Below are positions 1-64,000 of a stretch of 64,000 nt of DNA, one piece after another. The notes under the pieces were generated by a model, which did no database searches, had not been told where the DNA came from, and saw nothing but the letters and a program-made list of their open reading frames with translations. The position numbers and the translations under genes were made by a program. Source of the stretch: Burkholderiales bacterium Ga0077547 (lineage in GTDB: Bacteria > Pseudomonadota > Gammaproteobacteria > Burkholderiales > Burkholderiaceae_C); the NCBI GenBank assembly GCA_001464195.1, contig LNEY01000028.1, positions 69,865 through 133,864 on the forward strand, in the 5' to 3' direction. How positions within the stretch are numbered: position 1 is the stretch's first letter; every line of letters begins with the position of its first letter.

Positions 1-70
1 TGCGCTAGACTGCCGCCGCCCTGGCTGCACCGCGATGCAGCACGGTCTTTTTCCCTCGTCTGGAACCGTC

Positions 71-1162
71 ATGTCCACCACCGAAACTGCATTGCTCGAC
101 GCCCTGAGGTCGGTGGTCGATCCGAATACCGGGCTCGACTTCGTCAGCACCAAACTGCTGAAGAACCTGCGCATCGACGGCCGTGATGTGGCGTTCGAGG
201 TGGAACTCGGCTACCCCGCCAAGAGCCAACTGCCCGCGCTGGAGACGGCGTTGGTGGCCGCAGCCCGGTCGGTGCCCGGTGTACACAACGTCAGCGTCAA
301 CCTCACCAGCAAGATCATTGCGCATGCGGTGCAGCGTGGCGTTCAACTGCTGCCGAACGTCAAGAACATCGTCGCCGTGGCCTCGGGCAAGGGCGGTGTC
401 GGCAAGAGCACCACGGCCGTCAATCTGGCGCTGGCGCTGGCCGCTGAAGGCGCGCGCGTCGGCATATTGGATGCGGACATCTATGGCCCAAGCCAGCCGA
501 TGATGATGGGGTTGGAGGGCCGGCCCGATTCCACCGATGGCAAGACCATGGAGCCGCTGCAGAACCACGGCGTGCAGGTGATGTCGATTGGCTTCCTGGT
601 CGAGGCCGACAGCCCGATGGTCTGGCGCGGCCCGATGGCCACGCAAGCGCTGGATCAACTGCTGCGTCAGACGAACTGGGGCGATCTCGACTACCTGATC
701 GTTGACATGCCGCCGGGCACCGGCGACATCCAGCTCTCGTTGTCACAGAAGGTGCCGCTGACTGGCGCGGTGATCGTCACCACGCCGCAGGACATTGCGT
801 TGCTCGACGCGAAGAAGGGCATCCGGATGTTCGAGAAGGTCGGCGTGCCCATCCTCGGCATCGTCGAGAACATGGCGGTGCACGTCTGCGAAAAATGCGG
901 CCACGTCGAGCACATCTTCGGCGAGGACGGCGGCCAGCGGCTGGCCACCGACTACAAGACGGACTACCTGGGCGCGTTGCCGCTGAACCTGAGCATCCGC
1001 GTGCAGGCCGACAGCGGCCGCCCGAGCGTCGTTGCGGAGCCTGAGGGCGAGATCGCCGCCCTGTACAAGGCAGTGGCCCGGAAGGTGGCGGTGAAGATTG
1101 CCGAGCGCGCCAAGGACTTCTCGGCCAAGTTCCCGTCGATCACGATTTCCAAGGACACTTGA
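71..1162 (+). CDS. apbC: Iron-sulfur cluster carrier protein ApbC/Mrp
   Basis: This is a 363-residue Mrp/ApbC-family P-loop ATPase of the cytosol that binds a [4Fe-4S] cluster and passes it to apo-enzymes. The N-terminal MIP18-like domain (about residues 1-90) is followed by the deviant Walker A motif GKGGVGKS at about 106-113. The cluster-binding CxxC (CEKC) lies at about 273-276, so both functional sites are intact. I chose the ATG at 71 because the protein then begins MSTTETALL, as the family usually does; a frame-open ATG at 35 would add 12 unconserved residues. From memory, Mrp lies near dcd in many Burkholderiales, and here dcd follows after two extra genes. Identification is firm. Confidence 0.95.
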   Translation: MSTTETALLDALRSVVDPNTGLDFVSTKLLKNLRIDGRDVAFEVELGYPAKSQLPALETALVAAARSVPGVHNVSVNLTSKIIAHAVQRGVQLLPNVKNIVAVASGKGGVGKSTTAVNLALALAAEGARVGILDADIYGPSQPMMMGLEGRPDSTDGKTMEPLQNHGVQVMSIGFLVEADSPMVWRGPMATQALDQLLRQTNWGDLDYLIVDMPPGTGDIQLSLSQKVPLTGAVIVTTPQDIALLDAKKGIRMFEKVGVPILGIVENMAVHVCEKCGHVEHIFGEDGGQRLATDYKTDYLGALPLNLSIRVQADSGRPSVVAEPEGEIAALYKAVARKVAVKIAERAKDFSAKFPSITISKDT

Positions 1163-1203
1163 GCGTTCTCGTCATTCGTTGACCCTTTGAAGGAGACGCT
1201 CTC

Positions 1204-1626
1204 ATGGTCAAGCACACCCTCTGGACCGCTGCCATCGTGATGGCCGTCAGCAGCACTGCCTACGCTGCCAGCGGCAACCCGCCGCCTGCGGCCGCGCAAG
1301 GCGCCTACATCGTGGCACCCGCCGATGGCGCCACCGTCAGCAGCCCGTTCAAGGTGCAGTTCGGCGTCAAGGGGATGACCGTCGCCCCGGCTGGCACGCT
1401 CTCCGAGGGCACGGGGCATTACCACCTGCTGATCAATACCAAGGTGATTCCGAAGGGCGAGGTGATCCCCGCCGACGAGAAGCACTTGCACTTCGGCAAG
1501 GGGCAGACCGAAACCGAGGTGAAGCTCGATCCAGGCACCTACAAGCTGACGGTGCTGTTCGCCGACGGTCTGCACAAGTCGTACGGCGACGGCATGAGTT
1601 CCAGCATCAACGTGACCGTCAAGTAA
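1204..1626 (+). CDS. DUF4399-like exported protein
   Basis: This is a 140-residue protein with a clear Sec signal peptide (residues 1 to about 22, ending AYAAS), so it is probably periplasmic. The mature part resembles the DUF4399 family. It has a PADGATVSSPFKVQFGVKG segment, a GTGHYHLLIN stretch and a KHLHFGKGQTE stretch, giving several His residues close together, as in a small beta-sandwich. A possible metal site is inference from the histidines only. An AAGGAG ribosome site sits just before the ATG. It follows apbC by 41 bases on the same strand and may be co-transcribed. No specific role is known to me. Confidence 0.8.
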   Translation: MVKHTLWTAAIVMAVSSTAYAASGNPPPAAAQGAYIVAPADGATVSSPFKVQFGVKGMTVAPAGTLSEGTGHYHLLINTKVIPKGEVIPADEKHLHFGKGQTETEVKLDPGTYKLTVLFADGLHKSYGDGMSSSINVTVK

Positions 1627-1665
1627 CGGCGTGCGGCATTCGAGCCCCCTCGCCGCACCGTTCGT

Positions 1666-3105
1666 GTGAGCCTCGGACCCTGGCTGCGCGAAGGCGCACG
1701 CACGCTTTGCTTCAAGCCGCCGCGCATCGCGGCGCTGCACGCCCGCCCGAGCATCTTGGTGATGCTTCTGGCGCTGATGCTGGGCATTGTCATCGGCGTA
1801 CAGCGCCTGTCGATCGACGGGCCTGCCCAGTTCGATCTCACCGCGATCCACAGTGGCTGGCTGGCGTCGTTGCTGGCGCTCTGTGCCTGCTGGATCGTGG
1901 TGCGTGGCCGCGAGGCGTCCGGTGCGCCGCCGGATGCTCCTTCTGTCGCAACGTTGTTCGCGCTGCTGCTGGCGCAGCAACTGCTGTTGTCGGCGCTGCT
2001 CGGCTTGCTCTATGTCTCGGTCGTGTTCTGGGTGCCGATGTCGACGTCCGTCGACATCGATGCGCTGCTGGGCAACGTGTGGCTGGCAGCACTGCTGTGG
2101 TTCGTGCTGGCGGCGCTGGTGCTCTTGTGGCGAGAGGCGCCGCGGCGCCTCTCGCCCCGCGCAGCGATCGTCGTCTATGGGGTTCTCAGCGTCGTTCTCC
2201 AGGTGACCACCCACGAAGCGCGCTTCTGGACAGCCCACGCGGCTTCATCTGCTGACGCCTTCGTGGGTGGCGATGGCTCACGCATCGACGGGGAGCCCAG
2301 CACCGCTCCACTGGCGCTGAGCCAGGAACTGATGGAGTCCCAGGCCCGCACCTTGCCCGCCGCACTTGACGGGCTGACCCCTGGCCGCCCGGGTGTTGTC
2401 GAGTTGTATGCAATCACCTTCGCACCGTATGCCGACGAAGACGTGTTCAGCCGCGAGGCCACGCTGGTGTCCGACCTGATGCGCAGCCGCTTCGACGCGC
2501 AGCAGCGCGTCGTGCAGCTGCAGAACCATGCGCGCAGCGTCGCCGAGCTGCCCTGGGCCACGCCGTTGAATCTTCAACGCGCCATTCAACGCATGGCCGC
2601 GGTGATGAACCGTGACGAAGACATCCTGTTCATCCACCTCACCTCGCATGGTGCACGCGATGGTCAACTGGCCGCCAGCTTCGAGCCGCTCGCGGTCGAC
2701 TCGGTCACACCACAGCAGCTGAGCGTCTGGCTCGATGAGGCTGGCGTGCGCTACCGGGTGCTGTCGGTCTCCGCCTGCTACTCGGGCTCGTGGATCACGC
2801 CGCTGTCCGGCCCGGGCACATTGGTGATGACAGCCGCCGACGCAGACCACACCTCTTATGGCTGTGGCAGCCTGTCGGAGCTGACCTTCTTCGGCCGTGC
2901 GATGTACGACGAGCAACTGCGCAACAACACCCATTCGTTCGAAGCCGCCCATGCTGCCGTGCGTCCGGTGATTGAGCAGCGCGAAAAGGACGCAGGCAAG
3001 ACCGACGGTTACTCCAACCCGCAAATCGCGATAGGCGACGCCATTCGCGGGCCGCTGCGCAGCCTGCAGCAGCGGCTGGAAGTGATGCATTCGGCGCCGC
3101 ACTAG
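1666..3105 (+). CDS. Membrane-anchored C13 (legumain-like) peptidase
   Basis: This is a 479-residue protein. Its N-terminal 190 or so residues contain several hydrophobic segments (near residues 25-45, 60-75, 85-125 and 140-180), so it is likely an inner-membrane protein. The C-terminal half resembles Peptidase_C13: a hydrophobic strand leads to the catalytic dyad His in TSHGARDG (about H328) and Cys in SVSACYSGSW (about C371), as in caspase/legumain-fold enzymes. The start is a GTG at 1666, 39 bases after the DUF4399 gene. The substrate is unknown; GPI-transamidase-like or self-cleaving activity would be speculation. The family call rests on the dyad spacing and surrounding hydrophobic strands. 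Confidence 0.8.
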   Translation: MSLGPWLREGARTLCFKPPRIAALHARPSILVMLLALMLGIVIGVQRLSIDGPAQFDLTAIHSGWLASLLALCACWIVVRGREASGAPPDAPSVATLFALLLAQQLLLSALLGLLYVSVVFWVPMSTSVDIDALLGNVWLAALLWFVLAALVLLWREAPRRLSPRAAIVVYGVLSVVLQVTTHEARFWTAHAASSADAFVGGDGSRIDGEPSTAPLALSQELMESQARTLPAALDGLTPGRPGVVELYAITFAPYADEDVFSREATLVSDLMRSRFDAQQRVVQLQNHARSVAELPWATPLNLQRAIQRMAAVMNRDEDILFIHLTSHGARDGQLAASFEPLAVDSVTPQQLSVWLDEAGVRYRVLSVSACYSGSWITPLSGPGTLVMTAADADHTSYGCGSLSELTFFGRAMYDEQLRNNTHSFEAAHAAVRPVIEQREKDAGKTDGYSNPQIAIGDAIRGPLRSLQQRLEVMHSAPH

Positions 3106-3206
3106 CGGCAGCCCCTGGCATCACCGCCCACCGCTGTTCCTACAATCGCCCAGCTGATCGATACGTCAGCAGTCAACCCCTCACAGGCACCGCGACGGTG
3201 TGACGC

Positions 3207-3782
3207 ATGAGCATCAAGAGCGACAAGTGGATCCGCCGCATGGCCGAAACGACCGGCATGATCGAGCCGTTCGAGCCCGGCCAGGTGCGGCACGCGGCCG
3301 ATGGCCAGAAGATCGTCAGCTACGGCACCAGCAGCTACGGCTACGACATCCGCTGTGCGCCCGAATTCAAGGTGTTCACCAACATCTACAGCACCGTGGT
3401 CGACCCGAAGAACTTCGACGAGAAGAGCTTTGTCGACATCGAAAGCGATGTCTGCATCATCCCGCCCAACAGCTTCGCGCTGGCCCGCACGGTGGAGTAC
3501 TTTCGCATTCCGCGCAATGTGCTGACCATCTGTTTGGGCAAATCGACGTATGCGCGCTGCGGGATCATCGTCAACGTCACGCCCTTCGAGCCGGAATGGG
3601 AAGGCTATGTGACGCTCGAGTTCAGCAACACCACGCCGCTGCCGGCCAAGATCTACGCGGGCGAGGGCTGCGCGCAGGTGCTGTTTTTCGAGAGCGACCC
3701 GGACGACGTTTGCGAAACCAGCTACAAGGACCGCGGCGGCAAGTACCAGGGCCAAAAAGGCGTGACGCTGCCGAAGACCTGA
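3207..3782 (+). CDS. dcd: dCTP deaminase
   Basis: This is a 191-residue cytosolic dCTP deaminase that makes dUTP, the precursor for dTMP through dUTPase. It has the expected family length. Visible signatures are [12 protein letters not shown] near residue 40, the nucleotide-binding GKSTYARCG near 111, and [10 protein letters not shown], whose last Glu (about 132) is the catalytic residue. The C-terminal QVLFFES and KGGYKYQGQKG-type tail (here [14 protein letters not shown]) is also present. Its presence near apbC matches a common Burkholderiales neighbourhood as I remember it. There is nothing unusual in the sequence. Confidence 0.97.
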
Positions 3783-3904
3783 ACGGCACCTGAACTGCGC
3801 CTGAACTGCGCGGCAAAGCCGCTGCACTTTTCCCGATCTTCCAAGCGCCCTCGCGCCAAGATGCGCGCATGCGCCGGCCCGCATCGGCGCAGGAGATCTG
3901 GAAC

Positions 3905-4165
3905 ATGCACGCTGAACGGAGTACCCGACACACCACACCCGCCACGGTGCTGGCCATGCCCATCCTGGTGATGGCGCGCTTTCGCCGGCTCATGCGATAC
4001 GAAGGCCACGATGTCGACCTTGCGCGCATGTGCATCGACGCCGACTACGCCTATCGCTGCCTGGCTGCAGCGCACACCAGCAATGACGAGCGCCTGCGCC
4101 GCATCGCGCTGGAACTGTTCGAAACCTACCAGCGCAACGCAGCAGCCGAGTCCGTTCTGCACTGA
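3905..4165 (+). CDS. Small hypothetical protein (86 aa)
   Basis: I do not recognise this 86-residue protein. It is Arg- and His-rich at the N-terminus, then has a helical C-terminal half (DVDLARMCIDADYAYRCLAAAH and LRRIALELFETYQ regions) that looks like a short helical bundle with no signal peptide. The start at 3905 is chosen because AGGAG at 3891-3895 lies nine bases upstream; an in-frame ATG at 3869 has no such site. It stands 122 bases after dcd and 48 bases before the zinc peptidase gene, on the same strand. Codon use matches its neighbours, so it is probably a real gene. Confidence 0.6.
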   Translation: MHAERSTRHTTPATVLAMPILVMARFRRLMRYEGHDVDLARMCIDADYAYRCLAAAHTSNDERLRRIALELFETYQRNAAAESVLH

Positions 4166-4213
4166 AGCCACAATGCGCCGCAGATGCCCCGTATGCAGGG
4201 CAAGGGGCGCAGC

Positions 4214-5089
4214 ATGAAATGGGAAGGCAATCGGCAGAGTGACAACGTCGAGGATGCGCGCTCCGGTGGCCGAGGCGTCCGCATGGGCGGTGGGCGCGGC
4301 ATCGGCCTCGGAACCATCGTCATCGCGCTGTTGGGCGGATGGATCTTCGGCATCAATCCGCTGACCATCCTGGGCGTGCTCGACGGCGGCTCGGGCGGTC
4401 TGGCGCCACAGGTTCAGCAGGCCCCGGCGACCAGGCCGCCGGCCGATGACCAGCAGGCCGCGTTCGTCGCCACGGTGCTGGCCGACACCGAAGAGGTGTG
4501 GAGGGCCCAGTTCGCGCTGGCTGGTTCGGCCTACGAAGAGCCGAAACTGCGGCTTTTCCGCGGGCAAGAGCCTACGGCCTGTGGGCAGGGCGATGCCGCC
4601 ATGGGACCGTTCTACTGCCCTGGCGACCGCAAGGTCTACATCGACCTGGGCTTCTTCGACACCATGGCGCAGCGCATGGGCGCTCCGGGCGATTTCGCGC
4701 AGGCCTACGTGATTGCCCACGAGGTGGGCCACCACGTGCAGAACCTGCTGGGAATCACCGACAAGGTCGATGCGATGCGCGGGCGCATCAGCGAGGCAGA
4801 ACAAAACGCGATGAGCGTGCGCCTGGAACTGCAGGCGGACTGTTTTGCCGGCGTGTGGGCGCACGACTCGCAAAAGAGCAAGGGCTGGCTGGAAAGTGGT
4901 GACGTGGAAGAGGCGCTGAACGCCGCCACGCAGATCGGCGACGACACCCTGCAACGCCAGTCACGCGGCACCGTGGTGCCTGAGAGCTTCACCCATGGCA
5001 CCAGCGCTCAGCGCGTCAAATGGTTCCAGCGCGGGCTGCAGGGCGGCAGTTTGCAGAAGTGCAATACGTTCGGTAAGACGCCGTTGTAG
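4214..5089 (+). CDS. ypfJ: YpfJ-family neutral zinc metallopeptidase
   Basis: This is a 291-residue protein of the YpfJ (KPN_00711) neutral zinc metallopeptidase family. The N-terminus is Gly/Arg-rich, followed by one membrane anchor at about residues 32-52 (IGLGTIVIALLGGWIFG), so the catalytic domain probably faces the periplasm. The zinc motif HEVGHH is at about 169-174. The conserved CGQGDAAMGPFYCPGD and QADCFAGVW motifs follow the family pattern. The ATG at 4214 has AAGGGG six bases upstream, which decides against an earlier in-frame ATG at 4184. Its true substrate is not known. Confidence 0.9.
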   Translation: MKWEGNRQSDNVEDARSGGRGVRMGGGRGIGLGTIVIALLGGWIFGINPLTILGVLDGGSGGLAPQVQQAPATRPPADDQQAAFVATVLADTEEVWRAQFALAGSAYEEPKLRLFRGQEPTACGQGDAAMGPFYCPGDRKVYIDLGFFDTMAQRMGAPGDFAQAYVIAHEVGHHVQNLLGITDKVDAMRGRISEAEQNAMSVRLELQADCFAGVWAHDSQKSKGWLESGDVEEALNAATQIGDDTLQRQSRGTVVPESFTHGTSAQRVKWFQRGLQGGSLQKCNTFGKTPL

Positions 5090-5290
5090 GCGGGTCGGAG
5101 CGGACTGAGGGCTCCGTGTGTGGGAGCTAGCCGCATCGACGGCGAGTACAGCTTTGAGCGTAGCCTGCACAGACCGAAAGCCCGGGCATTTGCCGCCAAA
5201 CCCGTTGACCGGTGTCGACCCAAAGCGTGAGCCGAGAATACGCGACAGCGGGCCGCTTTCTCGGACGGCCAAGCCTTCAACGGTGCTATC

Positions 5291-5530
5291 TTGAACGGTT
5301 CCCAGCAACAAGGAGTACCAAGGAATGGCGCGGACCCCAAGAACCACGGCAAGCCGTGGACGGACGCTGAGCTGCAAAAGCTGCGTGAACTCGCGCAGGG
5401 CAACACGCCGATGCGCGTGATCGGCCTCAAGACCGGACGGACGCCGGCGGCAGTGCAGCAGAAGGCTAGCAGCGAGAACAACTCGCTCAAACCGATCAAC
5501 CAGCGCCTCCACGGCACGAAGAAGAAGTAG
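5291..5530 (+). CDS. Small DNA-binding-like protein, start region damaged
   Basis: This frame encodes up to 79 residues; the conserved-looking part begins at PKNHGKPWT and contains LRELAQGNTPMRVIGLKTGRTPAAVQ, which reads like a small helix-turn-helix. From memory this matches a widespread 60-70-residue family of unknown function. The only start in frame is TTG at 5291 with no ribosome site. A good site and ATG lie at 5311-5327 but in another frame, which would stop after 31 codons at 5420. Removing two bases after that ATG would give Met-Ala-Asp-Pro-Lys-Asn-His, so the gene probably suffered a 2-base insertion or sequence error. The TTG start is given only as the frame's first codon. Confidence 0.55.
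   Translation: MNGSQQQGVPRNGADPKNHGKPWTDAELQKLRELAQGNTPMRVIGLKTGRTPAAVQQKASSENNSLKPINQRLHGTKKK
5311..5327 (+). promoter_or_regulatory. Ribosome binding site and ATG out of frame with its gene
   Basis: AGGAG at 5311-5315 is followed by an ATG at 5325-5327 with a nine-base gap, an ideal translation start. The frame it opens ends at 5420 after 31 codons with no protein-like content, while the recognisable small protein continues in a different frame. This is the main evidence for a frameshift at the start of that gene. Confidence 0.6.
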
Positions 5531-5593
5531 GCACCGGAGCGTCAGCGGCGCACGGCCGCGGCGCTTCGGTCACAAGACTCTGGGGAGGGACGA

Positions 5594-7543
5594 ATGATCC
5601 TGCCGGACAACGAGACCAAGGTCGATTTGCTGAACAACGAGGCCATCGCCAACACCATCATCGGTCTGTTGCGCGAGCGCCCGGACACCCCGGTGACGAT
5701 TGGCGTGCATGGCGACTGGGGCGCCGGCAAGTCCAGCGTCCTGGAGATGATCGCCGCCCGGCTCGACAATGAGGACAAGGTCCTCTGTCTTAAGTTCAAT
5801 GGCTGGCGGTTTCAGGGCTTCGAGGACGCCAAGATCGCGCTCATCGAAGGTATCGTCAACGGTCTGCTGGATAAGCGGCCGATGCTGAACAAGGCGACGG
5901 GCGCGCTCAAGGATGTCGTCAAGAGCATCGACCTGCTGAAGGTTGCGAAGAAGGCCGGCGGGCTCGCCTGGACAGCGTTCACCGGCATCCCGACTGCCGA
6001 TCAAATCTCGGGGATCATCAAGACGCTGCAGGATGTGATTGCCGATCCGGCGGCGCTGGCGACGAAAGAAAACATCGGCCAGGCCATCGACGCCATGCAG
6101 TCAGTCATGAAGCCGACTGAATCGAAGAGCGTGCCGCGGGAGATCGAGGCCTTCCGCGAGGCCTTCGACCAGTTGCTCAAGGAAGCGGGGATCGATCAGT
6201 TGATCGTGCTGATCGACGACCTCGACCGCTGCCTGCCGGACACGGCCATCGAGACGCTGGAAGCCATCCGTCTGCTGGTATTCACGTCGCGTACCGCGTT
6301 CGTCGTCGCCGCCGATGAGGCGATGGTCGAGTATGCGGTTCGCAAGCACTTTCCCGATTTGCCCGAGACGACCGGTCCACGCGACTACGCGCGCAACTAT
6401 CTGGAGAAGCTGATCCAGGTGCCCTTCCGCATCCCAGCCTTGGGCGAAACCGAAACGCGCATCTACGTCACGCTGCTGCTGGCCGGCGCCGAACTGGGCG
6501 AGGACGACAAAGGCTTCGGCAAACTGATCGCCGCAGCACGCGAGCGGCTGAAGCGGCCCTGGGAAAGCGCGGCGCTCGATGGCGAGGCGGTCAAGCAAGC
6601 CCTGGGCGAGCAGGCGGCGAAGACGCACAACGCGCTGCTACTCAGCGATCAGATCGGTCCCATCCTGGCAAGCGGCGCCAAGGGCAACCCGCGCCAAATC
6701 AAGCGCTTCCTGAATACGCTGTTGCTGCGCGAACGGACCGCCACGGCGCGCGGTTTCGGCGACGACATCAAGTTGCCGGTCCTAGCGAAGCTGATGCTGC
6801 TGGAGCGCTTCACGCCACGCTTGTTCGACCAGATCGCATCGACCGCCGCCGCGCATTCCAAGGGGCTCTGCGACGACGTTGCCAAACTGGAAGTCTTCGC
6901 GACCGCAGCAGCGGCTGGAATGGAGAAGAGCGCCGAGCCCAAGGCTGCCAAGTCGGCAGAGGTAGCCAGCCCGCCTGCGGAAGAGTCCGTTGCGCTGCAG
7001 GAGTGGAAAGCGACGGAGACTATGTGTTCATGGGCGCGGGTGCTGCCTGCCATCGGCGGCCTCGATCTGCGGCCCTATCTCTTCGTCACGAAGGACAAGA
7101 AGGACTTCTTCGGTCCGACCTCGGCATTGGGGCACCTGGCCGCAGTGGCCGACAAGCTCTTCGGCTCGAAGTTGTTCGTGCAGGGCTATCTGGACGAACT
7201 CCGACAGTTGAAGGCCGCCGAAGCCGACAAGGTGTTCGAGGCGGTCCGCGGCCGGATCATCGGCGCCGCCGTGTTCGACACGCTGCCCGATGGCATCCAC
7301 GGTCTTCGCGTCTTGGTACAGGCTCAGCCCCTGCTGCAAGGTCGGCTCATTGACTTCCTCGAGTCACTCCCCAAGGCACGCTGCGGCCCATGGGTTACCG
7401 GCGGCTGGCAAGGAGTCATTGTCGAAGCGACCAGCACGGCGCGCTTCGACGCCCTGCTCGAAGAGTGGAGCAAGGTGAGCGACAACGCGACGTTAAAGGC
7501 CGCGGCGCAGGCCGTCCTGCCGCAGCCGAAGGGGAAGAGCTAA
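5594..7543 (+). CDS. qatA: QatA, KAP-family P-loop ATPase of Qat defence system
   Basis: This is a 649-residue KAP-family NTPase. Walker A is GDWGAGKS at residues 40-47 and Walker B is in LIVLIDDLDRC at about 203-213; KAP proteins commonly have the Asp-Asp-Leu-Asp-Arg sequence here. A further strand, FVVAADE, follows near 238. The C-terminal part is helical and of unknown role. GGAGG lies just before the ATG. It is followed at once by qatB, qatC and qatD in the order of the described Qat anti-phage system (ATPase, QatB, QueC-like, TatD-like), so I call it QatA. In that system the ATPase is thought to be needed for defence, though its mechanism is not established. Confidence 0.9.
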   Translation: MILPDNETKVDLLNNEAIANTIIGLLRERPDTPVTIGVHGDWGAGKSSVLEMIAARLDNEDKVLCLKFNGWRFQGFEDAKIALIEGIVNGLLDKRPMLNKATGALKDVVKSIDLLKVAKKAGGLAWTAFTGIPTADQISGIIKTLQDVIADPAALATKENIGQAIDAMQSVMKPTESKSVPREIEAFREAFDQLLKEAGIDQLIVLIDDLDRCLPDTAIETLEAIRLLVFTSRTAFVVAADEAMVEYAVRKHFPDLPETTGPRDYARNYLEKLIQVPFRIPALGETETRIYVTLLLAGAELGEDDKGFGKLIAAARERLKRPWESAALDGEAVKQALGEQAAKTHNALLLSDQIGPILASGAKGNPRQIKRFLNTLLLRERTATARGFGDDIKLPVLAKLMLLERFTPRLFDQIASTAAAHSKGLCDDVAKLEVFATAAAAGMEKSAEPKAAKSAEVASPPAEESVALQEWKATETMCSWARVLPAIGGLDLRPYLFVTKDKKDFFGPTSALGHLAAVADKLFGSKLFVQGYLDELRQLKAAEADKVFEAVRGRIIGAAVFDTLPDGIHGLRVLVQAQPLLQGRLIDFLESLPKARCGPWVTGGWQGVIVEATSTARFDALLEEWSKVSDNATLKAAAQAVLPQPKGKS

Positions 7544-8443
7544 ATGGGCACCTCAACGGCCTATGGCGGTCCTTCCGGCCGCGATCCGCTGGTTCCGTCC
7601 TGGCTCGGGTCTGACGGCGGCGGCGCGCCCCCTGGTGGCCCGCCTGCCGTACCACCTGACGATCAGGGACAGCCAGCCGACCCGGACGGTGCTCCGCCAC
7701 CCCAGGCTGCGCCACAGGCCCCGCCGAGGCAGCCGATCCCGCCTGCCGCCAATCCCAATCGCTACGCCGGGCCGCGCGGCAACTTCACCCGCTTCGCGCG
7801 ATCGGGCGGCAGCGATCGCGCCAGCCTCGGCCGTGCGGTTTCGCAGTACGTCTCTTCATCAGCTGGCGGCTCCCGTCAGGCCGCGCAACGCATGGGGACA
7901 TCGCGCGCAGCCGGCGCACGCCTAGTCAGTTTCCTGAGCGATGCTCAGACGCGCGGCCCGCGGGAAGCCCTGAGGACACTAAACCTCGAAGCGCTGGCCG
8001 GCCGCCCGCTCCCCGAAATCCTCATCGGGTTGGCCGACCATGTCTGTCCCGGCGCCGGGACAGTAGACGAGGGGATCGCCCGCGAAGCTTATGTCGAGAC
8101 CATTGTCGAACTGACCACGTCGGGGATCACGGAGCTTGATGCGCTTTCCCCGGATCAGATGCTGACGGTCTTCGAGATGTACGCGACGCATGCCATCGAA
8201 GCACGCATCTGTAACGACATCGGCCTCAAGGCCATCACCATGCCCAGCGACGCACAGGCAGCGCTGCGGGTCGAGGCGCAACTACGTGACTTCGTCAGGA
8301 ACGGCGTGAGCGATGCCTTGGCGAATGCGCGGGCCGGCGGCGCGGTGATGGCCTCGGATCGCATCCAGGGCTTCGTGGATCAGGTCTACGAAGACGCTTT
8401 CCGGTTCTTGCATGCCCGCGGCGAAGCGGAGGGGGACCAATGA
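7544..8443 (+). CDS. qatB: QatB of Qat defence system
   Basis: This is a 299-residue protein that starts directly after the qatA stop codon, which suggests translational coupling. The N-terminal MGTSTAYGGPSGRDPLVPSW is followed by a Pro/Gly/Ala-rich low-complexity stretch to about residue 75. A helical domain then runs to the C-terminus. This opening sequence and layout match what I remember of QatB-type proteins. QatB has no known enzymatic motif, and its biochemical role is unknown to me. Its position between the KAP ATPase and the QueC-like gene is the strongest support. The stop overlaps the qatC start in ATGA. Confidence 0.85.
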   Translation: MGTSTAYGGPSGRDPLVPSWLGSDGGGAPPGGPPAVPPDDQGQPADPDGAPPPQAAPQAPPRQPIPPAANPNRYAGPRGNFTRFARSGGSDRASLGRAVSQYVSSSAGGSRQAAQRMGTSRAAGARLVSFLSDAQTRGPREALRTLNLEALAGRPLPEILIGLADHVCPGAGTVDEGIAREAYVETIVELTTSGITELDALSPDQMLTVFEMYATHAIEARICNDIGLKAITMPSDAQAALRVEAQLRDFVRNGVSDALANARAGGAVMASDRIQGFVDQVYEDAFRFLHARGEAEGDQ

Positions 8444-9816
8444 AAAGGCACGTCCTTGCCGGCCGCTATGGCCCCGACGACCAACTGGTCATCCCCTTCA
8501 ACCCGGAAGAGCAGTTGACCAACCTGCAGTTGGTGGCCGGCGAGCGCAGGCTTGACCACGGCGTCGGAGCTGCGCTGACCAGCCTCAAAGCCCTCGGGGT
8601 CCGCCCGACCGAAATAGGCATCGACCTGGCCGTCGTCGCAGCCCACGTCCACGCTGCCGATACGCGCATCTCGCGTGCGGACGAGTCGCAGGATTCATGG
8701 ACGCGCGAGATCAGGCTGGTGATCCCTGTCCACGATCCGCAGCGCTGGTCGGCCGCCACGCCCACACTGACCACGCTGCTCAACTTTCTGACAGGCGACC
8801 GCTGGACGCTGCAGTTCCGGCCACGGCCGGAGCGTTTCGCCACCATCGCCGAGGCGAACACGGCGTCGCTCCTACAACCTCTCTTCACGGCGCTGAGCTT
8901 GTTCTCCGGAGGGCTGGACAGCCTTATCGGCGCCATCGACCTGCTTGAGGCCGGCGAGGAACCGCTGTTTGTGAGCCACTGGGGCGAGAGCTCTGTGAGC
9001 GATGCGCAGAACAAGCTATTCAGCGACCTCAAGAAGCGCTACCCGAAGCGGCCCTTCGACCGGGTCCGGGTCCGCATGGCGTTTCCCAAAGGGCTGGTCA
9101 AGGATGTGAAATCTGAGAACAGCACGCGCGGCCGATCTTTCCTGTTCATAGCGCTGGGTGCGCTGGCGGGGACCGGGCTTGGCGACAACTTCACGCTGCG
9201 GATTCCCGAAAACGGCTTCATCGCATTGAACGTGCCGCTCGACCCGCTGCGCCTCGGGTCCAACAGCACGCGCACGACGCACCCGTTCTACCTGGCCCGA
9301 TGGAACGACCTGCTCGCCGAACTCGGTGTCGCCGGCCGCGTCGAGAACCCCTACTGGCGTCAGACAAAAGGGGAAATGGCCGCCGCCTGTGCGAACGATG
9401 AGGCGCTGCGCGCGCTGGCGCCGGAATCCCTCTCTTGCGCCCATCCGTCCAGTGCACGATGGTTGGGCCTCCAAGGCAAGAGCACCGAGCATTGCGGCCA
9501 CTGCCTGCCCTGCCTCATCCGCCGCGCCGCGCTCAACCACGCCTGGGGCAAGGGTGTGGATCAGACCTCGTACACCCAAGCAGACCTGCACGCGCACGTC
9601 CTCGATACGGCGCAAGCCACGGGGCAGCAGGTGCGCTCGTTCCAGTACGCCATCGCCAGACTGGAATCGCACCCGGAGATCGCCAGCATCCTCGTACACA
9701 AGCCGGGGTCACTGGCGGACGTGGCGGGCGAGGTTGAGCCATGGACCGGCGTCTATCGCCGCGGTCTCGATGAAGTCGGCGCCCTCATCGACGGCGTGCG
9801 AACGGGCCCGAGCTGA
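8440..9816 (+). CDS. qatC: QatC, QueC-like protein of Qat defence system
   Basis: This is a 458-residue protein. An N-terminal domain of about 150 residues precedes a PP-loop ATP-pyrophosphatase domain with FSGGLDS at about 155-161. A Cys cluster, Cys333 with Cys352, Cys355 and Cys358 (HCGHCLPC), matches the zinc site of QueC, the 7-cyano-7-deazaguanine synthase. Both the nucleotide and zinc sites look intact. The extra N-terminal domain distinguishes it from housekeeping QueC (about 220-240 aa). No other queuosine genes are nearby, so a defence role within Qat is preferred. The chemistry carried out by QatC is not settled, as far as I know. It starts in a 4-base overlap with qatB. Confidence 0.9.
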   Translation: MKRHVLAGRYGPDDQLVIPFNPEEQLTNLQLVAGERRLDHGVGAALTSLKALGVRPTEIGIDLAVVAAHVHAADTRISRADESQDSWTREIRLVIPVHDPQRWSAATPTLTTLLNFLTGDRWTLQFRPRPERFATIAEANTASLLQPLFTALSLFSGGLDSLIGAIDLLEAGEEPLFVSHWGESSVSDAQNKLFSDLKKRYPKRPFDRVRVRMAFPKGLVKDVKSENSTRGRSFLFIALGALAGTGLGDNFTLRIPENGFIALNVPLDPLRLGSNSTRTTHPFYLARWNDLLAELGVAGRVENPYWRQTKGEMAAACANDEALRALAPESLSCAHPSSARWLGLQGKSTEHCGHCLPCLIRRAALNHAWGKGVDQTSYTQADLHAHVLDTAQATGQQVRSFQYAIARLESHPEIASILVHKPGSLADVAGEVEPWTGVYRRGLDEVGALIDGVRTGPS

Positions 9817-9829
9817 GCGCGGTTTGCAC

Positions 9830-10594
9830 ATGATCCCGACGAACGGCCTCATCGATTTCCACTGTCACCTGGACCTCTATCCCGACCACGCCGCCGCGGT
9901 GCGCGAGGCCGAGGCGGCTGGCGTATTCACGCTCGCGGTGACGACAACACCGAAAGCTTGGTTGCGGAACCATGAACTGACGCGCGATACGCGCCACGTC
10001 CGTGCCGCCCTGGGGCTGCACCCGCAGCTGGTTAGCAGCCGCGCGGACGAGATTGCGCTTTGGGAAACTCTGCTGCCGCAAACACGCTATGTCGGCGAGG
10101 TGGGCCTTGACGCCGGGCCGCGCTTCTACAAGTCGCTGGACCAGCAGAAGGATGTCTTCGCCCGCGTGCTACGAGCGTGCGCCAGGGCGGGCGGCAAGAT
10201 CATCACGGTCCACAGCGTCCGTACCGCCAAGGCCGTCCTTGATCACATCGAAGAGCACCTGCCGCAACGAACCAACCGCGTCGTGTTGCACTGGTTTACC
10301 GGATCCAAATCCGAAGCCGCGCGTGCGCTCGACATGGGCTGCTACTTTTCGATCAACGCCACGATGTTGAACAACGAGAAGGCGGCAGCTCTGGTGAGGT
10401 CACTCCCAGTTGGTCGAATCCTCACGGAGACGGACGGTCCATTCACCGAAGTTGATGGCCGGCCGTCGAAACCGATTGACGTGGCTGACACGGTACAAGC
10501 CCTTGCGAAACTGCTCGAATTCCCGGCAACGAGCCTAGCAAACGCGATGAGAGATAACCTTCGTCAAGTCCTCCAAGGCACAGACCTGCGATGA
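9830..10594 (+). CDS. qatD: QatD, TatD-like metal-dependent nuclease of Qat system
   Basis: This is a 254-residue TatD-family hydrolase, probably a metal-dependent DNase. The expected metal ligands are all visible: HCH at residues 11-13, Glu in VGEVGLD (about 90), His in TVHS (about 128), His in LHWFTG (about 154) and Asp in ETDGPF (about 202). The ATG at 9830 lies 13 bases after the qatC stop. The frame stays open upstream into qatC, but the protein similarity begins only at MIPTNGLIDFHCH. It closes the qatABCD operon. Length agrees with TatD proteins. Confidence 0.9.
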   Translation: MIPTNGLIDFHCHLDLYPDHAAAVREAEAAGVFTLAVTTTPKAWLRNHELTRDTRHVRAALGLHPQLVSSRADEIALWETLLPQTRYVGEVGLDAGPRFYKSLDQQKDVFARVLRACARAGGKIITVHSVRTAKAVLDHIEEHLPQRTNRVVLHWFTGSKSEAARALDMGCYFSINATMLNNEKAAALVRSLPVGRILTETDGPFTEVDGRPSKPIDVADTVQALAKLLEFPATSLANAMRDNLRQVLQGTDLR

Positions 10595-11130
10595 GGCGGC
10601 CGGAATCAATTAAGCGGCCGGAGTTGGCGTAGCCACGGCCGTCGCGACGGCAGAACTGCTGCGGGAGCCGTAGTTGTCAAGTGGATATCTTGCGGCCGGC
10701 TCAGATGTTAAGTGACCGCTGTGCGTTAACCACAGAAATGTCTGCATTTGGACTAATTCAGCCATTTCCTCGGTCACGCTACCCGTATCTGCGTGGCTGC
10801 GCAAAGCCACTGTCCCCAACTTGCTTTGTGGGACTCTTTCGGTGCCCACGGCGGCGATGCTGCTGATTCGTCGCCTCGGCGTCATTGGCTACTCTGACCT
10901 CGACGATCTTGTCGAGAAGCTGACGAAGGGGGCCGATGACGCCCGAAATACAGATCAACCGCATTGCCGCCGTGGTGCGGTCGAGATGGGCGCCGCTACG
11001 GGCTGATGCGCGAATTCCATTGATGGCAAACCCACATGGCACCGCCTGCGGTGGCTGGTCAAAATCCCGGCGCAGTGCACACCATTTGTGCGCTGGATTT
11101 GAAGGCGAGGACGCGCCGGAGGAAGTACCC
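10595..11130. other. Gene-free stretch beside the Qat operon, possible mobile-element relic
   Basis: No convincing gene is present in these 536 bases. Three copies of the octamer GCGGCCGG occur at 10596-10603, 10614-10621 and 10692-10699, the first two 18 bases apart. The segment 10675-10760 looks more AT-rich than its surroundings and unlike the neighbouring genes. Short frames on either strand (for example near 10821-11006) show no recognisable domain. Repeated short motifs at an end are typical of IS21-type elements, but no terminal inverted repeat or transposase remnant could be demonstrated, so the relic idea is inference. Confidence 0.4.
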
Positions 11131-11424
11131 ATGTCAACCATCACCACCGAACAGCTGCTGGCCGCTCGCATCGACGAGTTGCGCCATTGCACCTGGAACG
11201 ACAGCCGGCACATCTGCGTGCAGATCCAGGACGACGCCCCGGGCAAAACCTGGCTGCTGCTGGACGAACACACTTACGCCACGGTGTATGACGGCAAGCA
11301 GGGCCTGTGTGTGTTGTCGTTCTTCCACGACGAGGAGGCCAGCATCGTGTTCGGCGACCACGCCGAGGCGGTGCTGGACGGCTACGAAGTGCCGGTCGAT
11401 GCGCTGCGCGAGGTGGTGGGCTGA
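11131..11424 (+). CDS. Hypothetical protein (97 aa)
   Basis: I do not recognise this 97-residue acidic protein. There is no signal peptide or membrane segment. It has alternating strands (HICVQIQD, TWLLLDEHTYATVYD, LCVLSFFHDEE, ASIVFG) that suggest a small alpha/beta fold. The ATG at 11131 has GGAGGAA at 11118-11124, an excellent ribosome site, and codon use is like the core genome. It lies at the right-hand edge of the accessory island and is convergent with the lldD-like gene, ten bases away. Confidence 0.65.
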   Translation: MSTITTEQLLAARIDELRHCTWNDSRHICVQIQDDAPGKTWLLLDEHTYATVYDGKQGLCVLSFFHDEEASIVFGDHAEAVLDGYEVPVDALREVVG

Positions 11425-11433
11425 CGCCCTGAA

Positions 11434-12579
11434 TCAGTAGGTGCCGGGCAGCAGGATGTCTCGGCCCACTGTGCGCAGGTCGGTGTGTCCGCAGAACGCC
11501 ATCGTCAGGTCGAGCTCGTTGCGGATGATCTCCAGGCAGCGCGTCACGCCGGCCTCGCCCATCGCACCCAGGCCATAAAGAAAGCTGCGGCCGATCAGCG
11601 TGCCGCGTGCGCCCAGCGCCCAGGCCTTCAGCACATCCTGCCCGCTGCGGATGCCGCCGTCCATCCACACCTCGATGCGATGACCCACCGCATCAGCAAT
11701 CGTGGGCAGCGCGGCAATGGACGATGGCGCGCCATCGAGCTGGCGGCCGCCGTGGTTCGACACGATCAGCGCATCGGCGCCGCTGTCGGCCGCCAGGCGC
11801 GCATCTTCGGCGTCCATGATGCCCTTGAGGATCAGCTTGCCACCCCAGCGTTTCTTGACCCATTCGACATCGGCCCAGCTGAGTGCCGGATCGAACTGCT
11901 CGGCCGTCCAGGAGCTCAGCGACGACAGATCACCCACGCCCTGCGCATGGCCGACGATGTTGCCAAAGGTGCGTCGCTTCGTGCCCAGCATGCCCAGGCA
12001 CCAGCGCGGTTTGGTGGCGAGGTTGATCAGGTTGGCGATGGTGGGCTTGGGTGGGGCGCTCAGGCCGTTGTGGATGTCCTTGTGGCGCTGGCCCAGCACC
12101 TGCAGATCGAGTGTGAGCATCAGCGCGCTGCAGTTCGCGGCCCGTGCGCGTTCAATCAGCCGCTCGATGAAGCCGCGGTCCTTCATCACATACAACTGAA
12201 ACCAGAACGGCGCGGTGGTGTGTGCGGCGATGTCCTCGATCGAGCAGATGCTCATCGTGCTCAACGTGAACGGAACGCCAAATTTCTCGGCCGCGCGTGC
12301 CGCGAGGATTTCGCCGTCGGCATGCTGCATGCCGGTCATGCCGGTCGGCGCGATGGCGACAGGCATGGCGGCGTCGATGCCGATCATCTGCACCCGGGTG
12401 CTGCGCTTGGCGATGTCGACGGCCACGCGCTGCCGCAGCTGGATGCGCTGAAAGTCAGCCTCGTTGGCGCGATAGGTGCCTTCGGTCCACGAGCCTGAAT
12501 CGGCGTAGTCGTAGAACATCCGCGGCACCCGCTTCTTGGCGAGGTGGCGCAGTTCTTCGATGTGGGTGATGGGTGGCAT
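11434..12579 (-). CDS. lldD: FMN-dependent 2-hydroxyacid dehydrogenase, L-lactate dehydrogenase type
   Basis: This is a 381-residue member of the FMN-dependent alpha-hydroxy acid oxidase family, which oxidises L-lactate or related 2-hydroxy acids with electrons usually passed to the respiratory chain. The opening PRMFYDYADSGSWTEGTYR, IAPTGMTGMQH, and the catalytic SNHGGRQLDGAPS (His at about 276) and phosphate-binding DGGIRSGQDVLKA regions are all present. I use the ATG at 12579; a GTG four codons earlier is possible. L-lactate is the most likely substrate, but mandelate or glycolate types cannot be separated by eye. It lies on the same strand downstream of the exported haemoglobin, 68 bases away. 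Confidence 0.85.
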   Translation of the reverse strand: MPPITHIEELRHLAKKRVPRMFYDYADSGSWTEGTYRANEADFQRIQLRQRVAVDIAKRSTRVQMIGIDAAMPVAIAPTGMTGMQHADGEILAARAAEKFGVPFTLSTMSICSIEDIAAHTTAPFWFQLYVMKDRGFIERLIERARAANCSALMLTLDLQVLGQRHKDIHNGLSAPPKPTIANLINLATKPRWCLGMLGTKRRTFGNIVGHAQGVGDLSSLSSWTAEQFDPALSWADVEWVKKRWGGKLILKGIMDAEDARLAADSGADALIVSNHGGRQLDGAPSSIAALPTIADAVGHRIEVWMDGGIRSGQDVLKAWALGARGTLIGRSFLYGLGAMGEAGVTRCLEIIRNELDLTMAFCGHTDLRTVGRDILLPGTY

Positions 12580-12647
12580 CGGGTCGGGCACCGTGGAGGG
12601 CAGACCCGGATGCTAAACGTCGCCGCGATGCGCGGCGGTCGTGGATG

Positions 12648-13172
12648 TCAGGGCACGTTGATGATGTCGCGGTGCATGGGTGCCAGCTGCGCCAAGAGCC
12701 GGTTCTGCGTGCGGTAGGCGATGCCTTGCGCGTCCAGTGTCTGCTGCAGCACCTCGACGGTGGCGTTGAAGGTGGCCTTGTTGATGTCCATGCCGCTGTG
12801 TATCTTGCGCATGTCGTACTTGGCCTGCTTGCAGGGTCCGCCCGACACCTCGCAGAACTGAATCACCAACCGCTCCTGGTATTGCTTGGCGTCGATGTCG
12901 CGAAAGTACGGGCCGAGCTGGGGATCAGCCTCCAGCCGATGATGGAAATCGGCCGCGATCTTCACGAGGCCCTCGTGACCGCCGAGCGCCTGGTAGAGCG
13001 AATCGTCCGACGGTGCCACGGGGATGTAGCTGTCCACCACGGCAGGCGGTCGTTGCGGTGCGTCGGCGGCGCTGACCACGCCGCACGTCGCCAGGCTGCA
13101 CACGCATGTCGCGAGCAACCGCTTGCCCCAGGATCCTTGCAGCGCTGCTGCGTTCATCGATGAATGTTGCAT
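12648..13172 (-). CDS. Exported group 1 truncated haemoglobin
   Basis: This is a 174-residue protein with an N-terminal signal peptide (about residues 1-35, ending VVSAADA), so the globin is expected in the periplasm rather than the cytosol. The rest fits a group I truncated haemoglobin: LYQALGGHEGL, then a helix FHHRLEADPQLGPYF, and the proximal His in KIHSGMDI. The position that is normally Tyr B10 (the FY.R pattern) reads His here, which could alter ligand binding. Two Cys residues (in FCEVSGGPC) could form a disulfide in the periplasm. A GAGGGGG ribosome site supports the start. It sits 22 bases downstream of the DUF3034 gene and is probably co-transcribed with it. Confidence 0.85.
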   Translation of the reverse strand: MQHSSMNAAALQGSWGKRLLATCVCSLATCGVVSAADAPQRPPAVVDSYIPVAPSDDSLYQALGGHEGLVKIAADFHHRLEADPQLGPYFRDIDAKQYQERLVIQFCEVSGGPCKQAKYDMRKIHSGMDINKATFNATVEVLQQTLDAQGIAYRTQNRLLAQLAPMHRDIINVP

Positions 13173-13194
13173 GTCGTCCCCCTCTTCAGGCGAT

Positions 13195-14163
13195 TCAATA
13201 AGACAGTTGTGCCGACATGTACGCCCCGCGCTGGCGCTTCGGCGTCAGTGCCGGCACGATGTGACCGAGGTCGACATAGGCCAGCGTCAGCGAGAAGTTC
13301 TTGCCCGGCGTCCAGGCGATGAAGGCGTCTTTCCAGTCGTCTTCACGCAGGCCGTTGCCGAACGCCACGCGGTTCAGGTTGTCGGGCTTCATGCGGTATT
13401 CGATGCCGATGACCAGGTCCTTGCGCAAGGCCAGCGCCACTGACATCTCGGCCTGCAGGCGGTAGTTGTCCTGTCGGCTGCTGCCGAAGCCGAGCAGCCC
13501 GTTCTGGTTGGCGCGGGTGGCGCGCAGCGTGGTGTTGACGAGCACGCTCTGTGCAAGGAACAGCTTGGTCGCGCTCACATAGAAATCGGTGCCGTCGGTG
13601 TCTGCGCCCAGCGAGCGCAACACGGGCTTGAAGTTGCCGGCATCCAGATCCTTGTATTGGATGCCCAGGGCGAGCTGTGGCATGAAGTTGTCGCTGTCGA
13701 GCACGGCATCGCCTGCCACGCGCAGCTTCAGGCCCACGATGGTCTGCCGCAGCTTCAGGCCCGGAAAGCCCAGTGGAGCGATCGACTGCCCGGTGTCGAA
13801 TTCCTGGCGCGCCAGCGAGGCTTCCAGCCGGTCGCCCCAGCCGACGGCCACACCGTACACATTGAGCGCGTAATCCTGCACGACCGTGCGGGTGAAAAAG
13901 GCGCTGGCGCCGATGCCGCCATCGGTGGCGTAGCCCCCGGTCACGGCCCACGGGGTCAGACCGCCACCGGCCGCGCCGTCGATGCTGCTCACCCCTGAGG
14001 TCAGCAGCAGCTTGCCTTGGCGTCCAGGCACCACCTGGGGTGGTTGCGGGGCCGAGGCAGCGGGCTTGGCGCCGGGTTCGGGCACAGGCTGAGCGAGGGC
14101 GGGTGCACCGTGTAACAACGCGGCCAACGACAGTGCAAGTGCTGGGTAGGGCAAGCGGAGCAT
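13195..14163 (-). CDS. DUF3034 family outer-envelope protein
   Basis: This is a 322-residue protein with a signal peptide (residues 1 to about 25, ending APALAQ), a short Pro/Ala-rich linker, then GKLLLTSGVSSIDGAAGGGL, typical of the DUF3034 family. Many alternating hydrophobic strands and the terminal Tyr (SAQLSY) suggest an outer-membrane beta-barrel; the barrel is inference from strand pattern and the C-terminal aromatic. The ATG at 14163 is chosen because the signal peptide starts there; the frame is open much further upstream over dinB. It is the first gene of a probable unit with the exported haemoglobin and perhaps the lactate dehydrogenase. Confidence 0.8.
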   Translation of the reverse strand: MLRLPYPALALSLAALLHGAPALAQPVPEPGAKPAASAPQPPQVVPGRQGKLLLTSGVSSIDGAAGGGLTPWAVTGGYATDGGIGASAFFTRTVVQDYALNVYGVAVGWGDRLEASLARQEFDTGQSIAPLGFPGLKLRQTIVGLKLRVAGDAVLDSDNFMPQLALGIQYKDLDAGNFKPVLRSLGADTDGTDFYVSATKLFLAQSVLVNTTLRATRANQNGLLGFGSSRQDNYRLQAEMSVALALRKDLVIGIEYRMKPDNLNRVAFGNGLREDDWKDAFIAWTPGKNFSLTLAYVDLGHIVPALTPKRQRGAYMSAQLSY

Positions 14164-14213
14164 GGTTTGATGAGGGCTGAGGTGCGCAGACGCCAAGTGG
14201 TTGCTCTCATTGT

Positions 14214-15458
14214 TCAAACCATGCTGTCGTCCGATGCGCTGAAAAAGGGCAGATCGACCTGCCTGTTGTGAGCGTCGGGCACCGCATTCAGGCCCGCGCC
14301 CTGCCGGGTGGGCGCTGATGTCTGCGCCCATGAGATGGCGGCAAGAGGCACGAGGTTTGCCGCGCGCACCCCGATCAGTCGCAGCCGCTGCGACAGGTCC
14401 ACGCGTTTCAGGCAGGAGCCCGCGGCCTGCCGGATGGCCCGCGCATCGGCGATGGGTGCGGGCAGCGTCACATCGCGCGACACCCGCTTGAAGTCGTCGA
14501 AGCGCAGCTTGATGCCCAGCGTCTGCGCGGCATAACCCTTGCGCTGCAGATCGCCGGCCAGTCGCTCGCACAGGCGAGTGAAGAGCTCGGACAGCGTGCT
14601 GCGGTCATGCACTGCGTGCAGGTCGCGCTCGAAGGTCGTCTCGCGGCTGATGGACTTGGGCTCGCTGTGGGTAACGATCGCCCGCTCGTCGTGGCCGTGG
14701 GCTGCCGCATGCAGCCAGGCACCGTAGCTGCGCCCGAAGTTCGCCAGCAACCACTGCGGATCGGCTGCGGCCACGTCGCCGATGGTGTGCAGTCCGAAGC
14801 CAGCGAGCTTCTCGGCTGCCTTGGGCCCGATGCCGTTGACTTGGCGCGCGGCCAGCGGCCAGATGCGTGTGCGGAGGTCGGCTTCGGTGAGCAGCGTGAG
14901 CCCATCCGGCTTGTCGAGTTCGGAGCCGATCTTGGCCAGCAGCTTGTTCGGCGCCACCGCGATCGAGCAGCGCAGGCCGGTGGCCTCGAACACCGCGTCC
15001 TTCAAGGCCCGTGCCACCGCAGCGCCGGCATCGGCTTGTGCGCCGGGCAGGTCCGTCAGGTCGATGTAAATCTCGTCGATGCCGCGGTCTTCGATCTCAG
15101 GGGCGATGCGCCGCACCGCCTCCTTGAAGCGGTGCGAGTACAGGCGGTACTCGTCAAAGTCGACCGGCAGCAGCACGGCATCAGGCGCCAGCCGAGCTGC
15201 CTTCATCATGCCCATGGCCGAATGAACGCCGAGCGCGCGGGCTTCGTAGGTGCAGGTGGTGACGACGCCGCGGCCGGCGTAGTGGCGCAGCGTGGCGTAG
15301 CGGCGGGTGCCATCGGGCTGCAGAACCGGCTGCCGATCACGTCCACCACCGATCACCACCGCCTGGCCACGCAGATCCGGGTAGCGCAGCAGTTCGACCG
15401 ACGCGTAGAAGGCGTCCATGTCGAGGTGGGCGATCAGACGGTGTGACGCGTTGGACAT
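14214..15458 (-). CDS. dinB: DNA polymerase IV (Y-family)
   Basis: This is a 414-residue Y-family translesion polymerase. The catalytic acidic motifs are HLDMDAFYASVE near residue 10 and RGIDEIYIDLTDL near 110; the usual Ser-Ile-Asp-Glu-Ala-Tyr is changed to GIDEIY, but the Asp-Glu pair is kept. Helix-hairpin-helix (VNGIGPKAAEKL) and little-finger regions follow. The start at MSNASHRLIAHLDMD fits the family. A C-terminal tail ending QVDLPFF resembles the beta-clamp-binding motif QxxLF. No LexA box was seen upstream. It is convergent with nothing and divergent from the HEMVH peptidase gene. Confidence 0.95.
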   Translation of the reverse strand: MSNASHRLIAHLDMDAFYASVELLRYPDLRGQAVVIGGGRDRQPVLQPDGTRRYATLRHYAGRGVVTTCTYEARALGVHSAMGMMKAARLAPDAVLLPVDFDEYRLYSHRFKEAVRRIAPEIEDRGIDEIYIDLTDLPGAQADAGAAVARALKDAVFEATGLRCSIAVAPNKLLAKIGSELDKPDGLTLLTEADLRTRIWPLAARQVNGIGPKAAEKLAGFGLHTIGDVAAADPQWLLANFGRSYGAWLHAAAHGHDERAIVTHSEPKSISRETTFERDLHAVHDRSTLSELFTRLCERLAGDLQRKGYAAQTLGIKLRFDDFKRVSRDVTLPAPIADARAIRQAAGSCLKRVDLSQRLRLIGVRAANLVPLAAISWAQTSAPTRQGAGLNAVPDAHNRQVDLPFFSASDDSMV

Positions 15459-15568
15459 GCTCTCGATTTTGATTGGCGCGTCGGCGCATGGCGGCCCGGC
15501 AGGCCCATCGCATTGCCGGTAAGGTATCGGCCTGAGATGCGACAGCAAGCTTCCCCCTGAAATCGACA

Positions 15569-16531
15569 ATGAATCCACCACCACTGGCTGCGTTGTCGCG
15601 GCGCGCGCTGCTCCTGGGGCTGTCGCGTGCCGGCGGCGCTGCGCTGATGCTGGGCGTATCGCCCAGCGCATGGGCGCTCGAACGAGCGGCTGCGGCGAAT
15701 GCGCAGCCCGACATCGAGACATTGCGTGTGCTGCGCTCGCGCATCGAACTGCAGTTCGCGCCCGGCTTCAGCCCTGCCGTGCAGGCAGCGGCGCGCACCT
15801 GGGCGATCACGTCTGCCGATGCCGTGGCGCGCTATTTCGGGCGCTTTCCGGTGCCGAAGGTCGAACTGTTGCTGGTGCCGGAAGCGGGCAGCGGTGTGCG
15901 CACCGGCGTGACCTATGCCGAGCCGTCGCTGCTGATGCGCATCCGCCTGGGCCGCGACACCACCGAGGCGCAGTTTCTCGACGACTGGGTACTGGTCCAC
16001 GAGATGGTGCATCTGGCCATTCCGCGTGTTCCTCGCGCGCAGAACTGGTTGCACGAAGGCGTGGCAACCTACGTCGAAAGCGTGGCCAGAGCGCGCGTCG
16101 GGCTGGTCAGTGCCGAGACGGTGTGGCGCGAGTGGGCCAAGGCGATGCCGCAGGGCCAGCCGCAGGCCGGCGACGCCGGGCTCGACCACACGCCGACCTG
16201 GGGCCGCACTTACTGGGGCGGCGCGATGTTCTGTCTGCTGGCCGACGTGGAATTGCTCAAGCGCAGCCAGTTGCGCACCGGGCTGCAGCAGGCGCTGCAA
16301 GGCGTGCTGGCAGCCGGTGGACAGTACGGTGTGCCGTGGACGGTGGAGCGCATCCTTTCCACGGCCGATGCGGCCGTGGGCCAGACGGTGCTGACCGAGC
16401 TGTACGGCCGCATGAAGGATTCGGCCGAGCCGGTGGACTTGGCCGGCCTGTGGCGCGACCTCGGCACCGCCGGTGGAACGCTGGACGACCAAGCGCCGCT
16501 GGCTCACGTGCGCCGTGCCATCCTGGTCTGA
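15569..16531 (+). CDS. Exported HExxH metallopeptidase-like protein
   Basis: This is a 320-residue protein with a twin-arginine-like N-terminus (SRRALLLGLSRAGGAALML) followed by an Ala-rich cleavage region, so it is probably exported. A gluzincin-type zinc site is visible: HEMVH at about 144-148 and, 14 residues on, WLHEGVATYVE with Glu at about 163. The central region resembles the M1/DUF2268-like peptidase-MA fold. I cannot name a closer family. It is divergent from dinB and followed 42 bases later by yfcG on the same strand. Substrate and role are unknown. Confidence 0.75.
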   Translation: MNPPPLAALSRRALLLGLSRAGGAALMLGVSPSAWALERAAAANAQPDIETLRVLRSRIELQFAPGFSPAVQAAARTWAITSADAVARYFGRFPVPKVELLLVPEAGSGVRTGVTYAEPSLLMRIRLGRDTTEAQFLDDWVLVHEMVHLAIPRVPRAQNWLHEGVATYVESVARARVGLVSAETVWREWAKAMPQGQPQAGDAGLDHTPTWGRTYWGGAMFCLLADVELLKRSQLRTGLQQALQGVLAAGGQYGVPWTVERILSTADAAVGQTVLTELYGRMKDSAEPVDLAGLWRDLGTAGGTLDDQAPLAHVRRAILV

Positions 16532-16573
16532 GACCGCTCAAACACTTGACTTCATCCTCGACGGAGCCCTACC

Positions 16574-17293
16574 GTGATCGATCTCTACTACTGGACCACC
16601 CCGAACGGGCACAAGATCACCCTGTGTCTGGAAGAACTGGCGTTGCCCTACCGCATCGTGCCGGTGAACATCGGACGCGGCGAGCAGTTCCAGCCCGACT
16701 TCCTGCGGATTGCGCCGAACAACCGCATTCCGGCCATCGTCGACACCGAACCGGCTGACGGCGGCGAGCCGCTGTCGGTGTTCGAGTCGGGCGCCATCTT
16801 GCTGTACCTGGCCGAGAAAACGCACCGCCTCATGCCACAAGACCTGCGCGGCCGCCAGTTGGCGTTGCAATGGCTGTTCTGGCAGATGGGCGGCCTGGGG
16901 CCGATGGCCGGACAGAACCACCATTTCGGTCAGTACGCGCCGGAGAAGCTGCCGTACGCGATCGACCGCTATGTGAAGGAAACCGCGCGCCTGTATGCGG
17001 TGCTCGACAGGCACCTGGGTGACATGGCGCGCGCGGGCCACGACTACATCGCAGGCGAGTATTCGATCGCCGACATGGCGTGCTACCCGTGGGTGGTGCC
17101 GCATGAGCGGCAGCAGCAGAAGCTGAGCGACTTCACGCACCTCGCTGCGTGGTTCGAGCGCATCCGCAACCGCCCCAGCACCGAGCGGGCGTATGCCCGA
17201 GCGCATGAGGTCAACGCCGTACCGGTGGTCGATGACGCCTCGCGCAAGGTGCTGTTTGGCCAGGACGCGTCGACCATCCGGCCTGCACCCTGA
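16574..17293 (+). CDS. yfcG: YfcG-type glutathione transferase / disulfide-bond oxidoreductase
   Basis: This is a 239-residue nu-class glutathione S-transferase. The N-terminal MIDLYYWTTPNGHKITL matches E. coli YfcG closely, including the Thr-Pro-Asn used to bind glutathione in place of a catalytic Tyr or Cys. Other shared segments are ESGAILLYLAEKT, LQWLFWQMGGLGPM and GQNHHF. YfcG has strong disulfide-bond reductase activity with glutathione. The protein is full length and no key residue is missing. The start is supported by its match to the family's first residue. Confidence 0.92.
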   Translation: MIDLYYWTTPNGHKITLCLEELALPYRIVPVNIGRGEQFQPDFLRIAPNNRIPAIVDTEPADGGEPLSVFESGAILLYLAEKTHRLMPQDLRGRQLALQWLFWQMGGLGPMAGQNHHFGQYAPEKLPYAIDRYVKETARLYAVLDRHLGDMARAGHDYIAGEYSIADMACYPWVVPHERQQQKLSDFTHLAAWFERIRNRPSTERAYARAHEVNAVPVVDDASRKVLFGQDASTIRPAP

Positions 17294-17299
17294 CGGCCA

Positions 17300-18298
17300 T
17301 CAGATTCCCGGTTTGACGTCTGCCTTGCGGATACGCACTGCAGCCGGCTTCTTCGGCACCGGAGGCGCGACGGGTTCAGCCAGCGCTGGCGAAGCACCCA
17401 AAGCGGCCGCCAGCGCGGCCTCTGGCGTCGGGCCGGCTTCCTCTGTGGCCACGGGCGGCGATCCTGGCGTGGCAGATGCGGCCTCGGCCTTGATCACCTT
17501 GGTGTACGGCGCCAAGGTTTGCACCAACTGACCATAGATCTTCGGGTTGCCGGCGACCACTTCGCGTTGGTACAGGAAATCAGCGTCACCGGTGAAGTTG
17601 CCGATCAGGCCACCCGCCTCGGTGATCATCAGCGAGCCCGCGGCGATGTCCCAGGGACTGAGGCCGGTCTCGAAGAAGCCGTCGTAATAGCCGGCGGCCA
17701 CGTAGCAGAGGTCGAGTGCTGCCGCGCCGGGGCGGCGCAGCCCGGCGCAGTTCTGCATCACCGCTTCGAACATCTGCACATAGCGCTTGAAGTTGTCGCC
17801 CTTGCGGAACGGGAAGCCGGTGCCGATCAGCGAGTCCGACATCCGGATGCGCTTTGAAACGCGCAGCCGCTTGTCGTTGAGGAACGCACCACGCCCCTTC
17901 GAGGCATAGAACAGGTCGTTGCGCGAGGGGTCGTAGACCACGGCCTGTTGCACCTGGCCCTTGAAAGCCAGCGCGATCGAGACCGCGTAAACGGGAAAGC
18001 CGTGGATGAAATTGGTGGTGCCGTCGAGTGGATCGATGATCCACAGGTAGTCGCTGTCCTTGGCACCGTGTTCGCGCCCCGATTCTTCGGCCAGGATGCC
18101 GTGGCCGGGGTAGGCTGCGAGCAGCACTTCGATGATCGCCCGCTCGGCCGCCTGATCGACTTCGGTCACGAAGTCGTTCGGAGCCTTGCTGCTGATGCGC
18201 AGCAGATCGACGTCCATCGAGGCCCGGTTGATCAGCGCGCCCGCCGTTCTGGCCGCCTTGATGGCGATGTTGAGCATGGGATGGAGCGCTTGCGACAT
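17300..18298 (-). CDS. suhB: Inositol-1-monophosphatase SuhB with Ala/Pro-rich tail
   Basis: This is a 332-residue Mg2+-dependent inositol monophosphatase family protein; SuhB also acts with Nus factors on rRNA transcription in E. coli. The metal site motifs are [13 protein letters not shown] and the downstream [17 protein letters not shown]. The catalytic core ends near residue 265. A tail of about 65 residues then follows that is rich in Ala, Pro and Glu ([18 protein letters not shown]) and ends in a basic [16 protein letters not shown]; such a tail is longer than E. coli SuhB (267 aa). It diverges from trmJ, a pairing common in proteobacteria. Confidence 0.93.
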
Positions 18299-18412
18299 GG
18301 GGCAACCTCAGAGACGGGATTCGGACTGGCAGGGACAAAGAGCGAGTCGACAGCGACCGCACACGGGCGCATGGCGTCAACTTCGGATAATCAAGATTTT
18401 AGCGGGCACCCC

Positions 18413-19159
18413 ATGCAAACCCTGGATTCGCGGCCGCCACTGGGCGCCGATGCGACCCGTTTCGTGCTGCTCAGCACCAGTCATCCCGGCAACGTGGGCG
18501 CGACGGCGCGCGCGATGAAGGTGATGGGCTTCTCGGATCTGGTGCTGGTGGCGCCGCGCTATTCAAACGTGAAGGGCAAGGCCGATGCGATTTCGCTGGC
18601 CAGTGGCGCGCTCGATGTGCTGGATGGCGCCCGCGTCGTGGCCACACTGGCCGAGGCGCTCGATGGCGTTACCTATGCGTGCGCCACCGCCATGACGCCG
18701 CGCGACTTCGGCCCGCCAACCCACGCGCCACGCGAGTTGTTCGCGACGTTGGCGACGCAGCCCCAGCGCATCGCGTTCATCTTCGGCTCAGAGCGTTACG
18801 GCATGAGCAACGACGATGTCTACCAGTGCCACGCCTGCCTGAGCATCCCCACCGCGCCCGGCTACGGCTCGCTGAACCTGGCGCAGGCGGTGCAGCTGAT
18901 CGCCTACGACTGGCGGCAGGCGCTGGGCGGGTTTGAGGTCGCCTCGCGCACGTCCGATCCCGCACTGGCCGATGCGGTGGCGGTGCAGGGCGCGCTCGAG
19001 CACTGGCGGCAGGTGCTGATCGACATCGACTTCCTCAACCCAGAGTCGCCGCAGAAGCTGATGCCGCGGTTGAATCAGGCTTTGAACCGCTTGCAGGTCA
19101 CTGAAGAAGAGATTCACCTGCTGCGGGGCATTGCGAAGGCTGTGCAAAAGCACACATGA
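18413..19159 (+). CDS. trmJ: tRNA (cytidine/uridine-2'-O-)-methyltransferase TrmJ
   Basis: This is a 248-residue SPOUT-class methyltransferase that modifies the 2'-OH of nucleotide 32 of tRNAs using S-adenosylmethionine. Family motifs are HPGNVGATARAMKVMG near the N-terminus, FGSERYGMS and the trefoil-knot motif IPTAPGYGSLNLAQAVQ. The ATG at 18413 gives MQTLDSRPPLGA, about 14 residues before the conserved core; no strong ribosome site is seen. It is divergent from suhB with about 115 bases between them. Identification is firm. Confidence 0.93.
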   Translation: MQTLDSRPPLGADATRFVLLSTSHPGNVGATARAMKVMGFSDLVLVAPRYSNVKGKADAISLASGALDVLDGARVVATLAEALDGVTYACATAMTPRDFGPPTHAPRELFATLATQPQRIAFIFGSERYGMSNDDVYQCHACLSIPTAPGYGSLNLAQAVQLIAYDWRQALGGFEVASRTSDPALADAVAVQGALEHWRQVLIDIDFLNPESPQKLMPRLNQALNRLQVTEEEIHLLRGIAKAVQKHT

Positions 19160-19289
19160 ACAGCGAATGCAGTTGGGTGCGCCCCGCAGTCGAGGGGTGT
19201 TGAGTGTCGGAACCGGTCCCTACGATGTAACCCAGAGGTGGCGCACTGTCTGCACGCCTCACCGTTTTGAATCACCAGGGAGTTGTTTC

Positions 19290-19940
19290 ATGTCACCCAT
19301 CAAGGCCTTTGCTGCCGCTGCAGTCGTCCTCGCTGCCGCTCAGGCCCACGCCATCTCGTTCACTGTGAGCGAGGGTGCGTTTTCTGCGGTCAACGGCGTG
19401 GCGACTGATACGTTCGACGCGGACGCAACGATCACCTTGAACGTGACTGGCGGCGCGTACTTCTCGGTCAACGTGGGTGGTGTCAGCGCCAGGCCGCCGG
19501 GCTCGACAGGGCAGTGGTGGTCGTTGGGCACCTCCGGAAATCAAGGCGGTCCTGGCCTCGTGCACTTGGACACTCCGGCGAGCTACTACGGCTTTTTGTG
19601 GGGTTCGCCCGACATCTACAACACGGTGTCATTTCTCTACAACGGCGCTTTGGTGGGCTCGTTCACCGGGTCCGACGTCTTTCTGCCAGCCACCGGCAAG
19701 CAAGGTGCGATTGCAGGTGGGCAGTACGTCAACTTCTGGGCAGACGGCGGAGAGCAGTTCAACGAGGTGAAGTTCATCTCGGGCGGAAATGCCTTTGAAA
19801 CCGATAACCACGCCGTGTTTCCGCGGGCGGGCATCGAGCTGTTCAATGCCGCGGTCGTTCCAGAGCCGGAAACCTACGCGCTGATGCTGGCTGGCCTGTG
19901 CGCCGTGGGTTTCATGTCCCGTCATCGCCGGCGTGCCTGA
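19290..19940 (+). CDS. PEP-CTERM sorting-domain protein
   Basis: This is a 216-residue exported protein. It has a signal peptide (residues 1 to about 21, ending AQAHA), a beta-rich Gly/Ser/Thr-rich body and a C-terminal PEP-CTERM signal, [20 protein letters not shown] followed by Arg-rich SRHRRRA. Such proteins are cut by exosortase (EpsH/XrtA) and linked to extracellular polysaccharide production. No exosortase gene is in this window. AGGGAG at 19277-19282 supports the ATG at 19290. A strong terminator follows immediately, so it is probably a single-gene unit. Confidence 0.88.
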
Positions 19941-19956
19941 AGCGCGCTCGCTCCGC

Positions 19957-19982
19957 AAAAGGCCCCATTCGGGGCCTTTTTT
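19957..19982 (+). terminator. Rho-independent terminator after the PEP-CTERM gene
   Basis: AAAAGGCCCC pairs with GGGGCCTTTT across a four-base loop (ATTC), with the stem running into a T tract at 19977-19982. It lies 16 bases after the PEP-CTERM stop codon and before cysE. Confidence 0.85.
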
Positions 19983-20050
19983 GCGCCCGAAGCACTCAGC
20001 GCGTCGGCAGGTGTGCGGCTAGACTGGTCACGGACCCTACGCCACAAACC

Positions 20051-20830
20051 ATGTTTCAGCGCCTACGCGAAGACATCGCCTGCATCCTCGAACGCGACCC
20101 GGCTGCGCGCAGCTCGTGGGAGGTATTGACTTGCTACCCGGGCTTGCACGCGCTGGTGTTGCACCGCCGGGCCCACTGGTTTTGGCAGCGCGGCTGGCTG
20201 TGGCTCGGGCGCTTCATCTCGCATCTGGGGCGGTTTGTGTCCGGCATCGAGATTCACCCCGGTGCGCGAATCGGCAGGCGCGTCTTCATCGACCACGGCA
20301 TGGGCGTCGTGATCGGCGAGACGGCTGAGATTGGCGACGACTGCACCATCTACCAAGGCGTCACCCTCGGCGGCACCTCGCTGGCCAAGGGCGCCAAGCG
20401 CCACCCGACACTGGGGCGTGGCGTGATCGTCGGCGCCAATTCACAGGTGCTGGGCGGCTTCACGGTCGGCGACAACGCCCGCGTGGGCTCGAACGCCGTC
20501 GTGCTGAAGCCGGTGCCTGCGGGCGCGACAGCGGTGGGCAACCCGGCACGCATCATCGATGCGCAGGCCGATGCAGAGCGCGAGGCAACCGCTGCCAAGA
20601 TGGGTTTCTCGGCTTATGGCATCACCCAGGGCGACGACCCGGTGGCGCAGGCGATGAAGGGGTTGATTGACCATGCCGCCACACAGGAACATCAGATCAC
20701 GCTGTTGTGGCAAGCGATCGAGACGCTGTCGGCCCGTCCCGGAGCGCACGCAGGAACCGATTGCGTGCCGCCGGATGCCCAGACCACCGACCAGTTCGAC
20801 GCTGCGGGACTGAGTCAGCTCGTCAAATAG
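20051..20830 (+). CDS. cysE: Serine O-acetyltransferase
   Basis: This is a 259-residue hexapeptide-repeat acetyltransferase that makes O-acetylserine for cysteine synthesis. Diagnostic sequence includes [29 protein letters not shown] and [10 protein letters not shown], the active-site His being in DHGMG. It is of the short CysE/EpsC type (no long N-terminal domain of the enterobacterial enzyme), with an extra C-terminal tail of about 70 residues after the hexapeptide core. The ATG at 20051 gives [18 protein letters not shown], as usual. It lies after the PEP-CTERM terminator and thus has its own promoter. Confidence 0.95.
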
Positions 20831-20836
20831 CGGGCG

Positions 20837-21442
20837 TCACGGCGGCGTGGGCCGCAGCGCCGACTTCGGTCGGAACGCCTTGCACAGCGCCGCATCGGTT
20901 TCCAGGTACGGCCCGCCGATCAGGTCGATGCAGTACGGCACCGCCGCGAAGATGCCCGGCACCGGTGGTGTAGCTGTCGGCAGGCCTTCGAGTGTTTCGG
21001 CGATCGACTTCGGCTGGCCCGGCAGGTTGATGATCAAGGCGCGGCCTCGGATCACCGCGACCTGACGCGACAGGATCGCCGTGGGTACGAAATGCAGGCT
21101 GATGCTGCGCATCTGTTCGCCAAAGCCTGGCATCACCTTGTGCGCCACCGCCAGCGTGGCCTCCGGGGTCACATCGCGCGGCGCGGGGCCGGTGCCGCCG
21201 GTGGTCATCACCAGGTGGCAGCCCATATCGTCGACCAGTTCGCACAGTGCGGCGCTGATGCCCGCCTGATCGTCGGGAATCAGCCGCGTTTCCCACTGCA
21301 CCGGGTTGCGCACCGCACGCGTCAACCACTGTTGCAGTGCCGGCACGCCCTGGTCCTCATAGACGCCTGCTGATGCGCGGTCGCTGATCGACACGATGCC
21401 AATGCGCACCGTGTCGAGGGCCATGGGGGCAGACTCACTCAT
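20837..21442 (-). CDS. mog: Molybdopterin adenylyltransferase Mog
   Basis: This is a 201-residue MogA/MoaB-family enzyme that adenylates molybdopterin before molybdate insertion by MoeA. The conserved IVSISDRASAGVYEDQG, TTGGTGPAPRDVTPEAT and NLPGQPKSIAETL segments are present and complete. It is read opposite to cysE with a six-base gap between stop codons. Two starts are possible (21442 or an ATG six codons on, at 21424), and I give the longer. The other cofactor genes are at 33 kb and 46-48 kb. Confidence 0.92.
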   Translation of the reverse strand: MSESAPMALDTVRIGIVSISDRASAGVYEDQGVPALQQWLTRAVRNPVQWETRLIPDDQAGISAALCELVDDMGCHLVMTTGGTGPAPRDVTPEATLAVAHKVMPGFGEQMRSISLHFVPTAILSRQVAVIRGRALIINLPGQPKSIAETLEGLPTATPPVPGIFAAVPYCIDLIGGPYLETDAALCKAFRPKSALRPTPP

Positions 21443-21461
21443 TCAAGGTCGGCGCCATGGT

Positions 21462-22019
21462 TCAGCCACCGTCAGACCCTGGCGGCGCCGGGAACTGGCG
21501 AATGAACTTGAACAACTCGCGAAAGGCTTTGCCGCTGCGTTGTTCGGGCAGCACCGACGCATCCTTGCGCGCGGCGCGGATCAGGCTGCGCAGCTGCTGT
21601 ACATCGGCCTGCGGGCGCTCGGCGGTCCAGGCGGTCAGCGCGTCGTCGCTGGCGATCAGCTCGGCACGCCAGCGCTCGGCATCGTGCAGTGCCAGCGCGT
21701 CCTTCGCGTGGCCGAGCTGCATCGCGGCGACCGCCTCACGCAGCGGCTCCGGGTCGGTGCGGCGCATCAGCTTGCCGATGTACTGCATCTGGCGGCGGCG
21801 ACCTTCGTGTGTCTTGGTGCCCCGGTACTGCCGAATGGCATCGAGCAGGATCTCGTCCATGGGCAGGTCGATCAGCCGGTTGTCCGGCATCTCGACCAGC
21901 GCCACACCCAGGTCCTGCAGATCGTGCGAATCCTTCTTGCGCCGCGTTTTGCTCGGGCGGGTGAGCCAGGCCGGGATCGGCTCGGTGTCGGCGGGGTCGT
22001 GGGGGTCGTTCTGGGGCAT
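21462..22019 (-). CDS. darP: Ribosome-associated protein DarP (YjgA, DUF615)
   Basis: This is a 185-residue YjgA/DarP family protein, a factor that binds late 50S ribosomal assembly intermediates. Recognisable parts are PSKTRRKKDSHDLQDLG, LPMDEILLDAIRQYRG and RRRQMQYIGKLMR, followed by the KAFRELFKFIRQF C-terminus. It diverges from pmbA, a classic neighbour pair in beta- and gammaproteobacteria. It ends 19 bases after (in transcription sense, before the start of) mog, so the two may share a transcript. Confidence 0.93.
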   Translation of the reverse strand: MPQNDPHDPADTEPIPAWLTRPSKTRRKKDSHDLQDLGVALVEMPDNRLIDLPMDEILLDAIRQYRGTKTHEGRRRQMQYIGKLMRRTDPEPLREAVAAMQLGHAKDALALHDAERWRAELIASDDALTAWTAERPQADVQQLRSLIRAARKDASVLPEQRSGKAFRELFKFIRQFPAPPGSDGG

Positions 22020-22203
22020 GGGTCGGCTGTCAAGGCAGGGCGCAGGGCGAAGCGCAGAATGCGAATGCCACTGAAAAGCCGCTCGGTATCATAGCCACGG
22101 CATCCTCCGGCGCCCTGACACAAGCCGCCTCGCGGATGCCACCACCGCTTGATCTACCGTTCCGATGGCGGCCTGCGCCGCACACCAACCGACGTACCCC
22201 TCC

Positions 22204-23601
22204 ATGCCCCCAAAGACCTCGTCGTCATCCGCGTCCACCGGCTTTGCCTACAGCCGTGCCGACTTTCAGCAACTGGTCGACGACGCACTGAAGTTCGCTG
22301 CCCAGATCGGTGCCAGTGATGCCAGTGCCGAGGTGTCTGAAGGGGTGGGTCTGTCGGTGTCGGTGCGCAAGGGCGAGATCGAGAACGTCGAGCGCAACCG
22401 CGACAAGTCCGTCAGTGTGTCGGTCTACATCGGCCAGCGGCGCGGCAATGCCAGCACCTCTGACTTTTCCCGCGCCGCGCTCGAGCAGACGGTTCGTGCA
22501 GCGCACGACATCGCCCGCTTCACCGCTGCCGACCCAGCCGCCGGCCTGCCGGATACCGCTGATCTGGCCTTGGGCGACGCCGCGTTGCGCGACTTGGACT
22601 TGTTCCACCCGTGGACCATCGATGCTGCGGGTGCCGCCGAGATCGCGCAGCGCTGCGAGCACGCCGCCTTGACGCTGGACACGCGCATCACCAACTCGGA
22701 AGGTGCGGGCGTGTCGGCGCAGCAGTCGCACTTCTTCGCCGGCAATAGCCGCGGGTTTCGCGGTGGCTATGCCAGCTCACGGCATTCGCTGTCGGTCGCA
22801 CCCATCGCCTCATTGCCCGGTCGCCGCGGCGATGACATGCAGCGTGACGCCTGGTACAGCTCAATGCGCTCGGCCGATGAATTGGCTTCTCCCGAGGCAG
22901 TCGGCCGCTATGCGGCCGAACGCGCGCTGTCGCGATTGAAGTCGCGCAAGGTCAAGACCTGCGAGGTGCCGGTGCTGTTCGAGTCGACCATCGCTGCCGG
23001 CTTGCTGGGTGCTTATGTGCAGGCCACCAGCGGTGGGGCGCTGTACCGCAAGTCGAGCTTCCTGCTCGACAGCCTGGGCAAGCGCGTGCTCGCCAAGCAC
23101 ATCGACATCCACGAAGACCCGCATCAGCTGCGCGGCAAGGCCAGTGCGCCGTTCGACGACGAGGGCGTGGTGACCCGCGCACGCGATGTCGTCAAGGGCG
23201 GTGTGGCGCAGGGCTACTTCCTGTCGAGTTACTCGGCACGCAAGCTGGGCATGCGCACCACCGGCCATGCGGGTGGCTCGCAGAACCTGACGATGACCAG
23301 TCGGCTGACCCAACCCGGTGACGATCTGGCTGCCATGCTGCGCAAGCTGGATCGCGGTCTGTTTGTCATCGAGCTGATGGGGCAGGGCGTCAACCCGGTC
23401 ACTGGCGACTATTCGCGTGGTGCGGCCGGCTTCTGGGTCGAGCGTGGCCGCATCGTGCATCCCGTCAACGAAATCACCATCGCCGGCAACCTCAAGCAGA
23501 TGTTCAAGGGCATCGCGGCTGTGGGCGCCGATGCCTACACCACGGGTGGAAAAACCATCGGATCGGTGCTCGTCGAGTCGATGAAGATCGCGGGCAGCTG
23601 A
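22204..23601 (+). CDS. pmbA: Metalloprotease PmbA/TldE
   Basis: This is a 465-residue PmbA/TldE subunit, the non-catalytic partner of TldD in a peptide-degrading complex that matures microcins and cleaves CcdA. Family features include SVRKGEIENVERNRDKSV, ITNSEGAGVS and the C-terminal VNPVTGDYSRGAAGFWVE. TldD (which carries the zinc site) is not in this window. I start at the ATG at 22204 (MPPKTSSSSAS); an upstream ATG at 22165 is in frame but lies in the divergent control region. dctP follows 39 bases later. Confidence 0.94.
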   Translation: MPPKTSSSSASTGFAYSRADFQQLVDDALKFAAQIGASDASAEVSEGVGLSVSVRKGEIENVERNRDKSVSVSVYIGQRRGNASTSDFSRAALEQTVRAAHDIARFTAADPAAGLPDTADLALGDAALRDLDLFHPWTIDAAGAAEIAQRCEHAALTLDTRITNSEGAGVSAQQSHFFAGNSRGFRGGYASSRHSLSVAPIASLPGRRGDDMQRDAWYSSMRSADELASPEAVGRYAAERALSRLKSRKVKTCEVPVLFESTIAAGLLGAYVQATSGGALYRKSSFLLDSLGKRVLAKHIDIHEDPHQLRGKASAPFDDEGVVTRARDVVKGGVAQGYFLSSYSARKLGMRTTGHAGGSQNLTMTSRLTQPGDDLAAMLRKLDRGLFVIELMGQGVNPVTGDYSRGAAGFWVERGRIVHPVNEITIAGNLKQMFKGIAAVGADAYTTGGKTIGSVLVESMKIAGS

Positions 23602-23640
23602 TCCCTCACCGGTACCCTGAATTCTCTGCGGAGCGCCTGC

Positions 23641-24723
23641 GTGCAACGTCGACGGTTTATCCAACACAGTGGTCTGGCCGGCGTGCTTGCGGCGGGCAGC
23701 GCACCGACCATCGTCCACGCCCAGGCGAATTTGCGATGGCGTCTGGCCTCCAGCTTTCCCAAATCTCTGGACACCATCTTTGGCGCGGCCGAGCTGTTCG
23801 CGAAGAAGGTGGGCGAGATGAGCGGGGGGAAGTTTCAGATCAGCGTCCATCCTGCCGGGGAGCTGTTGCCCCCGTTCGGCGTGGTCGATGGCGTGCAGGC
23901 GGCCACGGTCGAGATGGCGCACACCGTGCCCTACTACTACTTCGGCAAGGACGAAACCTTTGCCATCGGTGCGGCCATCCCGTTTGGTCTGAACTCGCGC
24001 CAGATGTCCGCGTGGACCTTTCATGGCAATGGTCTGAAGCTGATGCGCGAGTTCTATGCCAAGTACAACATCATCAACTTCCCCGGCGGCAACACGGGCG
24101 TTCAGATGGGTGGCTGGTACCGCAAGGAAATCAAGTCGATGGCCGACATGAAGGGCTTGAAGATGCGCATCGGCGGCTTTGCCGGCCGAGTCATCGAGCG
24201 CATGGGCGCGGTGTCACAGAACATTCCCGGCGGTGAGGTGTACCAGGCCTTGGAGAAAGGCACGATCGATGCGGCCGAATGGATTGGGCCGTACGACGAT
24301 GAGAAGTTCGGCTTCTACAAGGTTGCGCCTTTTTACTACTACCCCGGCTGGTGGGAAGGCGGCCCGCAGATTGACTTCTTCGTCAACACCCAGGCCTACG
24401 CCAAGCTGCCGGCCGAGTACAAAGGGATGATCGAATCGGCTTCAGCGCTTGCCCACATCGACATGCAGAGCCGTTACGACGCCAAGAACCCCGCGGCCCT
24501 GAAAGCGCTGGTGAAAGCCGGCGTGAAGGTGTTGCCGTTTCCGAAGCCGGTGCTCGACGAGGCGTTCAAGCAGTCGATGCAGCTGTACGACGAACTGAGC
24601 GCAAAGAACCCGAACTGGAAGAAGGTGTACGCAGACTATGCCGCCTTCCGCCGCGAGCAGAACCTGTGGTTCCGCTTCGCAGAGGCCAGCTTCGATCGCT
24701 ACCTGCAGAGCATCAAGCTCTGA
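23641..24723 (+). CDS. dctP: TRAP transporter substrate-binding protein (FcbT1/TakP type)
   Basis: This is a 360-residue periplasmic binding protein of a TRAP transporter. The N-terminus MQRRRFIQHSGLAGVLAAG is a twin-arginine-type signal. The body has LRWRLASSFPKSLDTIFGAAE and GNTGVQMGGWYRKEI, typical of the TakP/FcbT1 subgroup that binds 2-oxo acids or aromatic carboxylates. The start codon is GTG at 23641. Its permease genes dctM and dctQ lie next to it but on the opposite strand, converging with only 37 bases between stop codons, so it is transcribed separately, perhaps with pmbA. The actual ligand is unknown. Confidence 0.9.
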   Translation: MQRRRFIQHSGLAGVLAAGSAPTIVHAQANLRWRLASSFPKSLDTIFGAAELFAKKVGEMSGGKFQISVHPAGELLPPFGVVDGVQAATVEMAHTVPYYYFGKDETFAIGAAIPFGLNSRQMSAWTFHGNGLKLMREFYAKYNIINFPGGNTGVQMGGWYRKEIKSMADMKGLKMRIGGFAGRVIERMGAVSQNIPGGEVYQALEKGTIDAAEWIGPYDDEKFGFYKVAPFYYYPGWWEGGPQIDFFVNTQAYAKLPAEYKGMIESASALAHIDMQSRYDAKNPAALKALVKAGVKVLPFPKPVLDEAFKQSMQLYDELSAKNPNWKKVYADYAAFRREQNLWFRFAEASFDRYLQSIKL

Positions 24724-24760
24724 GCGGCTGCACATCCTCGCCCCGCGCGGGCTGTTCACG

Positions 24761-26338
24761 CTACTTCCCGGTTGCCCTGCGATCGGCTTCCATCGACTCC
24801 TGCAGTGCCTTCAACGGATCTTCATCGGCGGCTTGCGGGTCGTGCGATTCGGCTGCACTGGCCGCGTCTGCGGCGTCGATGGCGTTCTGATCGGTCTGCA
24901 TCTGCTGCAGCACCGCATCGGCGTCGATGCGGGTGATTTCCTTGTCGCCGCGAGACACCAGCTGCGGGAACGCAATGATCAGCGCCACCATCGTCAGTTG
25001 GATCAGCACGAAGGGAACCGCGCCACGGTAGATCTGCCCGATGGTGACGGGCGCCATGCGTCGGCCGGTCACCGCGTCGGTGTACTCCCGCTCGGGTGCG
25101 ACGCTGCGCAGGTAGAACAGCGCGAAGCCGAACGGCGGGTGCATGAACGAGGTCTGCATGTTCACGGCCAGCAGCACGCCGAACCACACCAGGTCGATGC
25201 CCAGCGCAGCGGCCACCGGCGCGAGCAGCGGCACCACGATGAAGGCCAGTTCGAAGAAGTCGAGGAAGAACGCGAGCAGGAAGATCAGCAGGTTGACCAC
25301 GATCAGGAAGCCCAGCGCCCCTCCGGGCAATCCGGTCAGCAGGTGCTCCACCCATTTCGGCCCGTCAACCGCCTGAAAGGCCAGGCTGAACACCGTCGAG
25401 CCGATCAGGATGAACATCACGAAGCACGACAGCCGGGCCGTGCTGTCCATCGCCTGGCGCAGCAGCTTCATGTCGAGCCGACGCCGCAAGATCGCCATGA
25501 CCAGTGCGCCGACCGCTCCCATCGCACCGCCTTCGGTTGGCGTGGCAATGCCCAGGAAGATCGTGCCAAGGACCAGGAAGATCAGCGCCAGCGGCGGCAC
25601 CAGCACCAGGGCCACGCGCCCGTACAACCGCAGCTGGGAGTGCCATCCCGAGTCCAACGGTTGGCCTCCCAGCGTGCGGGCTGCGGCGGGCATCGCCGGC
25701 ACCCACTCAGGCCGCACGAGGCTGATGGCCAGCACGTAGAGCACATACAAGCCGGTGAGCAGCAAGGCCGGGCCGATGGCGCCCTGGTACAGATCGCCCA
25801 CGCTTTGCCCGAGCTGGTCGGCGAGCACGATCAGCACCAGCGACGGCGGGATGATCTGCGCCAGCGTCCCCGATGCGGCGATCACGCCGCTGGCCACCCG
25901 GCGGTCATAGCCATAGCGCAGCATGATGGGCAGCGAGATCAAGCCCATCGAGATCACCGAGGCCGCGACCACGCCGGTGGTGGCGGCGAGCATCGCGCCG
26001 ACGAAAATCACCGCATAGGCCAGGCCGCCGCGGATCGGGCCGAACAACTGGCCGATGGTGTCCAGCAGATCCTCGGCCATGCCCGAGCGTTCGAGGATCA
26101 GCCCCATGAAGGTGAAGAAGGGGATCGCCAGCAGCGTGTCGTTCTGCATGATGCCGACGATGCGCAGCGGCAACGCCTGCAGCAGCGATGCCGGCAGCAA
26201 GCCCAGCTCGATGCCGACCAGCGAATAGAACAGTCCACAGGCACCCAGCGAAAACGCTACCGGGTAGCCCACCAGCAGAAAGACCACCAGCGAGCCGAAC
26301 ATCAGCGGCGCGATGTTGGCGGCGATCAACTCCTGCAT
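24761..26338 (-). CDS. dctM: TRAP transporter large permease DctM (FcbT3 type)
   Basis: This is a 525-residue inner-membrane protein with about 12-13 hydrophobic segments. It begins MQELIAANIAPLMFGSLVVF and has the family's GLILERSGMAEDLLDTIG and VLIVLADQLGQSVGDLY stretches. It is longer than DctM (about 430 aa) because of an enlarged central loop (near residues 210-290) and a polar, Asp/Gln-rich tail of about 75 residues after the last membrane segment. The FcbT3 subgroup that pairs with FcbT1 is also long, so the length fits. Its ATG overlaps the dctQ stop by one base. It exploits an ion gradient to import a carboxylate. Confidence 0.92.
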   Translation of the reverse strand: MQELIAANIAPLMFGSLVVFLLVGYPVAFSLGACGLFYSLVGIELGLLPASLLQALPLRIVGIMQNDTLLAIPFFTFMGLILERSGMAEDLLDTIGQLFGPIRGGLAYAVIFVGAMLAATTGVVAASVISMGLISLPIMLRYGYDRRVASGVIAASGTLAQIIPPSLVLIVLADQLGQSVGDLYQGAIGPALLLTGLYVLYVLAISLVRPEWVPAMPAAARTLGGQPLDSGWHSQLRLYGRVALVLVPPLALIFLVLGTIFLGIATPTEGGAMGAVGALVMAILRRRLDMKLLRQAMDSTARLSCFVMFILIGSTVFSLAFQAVDGPKWVEHLLTGLPGGALGFLIVVNLLIFLLAFFLDFFELAFIVVPLLAPVAAALGIDLVWFGVLLAVNMQTSFMHPPFGFALFYLRSVAPEREYTDAVTGRRMAPVTIGQIYRGAVPFVLIQLTMVALIIAFPQLVSRGDKEITRIDADAVLQQMQTDQNAIDAADAASAAESHDPQAADEDPLKALQESMEADRRATGK

Positions 26339-26895
26339 CAGCGGGTGTCCTTCGCGGCCGGAGTGTCGTCCCGGGCGGGCGCTGGATCGGTGATCAGCCC
26401 GCGCAGCCAGGCCACGCGCTTGATCAGCTCAGACAGGCCCTGCAAGCCCAGCAGCGCAAAGCCCAGTGGCAGCAGCGCGAGCACTGGCCAGCGGATCAGT
26501 CCACCGGCGTTGCTCGACATCTCTCCGGTGGCGTACGCGCGCGCCACGATGGGCCACGACAGCGAGATCACCATCACCACCAGTGGCAGCAGAAAGCACA
26601 GCACGCCGAAGATGTCGATCCAGGCCTGTGTGCGTTTCGACATGCGTGCAGACAACACATCGATGCGCACATGCGCCTGGCGGCGCAACGTGTCGCCTGC
26701 CACCAGCAGGAACACGGCAGCGAACAGGTACCACTGAACTTCCAGGAAGGCGTTCGAGCTGGTGTTGAGCAGCTTGCGTACCACCGCGTTGCCGGCGCTG
26801 ATCAGCACCGCGGCCAGCACCAGCCAGGCCACCCAGCGCCCGACCGCAGCGTTCAGCCGGTCGATCAGGCGCGACAGCTTCAGCAGGTTCAGCAC
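26338..26895 (-). CDS. dctQ: TRAP transporter small permease DctQ
   Basis: This is a 185-residue inner-membrane protein with four hydrophobic segments (near residues 20-38, 55-75, 95-115 and 140-160) and the DctQ signature DTLRRQAHVRIDVL. I choose the GTG at 26895, which gives MLNLLKLSRLIDRLN; the frame is open further upstream but that stretch overlaps the DUF442 gene in another frame and reads like noise. It is followed directly by dctM (one-base overlap) and preceded by the DUF442 gene ten bases away. Confidence 0.85.
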   Translation of the reverse strand: MLNLLKLSRLIDRLNAAVGRWVAWLVLAAVLISAGNAVVRKLLNTSSNAFLEVQWYLFAAVFLLVAGDTLRRQAHVRIDVLSARMSKRTQAWIDIFGVLCFLLPLVVMVISLSWPIVARAYATGEMSSNAGGLIRWPVLALLPLGFALLGLQGLSELIKRVAWLRGLITDPAPARDDTPAAKDTR

Positions 26896-26905
26896 CAGGC
26901 TCGGC

Positions 26906-27250
26906 TCAGGCCGATGTGGCGGCCTGGAACAGCTTGCCTGAGCGGGTGCCGGTGCGGCAGAACGCCAGGATCGGCTGGGGCAGCGCATCGATGAATTCGC
27001 GGAACTTCGCGATTTCTTCGGGGCTCTGGTAGCCCGGGGCAACCGGCAGATGCCGGTAAGTCAGCCCTGCGGCCAGCGCCGCGGCTTCGATCGCCGCGCT
27101 GGTGGGCTGATCGGCGCCGCCCTCGTGGTCTGGCCGGTTGTTGATGACGCTCTTGAAGCCCGCCTGCGCGAGCAGCGCCATCGCTGCAGGTTCGAGCTGC
27201 GGTGCGGCACTGATGTGGGCGCTCAGGGGTTGCAGGGGTGGCAGGTTCAT
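26906..27250 (-). CDS. DUF442 / TIGR01244 phosphatase-like sulfur transferase domain protein
   Basis: This is a 114-residue cytosolic protein of the DUF442 (TIGR01244) family related to dual-specificity phosphatases and found fused to beta-lactamase-like persulfide dioxygenases. The family's KSVINNRPDHEG and FCRTGTRSG are present; the latter is the CX5R phosphate-binding loop with the active-site Cys. A sulfur-handling role is inferred from the family. The ATG at 27250 has GGAG seven bases before it and is preferred over the TTG two codons earlier. It sits between the YqeY-like gene and dctQ on the same strand. Confidence 0.85.
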   Translation of the reverse strand: MNLPPLQPLSAHISAAPQLEPAAMALLAQAGFKSVINNRPDHEGGADQPTSAAIEAAALAAGLTYRHLPVAPGYQSPEEIAKFREFIDALPQPILAFCRTGTRSGKLFQAATSA

Positions 27251-27276
27251 CAGCAATCTCCGTTCGGGTTGGAAAT

Positions 27277-27723
27277 TCAGCGGGCCAGGGCCTGCTTGAC
27301 GGCTGCAGACACCAGGCCCATGTCCGCCTTCCCGGCCAGCTTGGCTTTGACGGCGGCCATCACCTTGCCCATGTCGCCGGGGCCGGTGGCGCCGGTTTCT
27401 GCGACGATGGCCTGCACTTGCGCCGTGATCTCTTCGGCGCTGAGGCGCTGCGGCAGATAGCCTTCCAGCACCTGCAACTCGGCCGTTTCCTTGTCGACCA
27501 GGTCGGTGCGGCCTGCGCCGCTGAACTGCGCGATTGAGTCCTTGCGCTGCTTGATGAGCTTGTCGATGATGGCGACGATGGCCGCGTCGTCGAGGACGAT
27601 GCGCTCATCCACCTCGCGCTGCTTGCAGGCGGCGAGCAGTCCGCGGATGGTCAACAGCCGGGGTGCGTCTTTGGCACGCATGGCGGTCTTCATGTCCTCG
27701 GTGATCTGGTCTTTCAGGCTCAT
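27277..27723 (-). CDS. GatB/YqeY domain protein
   Basis: This is a 148-residue YqeY-type protein, a stand-alone version of the C-terminal tRNA-recognition domain of GatB. It starts MSLKDQITEDMKTAMRAKD and has the conserved LEGYLPQRLSAEEI and GPGDMGKVMAAVKAK segments, with full family length. Its cellular role is not established; rpsU-yqeY adjacency is widespread and is seen here. A terminator separates it from rpsU, so it depends on read-through or its own promoter. Confidence 0.93.
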   Translation of the reverse strand: MSLKDQITEDMKTAMRAKDAPRLLTIRGLLAACKQREVDERIVLDDAAIVAIIDKLIKQRKDSIAQFSGAGRTDLVDKETAELQVLEGYLPQRLSAEEITAQVQAIVAETGATGPGDMGKVMAAVKAKLAGKADMGLVSAAVKQALAR

Positions 27724-27774
27724 GGGGGCGCGTCCGTGGGGTGTTGATCGTGCGGGAAATTCCGCCGTGCAATG

Positions 27775-27800
27775 AAAAAGCCCGCGAAGTGCGGGCCTTT
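27775..27800 (-). terminator. Rho-independent terminator after rpsU
   Basis: On the minus strand the sequence reads AAAGGCCCGCACTTCGCGGGCTTTTT, with a 7-8 bp GC stem around a small loop and a U tract. It lies 20 bases beyond the rpsU stop codon and would attenuate transcription into the YqeY-like gene. Confidence 0.8.
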
Positions 27801-27819
27801 CGGTGGGGCGAGAAGGCTG

Positions 27820-28032
27820 TCAGAACAGCTTTTTCGGCAGCTGCATGCTGCGAACGCGCTTGAAGTGGCGCTTCACCGCGGCGGCCTTCTTGCGCTTGCG
27901 CTCAGCGGTGGGCTTCTCGTAGAACTCGCGTGCCCGCAGATCGGTCAGCAGGCCGAGTTTCTCGATGGTGCGCTTGAAGCGGCGCAGTGCCACGTCGAAT
28001 GGCTCGTTTTCTTTCACGCGAATCGTAGTCAT
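27820..28032 (-). CDS. rpsU: 30S ribosomal protein S21
   Basis: This is a 70-residue basic protein identical in layout to bacterial S21: [19 protein letters not shown], then [17 protein letters not shown]21 joins the 30S subunit late and is needed for base-pairing at initiation. The ATG at 28032 gives the standard N-terminus; the frame continues upstream without protein-like content. The single-gene transcript ends in the terminator just downstream. The 161 bases upstream presumably hold its promoter, which I could not fix by eye. Confidence 0.96.
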
Positions 28033-28193
28033 GTATCGATTGAATCCAGATTGAGGTGCTTGGGGCGGGAGGCTCGACATCGAAACGGAAGGTCCGGACT
28101 TTCGAGTCGCGCGAGCAAACCACCTGAAAGCGTATTTGCCAGCAAAGCGCAAGATTATAGACAGGCAACCCGGTGCTGGCAACTTGGTCGATT

Positions 28194-29426
28194 TCAGGCA
28201 GTCGGCGGGTTGCTGGGCGCCGACAGCGCACCAGCACAGGCGGCGGCGCTCGCCCAGGCCCACTGAAAGTTGTAACCCCCCAGCCAGCCGGTCACATCGA
28301 CCACCTCACCGATGAAATGCAGGCCCGGTACCCGCTTGCTTTCCAGGGTGGTTGAACTGAGCTCGCGGGTGTCGACGCCACCGGCCGTCACCTCGGCCTT
28401 GCGGTAACCCTCGGTCCCGCTGGGCACGAGCTGCCATCGCTTCAGGCTGGTGGCGAGCGCGATCAGGTCGCGGTCACGCAGGTCGGGCAGAGGGCGATCC
28501 ACGATCTCGGGCTGGGTCTGCAACCAGGTGTCGGCCAGGCGCCGCGGGAGCCATTCGGCCAGTTCGTTGGACAGCTTGCGCCGGGAGGTCGCCTTCGCTG
28601 CGGTCAGCGCGTGTTGCAGATCGTGCTGCGGGACGAGATCCAGCGTGAGTGGCGCGCCAGGTCGCCAGTAGCTTGATATCTGCAGCACAGCCGGGCCGCT
28701 CAGGCCCCGATGGGTGAACAACAGATCCTCGGTGAACTCGCCGCCGGTCTTGTCACGGCCTTTGCCGCTGCCGGTGGACACCACCGCCTCGAGAGACAGC
28801 CCAGCCAGCGCCGTGAACGGCTGCCAGGTGTCGGCATCGAAAGTCAAGGGCACCAGGGCCGGTCGTGTTTCGACGACCTTGTGGCCGAACTGCCGTGCCA
28901 GCCGGTGGCCGAAATCGGTGGCGCCGATCTTGGGAATCGACAGCCCACCCGTGGCGACAACCAGGCGTGCGCTGTGCACGGTGCCCCGCTCGGTGGCGAT
29001 CTCGAAGCCACTGGCGCTGTGGGTCACGTTGTGCACCGCGCACGGCTGCCAGCGCGTCACGGCCCCGGCCTCGCACTCGCGCAGCAGCATGGCGATGATG
29101 TCTTCGCTGGACTGGTCGCAGAACAGCTGGCCCTTGTGCTTTTCGTGGAACGAGATGCGGTGGCGTTGCAGCAGCCCGATGAAATCTTGCGGCGTGTAGC
29201 GGGCCAGCGCCGAGCGGCAGAACGCTGGGTTGGCCGACAGAAACTGGGCCGGCGTGGTGTCGCGGTTGGTGAAATTGCAGCGACCGCCGCCGGAGATGCG
29301 AATCTTCTCCGCCACCCGTTCGGCATGGTCGATCAGCAGGACCTTGAGGCCGCGCTGCCCTGCGATCGCTGCGCAGTGCAGCCCCGCAGCGCCGGCACCG
29401 ATGATCACTGCGTCGACAGGCTGCAT
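28194..29426 (-). CDS. HI0933/YhiN-family FAD-dependent oxidoreductase
   Basis: This is a 410-residue flavoprotein of the HI0933 (YhiN/BaiN) family. The N-terminal dinucleotide fold has [13 protein letters not shown], and [12 protein letters not shown] is the family's second hallmark. The C-terminal [19 protein letters not shown] closes the FAD site. Substrate is unknown. I start at the ATG at 29426 because the Rossmann motif begins five residues later, as usual. It is 26 bases downstream of ppsR on the same strand and may be co-transcribed. Confidence 0.9.
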
Positions 29427-29452
29427 CGGCGCGGATGATACGGGCCGCAATT

Positions 29453-30274
29453 TCAGTACATCAGCCGATCCGGGCGTATGTCGCGCAGGATGGTGGTGGC
29501 GATTTCCTCGATCGATTTGTGCGTCGATGACAGCCAGGCGATGCCCGCCTTGCGCATCATCGTCTCGGCGGCGCGCACCTCGTAACGGCAGTTGTCCAGC
29601 GAGGCGTACTTGCTGTCGGGGCGTCGTTCGGTGCGGATCTGGCTCAGGCGCACCGGATCGATGGTCAGACCGAAGCATTTCTTCTTGTAGGGCTCCAGGG
29701 CTGGCGGGATGTGGCCCCGGTCGAAATCCTCGGGAATCAGCGGGCAGTTGGCGGCCTTGATGCCGTGCTGCATGGCCAGGTACAGCGACGTCGGCGTCTT
29801 GCCGCTGCGGCTCACACCCACCAGGATCACATCTGCAGACTGAAGGTTTTTTGACGACTGCCCGTCGTCGTGAGCCAGCGAAAAATTGATCGCCTCGATG
29901 CGGTTGGTGTATTCCTGGCTTTTCGATACGTCGGAGAAACGGCCCACCCGGTGGTTGGACTTGACGCCGAATTCCGCTTCGAGCGGCTCGATGAAGGTGT
30001 TGAACAAGTCGAGCACCAGACCGGCGCAGTTTTCCCTGACGATCGCCTGCACCGCCGGGTCAATCAGCGTGACGAAGACGATGGGCTTGTTGCCTTCGAT
30101 CTCGGCCGCATGGTTGATCTCGCGCATCACCTGGTGGGCCTTGTCGATGCTGTCGATGAAGGGCCTGCGCACATGGTGCGCCCGGATCGAAAACTGATTC
30201 AGGATCGAGTTGCCAAAGGTTTCGGCCGTGATGCCGGTGCCATCGGAGACGAAGAAGACTGTGCGGTTCGACAT
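29453..30274 (-). CDS. ppsR: PEP synthase regulatory kinase/phosphorylase PpsR
   Basis: This is a 273-residue DUF299 protein that switches PEP synthase off and on by ADP-dependent phosphorylation and phosphate-dependent dephosphorylation of a Thr near its catalytic His. It begins [17 protein letters not shown], and the nucleotide loop [11 protein letters not shown] lies near residue 150. It diverges from ppsA, its target, across a 220-base control region, which strongly supports the assignment. The ATG at 30274 matches the family start. Confidence 0.95.
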
Positions 30275-30494
30275 GGAGCTCGGGCTCTGGAGGGGGGTAA
30301 CCGACTGGATCATAGGGATTTCAACCGTAAACTCAGAGCTAATTTCGACACCATGTTCTTGCCACTCCACCACCCACCGCAACCCGCCGCCGCTTCGAGT
30401 GCGCGCGGATGTGGGTGGCTGCCCTCGAAGCCTCGCTCGGGCCCGGCACAGGTCACGCAGGTCGCACCGGTTTTCTCACATCACGGAGCTTTCC

Positions 30495-32903
30495 ATGTCA
30501 ACCCACAACCTGGCGACCGCCCTGGTCGTACCGCTTGAACACCTGAGGATGACCGACGTCGAGTCGGTGGGCGGCAAGAACGCCTCGCTCGGCGAAATGA
30601 TCAGCCAGCTGTCGGCCACCGGCGTGCGGGTTCCCGGCGGATTCGCGACCACCGCGCATGCGTTCCGGCGCTTTCTGGCCCACAACGGGCTGGCGACGAA
30701 GATCGAACAGCGCCTGGCCACACTGAACACCGAAGACGTTCGGGCGCTGGGCGAGGCCGGTGCGCAGATCCGCCAGTGGATCGAGGAAACGCCTTTCCCC
30801 GACGACCTCGATCAGGCGATCCGCAGCCACTTCGAAGCACTGACCGCTGGCAACCCCGGCGCGTCGTTCGCGGTGCGCTCCTCGGCCACCGCCGAAGACC
30901 TGCCCGATGCCAGCTTCGCGGGTCAGCAGGAAACCTTCCTGAATGTGGTCGGCATCAACGAGGTGCTGCACAAGATGAAGGAGGTGTTCGCCAGCCTCTA
31001 CAACGACCGCGCAATCAGCTACCGGGTGCACAAGGGCTTCGCCCACGCCGAAGTCGCTTTGTCGGCCGGGGTGCAACGCATGGTGCGCTCCGACCTGGGC
31101 GCCGCCGGCGTGATGTTCACCATCGACACCGAAAGCGGCTTCAAGGACGTGGTGTTCATCACCTCCAGCTACGGCCTCGGAGAAACCGTGGTGCAGGGCG
31201 CGGTGAATCCGGACGAGTTCTACGTCCACAAGCCGACGCTGCGCGCGGGCAAGCAGGCCATCATCCGCCGCAATCTGGGCTCGAAACTGATCAAGATGGA
31301 ATTCGCGAGCGCCGCCGACCGCGCCGCGTCAGGCAAGCTGGTCACCACGGTGGACACCGCGCCCGAGCAGCGCAACCGCTATTCGCTCACCGACGCCGAT
31401 GTGGCCGAACTGGCGCAGTACGCACTGATCATCGAGCAGCACTACGGACGTCCGATGGACATCGAGTGGGGCAAGGACGGTGGCGACGGCAAGCTCTACA
31501 TCCTGCAGGCGCGCCCCGAGACGGTGAAGAGCCAGTCCGAAGGCAAGGTCGAGCAGCGCTACAAGCTGAAGTCCACCGGCACCGTGCTGGCCGAAGGCCG
31601 CGCGATCGGCCAGAAGATCGGTACCGGCCCGGTGCGCATCGTGCACAGTCTGGCCGACATGGACACGGTGCAGCCCGGCGACATCCTGGTGGCCGACATG
31701 ACCGATCCGAACTGGGAGCCGGTGATGAAGCGCGCCAGCGCGATCGTCACCAACCGGGGCGGGCGCACCTGCCACGCGGCCATCATCGCCCGCGAACTTG
31801 GCGTGCCGGCCGTGGTTGGCTGTGGCGACGCCACCAGCACCCTGAAGGACGGCGCACTGGTGACCGTGGCCTGCTCCGAGGGCGACACCGGCTACGTGTA
31901 CGACGGCCTGCTGGAAACCGAGATCAGCGATGTGGTGCGCGGAGAGCTTCCGTACTGCCCGATCAAGATCATGATGAACGTGGGCAATCCGCAGCTCGCC
32001 TTCGATTTCGCTCAGATGCCCAACAGCGGCGTGGGCCTCGCGCGACTTGAGTTCATCATCAACAACAACATCGGCGTCCACCCGAAGGCGATCCTCGACT
32101 ACCCGAACATCGATCTTGACCTGAAGAAAGCGGTGGAATCGGTCGCCCGAGGCCATGCGTCCCCGCGGGCCTTCTATGTCGACAAGCTGGTCGAAGGCGT
32201 CGCCACGATCGCCGCAGCGTTCTGGCCCAAGCCGGTGATCGTTCGCTTGAGCGACTTCAAGAGCAACGAGTACCGCAAGCTCATTGGTGGCTCGCGCTAT
32301 GAGCCGGAAGAAGAGAACCCGATGCTCGGCTTCCGTGGCGCGTCGCGTTACGTGAGCGAGGAGTTCGGCGAAGCCTTCGCGATGGAGTGCGAGGCGCTCA
32401 AGCGCGTGCGCAACGACATGGGCCTGCGCAACGTCGAGATCATGATCCCCTTCGTGCGCACGCTGGGCCAGGCCAAGCGCGTCACCGAGATGCTGGCCGA
32501 GCGGGGCCTGAAGCGCTCGGCACTGGGCGGCACCGACGACTTGCGCGTGATCATGATGTGCGAGATCCCGAGCAACGCGATCCTGGCCGAGCAGTTCCTC
32601 GAGTACTTCGATGGCATGTCGATCGGTTCGAACGACTTGACGCAGCTCACCTTGGGCCTGGACCGCGACTCGGGCATGGAGTTGCTGGCGCGCGATTTCG
32701 ACGAGCGCGATCCGGCCGTGAAGGCACTGATCTCACGCGCCATCGCCGCCTGCCGGGCCGTGGGCAAGTACGTCGGCATCTGCGGCCAGGGCCCGAGCGA
32801 TCACCCTGACTTTGCCGACTGGCTGGCCTCCGAGGGCATCGTGTCGATCTCGCTGAACCCCGATACGGTCGTCGAGACCTGGCAACGGCTGGCCAAGGGC
32901 TGA
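30495..32903 (+). CDS. ppsA: Phosphoenolpyruvate synthase
   Basis: This is an 802-residue PEP synthase that turns pyruvate and ATP into PEP, AMP and phosphate for gluconeogenesis. Domain order is N-terminal ATP-grasp ([33 protein letters not shown] split across 860-910 nt of the gene), central swivelling His domain with [18 protein letters not shown], and C-terminal PEP/pyruvate barrel ending at [18 protein letters not shown] and [11 protein letters not shown]. The Thr before the catalytic His (TCH) is the PpsR target. It diverges from ppsR. Full length and intact. Confidence 0.97.
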
Positions 32904-32909
32904 CGCTCT

Positions 32910-33572
32910 TCAGCCGCGGCCGTCGACCGGGCGTCCCTCATCCCGGTCGACGGTCTGTTGCACGCCCGGCAGGGCCTCCGGTACCTGCAGCTGTTGCAGC
33001 TCTTGCGCGGTGTTGGCGTTGGTGAAATCGGCGGCGTCATCGAACACGACCGTGGCGCAGTGGTGTAACGCCAGCCAGCGCTCCACCTGGCGCTGGCCGC
33101 TCGCGATGAAGTCGAGCAGGCTGTCCTTCAGGTCGGCACCCATCAGGCAGAACACGGGCTGCAACTGCACGCCTGCAGCGTCGCGAGTCGCGGCGACCGC
33201 GATGGGGGCCCTCTGCGTCAGCAACCCCGCCGCCAGCCGCGCGACCAGGTCGGTCGGAAAGTTCGGCGTGTCGCAGGGGACGGTCACCAGGTAGGGCGTT
33301 TTGCAATGCGCCAGCCCGGCCAGAAAACCCGCCAGCGGCCCGGGGTGATCCGCCATCGCGTCGGGCCACACCGGCACACCGAACGAGGCGTAGACATCGA
33401 GGTGGCGGTTGGCGCTGATCATCACCGTGCCGACTTGCGGCGACAGCCGCTGCATCGCATGCAGCGCCAGCGGGGTGCCGAGATGCGGCTGCAGGCCTTT
33501 GTCGACACCGCCCATCCGGTGCCCGCGGCCGCCAGCCAAGACGATGCCAGAAATCTGTATGCGCTCAATCAC
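32910..33572 (-). CDS. mobA: Molybdenum cofactor guanylyltransferase
   Basis: This is a 220-residue nucleotidyltransferase that attaches GMP to Mo-molybdopterin to make the bis-MGD cofactor. The GTP-binding [20 protein letters not shown] near the N-terminus and the [12 protein letters not shown] metal-binding Asp are clear. The start is taken as the GTG at 33572 (giving [15 protein letters not shown]), because upstream in-frame sequence overlaps the moaA 3' end and is not protein-like. It follows moaA by 31 bases on the same strand, forming a moaA-mobA pair. Confidence 0.9.
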
Positions 33573-33603
33573 TGGCGCGAACGGACTCCGCAAGTGCACC
33601 ACC

Positions 33604-34731
33604 TCAGCCGCCGATGTAGTGCATTTCGACGCGCTGGGGCTCTGAGCCATCCAGCGCCTTCGGAGGGTCAGAGCCCGCCTGCCGCTGCTCCGAATACCGA
33701 TCTGCCCGCTGCTGCCACACCCCGCCGATCGCGCTGGCGATCTCGAGATCACTCGCCCCACCGCGCAGCAGCGCGCGCAGGTCGTGGCCGTGGGTGGCGA
33801 ACAGGCACAGGAACAGCTTGCCTTCGGTGGACAGCCTCGCGCGGTTGCAGTCGCGGCAGAAGGCTTGGGTGACGCTCGAAATCACGCCGATCTCGCCAGT
33901 GCCGTCACGGTAGCGCCAGCGCCGTGCGGTCTCGCCGCGCTCGTTCGCTTCCATGGGGTCAAGCGGATGTACTTCGTTGATCCGCGCGATCACGTCGGCT
34001 GACGGCAGCACCTCGTCCATGCGCCAGCCGTTGGTGGCGCCCACATCCATGTACTCGATGAAACGCAGGGCCACTTTCGTGTGCCGGAAGTGCGCCGCCA
34101 TCGGGAGGATTTCGTGGTCGTTGGTGCCGCGCTTGACGACCATGTTGACCTTGATCGACCCGAGGCCCGCGCGCTCGGCAGCCTCGATGCCTGCGAGCAC
34201 ATCGGCGACCGGGAAGTCCACATCGTTCATGCGCCGGAACACCGCGTCGTCGAGCGCATCGAGGCTCACGGTGATGCGCTGCAAACCCGCGGCCCGCAAG
34301 GTCTGCGCCTTCTTCGCCAGCAGCGAGGCGTTGGTGGTCAGCGTGAGATCGACCCCCCGGCCCTCAGGGGTTCTCAGCTCGCTCAACATGCCCACCAGCC
34401 GCTCGATGCCCTTGCGCAGCAGCGGCTCGCCGCCAGTGAGCCGGATCTTGTGCACACCATGCGCCACGAACAACCGGGCCAGCCGGGTGATTTCCTCGAA
34501 GCTCAGCAGTGAGCTGTGCGGCAGGAAGTCGTACTGCGGCGTGAACACCGACTTGGGCATGCAGTAGCTGCAGCGGAAATTGCAGCGGTCGGTGACCGAG
34601 ATGCGCAGGTCGCGCAAGGGCCGAGCCAGCGCGTCGCTCAGCGTCCCGGTCGGCAGCGCAAGGCGCTCCGGGATGAGCGGCACCGCCGACGCATAGCGGT
34701 GATCGGCCAGCGGGATCACTTTGTCTACCAT
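33604..34731 (-). CDS. moaA: GTP 3',8-cyclase MoaA
   Basis: This is a 375-residue radical SAM enzyme that starts molybdenum cofactor synthesis by cyclising GTP. The radical SAM cluster motif [10 protein letters not shown] is near residue 52, and the second cluster is formed by Cys residues in [11 protein letters not shown] and a Cys in LFLCLF. The GTP-interacting double-Gly tail (GG at the C-terminus, HYIGG) is present and intact. It is upstream of mobA. The C-terminus and full length support a functional enzyme. MoaC is not in the window. Confidence 0.96.
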
Positions 34732-34773
34732 CGGCGAATTGTGAATGCTGGCCGCGCGCGGGGGCCTGGTTCC

Positions 34774-35478
34774 TCAGCGTGGACTGGCCCCGGTCTGCGC
34801 CTCGGCATGCGGCATCAGCTCGATCGCCGTCCCGGCCCGACGCGCCCCGTTGAAGCGCTGGCTCCAGTAGGCATAACGCATGTCGTCCACGCGCACGGAC
34901 CCACCCGTGGCAGGGGAGTGGATGAACTTGCCATCGCCGACATAGATGCCCACATGCGAGAAGGTGCGCCGCATCGTGTTGAAGAACACCAGATCCCCCG
35001 GGCGCAGGTCCTCACGGCCGACCTTCATCAGACCGGCGGCGTTCGCCTGTTGGTCGGCGCGGCGCGGCAACACCAGGCCCAGACTCATTTCGAAGATGTG
35101 GCGTGTGAAGCCGCTGCAATCGAAACCGGTGGCCTCGGTCGTTCCGCCATGCCGGTAGGGCACCCCGAGGAAGTGCATCGCGGTCAGCACCATGTCGGAA
35201 GCACCATCGCGCAGCTTCTGCGACAGGGTCGGTGAGGTTTCAGTGGTGTTCGGGGTCAGGTTGGCTGTTTCAGCGGGCAGCAGTCCACGGTCGATCAGCA
35301 GCCGGGTCACGGCATCGGGCGCACTGTCAGGTGATGCATCCGGAGTGGCGTCCGGTGCTGCCAGCGCCAGAGAATGCCAACAGAGGGCAGCTGCTGCGAG
35401 GCCGATCGCCGCCGTGCCCCGGCACCTGACCCGCAGGCTCTGCGGGATCGGGGTGGGCGCAGGGGGCGTTTTCAGCAT
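34774..35478 (-). CDS. NlpC/P60 (C40) cell-wall hydrolase
   Basis: This is a 234-residue exported NlpC/P60 peptidase, likely an endopeptidase of peptidoglycan stem peptides. The signal peptide (residues 1 to about 41, with GLAAAALCWHSLALAA) is followed by a Pro/Asp-rich linker, then the domain with the catalytic Cys in TGFDCSGFTRH, His in FSHVGIYVGDGKFIH and a final His. Residues are intact. I start at ATG 35478. It lies 42 bases upstream of moaA's start on the same strand but is functionally unrelated. Confidence 0.9.
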   Translation of the reverse strand: MLKTPPAPTPIPQSLRVRCRGTAAIGLAAAALCWHSLALAAPDATPDASPDSAPDAVTRLLIDRGLLPAETANLTPNTTETSPTLSQKLRDGASDMVLTAMHFLGVPYRHGGTTEATGFDCSGFTRHIFEMSLGLVLPRRADQQANAAGLMKVGREDLRPGDLVFFNTMRRTFSHVGIYVGDGKFIHSPATGGSVRVDDMRYAYWSQRFNGARRAGTAIELMPHAEAQTGASPR

Positions 35479-35615
35479 GCGGCGCAGGATAGGCGAGGCG
35501 TCATGGGGCGTCAAATGTGATTCTGGCGTGCGGCGGGTGGGCCTTGTCAGACAGCTGACAGCCATCTGCGCGATGCTTGCCGCCCCACGGCCCATCACGA
35601 ACCACAAGGACCACC

Positions 35616-36596
35616 ATGTTCAACGCGCTCCTGCTCGAGAAATCAGAGGCTGGATTCACGGCCTCGGTGAAGCCGGTCGATGAGGCCCAACTGCCCGAAG
35701 GCGATGTGCTGGCCGCCATCAGCCAATCGACGCTGAACTACAAGGATGGCCTGGCGATCACCCAGCGCGGGCCGGTGGTGCGCAGCTGGCCCATGGTCGC
35801 CGGCATCGATGGGGCCGGCACGGTGCTGGAAAGCAGCCACCCGATATGGAGACCGGGCGATCGCTTCATCCACAACGGCTGGGGCCTGGGCGAAACGCGT
35901 TGGGGCTGCCTGGCCGAACGTGCGCGTTTGAAGGGCGACTGGCTGGTGCGCCTGCCCGAGGCCTTCACGCCACGGCAGGCGATGGCGCTGGGCACTGCCG
36001 GCTACACCGCGATGCTGTGCGTGTTGGCGCTCGAACGGCACGGTGTCAAGTCGGGCCACGGCGAGGTGCTGGTGACGGGCGCCACCGGCGGGGTCGGCAG
36101 CGTGGCGACGATGCTGCTGGCGAAAGCAGGCCACCACGTGGTGGCCGCGACCGGCAAGGCGTCCGAGGCCGATTACCTGAAGAAGCTGGGTGCCACCACA
36201 GTGATCGATCGCGCGGAATTGTCCGCACCCGGCAAGCCGCTGCAGAAGGAGCGCTGGGCGGCAGTGGTGGATGCGGTGGGTAGCCACACGCTGGCCAATG
36301 CCTTGGCGCAGACGCGCTACAACGGCGTGGTCGCCGCCTGCGGGCTGGCGCAGGGCGCGGACTTGCCGGCCAGCGTGATGCCGTTCATCCTGCGCGGGGT
36401 GACGCTGGCGGGTGTCGACAGCGTCATGGCGCCCGTGGCTTTGCGTGAGCAGGCCTGGGCACGGCTGGCGCGCGACATCGACCGAGACCTGCTGGAATCG
36501 ATGGTCGAGGACATCACGCTCGCCGATTGCGTGGCGCGTGCAACAGACTTGATCGACGGCAAGGTGCGCGGCCGGCTGGTCGTCAACATCGCCTGA
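35616..36596 (+). CDS. acuI: Acrylyl-CoA reductase AcuI/YhdH-type oxidoreductase
   Basis: This is a 326-residue zinc-independent medium-chain dehydrogenase of the YhdH/AcuI group that reduces acrylyl-CoA to propionyl-CoA with NADPH. The cofactor-binding LVTGATGGVGSVATMLLAKAG begins at about residue 150. The tail motif with Arg-Gly-Arg (KVRGRLVVNI) is typical. AAGGA precedes the ATG at 35616. It lies just upstream of prpE, which makes propionyl-CoA from propionate; the pair suggests routes from acrylate or 3-hydroxypropionate and from propionate meeting at propionyl-CoA. Confidence 0.9.
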   Translation: MFNALLLEKSEAGFTASVKPVDEAQLPEGDVLAAISQSTLNYKDGLAITQRGPVVRSWPMVAGIDGAGTVLESSHPIWRPGDRFIHNGWGLGETRWGCLAERARLKGDWLVRLPEAFTPRQAMALGTAGYTAMLCVLALERHGVKSGHGEVLVTGATGGVGSVATMLLAKAGHHVVAATGKASEADYLKKLGATTVIDRAELSAPGKPLQKERWAAVVDAVGSHTLANALAQTRYNGVVAACGLAQGADLPASVMPFILRGVTLAGVDSVMAPVALREQAWARLARDIDRDLLESMVEDITLADCVARATDLIDGKVRGRLVVNIA

Positions 36597-36611
36597 GATC
36601 GATCGCCGTGA

Positions 36612-36631
36612 GCCCGGCCGCAGAGCCGGGC
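36612..36631 (+). other. Hairpin between acuI and prpE
   Basis: GCCCGGC pairs with GCCGGGC around a six-base loop (CGCAGA). No T tract follows, so it is not a standard terminator. It could protect the upstream message or tune prpE expression; this is inference. Confidence 0.4.
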
Positions 36632-36652
36632 CCGAATGACTGGAGACACACC

Positions 36653-38548
36653 ATGACCCGCTACGCCGACTTCCACCAACGCTCGCTGACGGATCGCGAT
36701 GCTTTCTGGGCCGAGCAGGCCACGCTGATCGACTGGCACCGGCCGTTCGACCAAGTCTGCGATCACAGCCGTCCGCCATTCGCGCGCTGGTTCGTCGGCG
36801 GCCAGACCAACCTGTGCCACAACGCCGTCGATCGACACTTGGCGGCACGGGGCGAGCAGGCGGCGCTGATCTGTGTCTCGACAGAGACCAATACCGAATG
36901 CACCTACACCTACCGTGAACTGCACGCCGAGGTGCAGCGGATGGCGGCGATCCTGCTGTCGCTGGGGGTGAAGCAAGGGGACAGGGTGCTGATCTACATG
37001 CCCATGGTGGCGCAGGCGGTGTTCGCGATGCTGGCCTGCGTGCGCATCGGTGCCATCCACTCGGTGGTGTTCGGTGGCTTCGCCAGTGGCAGCCTCGCAA
37101 GCCGCATCGACGACGCGCAGCCCACCGTGATCGTCAGCGCCGACGCGGGCAGCCGCTCGGGCAAGGTGCTGCCCTACAAACCGTTGCTCGACGAAGCGAT
37201 CCGGCTCGCGGTACACCAACCGCAGAAGGTGCTGCTGGTTGATCGCGGGCTGAGCCCGATGGAACTTGTTCTCGATCGAGATGTGTCCTACGAAGCACTG
37301 CGCGAACAGCACATGGATGCGGTCGTGCCCTGCACCTGGGTCGATTCCACGCACCCGAGCTACACGCTCTACACCAGTGGCACCACTGGCAAACCCAAGG
37401 GCGTGCAGCGCGACACCGGGGGCTACGCGGTGGCCATGGCGGCCAGCATGAAGCACATCTACTGCGCGCACCCGGGTGAGACCTTCTTCTCAGGCAGCGA
37501 CATCGGCTGGGTGGTTGGCCACAGCTACATCGTCTACGCGCCGTTGATCAACGGCATGGCGACCATCTTGTACGAAGGCCTGCCAACCCGGCCCGATGCG
37601 GGCATCTGGTGGAGCCTGGTCGAGAAGTACCGCGTGTCGGTCATGTTCAGTTCGCCAACCGCGATCCGGGTGCTGAAGAAGGCCGACCCAAAGTACCTGT
37701 CGCAGTACGACCTCTCCTCGCTGCGCGCGCTGTTCCTGGCCGGCGAACCGCTGGACGAGCCGACCGCCGCGTGGATCTCGCAGGCGTTGGGCAAGCCCGT
37801 GATCGACAACTACTGGCAGACCGAAACCGGCTGGCCGATCCTGACCATTGCGCACGGCGTCGAGCCCGCGCCTTCGAAGCTGGGCAGCCCGGGATTCGCG
37901 ATGTACGGCTATGCCGTCAAGGTGATGGACGAGCTGACCGGCCTGGAACTGACCGAGCCGAACCAGAAGGGCGTGCTGGTCATCGACGGACCGCTGCCGC
38001 CGGGCTGCATGCAGACCGTCTGGCGCGATGACGAGCGCTTCGTCAAGACCTACTGGAGCGGTGAGCCGGGCAAGCAGGTCTACAGCACCTTCGACTGGGG
38101 GCTGCGCGACGCCGACGGTTACTACTTCATCCTGGGCCGCACCGACGACGTGATCAATGTCGCCGGGCACCGCCTGGGCACGCGCGAGATCGAGGAGAGC
38201 ATCTCCAGCCATCCGGCGGTGGCCGAGGTCGCGGTGGTGGGTGTCGCCGACGCGCTAAAGGGGCAGGTGGCGATGGCGTTCGTGGTGTTGAGGGATGCGG
38301 CCAGGGCCGCGACCGCAGCCGACGCGGCAACGCTGGAAGCTGAGGTGATGAAGGTCGTCGACACGCAACTCGGGGCGCTGGCCCGACCGGCCCGCGTGCG
38401 CTTCGTCGGGGCCTTGCCCAAGACCCGTTCAGGCAAGCTGCTGCGCCGAGCGATCCAGGCGGTGTGCGAGCAACGCGATCCGGGCGATCTGACGACGATC
38501 GACGATCCGAGCTCGTTGCAGCAGATCAAGGACACGCTGCTGGGCTGA
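36653..38548 (+). CDS. prpE: Propionyl-CoA synthetase PrpE
   Basis: This is a 631-residue AMP-forming acyl-CoA synthetase of the acetate/propionate type. The AMP-binding loop YTSGTTGKPKGV is near residue 242, the motif DNYWQTETGWPI follows, and the C-terminal acylation Lys lies in TRSGKLLRRAI. FGGFASGSLASRID is characteristic of PrpE. Family length matches E. coli PrpE (628). GGAG lies near the ATG at 36653. It follows acuI by 56 bases with a hairpin between them, and a possible terminator stem follows the stop codon. Confidence 0.93.
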   Translation: MTRYADFHQRSLTDRDAFWAEQATLIDWHRPFDQVCDHSRPPFARWFVGGQTNLCHNAVDRHLAARGEQAALICVSTETNTECTYTYRELHAEVQRMAAILLSLGVKQGDRVLIYMPMVAQAVFAMLACVRIGAIHSVVFGGFASGSLASRIDDAQPTVIVSADAGSRSGKVLPYKPLLDEAIRLAVHQPQKVLLVDRGLSPMELVLDRDVSYEALREQHMDAVVPCTWVDSTHPSYTLYTSGTTGKPKGVQRDTGGYAVAMAASMKHIYCAHPGETFFSGSDIGWVVGHSYIVYAPLINGMATILYEGLPTRPDAGIWWSLVEKYRVSVMFSSPTAIRVLKKADPKYLSQYDLSSLRALFLAGEPLDEPTAAWISQALGKPVIDNYWQTETGWPILTIAHGVEPAPSKLGSPGFAMYGYAVKVMDELTGLELTEPNQKGVLVIDGPLPPGCMQTVWRDDERFVKTYWSGEPGKQVYSTFDWGLRDADGYYFILGRTDDVINVAGHRLGTREIEESISSHPAVAEVAVVGVADALKGQVAMAFVVLRDAARAATAADAATLEAEVMKVVDTQLGALARPARVRFVGALPKTRSGKLLRRAIQAVCEQRDPGDLTTIDDPSSLQQIKDTLLG

Positions 38549-38552
38549 GCGT

Positions 38553-38580
38553 CCCCCGAAGGGCTGTCCGCGCTCGGGGG
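38553..38580 (+). terminator. Possible stem-loop after prpE
   Basis: CCCCCGA at 38553-38559 pairs with TCGGGGG at 38574-38580 across a 14-base loop, just after the prpE stop. There is no T tract, so termination strength is doubtful. Confidence 0.35.
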
Positions 38581-38640
38581 GATGGGCGAACGCTGGTGCC
38601 ATGAACAGACTGGTGGCTTCATCACCACGGAGCCCAAGCC

Positions 38641-39525
38641 ATGACCTCGTTCGACATCCCTTGCACGCGCCGACAGGCACTGGTTGCGGTGGCCGCGGCC
38701 TGCGCGGTCACACGCGTGGGAGCCAAGCCTCGCGCGGGGGCGACACCCGATTCCCCTCAGGTCGCACTGCTGTCGGAAGCACGCGCAGACATCGACCCGA
38801 GGGGCTACCTCGTCAGTGAAAAGCTCGACGGTGTACGGGCGATCTGGGACGGCCTCCGACTGCGCTTTCGCAGCGGACGACCAGTGTCTGCGCCCGATTG
38901 GTTCATTCAAGCCTTGCCGCCCGTTGCACTGGATGGCGAACTCTGGGGTGGTCGCAACAGATTTGATGCGGTGTCTGGCACCGTGCGTAGCGACAAGGCA
39001 GCCGACGCCCGATGGCGGGCCCTGCGGCTGATGGTCTTTGATCTGCCGGGCGCGCCGGGCGACTTCGCTTCGCGCACCGCGTTAATGGCCGAGTTGGCGA
39101 TCGCGTCGCACGCCACCGTCTGGTCACCCGTCGAGCAGTCTCGGATGCCTGATCGCGCTGCACTACAGCAGCGACTGGACAGCGTGGTGCGCGGCGGCGG
39201 CGAGGGCCTCGTGCTGCATTGCGCGGCTGCCCTCTGGTCACCGGGGCGCAGCCATGCCCTGTGGAAGCTCAAGCCACTGCACGACGCCGAGGCGCAAGTG
39301 CTGTCACATGAACCGGGCCGGGGGCGCTTGGCCGACCTGATGGGGGCTCTGCGGGTGCGCACCGCGAGCGGCATCGAATTTCGCATCGGCACGGGTTTCA
39401 CCGATGCCGAGCGCCGCGACCCGCCGCCCGTGGGCAGCTGGATCAGCTACACCCATCGGGGTGTGACACCGTCCGGCGTGCCTCGTTTCGCGAGCTACTG
39501 GCGTCCGCACGACGCCGAGCTGTGA
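38641..39525 (+). CDS. ligE: Exported ATP-dependent DNA ligase (LigE type)
   Basis: This is a 294-residue minimal ATP-dependent DNA ligase. The N-terminus CTRRQALVAVAAACAVTRVG resembles a Tat or Sec leader, so the enzyme is probably periplasmic like LigE/Lig-E of Neisseria. The nucleotidyl Lys is in EKLDGVRA (K61-DGxR); motif III is in ALDGELWG, motif IV EGLVLH, motif V LWKLKP. The short OB domain after it and absence of extra domains fit LigE. Full set of catalytic motifs is present. A role in handling extracellular or imported DNA is inference from location and family. Confidence 0.9.
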   Translation: MTSFDIPCTRRQALVAVAAACAVTRVGAKPRAGATPDSPQVALLSEARADIDPRGYLVSEKLDGVRAIWDGLRLRFRSGRPVSAPDWFIQALPPVALDGELWGGRNRFDAVSGTVRSDKAADARWRALRLMVFDLPGAPGDFASRTALMAELAIASHATVWSPVEQSRMPDRAALQQRLDSVVRGGGEGLVLHCAAALWSPGRSHALWKLKPLHDAEAQVLSHEPGRGRLADLMGALRVRTASGIEFRIGTGFTDAERRDPPPVGSWISYTHRGVTPSGVPRFASYWRPHDAEL

Positions 39526-39538
39526 CCCCCGACGAGCG

Positions 39539-41218
39539 TCAGAGCACCTCGCTGGCGAAGTCCGCCAGCCGCGAGCGCTCGCCGCGCGCCAGCGTGACGT
39601 GGCCGCTGTGCGGCCAGCCCTTGAAGCGATCGACGGCGTAGGTGAGGCCCGAGCTGCCTTCGGTCAGGTAGGGCGTGTCGATCTGCGCCAGGTTGCCCAG
39701 GCAGACGATCTTCGTGCCCGGACCGGCGCGCGTGATCAGCGTCTTCATCTGCTTGGGCGTCAGGTTCTGAGCCTCGTCGATCAACACGAATTTGTTCAGG
39801 AAGGTGCGCCCGCGCATGAAGTTCAGGCTCTTGATCTTGATCTTGCTGCGCACCAGGTCATTGGTGGCTGCGCGGCCCCACTCACCCGCGCCGCCGTCCG
39901 TCTTCGACAGCACCTCGAGGTTGTCGTCGAGCGCGCCCATCCACGGGCCCATCTTCTCTTCCTCGGTGCCCGGCAGAAAGCCGATGTCTTCACCCACCGG
40001 CACCGTGACGCGGGTGACGATGATCTCGGTGTAGCGGCGGTCGTCCATCACCTGAGAGAGGCCCGCCGCCAAGGTCATCAGCGTCTTGCCGGTGCCTGCG
40101 GTTCCGGTCAGGGTGATGAAGTCACAGTCCGGGTCCATCAGCAGATTCAGCGCAAAGTTCTGCTCGCGGTTGCGGGCCGTCACACCCCACACCGCGTTCT
40201 TGGTGTGCGTGTATTCGCGCAGCGTGCGCAGCACAGCCGTCTTGCCGGTGATCTCGGTCACCTTGGCGTGCAGCGGGGCCGCGCCTGGCGCTTCGAGGTA
40301 GACGAACTGGTTGATCAGCAGGGCCGGCACCAGCGGGCCGCTGATGCGGTAGTAAGTGAAGCCACCCTGGTTCCAGCTTTCCATGGTCTTGCCATGGCGG
40401 TCCCAGAAATCGGGGGGCAACTGCAGCACGCCGGTGTAGAGCAGATCACCGTCTTCCAGCGTCTTGTCGTTGAAGTAGTCCTCGGCTGGCAGGCCGAGTG
40501 CACGCGCCTTGATGCGCATGTTGATGTCTTTCGACACCAGCACCACTTCTCGACTGGGTTGCTGGTCGCGCAACGCCTGCACCACGCCGAGGATCTGGTT
40601 GTCGGCCTTGCCCTGGGGCAGGCCGGCCGGCAAGGTCACGTTGACGAGGTGGGTCTGGAAGAACAGCTTGCCCGCGGCTTCACGGTGCCCGGTCTGCGCC
40701 AAGGGCAAGCCTTCGCCCAGCCCGTCTGCAGGGCCCAGAGCTTTGCGCGAACTCATGTTGGCAGCCAGTGCGTCGAGGTCGCGGCTGACCTGGCGGGCGT
40801 TGCGGGCGACTTCGGTCATGCCCTTCTTGTGATCGTCGAGCTCTTCGAGCGTGATCATCGGAAGGTAGACGTCGTGCTCGTCGAAGCGGAACAGGCTCAT
40901 CGGGTCGTGCATCAACACGTTGGTGTCGAGCACGAACAGCTTGGCCGGGCCCGCGCCACGCGGCTTGCTTGGGCGTGGCCTGGGTTCCGGTCGTTTGCTC
41001 GCGATGGGGGGCACTGGAGCGGCCGCCGGGGCAGGCGCCGCGCCGCGCGTCGGCGCGAGCGCGGCCGGGTCGTACAGGTTCAGCTCCGCGGGTGCGGCGG
41101 GCTCGGCGTCGGCGCTGGTGCGTGGGGATCGCTTTGTCGGTTTGGCGGCAGCCTGGGACTCGAAATCGGCGGCGGACAACAAGGAGGCACGTTTGGCAGG
41201 CGGCTTGGGCAGGGGCAT
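39539..41218 (-). CDS. PIN-PhoH family ATPase (PhoH2-like)
   Basis: This is a 559-residue two-domain protein. After a Pro/Ala-rich N-terminus of about 100 residues, a PIN nuclease domain starts at KLFVLDTNVLMHDP; a PhoH-type P-loop ATPase follows with LTGTAGTGKTLMTLAAG (Walker A) and FVLIDEAQNLTP (Walker B). The architecture matches PhoH2/YlaK, an RNA helicase-ribonuclease in other bacteria. I choose ATG at 41218 (MPLPKPPAKRASLL); an upstream in-frame Met is possible. It is downstream of bcp, separated by a terminator. Confidence 0.9.
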   Translation of the reverse strand: MPLPKPPAKRASLLSAADFESQAAAKPTKRSPRTSADAEPAAPAELNLYDPAALAPTRGAAPAPAAAPVPPIASKRPEPRPRPSKPRGAGPAKLFVLDTNVLMHDPMSLFRFDEHDVYLPMITLEELDDHKKGMTEVARNARQVSRDLDALAANMSSRKALGPADGLGEGLPLAQTGHREAAGKLFFQTHLVNVTLPAGLPQGKADNQILGVVQALRDQQPSREVVLVSKDINMRIKARALGLPAEDYFNDKTLEDGDLLYTGVLQLPPDFWDRHGKTMESWNQGGFTYYRISGPLVPALLINQFVYLEAPGAAPLHAKVTEITGKTAVLRTLREYTHTKNAVWGVTARNREQNFALNLLMDPDCDFITLTGTAGTGKTLMTLAAGLSQVMDDRRYTEIIVTRVTVPVGEDIGFLPGTEEEKMGPWMGALDDNLEVLSKTDGGAGEWGRAATNDLVRSKIKIKSLNFMRGRTFLNKFVLIDEAQNLTPKQMKTLITRAGPGTKIVCLGNLAQIDTPYLTEGSSGLTYAVDRFKGWPHSGHVTLARGERSRLADFASEVL

Positions 41219-41261
41219 GGGGCGACGGCGTGTGAAGTTAAGCGAAAGCGTAGCGGAAAAC

Positions 41262-41293
41262 AAAAAAGCCGCACAAGGTGGTGTGCGGCTTTT
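41262..41293 (-). terminator. Rho-independent terminator after bcp
   Basis: On the minus strand AAAAGCCGCACA pairs with TGTGCGGCTTTTTT over a short loop. It lies 18 bases past the bcp stop codon. A-tract on the other side could also allow weak termination on the opposite strand. Confidence 0.8.
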
Positions 41294-41311
41294 GTCGAAG
41301 CGGGTGGCGGT

Positions 41312-41788
41312 TCAGACTTGTTCTTTCAGCGCCTGAGCGGCGGCCAGCACTTCCTCGACGTGACCTGCGACCTTCAGGCCGCGCCATTCACCGCGCAGCA
41401 CACCGGCACCGTCGATCAGGAAGGTGCTGCGCTCAATGCCCTTGACCTTCTTACCGTACATGATCTTGTTCTTGACCACGCCGAACATGTGACACAGCTT
41501 TTCTTCGGTGTCGGCGATCAGGTCGAACGGCAGTTCGAGGTTTTGCTTGAACTTCTCGTGCGAGGCCATGTTGTCGCGCGAGACACCGAACACGACCGCG
41601 TCGGCGGCCACGAATTCCTGGTGGAAGTCACGGAACTGCATCGCTTCGGTGGTGCAGCCGGGTGTGTTGTCTTTCGGATAGAAGTACAACACCACGGTCC
41701 GCCCGGCATAAGCCTGCGGCGTGAACTTCACTCCGCTGGTGGCGAGCGCTTCAAAGTCCGGGAGGGGTTTGTTGAGGGCTGGCGTCAT
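41312..41788 (-). CDS. bcp: Thioredoxin-dependent peroxiredoxin BCP
   Basis: This is a 158-residue bacterioferritin comigratory protein (PrxQ-like) that reduces hydroperoxides using thioredoxin. The peroxidatic Cys is C45 in DNTPGCTTEA. The usual resolving Cys five residues later (as in E. coli CTVQAC) is absent here (CTTEAMQFRD), so the enzyme is probably a one-Cys or atypical form; a Cys remains in EKLCHMFG. A terminator follows the stop. The start matches the family. Confidence 0.93.
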   Translation of the reverse strand: MTPALNKPLPDFEALATSGVKFTPQAYAGRTVVLYFYPKDNTPGCTTEAMQFRDFHQEFVAADAVVFGVSRDNMASHEKFKQNLELPFDLIADTEEKLCHMFGVVKNKIMYGKKVKGIERSTFLIDGAGVLRGEWRGLKVAGHVEEVLAAAQALKEQV

Positions 41789-41893
41789 GGGAAGGGTCGG
41801 GTGTTGCGGCGTCGCGGCGCGTAGCCTTCAATTATAGGGGGGGGCACTCGCGCACCGATTGCGCGCGTACGTGCCTGGACGGCAAGCGGTGCT

Positions 41894-42268
41894 TCAGCGC
41901 TCGAACAGCAATGCCGCCAGCACGGCGCGGCCTTCGGAAAGCAGCACGTTGTAGGTTCGGCAGGCAGCCGCGGTGTCCATGGTCTCGACGCCGATGCGCC
42001 GATCGATCAGCGCGCGCAGCACGCTGGCCGGAGGGAACCGCAACCGCGCGCCGCTGCCAAAGATCACCAACTCCGGCGTGTGCTCGGCCAGGGCCTTGAA
42101 ATGCTCGGGCTGCAGATCCTCGAAACGGGCCACAGGCCATGCAGCGACCAGCCCCGTCCACGGCACGATCACGCTGTGGGTGTGCTGCACGCCATTGACC
42201 AGCACGCCATCGGGTCCGTGGCGCGCGATGGCATGGGTTCCTTCGATCCGTTCGGCGTGCAGTTTCAA
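41894..42268 (-). CDS. Mth938-like (DUF498) domain protein
   Basis: This is a 124-residue protein of the Mth938/NDUFAF3-like domain family. FGSGARLRFPPASVL and GVETMDTAAACRTYNVLLSEGR are the recognisable conserved parts. Function in bacteria is unknown. The best start is the TTG at 42268 (MKLHAERIEG); the frame is open to 42376, but this would run over the alaA start region, and no ATG or GTG exists in between. The start remains uncertain because no good ribosome site is seen. It diverges from alaA. Confidence 0.75.
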   Translation of the reverse strand: MKLHAERIEGTHAIARHGPDGVLVNGVQHTHSVIVPWTGLVAAWPVARFEDLQPEHFKALAEHTPELVIFGSGARLRFPPASVLRALIDRRIGVETMDTAAACRTYNVLLSEGRAVLAALLFER

Positions 42269-42341
42269 GGCAACACTAGGGTGATCACTGAGCCTAAAAT
42301 TGTAGGCTGCGTGCCGCGTCGGCGCGAAGCTGGAGCCCGCT

Positions 42342-43568
42342 TTGAAAGCTGTTGCCAAGTCGAGCAAGCTCGCCAACGTCTGCTACGACATCCGTGGCCC
42401 GGTGCTCGACAAGGCCCGGCAGATGGAAGAAGACGGGCAGAAGATCATCAAGCTGAACATCGGCAACCTGGCGGTGTTTGGCCTGGAGCCGCCTGACGAG
42501 ATCGTGCAGGACATGATCCGCAACCTGGCCAACAGCGCCGGCTACACCGACAGCAAGGGCCTGTTTGCGCCCCGCAAGGCGGTGGTGCACTACTCGCAGG
42601 AAAAGCTCATCCAGGGCGTGACCGTCGACGACGTGTACCTGGGCAACGGTGCCTCTGAGCTCATCACGATGAGCATGAATGGCCTGCTCAACACGGGCGA
42701 CGAGGTGCTGGTGCCGGCGCCCGATTACCCGCTGTGGACCGCCTCGGTCGCGCTCTCCGGCGGTACGCCGGTGCACTATCTCTGTGACGAGCAATCCGGC
42801 TGGTATCCCGACATCGCCGACATCCGCCGCAAGATCACGCCGAACACCAAAGCCATCGTTGTCATCAATCCGAACAACCCGACAGGGGCGCTGTACCCGG
42901 AGAGCGTGCTGCGCGAGATCGTCGAAGTCGCGCGCCAGCACCAGCTGATCGTGTTTGCCGACGAGATCTACGACAAGACCTTGTACGACGGCGAGACGCA
43001 CACCAGCATCGCTTCGCTGGCCGACGACGTGCTGTTCGTCACCTACAACGGCCTGTCGAAGAACTATCGCTCCTGCGGCTACCGCGCCGGCTGGATGGTG
43101 GTCTCGGGCGCGAAAGCGCATGCGCGCGACTACATCGAGGGCCTGAACATGCTGGCCTCGATGCGGCTGTGCTCGAACACGCCAGGTCAGCTGGCGATCC
43201 AGACCGCGCTCGGTGGCTATCAGAGCATCACGGACCTGGTCGCGCCGGGCGGGCGCCTGTGCCGCCAGCGTGATCTGGCCTACGAGCTGCTGAGCCAGAT
43301 CCCGGGCATCAGCGTCGTCAAGCCCAAGGCCGCGCTGTACATGTTCCCGAAGCTCGACCCCAAGATCTACCCGATCACCGACGATCAGCAGTTCGCCTAC
43401 GACCTGCTGGCCGCCGAGAAGGTGCTGATCGTGCAGGGCACCGGCTTCAACTGGCCGACGCCGGACCATTTCCGGCTGGTGTTTCTGCCCAACAGCGACG
43501 ATCTGACCGAGGCCATCGGGCGCATCGCCCGCTTCCTTGATCAGTACCGCAAGCGCTACGCGCTGTGA
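42342..43568 (+). CDS. alaA: Alanine transaminase AlaA
   Basis: This is a 408-residue PLP-dependent class I aminotransferase of the AlaA type, making alanine from pyruvate and glutamate. The Schiff-base Lys is in GLSKNYRSCGYRAGW (about K240); NPNNPTGALY and FADEIYDKTLY are standard. The start is a TTG at 42342 with GGAG at 42332-42335 six bases upstream, giving MKAVAKSSKLANVCYDIRGP as expected for AlaA. It heads the run alaA-hom-thrC. Confidence 0.93.
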   Translation: MKAVAKSSKLANVCYDIRGPVLDKARQMEEDGQKIIKLNIGNLAVFGLEPPDEIVQDMIRNLANSAGYTDSKGLFAPRKAVVHYSQEKLIQGVTVDDVYLGNGASELITMSMNGLLNTGDEVLVPAPDYPLWTASVALSGGTPVHYLCDEQSGWYPDIADIRRKITPNTKAIVVINPNNPTGALYPESVLREIVEVARQHQLIVFADEIYDKTLYDGETHTSIASLADDVLFVTYNGLSKNYRSCGYRAGWMVVSGAKAHARDYIEGLNMLASMRLCSNTPGQLAIQTALGGYQSITDLVAPGGRLCRQRDLAYELLSQIPGISVVKPKAALYMFPKLDPKIYPITDDQQFAYDLLAAEKVLIVQGTGFNWPTPDHFRLVFLPNSDDLTEAIGRIARFLDQYRKRYAL

Positions 43569-43638
43569 TGGCCAGTCAGCGGCCGTTCACAGCGTTTCCT
43601 GGTTCCACGACAAGTACTGGCCCCAACGGGCATTCAAG

Positions 43639-44979
43639 ATGACACCGATACGAGTTGGCCTTCTGGGCATCGGCACCGTGGGCAGCGGCACCTTCCATGT
43701 GCTGCGCCGCAACCAAACAGAGATCACCCGCCGCGCGGGCCGCGGCATTGAGATCACGATGGTCGCCGACCTCGACACCGTACGGGCAAAGGCGGTGGTG
43801 GCGGACCTGGGTGGGCAAGACAGCGTGCGCGTCGTGGCCGATGCGCGTGAGGTGATTGCCAGCCCCGACATCGACATCGTGGTCGAGTTGATCGGCGGCT
43901 ACGGCATCGCCCGCACGCTGGTGCTCGAAGCCATCGCCGCGGGCAAGCATGTGGTCACGGCCAACAAGGCGCTGCTGGCGGTGCACGGCACCGAGATCTT
44001 CGCTGCCGCCCGCGCCAAGGGCGTGGTCGTTGCGTTCGAAGCGGCGGTGGCGGGCGGCATCCCGATCATCAAGGCATTGCGCGAAGGGCTGACGGCCAAC
44101 CGCATCGAGTGGATCGCCGGGATCATCAACGGCACCACCAATTTCATCCTGTCGGAGATGCGCGCCAAGGGCCTGGACTTCGGCGTGGTGCTGAAGCAGG
44201 CACAGGCGCTCGGCTACGCCGAAGCCGACCCCACCTTCGACATCGAAGGCGTCGACGCGGCCCACAAGCTGACGCTGATGAGCGCGATCGCCTTCGGCAT
44301 CCCTGTTCAGTTCGACAAGGCGCACGTCGAAGGCATCACGAAGCTGGCTGCGGCCGACATCGCCTATGCCGAGCACCTGGGTTACCGCATCAAGCTGCTG
44401 GGCATCACCAAGCAGACGGCCGCCGGCATCGAGTTGCGCGTGCACCCGACGCTGGTCCCTGCCAAGCGCCTGATCGCGAATGTCGAAGGCGCGATGAACG
44501 CCGTGATGGTGCAAGGCGATGCGGTGGGCAGCACGCTCTACTACGGCAAGGGCGCGGGTTCGGAGCCGACCGCCTCGGCGGTGATCGCCGACCTGGTCGA
44601 CATCACCCGATTGCACACTGCCGATCCGCACCACCGCGTACCGCATCTCGCGTTCCAGCACGATGCGCTGAGCGCCACGCCAATCCTGCCGATGGAGGCG
44701 ACCGTCACCGCCTGCTACCTGCGCCTGCAGGTGACCGATGAGGCTGGTGTGCTGGCCCGCATCGCCGGCATCCTGGCCGAGAACCGCATCTCGATCGATG
44801 CGCTGCTGCAGCGACCAAACGATGGTGCTGCCACGGAGGGTGCCCAAGCGCGCACTGACGTGATCATCCTGACGCACGACACCGTCGAAGGCGAGATGAA
44901 CCGCGCGATCGCGCAGATGCAGGCGCTGCCCACCGTGCTCGCACCGATCGTTCGCATCCGCAAGGAAGAACTCAGTTGA
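43639..44979 (+). CDS. hom: Homoserine dehydrogenase
   Basis: This is a 446-residue NAD(P)-dependent homoserine dehydrogenase of the aspartate pathway. The Rossmann motif is VGLLGIGTVGSG at the N-terminus; VTANKALLA and the IINGTTNFIL active-site region follow. A C-terminal ACT domain (about 360-430) suggests feedback by threonine. It starts ATG 43639 and overlaps thrC by four bases (TTGA), with a strong AAGGAAG site for thrC inside it. Confidence 0.95.
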   Translation: MTPIRVGLLGIGTVGSGTFHVLRRNQTEITRRAGRGIEITMVADLDTVRAKAVVADLGGQDSVRVVADAREVIASPDIDIVVELIGGYGIARTLVLEAIAAGKHVVTANKALLAVHGTEIFAAARAKGVVVAFEAAVAGGIPIIKALREGLTANRIEWIAGIINGTTNFILSEMRAKGLDFGVVLKQAQALGYAEADPTFDIEGVDAAHKLTLMSAIAFGIPVQFDKAHVEGITKLAAADIAYAEHLGYRIKLLGITKQTAAGIELRVHPTLVPAKRLIANVEGAMNAVMVQGDAVGSTLYYGKGAGSEPTASAVIADLVDITRLHTADPHHRVPHLAFQHDALSATPILPMEATVTACYLRLQVTDEAGVLARIAGILAENRISIDALLQRPNDGAATEGAQARTDVIILTHDTVEGEMNRAIAQMQALPTVLAPIVRIRKEELS

Positions 44980-46418
44980 ACTACCTCAGCACACGAGGCG
45001 ACCCTTCGCGTAACGATCCACCCCGCGGCTTTTCCGACATCCTGCTCGAAGGCCTGGCGCCCGATGGTGGCCTGTACCTCCCCGAGTCCTACCCGCAGAT
45101 CGATGGCGCCACGCTCACCCGCTGGCGCGGCCTGAACTACGCCGATCTCGCGTACGAGATCCTGTCGCTGTACATCACCGACATCCCGGCCGAGGATCTG
45201 CGCGCGCTGGTGCGCAAGACTTACACGCCGGCCATCTTCGGCACGGCCGAAATCACGCCACTGAAGCCACTGGATCGTGCCGCGAGCGCTGCCAGCGGCA
45301 CCGATGTGTTTCTGCAGGCGCTGTCCAACGGCCCGACGCTCGCCTTCAAGGACATGGCGATGCAGTTGCTGGGCAACCTGTTCGAGTACGAGCTGGCGCG
45401 CCGTGGCGAGGTGCTGAACATCCTCGGCGCCACGTCGGGCGACACCGGCAGCGCGGCCGAGTACGCGATGCGCGGCAAGCAGGGCGTCAAGGTGTTCATG
45501 CTCAGCCCGAATGGCAGGATGAGCCCGTTCCAGCAGGCACAGATGTTCAGCCTGCAGGACGCCAACATCCACAACATCGCCGTCGATGGCGTGTTCGACG
45601 ACTGTCAGGACATCGTCAAGGCGGTGTCGAATGATCTGGAATTCAAGCGCCAACACCGCATCGGCACCGTCAACTCGATCAACTGGGCGCGGCTGCTGGC
45701 GCAGGTGGTCTATTACTTTGCGGGCTACCTGCAAGCGACCACGTCCAACCGGCAGCAGGTCAGCTTCGCCGTGCCCTCGGGCAACTTCGGCAACATCTGC
45801 GCTGGCCATGTCGCGCGGATGATGGGCTTGCCGATCCGGCGTCTGGTGCTGGCCACCAACGAGAACAACGTGCTCGACGAGTTCTTCCGCACCGGCACCT
45901 ACCGCGTGCGCGGCAGCGCCGAGACGCATGAAACCTCGAGCCCGTCGATGGACATCTCGAAGGCCAGCAACTTCGAGCGTTTCGTGTTCGATCTGCTGGG
46001 TCGCGATGCGGCGCGCACGAAGCAGTTGTTCAAGACCGAGGTCGAGCAGCACGGCTCGTTCACCGTCAGCGCCGACGAGTTCGCCCACATCGCCAGCTTC
46101 GGTTTCATCTCGGGCACCAGCACCCACGCCGACCGCCTTGCCACGATCCGCGATACCCACCGGCGCTTCGGCGTGGTCATCGACACCCACACCGCCGATG
46201 GTCTGAAAGTGGCGCGCGAGTATCTCGATCCTGGCGTCCCGATGCTGGTGCTGGAAACCGCCTTGCCCGCCAAGTTCGCCGAGACCATCGTCGAGGCGAT
46301 TGGTGTGCAACCGGATCGGCCCGCTGCGATGCGCGGCATTGAAGATCTGCCGAAACGCTACGTCGTGATGCCAGTGGATACGCAAGCGGTGAAGGTCTAC
46401 CTCAGCCACCACGTCTGA
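44976..46418 (+). CDS. thrC: Threonine synthase
   Basis: This is a 480-residue PLP-dependent threonine synthase, long type. It starts with TTG at 44976, and the TTGA overlap with the hom stop codon plus AAGGAAG at 44962-44968 support this. The PLP Lys is in LAFKDMAMQ (about K125), and the phosphate-binding SGDTGSAAEYA follows. The C-terminus is complete. Coupled to hom, so threonine synthesis is co-regulated. moeA follows after six bases. Confidence 0.96.
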   Translation: MNYLSTRGDPSRNDPPRGFSDILLEGLAPDGGLYLPESYPQIDGATLTRWRGLNYADLAYEILSLYITDIPAEDLRALVRKTYTPAIFGTAEITPLKPLDRAASAASGTDVFLQALSNGPTLAFKDMAMQLLGNLFEYELARRGEVLNILGATSGDTGSAAEYAMRGKQGVKVFMLSPNGRMSPFQQAQMFSLQDANIHNIAVDGVFDDCQDIVKAVSNDLEFKRQHRIGTVNSINWARLLAQVVYYFAGYLQATTSNRQQVSFAVPSGNFGNICAGHVARMMGLPIRRLVLATNENNVLDEFFRTGTYRVRGSAETHETSSPSMDISKASNFERFVFDLLGRDAARTKQLFKTEVEQHGSFTVSADEFAHIASFGFISGTSTHADRLATIRDTHRRFGVVIDTHTADGLKVAREYLDPGVPMLVLETALPAKFAETIVEAIGVQPDRPAAMRGIEDLPKRYVVMPVDTQAVKVYLSHHV

Positions 46419-46424
46419 CGGACC

Positions 46425-47717
46425 ATGAGCCAGCCGCCCCTGCAGCCTGCCACCCCGACACCAGCGCGCCCGCCGCTGATGAGCCTGGACGACGCACTGG
46501 CCAGGCTGATGCAGGCGGTACGGCCGTTCGATGCGGCACAGGCGCTGCAGGTTTCGACCTTCGACGCGCTCGGCCGCGTGCTGGCCGCTGAAGTGCGCTC
46601 GGCCGTCGATGTGCCGCCAGCCGACAACTCGGCGATGGACGGCTACGCCATGCGCTGCGCCGATGTGCCCGTAGCGGGCACCACGTTGCCAGTGAGCCAG
46701 CGCATCCCGGCGGGTGTGGTCGGCACGCCGCTGGTGCCCGGCACGGCGGCGCGCATCTTCACCGGTGCCCAGGTGCCGCTGGGCGCCGACGCGGTGGTGA
46801 TGCAGGAGCAGTGCAGCGCTGTCGGCGAAGGCGCTGTCCGCATTGACACCGTGCCCCAACACGGTCAAGCGATCCGTCGCCGTGGCGAAGACGTGCACGC
46901 CGGCTCGGTCGTGCTGCCGGCAGGCACACGGCTCAGCCCGCAGGCGCTGGGGCTGGCCGCGTCGGCCGGCGCGGCAACGCTCGCCGTCGCCCGCAGGCCG
47001 CGCGTGGCGCTTTTTTCCACCGGCGACGAACTGGTGATGCCGGGCGAGGTGACGCCTGATCAGATGACGCCGGGCGCGATCTACAACTCGAACCGGTACA
47101 CCCTGCGCGCGATGATCCAGGCACTCGGCTGCGAGTGCACCGACCTGGGCATCGTGCCTGATCGGCTCGACGCCACCCGCGAGGCCCTGCGCCACGCCGC
47201 GCAGCAGCATGATCTGATCGTCACCAGCGGCGGCGTGTCGGTCGGCGAAGAAGACCACATCAAGCCGGCGGTCGAAGCCGAAGGGCGGCTCGATCTGTGG
47301 CAGATGTCGATGAAGCCTGGCAAGCCGCTCGCCTTCGGTGTCGTGCGGCGCCGTGCAGATTCGCCCGAGCAGGCTCAGGCGTACTTCATCGGCCTGCCCG
47401 GCAACCCGGTGTCGAGCTTCGTCACCTTCTTTCTGGTCGTGCGACCGGTGTTGCTGCATCTGCAGGGCGTGATCGACTGGCGGGTGCGCCCCACGCCGAT
47501 GCGCGCAGATTTCGACTGGCCGCGTGCCGACAAGCGCCGCGAGTTCTTGCGCGTGCGCCGCAATGCCACCGGCGGCCTCGACCTGTTCCCCAGCCAGGGC
47601 TCTGGCGTGCTGACCTCGGCGGTGTGGGGCGATGGCGTCGTCGACAACCCCGCAGGCCAGACCATCCGAGCGGGCGACACGGTCCACTACCTGCCGTTCT
47701 CGGAGCTGCTGTCGTGA
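46425..47717 (+). CDS. moeA: Molybdopterin molybdotransferase MoeA
   Basis: This is a 430-residue MoeA that inserts molybdate into adenylated molybdopterin. Conserved regions are DVPPADNSAMDGYA, the MPT-binding TGDELV, and TSGGVSVGEEDH; GLPGNPVSSFVTF is also typical. The N-terminus is extended by about 20 Pro-rich residues. It starts six bases after thrC, heading moeA-moaD-moaE-crcB. Adenylated intermediate is made by Mog at 21 kb. Confidence 0.95.
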   Translation: MSQPPLQPATPTPARPPLMSLDDALARLMQAVRPFDAAQALQVSTFDALGRVLAAEVRSAVDVPPADNSAMDGYAMRCADVPVAGTTLPVSQRIPAGVVGTPLVPGTAARIFTGAQVPLGADAVVMQEQCSAVGEGAVRIDTVPQHGQAIRRRGEDVHAGSVVLPAGTRLSPQALGLAASAGAATLAVARRPRVALFSTGDELVMPGEVTPDQMTPGAIYNSNRYTLRAMIQALGCECTDLGIVPDRLDATREALRHAAQQHDLIVTSGGVSVGEEDHIKPAVEAEGRLDLWQMSMKPGKPLAFGVVRRRADSPEQAQAYFIGLPGNPVSSFVTFFLVVRPVLLHLQGVIDWRVRPTPMRADFDWPRADKRREFLRVRRNATGGLDLFPSQGSGVLTSAVWGDGVVDNPAGQTIRAGDTVHYLPFSELLS

Positions 47718-47965
47718 AGGTGCAGGTGCGCTATTTCGCATCGATCCGCGAGGCGCTCGGGGCAGGGGAGACGATCGAGGTGCGTGCTGGCGCGACGGTC
47801 GGCGAGGTGCGCGATCAGCTGATCGCGTCCAGTCCCGTGCACGCCGCTGTCCTGGCCCGCAGCAAAGCGCTGCGCTGTGCACTGAACCAGGTGCTGTGCG
47901 ATGAGTCGACCCTGGTCGTCGCCGATGCGGAGTTGGCCTTTTTCCCCCCGGTGACGGGTGGCTGA
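47714..47965 (+). CDS. moaD: Molybdopterin synthase sulfur carrier subunit MoaD
   Basis: This is an 83-residue ubiquitin-like MoaD. The C-terminal Gly-Gly (FPPVTGG) is the site for the thiocarboxylate. It starts with GTG at 47714, and GTGA overlaps the moeA stop, indicating translational coupling. The beta-grasp opening VKVQVRYFASIREALG is typical. It works with MoaE, the next gene. Confidence 0.93.
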   Translation: MKVQVRYFASIREALGAGETIEVRAGATVGEVRDQLIASSPVHAAVLARSKALRCALNQVLCDESTLVVADAELAFFPPVTGG

Positions 47966-47970
47966 ATACG

Positions 47971-48456
47971 ATGACCGTCAGCATCCAGTCTGCCGACTTC
48001 GACCTCAGCGGCGAGATCGCCGCCTTGCGTGCTGCCGACCCGGGTGTCGGCGCGGTGGCCAGCTTCGTCGGCTGCGTGCGCGACCGCAATGACGGTCTCG
48101 GGGTCAGTGCGATGGAACTGGAGCACTACCCCGGCATGACCGAGAAGTCGATCGAGTCGATGATCGACGCCACCCGCCAGCGCTTCGACATCCGCGGTGT
48201 GCGCGTGATCCACCGCGTGGGCGTGCTGAAACCGCAGGACCAGATCGTGCTGGTGGCGGTGAGCGCGGCACACCGCGGTACCGCATTCCAGGCCTGCGAG
48301 TTCCTGATGGACTACCTGAAGACGCAGGCGCCGTTCTGGAAAAAAGAAACCACCCCCGACGGCGCGCGTTGGGTCGATGCAAGGGTCAGCGACGAGCAGG
48401 CGATGGCGCGATGGGATCTTCCCCGTGCCGAGGTGACCATGGAGCGTGGCGAATGA
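47971..48456 (+). CDS. moaE: Molybdopterin synthase catalytic subunit MoaE
   Basis: This is a 161-residue MoaE, the large subunit that uses the MoaD thiocarboxylate to convert cPMP into molybdopterin. It contains GAVASFVGCVRDRNDG, LEHYPGMTEKSIE, HRVGVL and the catalytic KTQAPFWKKE. Full length. It starts five bases after moaD and overlaps crcB in ATGA. Confidence 0.95.
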   Translation: MTVSIQSADFDLSGEIAALRAADPGVGAVASFVGCVRDRNDGLGVSAMELEHYPGMTEKSIESMIDATRQRFDIRGVRVIHRVGVLKPQDQIVLVAVSAAHRGTAFQACEFLMDYLKTQAPFWKKETTPDGARWVDARVSDEQAMARWDLPRAEVTMERGE

Positions 48457-48842
48457 ATGCATCCATTCCTTGGGCCTCGCTCGCGGCCGTTGCGCTCGGC
48501 TCGGCTGTGGGCGGCGTCTTGCGCTGGGTGGTACAGCTCTGGCTGAACGCGCGCTGGGCTGGCTTCCCGCTGGGTACGCTGCTGGTCAACTGCGTCGGCG
48601 GTCTGTTGATCGGCGCGGCGCTGGCGTGGTTCGCTCGCACGCCCAATGAGCTGCTTCGCTTGTGGTTGGTGACGGGCTTTCTGGGTGGCTTGACGACCTT
48701 TTCGGCCTTCACCGGCGAATCGCTGACGCTGCTGCAGCGCGGCGATGTGGTCTGGGCGCTGGCCCACAGCGCGGCACACCTGCTGGGCGCGCTGGCCTGC
48801 TGCGCGATCGGGTTCCGGTTGGTGAAGGCACTGCTGGCCTGA
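48453..48842 (+). CDS. crcB: Fluoride channel Fluc/CrcB
   Basis: This is a 129-residue inner-membrane protein with four hydrophobic segments, a Fluc/CrcB dual-topology fluoride channel. GGVLRWVV, NCVGGLLIG and TGFLGGLTTFSAFTGE are the signatures. It begins in a 4-base overlap with moaE, and no fluoride riboswitch could be seen because the upstream region is coding. Fluoride export is well established for the family. Confidence 0.93.
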   Translation: MNASIPWASLAAVALGSAVGGVLRWVVQLWLNARWAGFPLGTLLVNCVGGLLIGAALAWFARTPNELLRLWLVTGFLGGLTTFSAFTGESLTLLQRGDVVWALAHSAAHLLGALACCAIGFRLVKALLA

Positions 48843-48864
48843 ATGCTCGTGCCCAGCTTCACGC

Positions 48865-48890
48865 CTTGAAATGTGCCGTTATCCCCTCAA
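48865..48890 (+). promoter_or_regulatory. Sigma-32-like heat-shock promoter of clpB
   Basis: CTTGAA at 48865-48870 is followed after 12 bases by CCCCTCAA at 48883-48890, close to the sigma-32 elements CTTGAA and CCCCAT. It lies 27 bases before the clpB ATG, which has AGGAGG nearby. The position and sequence fit heat-shock control of clpB. Confidence 0.6.
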
Positions 48891-48916
48891 CTCCGAGGGA
48901 ATAGGAGGACACATTC

Positions 48917-51150
<2,234 letters not shown>

Positions 51151-51157
<7 letters not shown>

Positions 51158-51504
51158 AGCAGCATTTCCGTCCGGAATTCCTGAACCGCATCGATGAGGT
51201 CGTGGTGTTCCACGCGCTCGATCAGCGTCACATTGAGTCGATCGCGAAGATCCAGCTGAAGGTGCTGGAGGCGCGGCTCGAGAAGATGGACATGAAGCTC
51301 GATGTGTCGGCACAGGCGCTGGCTGATCTGGCGAAAGCCGGTTTCGATCCGGTGTTCGGCGCGCGGCCGTTGAAGCGGGCCATTCAGCAGCGCATCGAGA
51401 ACCCGGTGGCCAAGCTGATCCTCGAGGGCCAGTTCGGCCCGAAGGATGTGATCCCGGTCGGTGTCGAAGACGGGGAGTTCGTCTTCGACCGCGTCGTGCA
51501 CTGA
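51151..51504 (+). pseudogene. clpB: ClpB C-terminal fragment
   Basis: These 117 codons encode the rest of Clp[20 protein letters not shown] through the sensor-2 motif GARPLKRAIQQ, in a frame one base earlier than the N-terminal part. The two pieces sum to about 863 residues, near full ClpB length. A GTG at 51154 could start a separate polypeptide, but no ribosome site supports this. It is a broken gene or a sequencing artefact. Confidence 0.75.
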
Positions 51505-51528
51505 GGTGCACTGAAAAGAACGAGCGGC

Positions 51529-52842
51529 TCAGCGGTCCAGCAAGGGATCGAGCCGCTCAATCTGCAGGCGGGCGAGCGTCAGGTTGGCGTTCGTCCGGTC
51601 GAGTACCGTGATCAGGGCCATGCCGCTGTGCTTGTCGACCGAGCGCAGCAGCAGGTGGTGCGAACCCAGCGTGATCGCGGCATCGGGCAACGTGTGCCCC
51701 AGGCCCAGCGTACGGCTGCTGCTGCCCATGGCCGTGAGCAGCGTGCGGCCGTGGCGCGCCAGTTCGGCAGGCGGCGCCCCGGAGCCCGAGCTGGCGACGG
51801 GCAGGCCTGAGCCGATGTCGAACACGCAGCAGCCGACCACGCCGTTGAGCTCGCAGATCTGGTGCACGTAGACGTCGAGCACCTCATCGTGCATCGGCTC
51901 GGGTTTGGCCAGTACATCGGGCATCGGCCGCAGCGGCAGCATGTTGGTCGGCGCAAAAGCGGTGCTGTCGATCCCCATCGGCAGGGTGTCTTGCATGGCC
52001 TGTGGCCGGGTGGGCGCTGGCGTCGGTGCCGGTGTCGGTGTTGCAGCGGCAGGGCGCGGCGGCGCAGTGACCGTGCCGTGCAGGCGGTTCCAGCTGCCGT
52101 TGATGAAATTCCAGGCATCGGCCGGTCGAGTCACCACTGGGGTTGTGCGCAGCGTGATGGCGGTGCCACGGACCATGTCCTGGCCTTGCGTCACCAGCGT
52201 GGCGTTGTTGGTCAGCGGCAGCAGCAGCAGCTGGCGGTTGTGCCATGGGCTGCGAATCACCTCTTCATGCCAGGGCCGCAAGGTGGTGTTCAACGTGGCG
52301 GCCGGCAGCGAGCCCACCATCATCACGCCAAGCTGGCTGAAGGCCAGCAGGGTGCGTGCGACGCCGTGGGCTGTGGCTGCATCGCTGGTATCCGCCACAT
52401 CGGTAGAGTAGAGCCGCAGGTCCTGCTGTGCCGTGAGCGGGACGTCGACATAGTCGATGGAGGCCAACGGCGTGCCCTGACCCTGCCGACGCAGCATCAG
52501 CTTGTGCACGGGGCGGCTGCAGGCGGCGGCAATGCCGCGCAAGAGTTGCCGCGACGAGCGCGTGCCCAGATCGTGGACCGCGATGAAATCCGGCCGAAGG
52601 TGCTCGAACTGCTGCTGCAGCGCCTCTCCGGGGGCGCAGGACACAAACAGTTCGCGCACATGGTCGTCGACCGGCCGGCCGATGTCCTGCGGCGCTGCGG
52701 GGCGCTCCAGGTCGTCGCGGTTCATCACCTGGGTCGCCAGCGCCGTCTGGGCACGGGTCGACTCCCACCCGTCGTTCTCCATCGGAGCCGTGTCGCGGTA
52801 GTCGGGGGACGGGTTGCCGGTGCGGCTGCTGTAGATGCTCAT
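51529..52842 (-). CDS. Unknown protein with roadblock/LC7-like C-terminus
   Basis: I cannot name this 437-residue soluble protein. The N-terminal half (to about residue 240) contains mixed alpha/beta sequence with TLLAFSQLGVMMVGSLPA. A Pro/Thr/Ala-rich linker follows (about 265-295). The last 120 residues resemble a Roadblock/LC7 domain: GVVGCCVFDIGSGLPVASSG and ALITVLDRTNANLTLARLQ. Such domains often work with small GTPases. It has no signal peptide and converges with clpB. The domain call is by eye. Confidence 0.6.
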   Translation of the reverse strand: MSIYSSRTGNPSPDYRDTAPMENDGWESTRAQTALATQVMNRDDLERPAAPQDIGRPVDDHVRELFVSCAPGEALQQQFEHLRPDFIAVHDLGTRSSRQLLRGIAAACSRPVHKLMLRRQGQGTPLASIDYVDVPLTAQQDLRLYSTDVADTSDAATAHGVARTLLAFSQLGVMMVGSLPAATLNTTLRPWHEEVIRSPWHNRQLLLLPLTNNATLVTQGQDMVRGTAITLRTTPVVTRPADAWNFINGSWNRLHGTVTAPPRPAAATPTPAPTPAPTRPQAMQDTLPMGIDSTAFAPTNMLPLRPMPDVLAKPEPMHDEVLDVYVHQICELNGVVGCCVFDIGSGLPVASSGSGAPPAELARHGRTLLTAMGSSSRTLGLGHTLPDAAITLGSHHLLLRSVDKHSGMALITVLDRTNANLTLARLQIERLDPLLDR

Positions 52843-53066
52843 GGTGCCCTCGTTGCAAAGGCTGTGGGTGAGTGCGGCGCGTGACGGGAGCAGCGCAGGG
52901 TCGGCTGCGAATCACGCTCCTGCCGATGCTGGCACAGTCGCGCGCCGGAAGCCATCCCCTCGACGACATGCGTCTTGCCAGAGCGGTACGCCGCGGGTGC
53001 GTCGATAGAATGAGTCGATGTCACTGACCTGTCATCCGAACCGCCGGCGCCCAAGCGTTGTCCGCC

Positions 53067-54728
53067 ATGACCCACCCTGAATCGGGGCTCAGCGAACTGC
53101 CGGTGGTGATCATCGGTGCTGGCCTGGCCGGCCTGACGGTGGCGTTGCACCTGGCAGCCGAACACCCGGTGATCGTGCTCGCCAAGCGCAACCTCGACGA
53201 GGCAGCGACGGCCTGGGCGCAAGGCGGCATCGTCGGCGTTCTGGGTGACGATGACAGCATCGATTCCCATGTGCGCGACACGCAAGACGCGGGCGCCGGG
53301 TTGGTCGACGAGCACACCGCGCGCTTCATCGCGCAGCACAGTGCCGAGGCGATCGCCTGGCTGGTGGAGCGCGGTGTGCCGTTTTCGGCCGACCCCGACG
53401 GCCCGTTGGGCCTGCACCTGACGCGCGAAGGGGGGCACGCAGTCCGCCGGATCGCGCACGCAGCCGACGCGACCGGCAAGGCGATCCACGACGTGCTGCT
53501 CGACGAAGTCAAGCGCCATCCGAACATCGACATGCGCGAACGCTGGATGGCGGTCGACCTGATCACCTCGCGCCGTCTGAAGCTCGACGAGCCGCCGCGC
53601 TGCTACGGCGTCTATGCGCTCGATATCGACAGCCAGCGCGTCGAGACGTTGCCGGCGCGTGCGGTGGTGCTGGCCACCGGCGGCGTGGGCAAGGTGTACC
53701 GCTACACCAGCAATCCCGACACCGCGACCGGCGATGGCATCGCGATGGCCTGGCGAGCTGGCTGCCGCATCGGCAACATGGAGTTCATCCAGTTCCACCC
53801 GACCTGTCTTTACCACCCTCAGGAGCGGAGCTTCCTGATCACCGAGGCGCTGCGCGGCGAGGGCGCGCACCTGAAGCTGCCGAGCCTGGGGCCGGGCGAT
53901 CCCGGGGGCAAGCGCTTCATGGCCGCGCACGACGAGCGCATGGAACTGGCCCCGCGCGACATCGTGGCCCGTGCGATCGACTTCGAGATGAAGCGGCATG
54001 GGCTCGACCATGTGTGGCTCGACGCCACCCACCTGGGCGAGGCTTACCTGAAGGAACACTTCCCGACCATCCACGCGCGCTGCCTGGCATTGGGCATCGA
54101 CATCGCCAGGCAGCCGATCCCGGTGGTGCCGGCGGCGCATTACACCTGCGGCGGTGTGGTCACCGACCTGCACGGGCGCACCGATCTGCCCGGGCTGTAC
54201 GCGGTCGGCGAAACCACTTACACCGGCCTGCACGGCGCCAACCGGCTGGCCAGCAACTCGCTGCTCGAATGCGTGGTGCTGGGGCGCACCTGCGCGCTGG
54301 ACATCGAGGCGCAGACCGAGCGCAGCGAGCCCTCGCTGCCCGCGTGGGATGAGAGCCAGGTCGAAAATGCGGATGAACAGGTGGTCATTGCCCATAACTG
54401 GGACGAATTGCGGCTGCTGATGTGGAACTACGTCGGCATCGTGCGCACCACCAAGCGGCTGCAGCGCGCGCTGCACCGCATCAAGCTGCTGCGCAGCGAG
54501 ATCGACGACTACTACGGCAGCTTCCGCGTGAACCGCGACCTGCTGGAGTTGCGCAATCTGGTCGACTGCGCTGAATTGATCGTTCGCTCTGCGTTGATGC
54601 GCCACGAGAGCCGCGGTCTGCACTACAGCCGCGACTTTCCGTACGCCTTGCCGGTCAGTTTTCCGACGGTGCTGATGCGCAGTGCGGCGGCCGGCAAGAA
54701 GCCGAAAACCCGCGGCATCAGTGTGTAG
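53067..54728 (+). CDS. nadB: L-aspartate oxidase
   Basis: This is a 553-residue FAD enzyme that converts L-aspartate to iminoaspartate in de novo NAD synthesis. The FAD motif [17 protein letters not shown] is near the start; [12 protein letters not shown] and [15 protein letters not shown] follow, the latter carrying an active-site Arg-region typical of the succinate dehydrogenase superfamily. I start at the ATG at 53067. The product is used by NadA, encoded at 56-57 kb on the other strand. Confidence 0.95.
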
Positions 54729-54737
54729 ACGCATCGG

Positions 54738-55025
54738 TCAGTGCCGAGCGCGCATGACCACCTTGGCCTGCACGAACTGGTAGGCGAAATCGACGGCTTC
54801 GCTGATCGCGGCCTCGTTCTCGGCGCGCTCGCGCTCGGTCAGGTAGAACGAGAAATCGATGTCGTGGCGGATGTAGCGCGGTGGCAGCCGGTTCAGCGCG
54901 ACGCAGGCCACGTCGGCCTGGATGTTCGGGTCACTCAGGTGCGCAAAGCGGGGCGCCGCGGCCTGCACGGCGTCAAACACCGCTCGTTCGTGGTGGTTGT
55001 GAATGGTGTCAAAAACGGTGCTCAT
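54738..55025 (-). CDS. ComFB-like protein
   Basis: This is a 95-residue protein related to the late competence protein ComFB family. The diagnostic ADVACVALNRLPPRYIRHDID matches the ALNxLPPRY core. ComFB proteins of other bacteria include cyclic-di-nucleotide-binding members; function here is unknown. The start is ATG at 55025. It is convergent with nadB, nine bases apart, and lies downstream of nadC. Confidence 0.8.
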   Translation of the reverse strand: MSTVFDTIHNHHERAVFDAVQAAAPRFAHLSDPNIQADVACVALNRLPPRYIRHDIDFSFYLTERERAENEAAISEAVDFAYQFVQAKVVMRARH

Positions 55026-55146
55026 GGCGGTCTCCGCTCCCCCGTGGAGCTGAAACCACAGTGTCCGGTCGCTGCGCGCACTGAAGGCCCGGAAATGCAC
55101 CCGAACTGCAAGCCAGTTGGTCGACAGCCGCGGGTTCGGCGCCGTA

Positions 55147-56013
55147 TCAGAGGGTGTTGAGCACCCGCATCGAGTAGTCGGTGGCCACCACATCCTTGGT
55201 CAGTCGGCCGATCGAGATGCGGTCGACCCCGGTGGCGGCGATTTCGTGCACCTGGTCCAGGCGCACGCCGCCCGAGACCTCCAGCAACGCACGCCCAGCG
55301 TTGAGTGCCACCGCCTCGCGCATGCCGGCCGCATCGAAATTGTCGAGCAGCACGCTGGTGGCGCCGGCGGCCAGTGCCTCGGCCAGTTGGGTCAGCGATT
55401 CGACCTCGATCTGGATCGCTACCCCCGCGTTCAGCGCCTGCGCACGGCGCAGCACGCTGTCGATGCCACCTGCGGCGGCAATGTGGTTTTCCTTGATCAG
55501 GATGCCGTGCCACAGCGCCATCCGCTGGTTGTGGCCGCCGCCGATGCGCACCGCATATTTCTGTGCCTGGCGCAGGCCGGGCAGTGTCTTGCGGGTGTCG
55601 AGGATCACGCAGCCACGTGGGTTGGGGGAGGCCCCGGCGATGGCATCGACGTGGCGCCGCGTCAGCGTCGCCGTGCCCGAGAGCATTTGCAGGAAATTCA
55701 GCGCCGGCCGCTCGGCCGAGAGCAGCGCGCGGGCGTTCGCTTCGATGTGGCAAACCAGCGTGTTCGGCGCCATCAGTGCGCCCTCAGCGGCCTGCCAGGT
55801 GATGCGCGCGCCGGGGTCCAGCGCGAACACGCAGGCATCGAACCAGTCACGACCGCACAGCACAGCCTCTTCACGCACCAGTACCCGCGCGGCCACACGC
55901 TGATCGGCGGGCACCAGCTCGGCGGTCCAGTCGCGCTGGCCGATGTCTTCGCTCAGCGCATCGCGCACATTGCGCGAGCGGGCTTCGTCCAGTCCTTCGT
56001 TCGTTTCGAACAT
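55147..56013 (-). CDS. nadC: Nicotinate-nucleotide pyrophosphorylase (carboxylating)
   Basis: This is a 288-residue quinolinate phosphoribosyltransferase that makes nicotinate mononucleotide from quinolinate and PRPP. ILDTRKTLPGLRQAQKYAV, GGGHNQRMAL and KENHI are active-site motifs. The ATG overlaps the nadA stop (TGATG), so the two are translationally coupled. Full length, no defects. Confidence 0.96.
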   Translation of the reverse strand: MFETNEGLDEARSRNVRDALSEDIGQRDWTAELVPADQRVAARVLVREEAVLCGRDWFDACVFALDPGARITWQAAEGALMAPNTLVCHIEANARALLSAERPALNFLQMLSGTATLTRRHVDAIAGASPNPRGCVILDTRKTLPGLRQAQKYAVRIGGGHNQRMALWHGILIKENHIAAAGGIDSVLRRAQALNAGVAIQIEVESLTQLAEALAAGATSVLLDNFDAAGMREAVALNAGRALLEVSGGVRLDQVHEIAATGVDRISIGRLTKDVVATDYSMRVLNTL

Positions 56014-57119
56014 CAGGCCGCGCCGAGGTGCGGCACCAGGCCTGGCTTCTGCGTGGCCGTCGGGTTCGCCTTGACGTAGGCCAGCATCCGGTCGATGCAG
56101 CCCAACGCCTGGCTGCGCACCGGCTCGTCCACGGTGATCTCGCCACGGCCGGATTCCAGGCAGTCGATGATGCCCTGCAGCGCGTTCATCGCCATCCACG
56201 GACAGTGCGCGCAGCTCTTGCAGGTGGCGCTGTTGCCCGCAGTGGGCGCTTCAAGCAGCGTCTTCGTTGGGGCGAGCTGGCGCATCCGGTGCATCAAGCC
56301 GTTGTCGGTGGCGACGATGAAGGTGGGGGCGTCCATCGTCGTCACCGCGTTCAGCAGTTGCGAGGTGGAGCCGACCACGTCGGCCAGCCTGACCACCGCT
56401 TCGGGCGACTCCGGATGCACCAGCACCTTGGCCTCGGGGTGTTGCGCCTTCAGCAATTCGAGTTCGAGACCCTTGAACTCGTCGTGCACGATGCACTCGC
56501 CGTTCCACATCAGCATGTCGGCACCGGTGTTCTGCTGGATGTAGCGGCCGAGATGTCGGTCAGGCGCCCACAGCACTTTCTGGCCCTGCTCTTTCAGGTG
56601 CTGCACGATCGCCAGCGCACAGGAACTGGTCACCATCCAGTCGGCGCGCGCCTTCACTGCGGCGCTGGTGTTGGCGTAGACGACCACGGTGCGGTCTGGG
56701 TGGGCATCGCAGAACTGGGCGAACGCATCAGCTGGGCAACCGAGGTCGAGTGAGCAGGTGGCATCCAGATCGGGCATCAGCACCCGTTTGGCCGGGCTCA
56801 GGATCTTGGCGCTCTCACCCATGAAGCGCACGCCAGCGACGACCAGCGTCTGGCTGGCATGGTCGCGGCCGAAACGCGCCATCTCCAAGGAGTCGGCGAC
56901 GCAGCCGCCGGTCTCGAGCGCCAGGTCCTGCAGGTCGCCATCGACGTAGTAGTGGGCGACCAGCACCGCGTTGTGTTGCTTCAGCAGCGCCGCGGCGCGA
57001 GCCTTCAAAGCACTGCGCTCGGGCGGCGTCAACGCCACCGGCACCTTGGCCCAGGCTTGGGCGGTGCAGCTGGCGCCGCGTGCGTCTTGGCGGGTGAAGT
57101 CGTAGAGGACCTGGGTCAT
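56013..57119 (-). CDS. nadA: Quinolinate synthase A
   Basis: This is a 368-residue [4Fe-4S] enzyme that condenses iminoaspartate with dihydroxyacetone phosphate. It has [24 protein letters not shown] and the three cluster Cys regions: [10 protein letters not shown], a Cys in [11 protein letters not shown] and [13 protein letters not shown]. nadC follows in a one-base overlap. NadB supplies its substrate. Confidence 0.96.
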
Positions 57120-57171
57120 GCAGAGGTGTCGGCGTCACCGAAAACGGGCGCAGTCTGCGCCCAAGCCCGGA

Positions 57172-57600
57172 TTATCGTTCGCTGCGACCCCAGGCTTCGC
57201 GCTGGCCTTCGGCCGGCTGGAGCTGTGCGAGACGCGCGTGTCGTTGCAGCCGACCGAACGTCTGGAGTTGCTGGATGTAGACCGTTTCGCCCGCCTTGAC
57301 ATCGACCTCGATCGTTTTCATGAGTTGCGCGTAAGCGGTCACCTTGTGCTTGCCAGGCAGCACGTCCTTGAACAGCAGCGATTTGCCTATCGTGGCTTCG
57401 AGCGGCTCGCCGTCGATCTTGACCGGGGTGCCGATGAGCGCCACGCGGTCCTCCGGTCGGAGGATGACGATGCGGGACATGCCCGGCGGCACGGTGAACA
57501 GGCTCTCCGACCGGGCCTGGTTCTCCGGGCTCAGCACGGTGTGGGCGTGGGCCATGGCGAGGCCGCCGGTCAACAGGATCGTCGCGATGATGGTCTTCAT
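57172..57600 (-). CDS. Hypothetical exported protein (142 aa)
   Basis: This is a 142-residue protein with a Sec signal peptide (MKTIIATILLTGGLAMAHAH). The mature part, PPGMSRIVILRPEDRVALIG and PGKHKVTAYAQLMKTIEVDV, resembles DUF2846/PEGA-like small beta proteins seen at the envelope. Similarity is weak and the role is unknown. Its start at ATG 57600 is defined by the signal peptide. It is on the same strand as nadA and the AraC regulator but separated from both by about 50-125 bases. Confidence 0.65.
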   Translation of the reverse strand: MKTIIATILLTGGLAMAHAHTVLSPENQARSESLFTVPPGMSRIVILRPEDRVALIGTPVKIDGEPLEATIGKSLLFKDVLPGKHKVTAYAQLMKTIEVDVKAGETVYIQQLQTFGRLQRHARLAQLQPAEGQREAWGRSER

Positions 57601-57725
57601 GGTGAACTCCCGAACAAAGTGGATGGAGAAGCAGCGTGCCTCTGTGGTCGTGGCAGCGCTCGCCCGTCTTACGCATCGACTCGACATGCACAGCGGCGTT
57701 CCAGCGCCGCGCGATGCCTGTGATC

Positions 57726-58556
57726 TCACCCCAGCAGGCGGCTTGGCGACATCCCGACCGAGCGTTTCACCATCGCGCTGAACGCGCTCGCACTGGCGTA
57801 GCCCAGTTCGGCGGCGATCATGCTCATTGGCAGTTTCCGGGCGGCCATCGACAGGGCGCGCGCCAGCAGCACCTGCTGCCGCCATTGCACGAAAGTGGTG
57901 TCCAACTCGGCGCGGAACAAGCGCGCGATGGTGCGGGCGCTGGCGCCCACATGGCGCGCTGCATCGTCCAGCGTGACCCAGCGGGCCGGGTTTTCGAGCA
58001 CGCTCTCGCACAGGGCGCGCAGCCGCTTGTCGCGCGGCAGGTCGACGCCCAGGCGCACCGGACGTGCCTGGGCCAGTTCGTCTTGCACCAGGTGTGCGAT
58101 GCAGCGCTCGCGCTCGTTCGACACCTGATGGCCAGGCTCCAGGGGCAAGTGCGCCACCAGTTCCTGCAGCAGGCTCGAGGCTTCGAGCACCCGGCACAGT
58201 CGCCACGCGCCTTCGCTGTCCGCGGCGCGCAGCGGGCCGTGGTGCTTGCTGTCCTGGTGCAGGTACAGCGTGTGCAGATCGGCATCCTCAACCACGGTGA
58301 CCACGTGCTCGACGCCCGGTGGAATCCACAGCGCGCGCTGCGGTGGCACGAGGTAGGTGCTGTCGCCAGCGGTCATACGGATCACCCCCTTGCTCGACAT
58401 GGCAATCTGCGCCCACGGGTGGCTGTGCGGCTCGACGCGGGTGTCGGCCACCAGATGGCGCAGCTTCGCGCGCAGCGGACGCGCCGCGGTCGGTGCGTAG
58501 ACCTGCGGATCGATGGGCGGCACGCTGACATGCCGCTTGGTGCCGAGTGCTTTCAT
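57726..58556 (-). CDS. AraC-family transcriptional regulator
   Basis: This is a 276-residue regulator with an N-terminal cupin sensing domain (VEPHSHPWAQIAMSS, then WIPPGVEHVV) and a C-terminal AraC double helix-turn-helix (TLDDAARHVGASARTIARLF and MSMIAAELGYASASAFSAM). It diverges from the MFS exporter gene with 139 bases between, so it most likely controls it. The effector is unknown. The start is ATG 58556. Confidence 0.9.
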   Translation of the reverse strand: MKALGTKRHVSVPPIDPQVYAPTAARPLRAKLRHLVADTRVEPHSHPWAQIAMSSKGVIRMTAGDSTYLVPPQRALWIPPGVEHVVTVVEDADLHTLYLHQDSKHHGPLRAADSEGAWRLCRVLEASSLLQELVAHLPLEPGHQVSNERERCIAHLVQDELAQARPVRLGVDLPRDKRLRALCESVLENPARWVTLDDAARHVGASARTIARLFRAELDTTFVQWRQQVLLARALSMAARKLPMSMIAAELGYASASAFSAMVKRSVGMSPSRLLG

Positions 58557-58695
58557 CTCACCTCCCGAGGGCTGGCTGGTGTCCAGCGGACAGGCTTGTC
58601 CGAATGGCGACAACCATTGTCTGACTATCGTCACCGCGACGCACGGGATGACACTACAGTGAACGTTCCCGGTCGGCCAGCCGCCGATTTCACCG

Positions 58696-59991
58696 ATGTC
58701 TGCGATGACCCCCAACGCCTCGAACACTGCCGCCGACGCTGTCACCTTGCGACAAGATGTGCGCACGATCGGCCTGGTTGGCCTGGCGCACGGCACCTCG
58801 CACTTCTTTCACCTGCTGCTGCCGCCGCTCTTCCCTTTTTTCATCCGCGACTTCGGATTCAGCTACGCCGAACTGGGCCTGCTGGTCACCATCTTCTTCG
58901 TGATTTCCGGTGTCGGACAGGCGCTGGCCGGGTTCGTCGTCGACCGCATCGGGGCGCGGCCAGTGCTGTTCGCAGCGATGTCGTGTTTTGCTTTGGCCGG
59001 CGTCGCCGTGTCGCTGGCCACTGGCTACAGCGGATTGGTGCTGGCTGCCGCGCTCGCCGGGCTGGGCAACTGCCCGTTTCACCCGGCCGACTTCACCATC
59101 TTGAACCGGCGCGTTTCGGCGTCGCGACTGGGCCATGCGTTCAGCACGCATGGTCTGAGCGGTAACCTGGGCTGGGCCGCGGCACCGCTGTTCCTGACAG
59201 GGATCACCGCCGCCACCGACTCCTGGCGTGTGGCCGCTGCCTGCGCCTCGGTGCTCGCGGTGGTGGTGATGGCGGTCCTGTGGTGGCAGCGTGACGCGAT
59301 CGACGACCGCCAGGGCGAGTGGGCGCCGGTGCCCGCTGCCATCGGTCAGGGCAACAAGCCCAGGGTGCCCGAGCACCCGATGGCCTTCCTGCGCCTGCCC
59401 TCGGTGTGGATGTGTTTCTCGTTCTTCTTCTGGTCGACCTGCGCGCTGAGCGCCATCCAGAGTTTCGCCAGCCCGGCATTGCAGCAGTTGACCGGGCTGC
59501 CCTTGACGATGACCTCGCTGGTCGTCAGCGGCTACATGCTGTTCGGGGCGGTGGGCATCGTCATCGGTGGCTTCCTCGCGTCGCGCAGTGACCGGCTCGA
59601 AAAGATCATCAGTTCCTGCCTGCTCGCCTCAGCAGCGCTGTTGGTGCTGGTCGGCACCGGTGTGCTGCCGGGCATGGTGGCGGTGGTGCTGACGGCGGTG
59701 GCCGGTTTCGGTACCGGGCTGGCCGGCCCCTCGCGCGACATGCTGATCAAGCAGGCCGCGCCACCGGGCGCCACGGGCCGGGTGTACGGCATGGTGTATT
59801 CCGGTCTCGATCTGGGCTTTGCCATGGCCGCGCCGGTCTTCGGTGCGCTGCTCGACCACGGGGCACCTTCGGCGGTGTTCTACGGCTCGGCACTCGCGCT
59901 GGCGGTGGGCGTGGCTTCCGCGGCGGTGGTCGGTGTGGGCATCCAGCGCCAACGTGCGAGCCAGCCCGCTGCGTCGGCCGCGACGGCCTGA
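58696..59991 (+). CDS. MFS transporter (fosmidomycin-resistance-like)
   Basis: This is a 431-residue inner-membrane protein of the major facilitator superfamily with about 12 hydrophobic segments. IGLVGLAHGTSHFFHLLLPP and the D-rich GFVVDRIGARP (loop 2-3 motif) resemble the Fsr family. GFGTGLAGPSRDMLI also matches. An export role for a drug or sugar phosphate is inferred; substrate unknown. ATG 58696, or 58705, could be the start. It diverges from the AraC regulator. Confidence 0.88.
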   Translation: MSAMTPNASNTAADAVTLRQDVRTIGLVGLAHGTSHFFHLLLPPLFPFFIRDFGFSYAELGLLVTIFFVISGVGQALAGFVVDRIGARPVLFAAMSCFALAGVAVSLATGYSGLVLAAALAGLGNCPFHPADFTILNRRVSASRLGHAFSTHGLSGNLGWAAAPLFLTGITAATDSWRVAAACASVLAVVVMAVLWWQRDAIDDRQGEWAPVPAAIGQGNKPRVPEHPMAFLRLPSVWMCFSFFFWSTCALSAIQSFASPALQQLTGLPLTMTSLVVSGYMLFGAVGIVIGGFLASRSDRLEKIISSCLLASAALLVLVGTGVLPGMVAVVLTAVAGFGTGLAGPSRDMLIKQAAPPGATGRVYGMVYSGLDLGFAMAAPVFGALLDHGAPSAVFYGSALALAVGVASAAVVGVGIQRQRASQPAASAATA

Positions 59992-60040
59992 CCGGGCTCC
60001 AGCGTGGCAAAGTGGTGACCCCACGCCACAGGAGCCTGCC

Positions 60041-60568
60041 ATGAGTTCAAGCAGCGCATCGACCGCCTCTGATACCGGCAGTTTCAGCGCCACCTGCGAC
60101 CTCTGCGATCTGCACCTGCATGACAGCTCCGGCTCGTTCCGCGTGCTGCCACCGGTGTTCAACAGCTACGGCAAGCGAATGCGTTTTGCCGGCCCGATCA
60201 GCACCGTCAAGTGCTTCGAGGACAACACCGCTGTCAAGGCAGCGCTGCAGGAGCCAGGGCGGGGCCGCGTGCTGGTGATCGATGGTGGCGGCTCGCTGCG
60301 GCGCGCGCTGGTCGGTGGCAACATCGCGGCGTCCGCTGCGGCGAATGGCTGGGCGGGTATCGTCGTAGACGGCTGCGTGCGCGACAGCGCCGAACTGGCC
60401 GCCGCCGACCTCGGCATCCGCGCACTCGCGCTGATGCCATTGCCCACCGATCGCCAGAACCAGGGCCTGCGCGACGGCGTGCTGTCGGTTCAGGGCATCA
60501 CCGTGCGGCCGGGCGAATGGCTGGTGGCCGATGAAGACGGCATCGTCGTGTTGCCATCCCGCCCCTGA
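60041..60568 (+). CDS. rraA: RraA-like protein (RNase E inhibitor / HMG aldolase family)
   Basis: This is a 175-residue RraA family protein. CDLHLHDSSGSFRVLPPVF and VIDGGGSLRRALVGGNIA are conserved, with AGIVVDGCVRDSAEL following. RraA inhibits RNase E in E. coli, but relatives act as 4-hydroxy-4-methyl-2-oxoglutarate aldolases. It has a Ser/Thr-rich N-terminal extension of about 18 residues. AGGAG at 60030-60034 supports ATG 60041. The isochorismatase-like gene follows after 34 bases. Confidence 0.85.
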   Translation: MSSSSASTASDTGSFSATCDLCDLHLHDSSGSFRVLPPVFNSYGKRMRFAGPISTVKCFEDNTAVKAALQEPGRGRVLVIDGGGSLRRALVGGNIAASAAANGWAGIVVDGCVRDSAELAAADLGIRALALMPLPTDRQNQGLRDGVLSVQGITVRPGEWLVADEDGIVVLPSRP

Positions 60569-60602
60569 ACCCCGAACCCGTTGACTCCACAGGAACACTG
60601 CC

Positions 60603-61208
60603 ATGCCCACTGCTTCCCCATCCCTCAGAGACATCGTCGGCCTGGGCCACGAGCCCGCACAGCTGCACGACTCGGCGCTGATCATGATCGACTTGCAAAA
60701 CACCTACCGCCGGGGCGTGATGCAGCTCACCGGTGTCGAACAAGCCCTCACCGAAGCCGCGAAACTGCTGGAGATCGCGCGTGACCTGAAGGTGCCGGTG
60801 TTTCACATCCAACACGACGGCGGCCCGGGCTCGCCCTACGACGTGAATGCCGAGATCGGTGCGATTTCGGACGAGGTGGCACCGATCGCCGGCGAGCCGG
60901 TGATCACCAAGAACTACCCCAATTCGTTCGTGCAGACCGACCTCGATGAACGGCTGAAGGCCATCGGCATCCAGAAGATCATGCTGGCCGGTTTCATGAC
61001 GCACATGTGCATCAACTCGACCGCGCACGGCGGCTTCAACCTGGGCTACGCACCCACGGTGGTGGCCAGTGCGACCGCCACCCGCGCGCTCGCAGGTGCG
61101 AACGGCCAGGTGCTGAGTGCGCAGCAGGTGCACGATGCGGCCATCGCGTCCACCCGCGACCTCTATGCCGCGATCGTCGACCGGGTGTCAGACCTGCGCA
61201 CCTGGTGA
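60603..61208 (+). CDS. Isochorismatase-like cysteine hydrolase
   Basis: This is a 201-residue isochorismatase-fold hydrolase. The catalytic triad is visible: Asp in ALIMIDLQNTY, Lys in VITKNYPNSF, and Cys in GFMTHMCINSTA. Substrate could be an amide such as nicotinamide or an arylformamide and cannot be told by eye. It follows rraA on the same strand and may be co-transcribed. Confidence 0.88.
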   Translation: MPTASPSLRDIVGLGHEPAQLHDSALIMIDLQNTYRRGVMQLTGVEQALTEAAKLLEIARDLKVPVFHIQHDGGPGSPYDVNAEIGAISDEVAPIAGEPVITKNYPNSFVQTDLDERLKAIGIQKIMLAGFMTHMCINSTAHGGFNLGYAPTVVASATATRALAGANGQVLSAQQVHDAAIASTRDLYAAIVDRVSDLRTW

Positions 61209-61232
61209 CGGCGATGGTTGTGGTGGCAGCCC

Positions 61233-61955
61233 TCAGGACCGCACCACCTCCAGCAGCCGGTCCAGCCCGCCGCTGTCGATCGCGACCATCGCCTGCTCGC
61301 GCACCGTCGGCTTCGCGTGGTAGGCCACCGACAGGCCTGCGGCGCCCATCATCGGCAGGTCGTTGGCCCCATCGCCCATCGCGATCGCCTGTGACGGGCT
61401 GATGCCGAGCTGCGCGCAGGTTTCCAGAAGCATCTTGCGCTTCTCGGCGCCGTCGCAGATGTCGCCCCAGGGCTGATCGACCATGCGGCCCGTGAGCTGG
61501 CCGCAATTCGCACCGGGCTCGATCTCCAGCACATTGGAGCGCGTGAAATCGATGCCGAGCCGATCGCGGATGCGGTCGGTGAAAAAAGTAAACCCGCCCG
61601 ACACCAGCAGCACCTTCATGCCCACGGCCTTGCAGGCCGCCACCAAAGCCTCGGCGCCTGGATTGAGTTGCAGTCGTTCGGTGTAGACCTGCTCCATGTG
61701 CGCCACAGTGACGCCACGCAGCAGCGCGACCCGCCGGCGCAGGCTGTCCTTGTAGTCGGTGATCTCGCCGCGCATCGCTGCCTCGGTGATGGCTGCCACC
61801 TCGGCCTTGCGGCTGGCTGCGTCGGCGATCTCGTCGACGCACTCGATGTTGATCAGCGTCGAGTCCATGTCGAACGCGATCAGCTTGAAGTCGGCAAGCC
61901 TCAGCGGTGGCGTGAAGCGGCGCACGGTCAGGCCAGGGGTGAATTCAGTGCTCAT
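61233..61955 (-). CDS. serB: Phosphoserine phosphatase
   Basis: This is a 240-residue HAD-family phosphatase, the last step of serine synthesis. The nucleophile motif is FDMDSTLINIECVDEIAD; SGGFTFFTDRI and GDGANDLPMM are the other HAD motifs. The N-terminal ACT-like part of E. coli SerB is absent, as in other betaproteobacteria. I start at ATG 61955 (MSTEFTPGL), but an ATG at 61979 is possible. It lies 28 bases downstream of mfd. Confidence 0.93.
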   Translation of the reverse strand: MSTEFTPGLTVRRFTPPLRLADFKLIAFDMDSTLINIECVDEIADAASRKAEVAAITEAAMRGEITDYKDSLRRRVALLRGVTVAHMEQVYTERLQLNPGAEALVAACKAVGMKVLLVSGGFTFFTDRIRDRLGIDFTRSNVLEIEPGANCGQLTGRMVDQPWGDICDGAEKRKMLLETCAQLGISPSQAIAMGDGANDLPMMGAAGLSVAYHAKPTVREQAMVAIDSGGLDRLLEVVRS

Positions 61956-61983
61956 GTCGAAACGATGCGGTGAGTCCATCGGG

Positions 61984-64000
<2,017 letters not shown>

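Follow-up and report, generated by a model that had tools for sequence, protein, structure and literature searches.

The window, by which we mean the whole stretch of 64,000 nucleotides analysed here, very probably carries a QatABCD anti-phage operon that is complete and looks intact, set in a variable slot of the chromosome. The presence of an intact four-gene Qat operon at 5594-10594 (+) is confirmed. The Qat system is already known and the present copy adds one more operon to it; a wider comparison of genomes carrying qatC makes the question of the QatC substrate directly testable, and suggests that 7-carboxy-7-deazaguanine (CDG), the small molecule proposed for this key enzyme, may not be what it uses.

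The four genes, all of them intact, are adjacent open frames that follow each other as A-B-C-D on a single strand (Table 1). The stop codon of qatA (TAA, 7541-7543) abuts the ATG of qatB at 7544, the qatB stop and the qatC ATG share 4 nt (ATGA, 8440-8443), and qatC and qatD are 13 nt apart (9817-9829). Both the strict gene order and the junctions (contact or overlap at the first two, then a 13-base gap) had been described in the initial annotation, and the open frames and their coordinates bear them out. A simple promoter scan, which is weak evidence, found no sigma-70-like promoter in 5050-11150.

Table 1. Genes of the Qat operon and the accessory segment that holds it (positions in the window)
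Feature	Position	Strand	Details
qatA, KAP-family NTPase	5594-7543	+	649 aa; PADLOC QatA E 0, 1013 bits; NCBIfam NF041923 901.7 bits, cut-off 600; Pfam KAP_NTPase
qatB, putative protein substrate, N-terminal MGTS	7544-8443	+	299 aa; PADLOC QatB 4.1e-130; NF041924 236.4 bits, cut-off 100; solved QatB chains 9zee_A, 9vll_A; MGTS, P18, W20 kept
qatC, QueC-like enzyme	8440-9816	+	458 aa; PADLOC QatC 2.7e-202; NF041925 535.5 bits, cut-off 280; solved QatC chains 9vlk, 9zee
qatD, TatD-family nuclease	9830-10594	+	254 aa; PADLOC QatD 1.4e-122; NF041926 351.8 bits, cut-off 230; Pfam TatD_DNase
Accessory segment holding the operon	5158-11102	.	blastn against same-genus stretches; both sides found in G103 and G252

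All four proteins exceed the NCBIfam equivalog cut-offs and are matched by the PADLOC Qat models, and these family matches are far beyond chance. Thus profile models run protein by protein, QatB and QatC included, agree with the initial annotation that this is the described Qat defence system in complete form. Pfam identified a KAP NTPase in QatA and a TatD nuclease in QatD, and matched no domain in QatB. That housekeeping queC and tatD genes merely ended up as neighbours by chance has a negligible probability. The TatD_DNase domain of QatD and a sub-threshold Pfam QueC match in QatC (20.7 bits, cut-off 22) would speak for it, but the equivalog families reached are QatC and QatD, at E up to 0.01 the canonical QueC model TIGR00364 gives no match to QatC, and QatD scores 132.2 against TIGR00010, under the cut-off of 206. 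Moreover, a canonical queC (TIGR00364 match over its cut-off) is located on a different contig of the host genome, and qatC is therefore not the housekeeping queC. On these grounds the housekeeping identity was rejected.

A type IV CBASS system was also considered. In its Cap9/Cap10 pair, as in Qat, an enzyme of the QueC family acts on a partner with an essential N-terminal glycine (PMC11996544; PMC13279940), while QatC differs in having the CDG-reading residues replaced and in carrying extra terminal domains (PMC13279940). PADLOC matched no CBASS core gene (CD-NTase, Cap9/Cap10) in the four Qat proteins or in five neighbouring ones, and this candidate was rejected on the absence of core genes from the nine proteins scanned. 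The only PADLOC match of the five neighbours was one of 13.8 bits (ypfJ to capP), and two further proteins of the window gave none.

A way to assess whether the window copy has the parts of a working system is to look at individual residues in the proteins with solved structures. QatC aligns with solved chains across residues 1-457 and 1-455 of its 458 (9vlk, 425 bits; 9zee, 397 bits). For QatB, the alignments to two solved chains span residues 1-291 and 1-294 of 299. We take 9zee/9zef as the structure described for Pseudomonas aeruginosa by Gao et al. (2026, PMC13279940), because 18/18 checked positions of QatC and 11/11 of QatB carry the letters given in that paper. There, the residues reported as needed are G2, P16 and W18 of QatB and S156/S161, T278/T280 and the zinc cysteines of QatC. 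The window QatB retains MGTS (G2) together with P18 and W20, equivalent to P16 and W18 of P. aeruginosa. The window QatC retains S156, D160 and S161 (SGGLDS), the R (232) and F (236) that contact adenosine, the threonine pair T277/T279 (T278/T280 in P. aeruginosa) and the four zinc cysteines (333, 352, 355 and 358), and it contains CGHCLPC. The QatB tail, the ATP site, the threonine pair and the zinc cysteines are thus shared with the P. aeruginosa QatABCD, which has the same four genes in the same order, and with the second solved QatBC (9vlk/9vll).

For comparison we used the best 80 of at least 559 loci by QatC similarity plus loci from the family, including some duplicates (L032 and L065 come from one genome), so that the counts describe this clade and not all Qat; the residue counts for QatB and QatC refer to 78 related loci with readable starts of both proteins. 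The ATP site, threonine pair and zinc cysteines of QatC have identical letters in 77/78 relatives, L071 being gapped there. G2 of QatB is found in all 78 aligned relatives, as is the tail proline, and the tail tryptophan in 77/78. Among 80 readable QatB starts, 70 have MGTS and 10 have a GTG codon followed by GTS. In QatA, the Walker A motif GDWGAGKS and DDLDR are present and the nucleotide-binding motifs are invariant in 76 aligned relatives; in QatD, HCH / E / H / H / D are likewise present, and invariant in 83. The PP-loop and zinc cysteine cluster of QatC, and more generally the intact catalytic residues of QatA, QatC and QatD that the initial annotation had noticed, are therefore real and, save for the one gapped QatC row, common to the aligned relatives.

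The charged contact between QatB and QatC in P. aeruginosa is, in contrast, partly replaced in the window, as it is in most sampled members of the clade. R410, H413 and R414 of QatC become S, E and I (QatC 410/413/414), and D181 and E182 of QatB become T and T (QatB 191/192). Position 414 of QatC is L or I in 72/78 relatives, and QatB 181 (P. aeruginosa numbering) is A, T or S in 76/78. R407 of QatC is kept in 75/78 relatives and in the window, as is an acidic residue at QatB 179 (76/78 and the window). Changes on both partners would fit a contact that has been re-packed rather than broken.

Experiments on Qat by Gao et al. (2026), in P. aeruginosa and partly with E. coli operons, describe QatB and QatC as a complex-forming core that suffices against lambda-vir, and QatA and QatD as influencing the phage range (PMC13279940). 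The cooperation of QatC with QatD, which the initial annotation had raised as a question, has been overtaken by this description, in which the partner of QatC is QatB and QatD, together with QatA, affects the range of phages. Since the window copy has the required parts, the same mechanism is expected for it. QatC would act on QatB by an N-terminal conjugation, and the phage range would be widened or tuned by QatA, a KAP NTPase that binds DNA, and by the TatD-type nuclease QatD. To judge from its sequence, the window operon is probably expressed and active; the patch residues that differ from P. aeruginosa, the lack of a sigma-70-like site in the simple scan (weak evidence) and the lack of an integrase or transfer gene beside the operon count against the overall reading of an intact operon in a variable slot. 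QatA and QatD could instead be the effectors, with phage sensing by QatBC releasing the QatD nuclease onto QatA-bound DNA. The invariance of their catalytic residues in the aligned relatives (76 and 83) and the reported binding of DNA by QatA agree with such a role; yet QatBC alone gave full protection against lambda-vir, and loss or mutation of QatA or QatD never led to full susceptibility (PMC13279940), so that we consider it unlikely.

The nature of the QatC reaction is stated to be unresolved by Gao et al. (2026, PMC13279940). Libby et al. (2026, PMC13329287) report that QatC does not substitute for QueC in E. coli, and they propose outright that QatB is carboxydeazaguanylated. CDG is made by QueD and QueE (PMC13329287), and we looked for these enzymes in 47 genome handles, corresponding to 46 distinct QatC-carrying genomes (G222 and G266 are one genome): the host, four handles from the family search and those genomes that carry 42 of the 80 loci, with named strains picked first. 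We used TIGR03365 (E 1e-8), TIGR04322 (1e-5) and a profile of our own, A2 (1e-5), for QueE, TIGR03367 (1e-8) for QueD, TIGR00364 (1e-15) for QueC and TIGR00430 for tRNA-guanine transglycosylase (Tgt); TIGR04349 (1e-3) was searched in 43 of the 47 handles, leaving out G011, G134, G196 and G222 (by that handle). The 11-row profile A2 was built because the QueE of the host itself matches the TIGR models weakly (9.9e-12 for TIGR04349, 9.2e-13 for TIGR04322 and no TIGR03365 match at 1e-8). Over the 47 handles, A2 gave 20 matches with E no higher than 4e-95 (11 by construction, having provided its rows), 9 weak ones (3e-6 to 2e-11) and none in 18. Tgt was above its cut-off in all 47.

In 10 of the 46 distinct genomes QueC, QueD and QueE were all unrecognised at the thresholds used (G134, G272, G275, G276, G283, G286, G295, G297, G298 and G301), and these ten are every genome in the sample without QueC. 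Five are named strains (Rhizobium sp. 18065, Pannonibacter carbonis, Mesorhizobium ephedrae, Aquamicrobium defluvii and Azospirillum sp. B4), and G134 is listed as 100% complete. TIGR04349, searched in nine of the ten, had no match in G275, G298 and G301 and gave 7.7e-4 in G272, 2.5e-4 in G276, 1.1e-4 in G295, 7.8e-5 in G286, 2.9e-6 in G283 and 4.6e-8 in G297, which makes the last the least sure of the ten. In QatC, SGGLDS, the threonines of STRT and the zinc pattern are retained in all ten, and a readable MGTS QatB is present in eight; in L107 and L093 the start of QatB could not be read, and no QatA is seen in L107, whose contig is short. Other genomes have a canonical QueC with neither QueD nor QueE by A2, TIGR03365 and TIGR04322 (G011, G196, G222/G266 and G273), or QueC with a weak QueD (5.3e-11 in G288, 1.1e-15 in G302) and a QueE unmatched by the same three models. 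These were excluded from the pathway-lacking count, and divergent QueD or QueE enzymes may have escaped the models in them. The TIGR04349 matches of G273 (4.7e-10) and G288 (7.6e-11) begin inside the model, at positions 24 and 18 respectively, and could stem from other radical-SAM enzymes.

If Qat works in the ten genomes, then QatC cannot use host-made CDG there, which bears on what it attaches to QatB; draft genomes, divergent enzymes, possible CDG uptake and Qat copies that may not work in those hosts are reservations. We find it possible, but somewhat doubtful, that QatC conjugates CDG to Gly2 of QatB in just the way that Cap9 modifies the CD-NTase of type IV CBASS. Besides the proposal of Libby et al. 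(PMC13329287), the host itself would allow it: queC, queD-like and queE-like genes lie within 2.5 kb (C5:60690-63139), and the host could therefore make CDG. The queD-like match (57.4 bits) is below the family cut-off, and the tgt of the host is on contig C32. On the other hand, the CDG-reading Tyr/Asp of Cap9 and QueC is Thr/Thr in QatC, a replacement that the ten-genome result fits, and no CDG was seen in the crystals (PMC13279940). Bacteria with intact-motif qatBC, yet seemingly without the CDG pathway, argue for a modification other than deazaguanylation, and we lean slightly towards a protein modification not yet described as the reaction of QatC. In the main text of PMC13279940 neither 'queE' nor 'queD' occurs, and the passages of PMC13329287 that name them concern the pathway and canonical QueC; we found no prior report of a QueC/QueD/QueE test in QatC carriers in the literature searched (main texts, with subscription journals mostly outside the search).

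The genome of the host (2.84 Mb in 33 contigs, 88% complete) has a single match to the QatC model, the window qatC. When the locus is compared among sister strains, as the initial annotation had proposed, similarity at the DNA level to same-genus genomes stops at 5072-5157, depending on the genome, and returns at 11103, and thus about 5.9 kb including the operon are accessory here. The sister genomes indicate an insert beside ypfJ, a gene present in 10/15 same-genus genomes. The 97-aa gene starting at 11131 also follows ypfJ in two of eight same-genus stretches, at about 150 bp in G103 and, in G252, beyond roughly 2 kb of different cargo with Ada-like and 2OG-oxygenase genes; it was not found on the other six, some of which end shortly after ypfJ. 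G103 and G202, the two same-genus genomes listed among the 250 family genomes, have no match to the QatC model. Foreign composition was dropped as a mark of insertion: the G+C of 5001-11000 (0.605-0.677) is like that of the flanks and therefore says nothing for or against a foreign origin. Beside the operon neither an integrase nor a transfer gene was recognised, and no mobile-element edge was found, nor were there tRNA genes within the window, Rfam families in 4900-11500, plasmid matches to 5090-5600 or 10595-11140, or a second copy of 10595-11102 in the host genome. Repeats in 5080-11150 are only short or weak.

Throughout the family the presence of Qat is patchy, with a QatC-model match in 18 of 250 genomes (host included), above the cut-off in 9. 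All four genes were matched in the same order in 75/80 related loci, some only partially (e.g., L066, L087 and L093), and the remaining five (L072, L086, L107, L123 and L125) lie at the edge of a contig or on one shorter than 6 kb. Records of Luteimonas aestuarii and Roseateles aquatilis (L102/L103) share a qat stretch of 12.6 kb at 99.9% identity, and a Stenotrophomonas record has 10-kb stretches in common with two MAG records at 100% identity (L056/L057/L058). Both cases could be due to transfer or to contamination of the assemblies. The operons of Janthinobacterium, Rhodoferax, Acidovorax and Stenotrophomonas records (QatC 68-70% identical to that of the window) and of Delftia plasmids (QatB 65.6% identical) have the same order and short junctions. 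Plasmid records matching the window QatB were 46 out of 72,556, and one of them is a predicted conjugative Delftia plasmid carrying qat, a genomic setting different from that of the window operon, which lies on a chromosomal-type contig beside ypfJ.

On two 13-kb stretches from genomes of the host's family (L040 and L039), the gene for a QatC-like protein is adjoined by one encoding an HTH plus IrrE/M78 protease and by a small gene, whose product has 190 aa in L040 and 184 aa in L039. QatA, QatB and QatD gave no matches on either stretch. This gene set is possibly a different QueC-like defence cassette. The longer QatC-like protein of the comparison locus L038 retains both the SGGLDS and the TRTTHP motif, and directly upstream lies a gene of 263 aa whose protein starts with MG. 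No match to QatA, QatB or QatD was found on L038 either, and long frames resembling that of L038 are also present in L011 and L012.

Features located in the window and in the comparison loci
Feature	Position	Genome or context	QatC-like protein	Score
79-aa frame	window 5291-5530	between ypfJ and qatA		
QatC-like protein	within L038:5050-7945		704 aa	194.4 bits
possible QueC-like cassette	L040:4016-7719	G132	455 aa	PADLOC QatC, 114.9 bits
possible QueC-like cassette	L039:4957-8079	G053	499 aa	PADLOC QatC, 128.6 bits

As for the housekeeping enzymes, canonical QueC is present in genomes G011, G196, G222/G266 (a single genome) and G273, in which no QueD or QueE was recognisable at the search thresholds used. 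The annotated qatD of the Deinococcus radiodurans plasmid pCP1 (L146:6925-7659) is matched across all 244 residues, except residue 1, by PDB 3gg7, solved as an 'uncharacterized metalloprotein' and carrying no QatD label in its chain table. By this sequence match, 3gg7 appears to be a QatD structure.

In the same-genus genome G252 the slot adjoining ypfJ (L044:4718-6752) carries other cargo, with genes for a methyltransferase/regulator of the Ada type and for an 'Oxygenase-NA' (damaged-DNA) protein, and the slot therefore looks variable. The small frame beside ypfJ in the window had no family match above the cut-off and was not found in the Qat loci or same-genus stretches searched; distant relatives occur in five plasmid records. 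Two genes upstream of the ypfJ neighbourhood, a 479-aa protein (window 1666-3105) has a Peptidase_C13 (legumain-like) domain.

The ca. 0.5 kb located 3' of qatD in the window (10595-11102) has no recognised gene, is single copy in the host genome and contains an imperfect inverted repeat (arms 10846-10889 and 10932-10975, 73%). It could be a decayed element.
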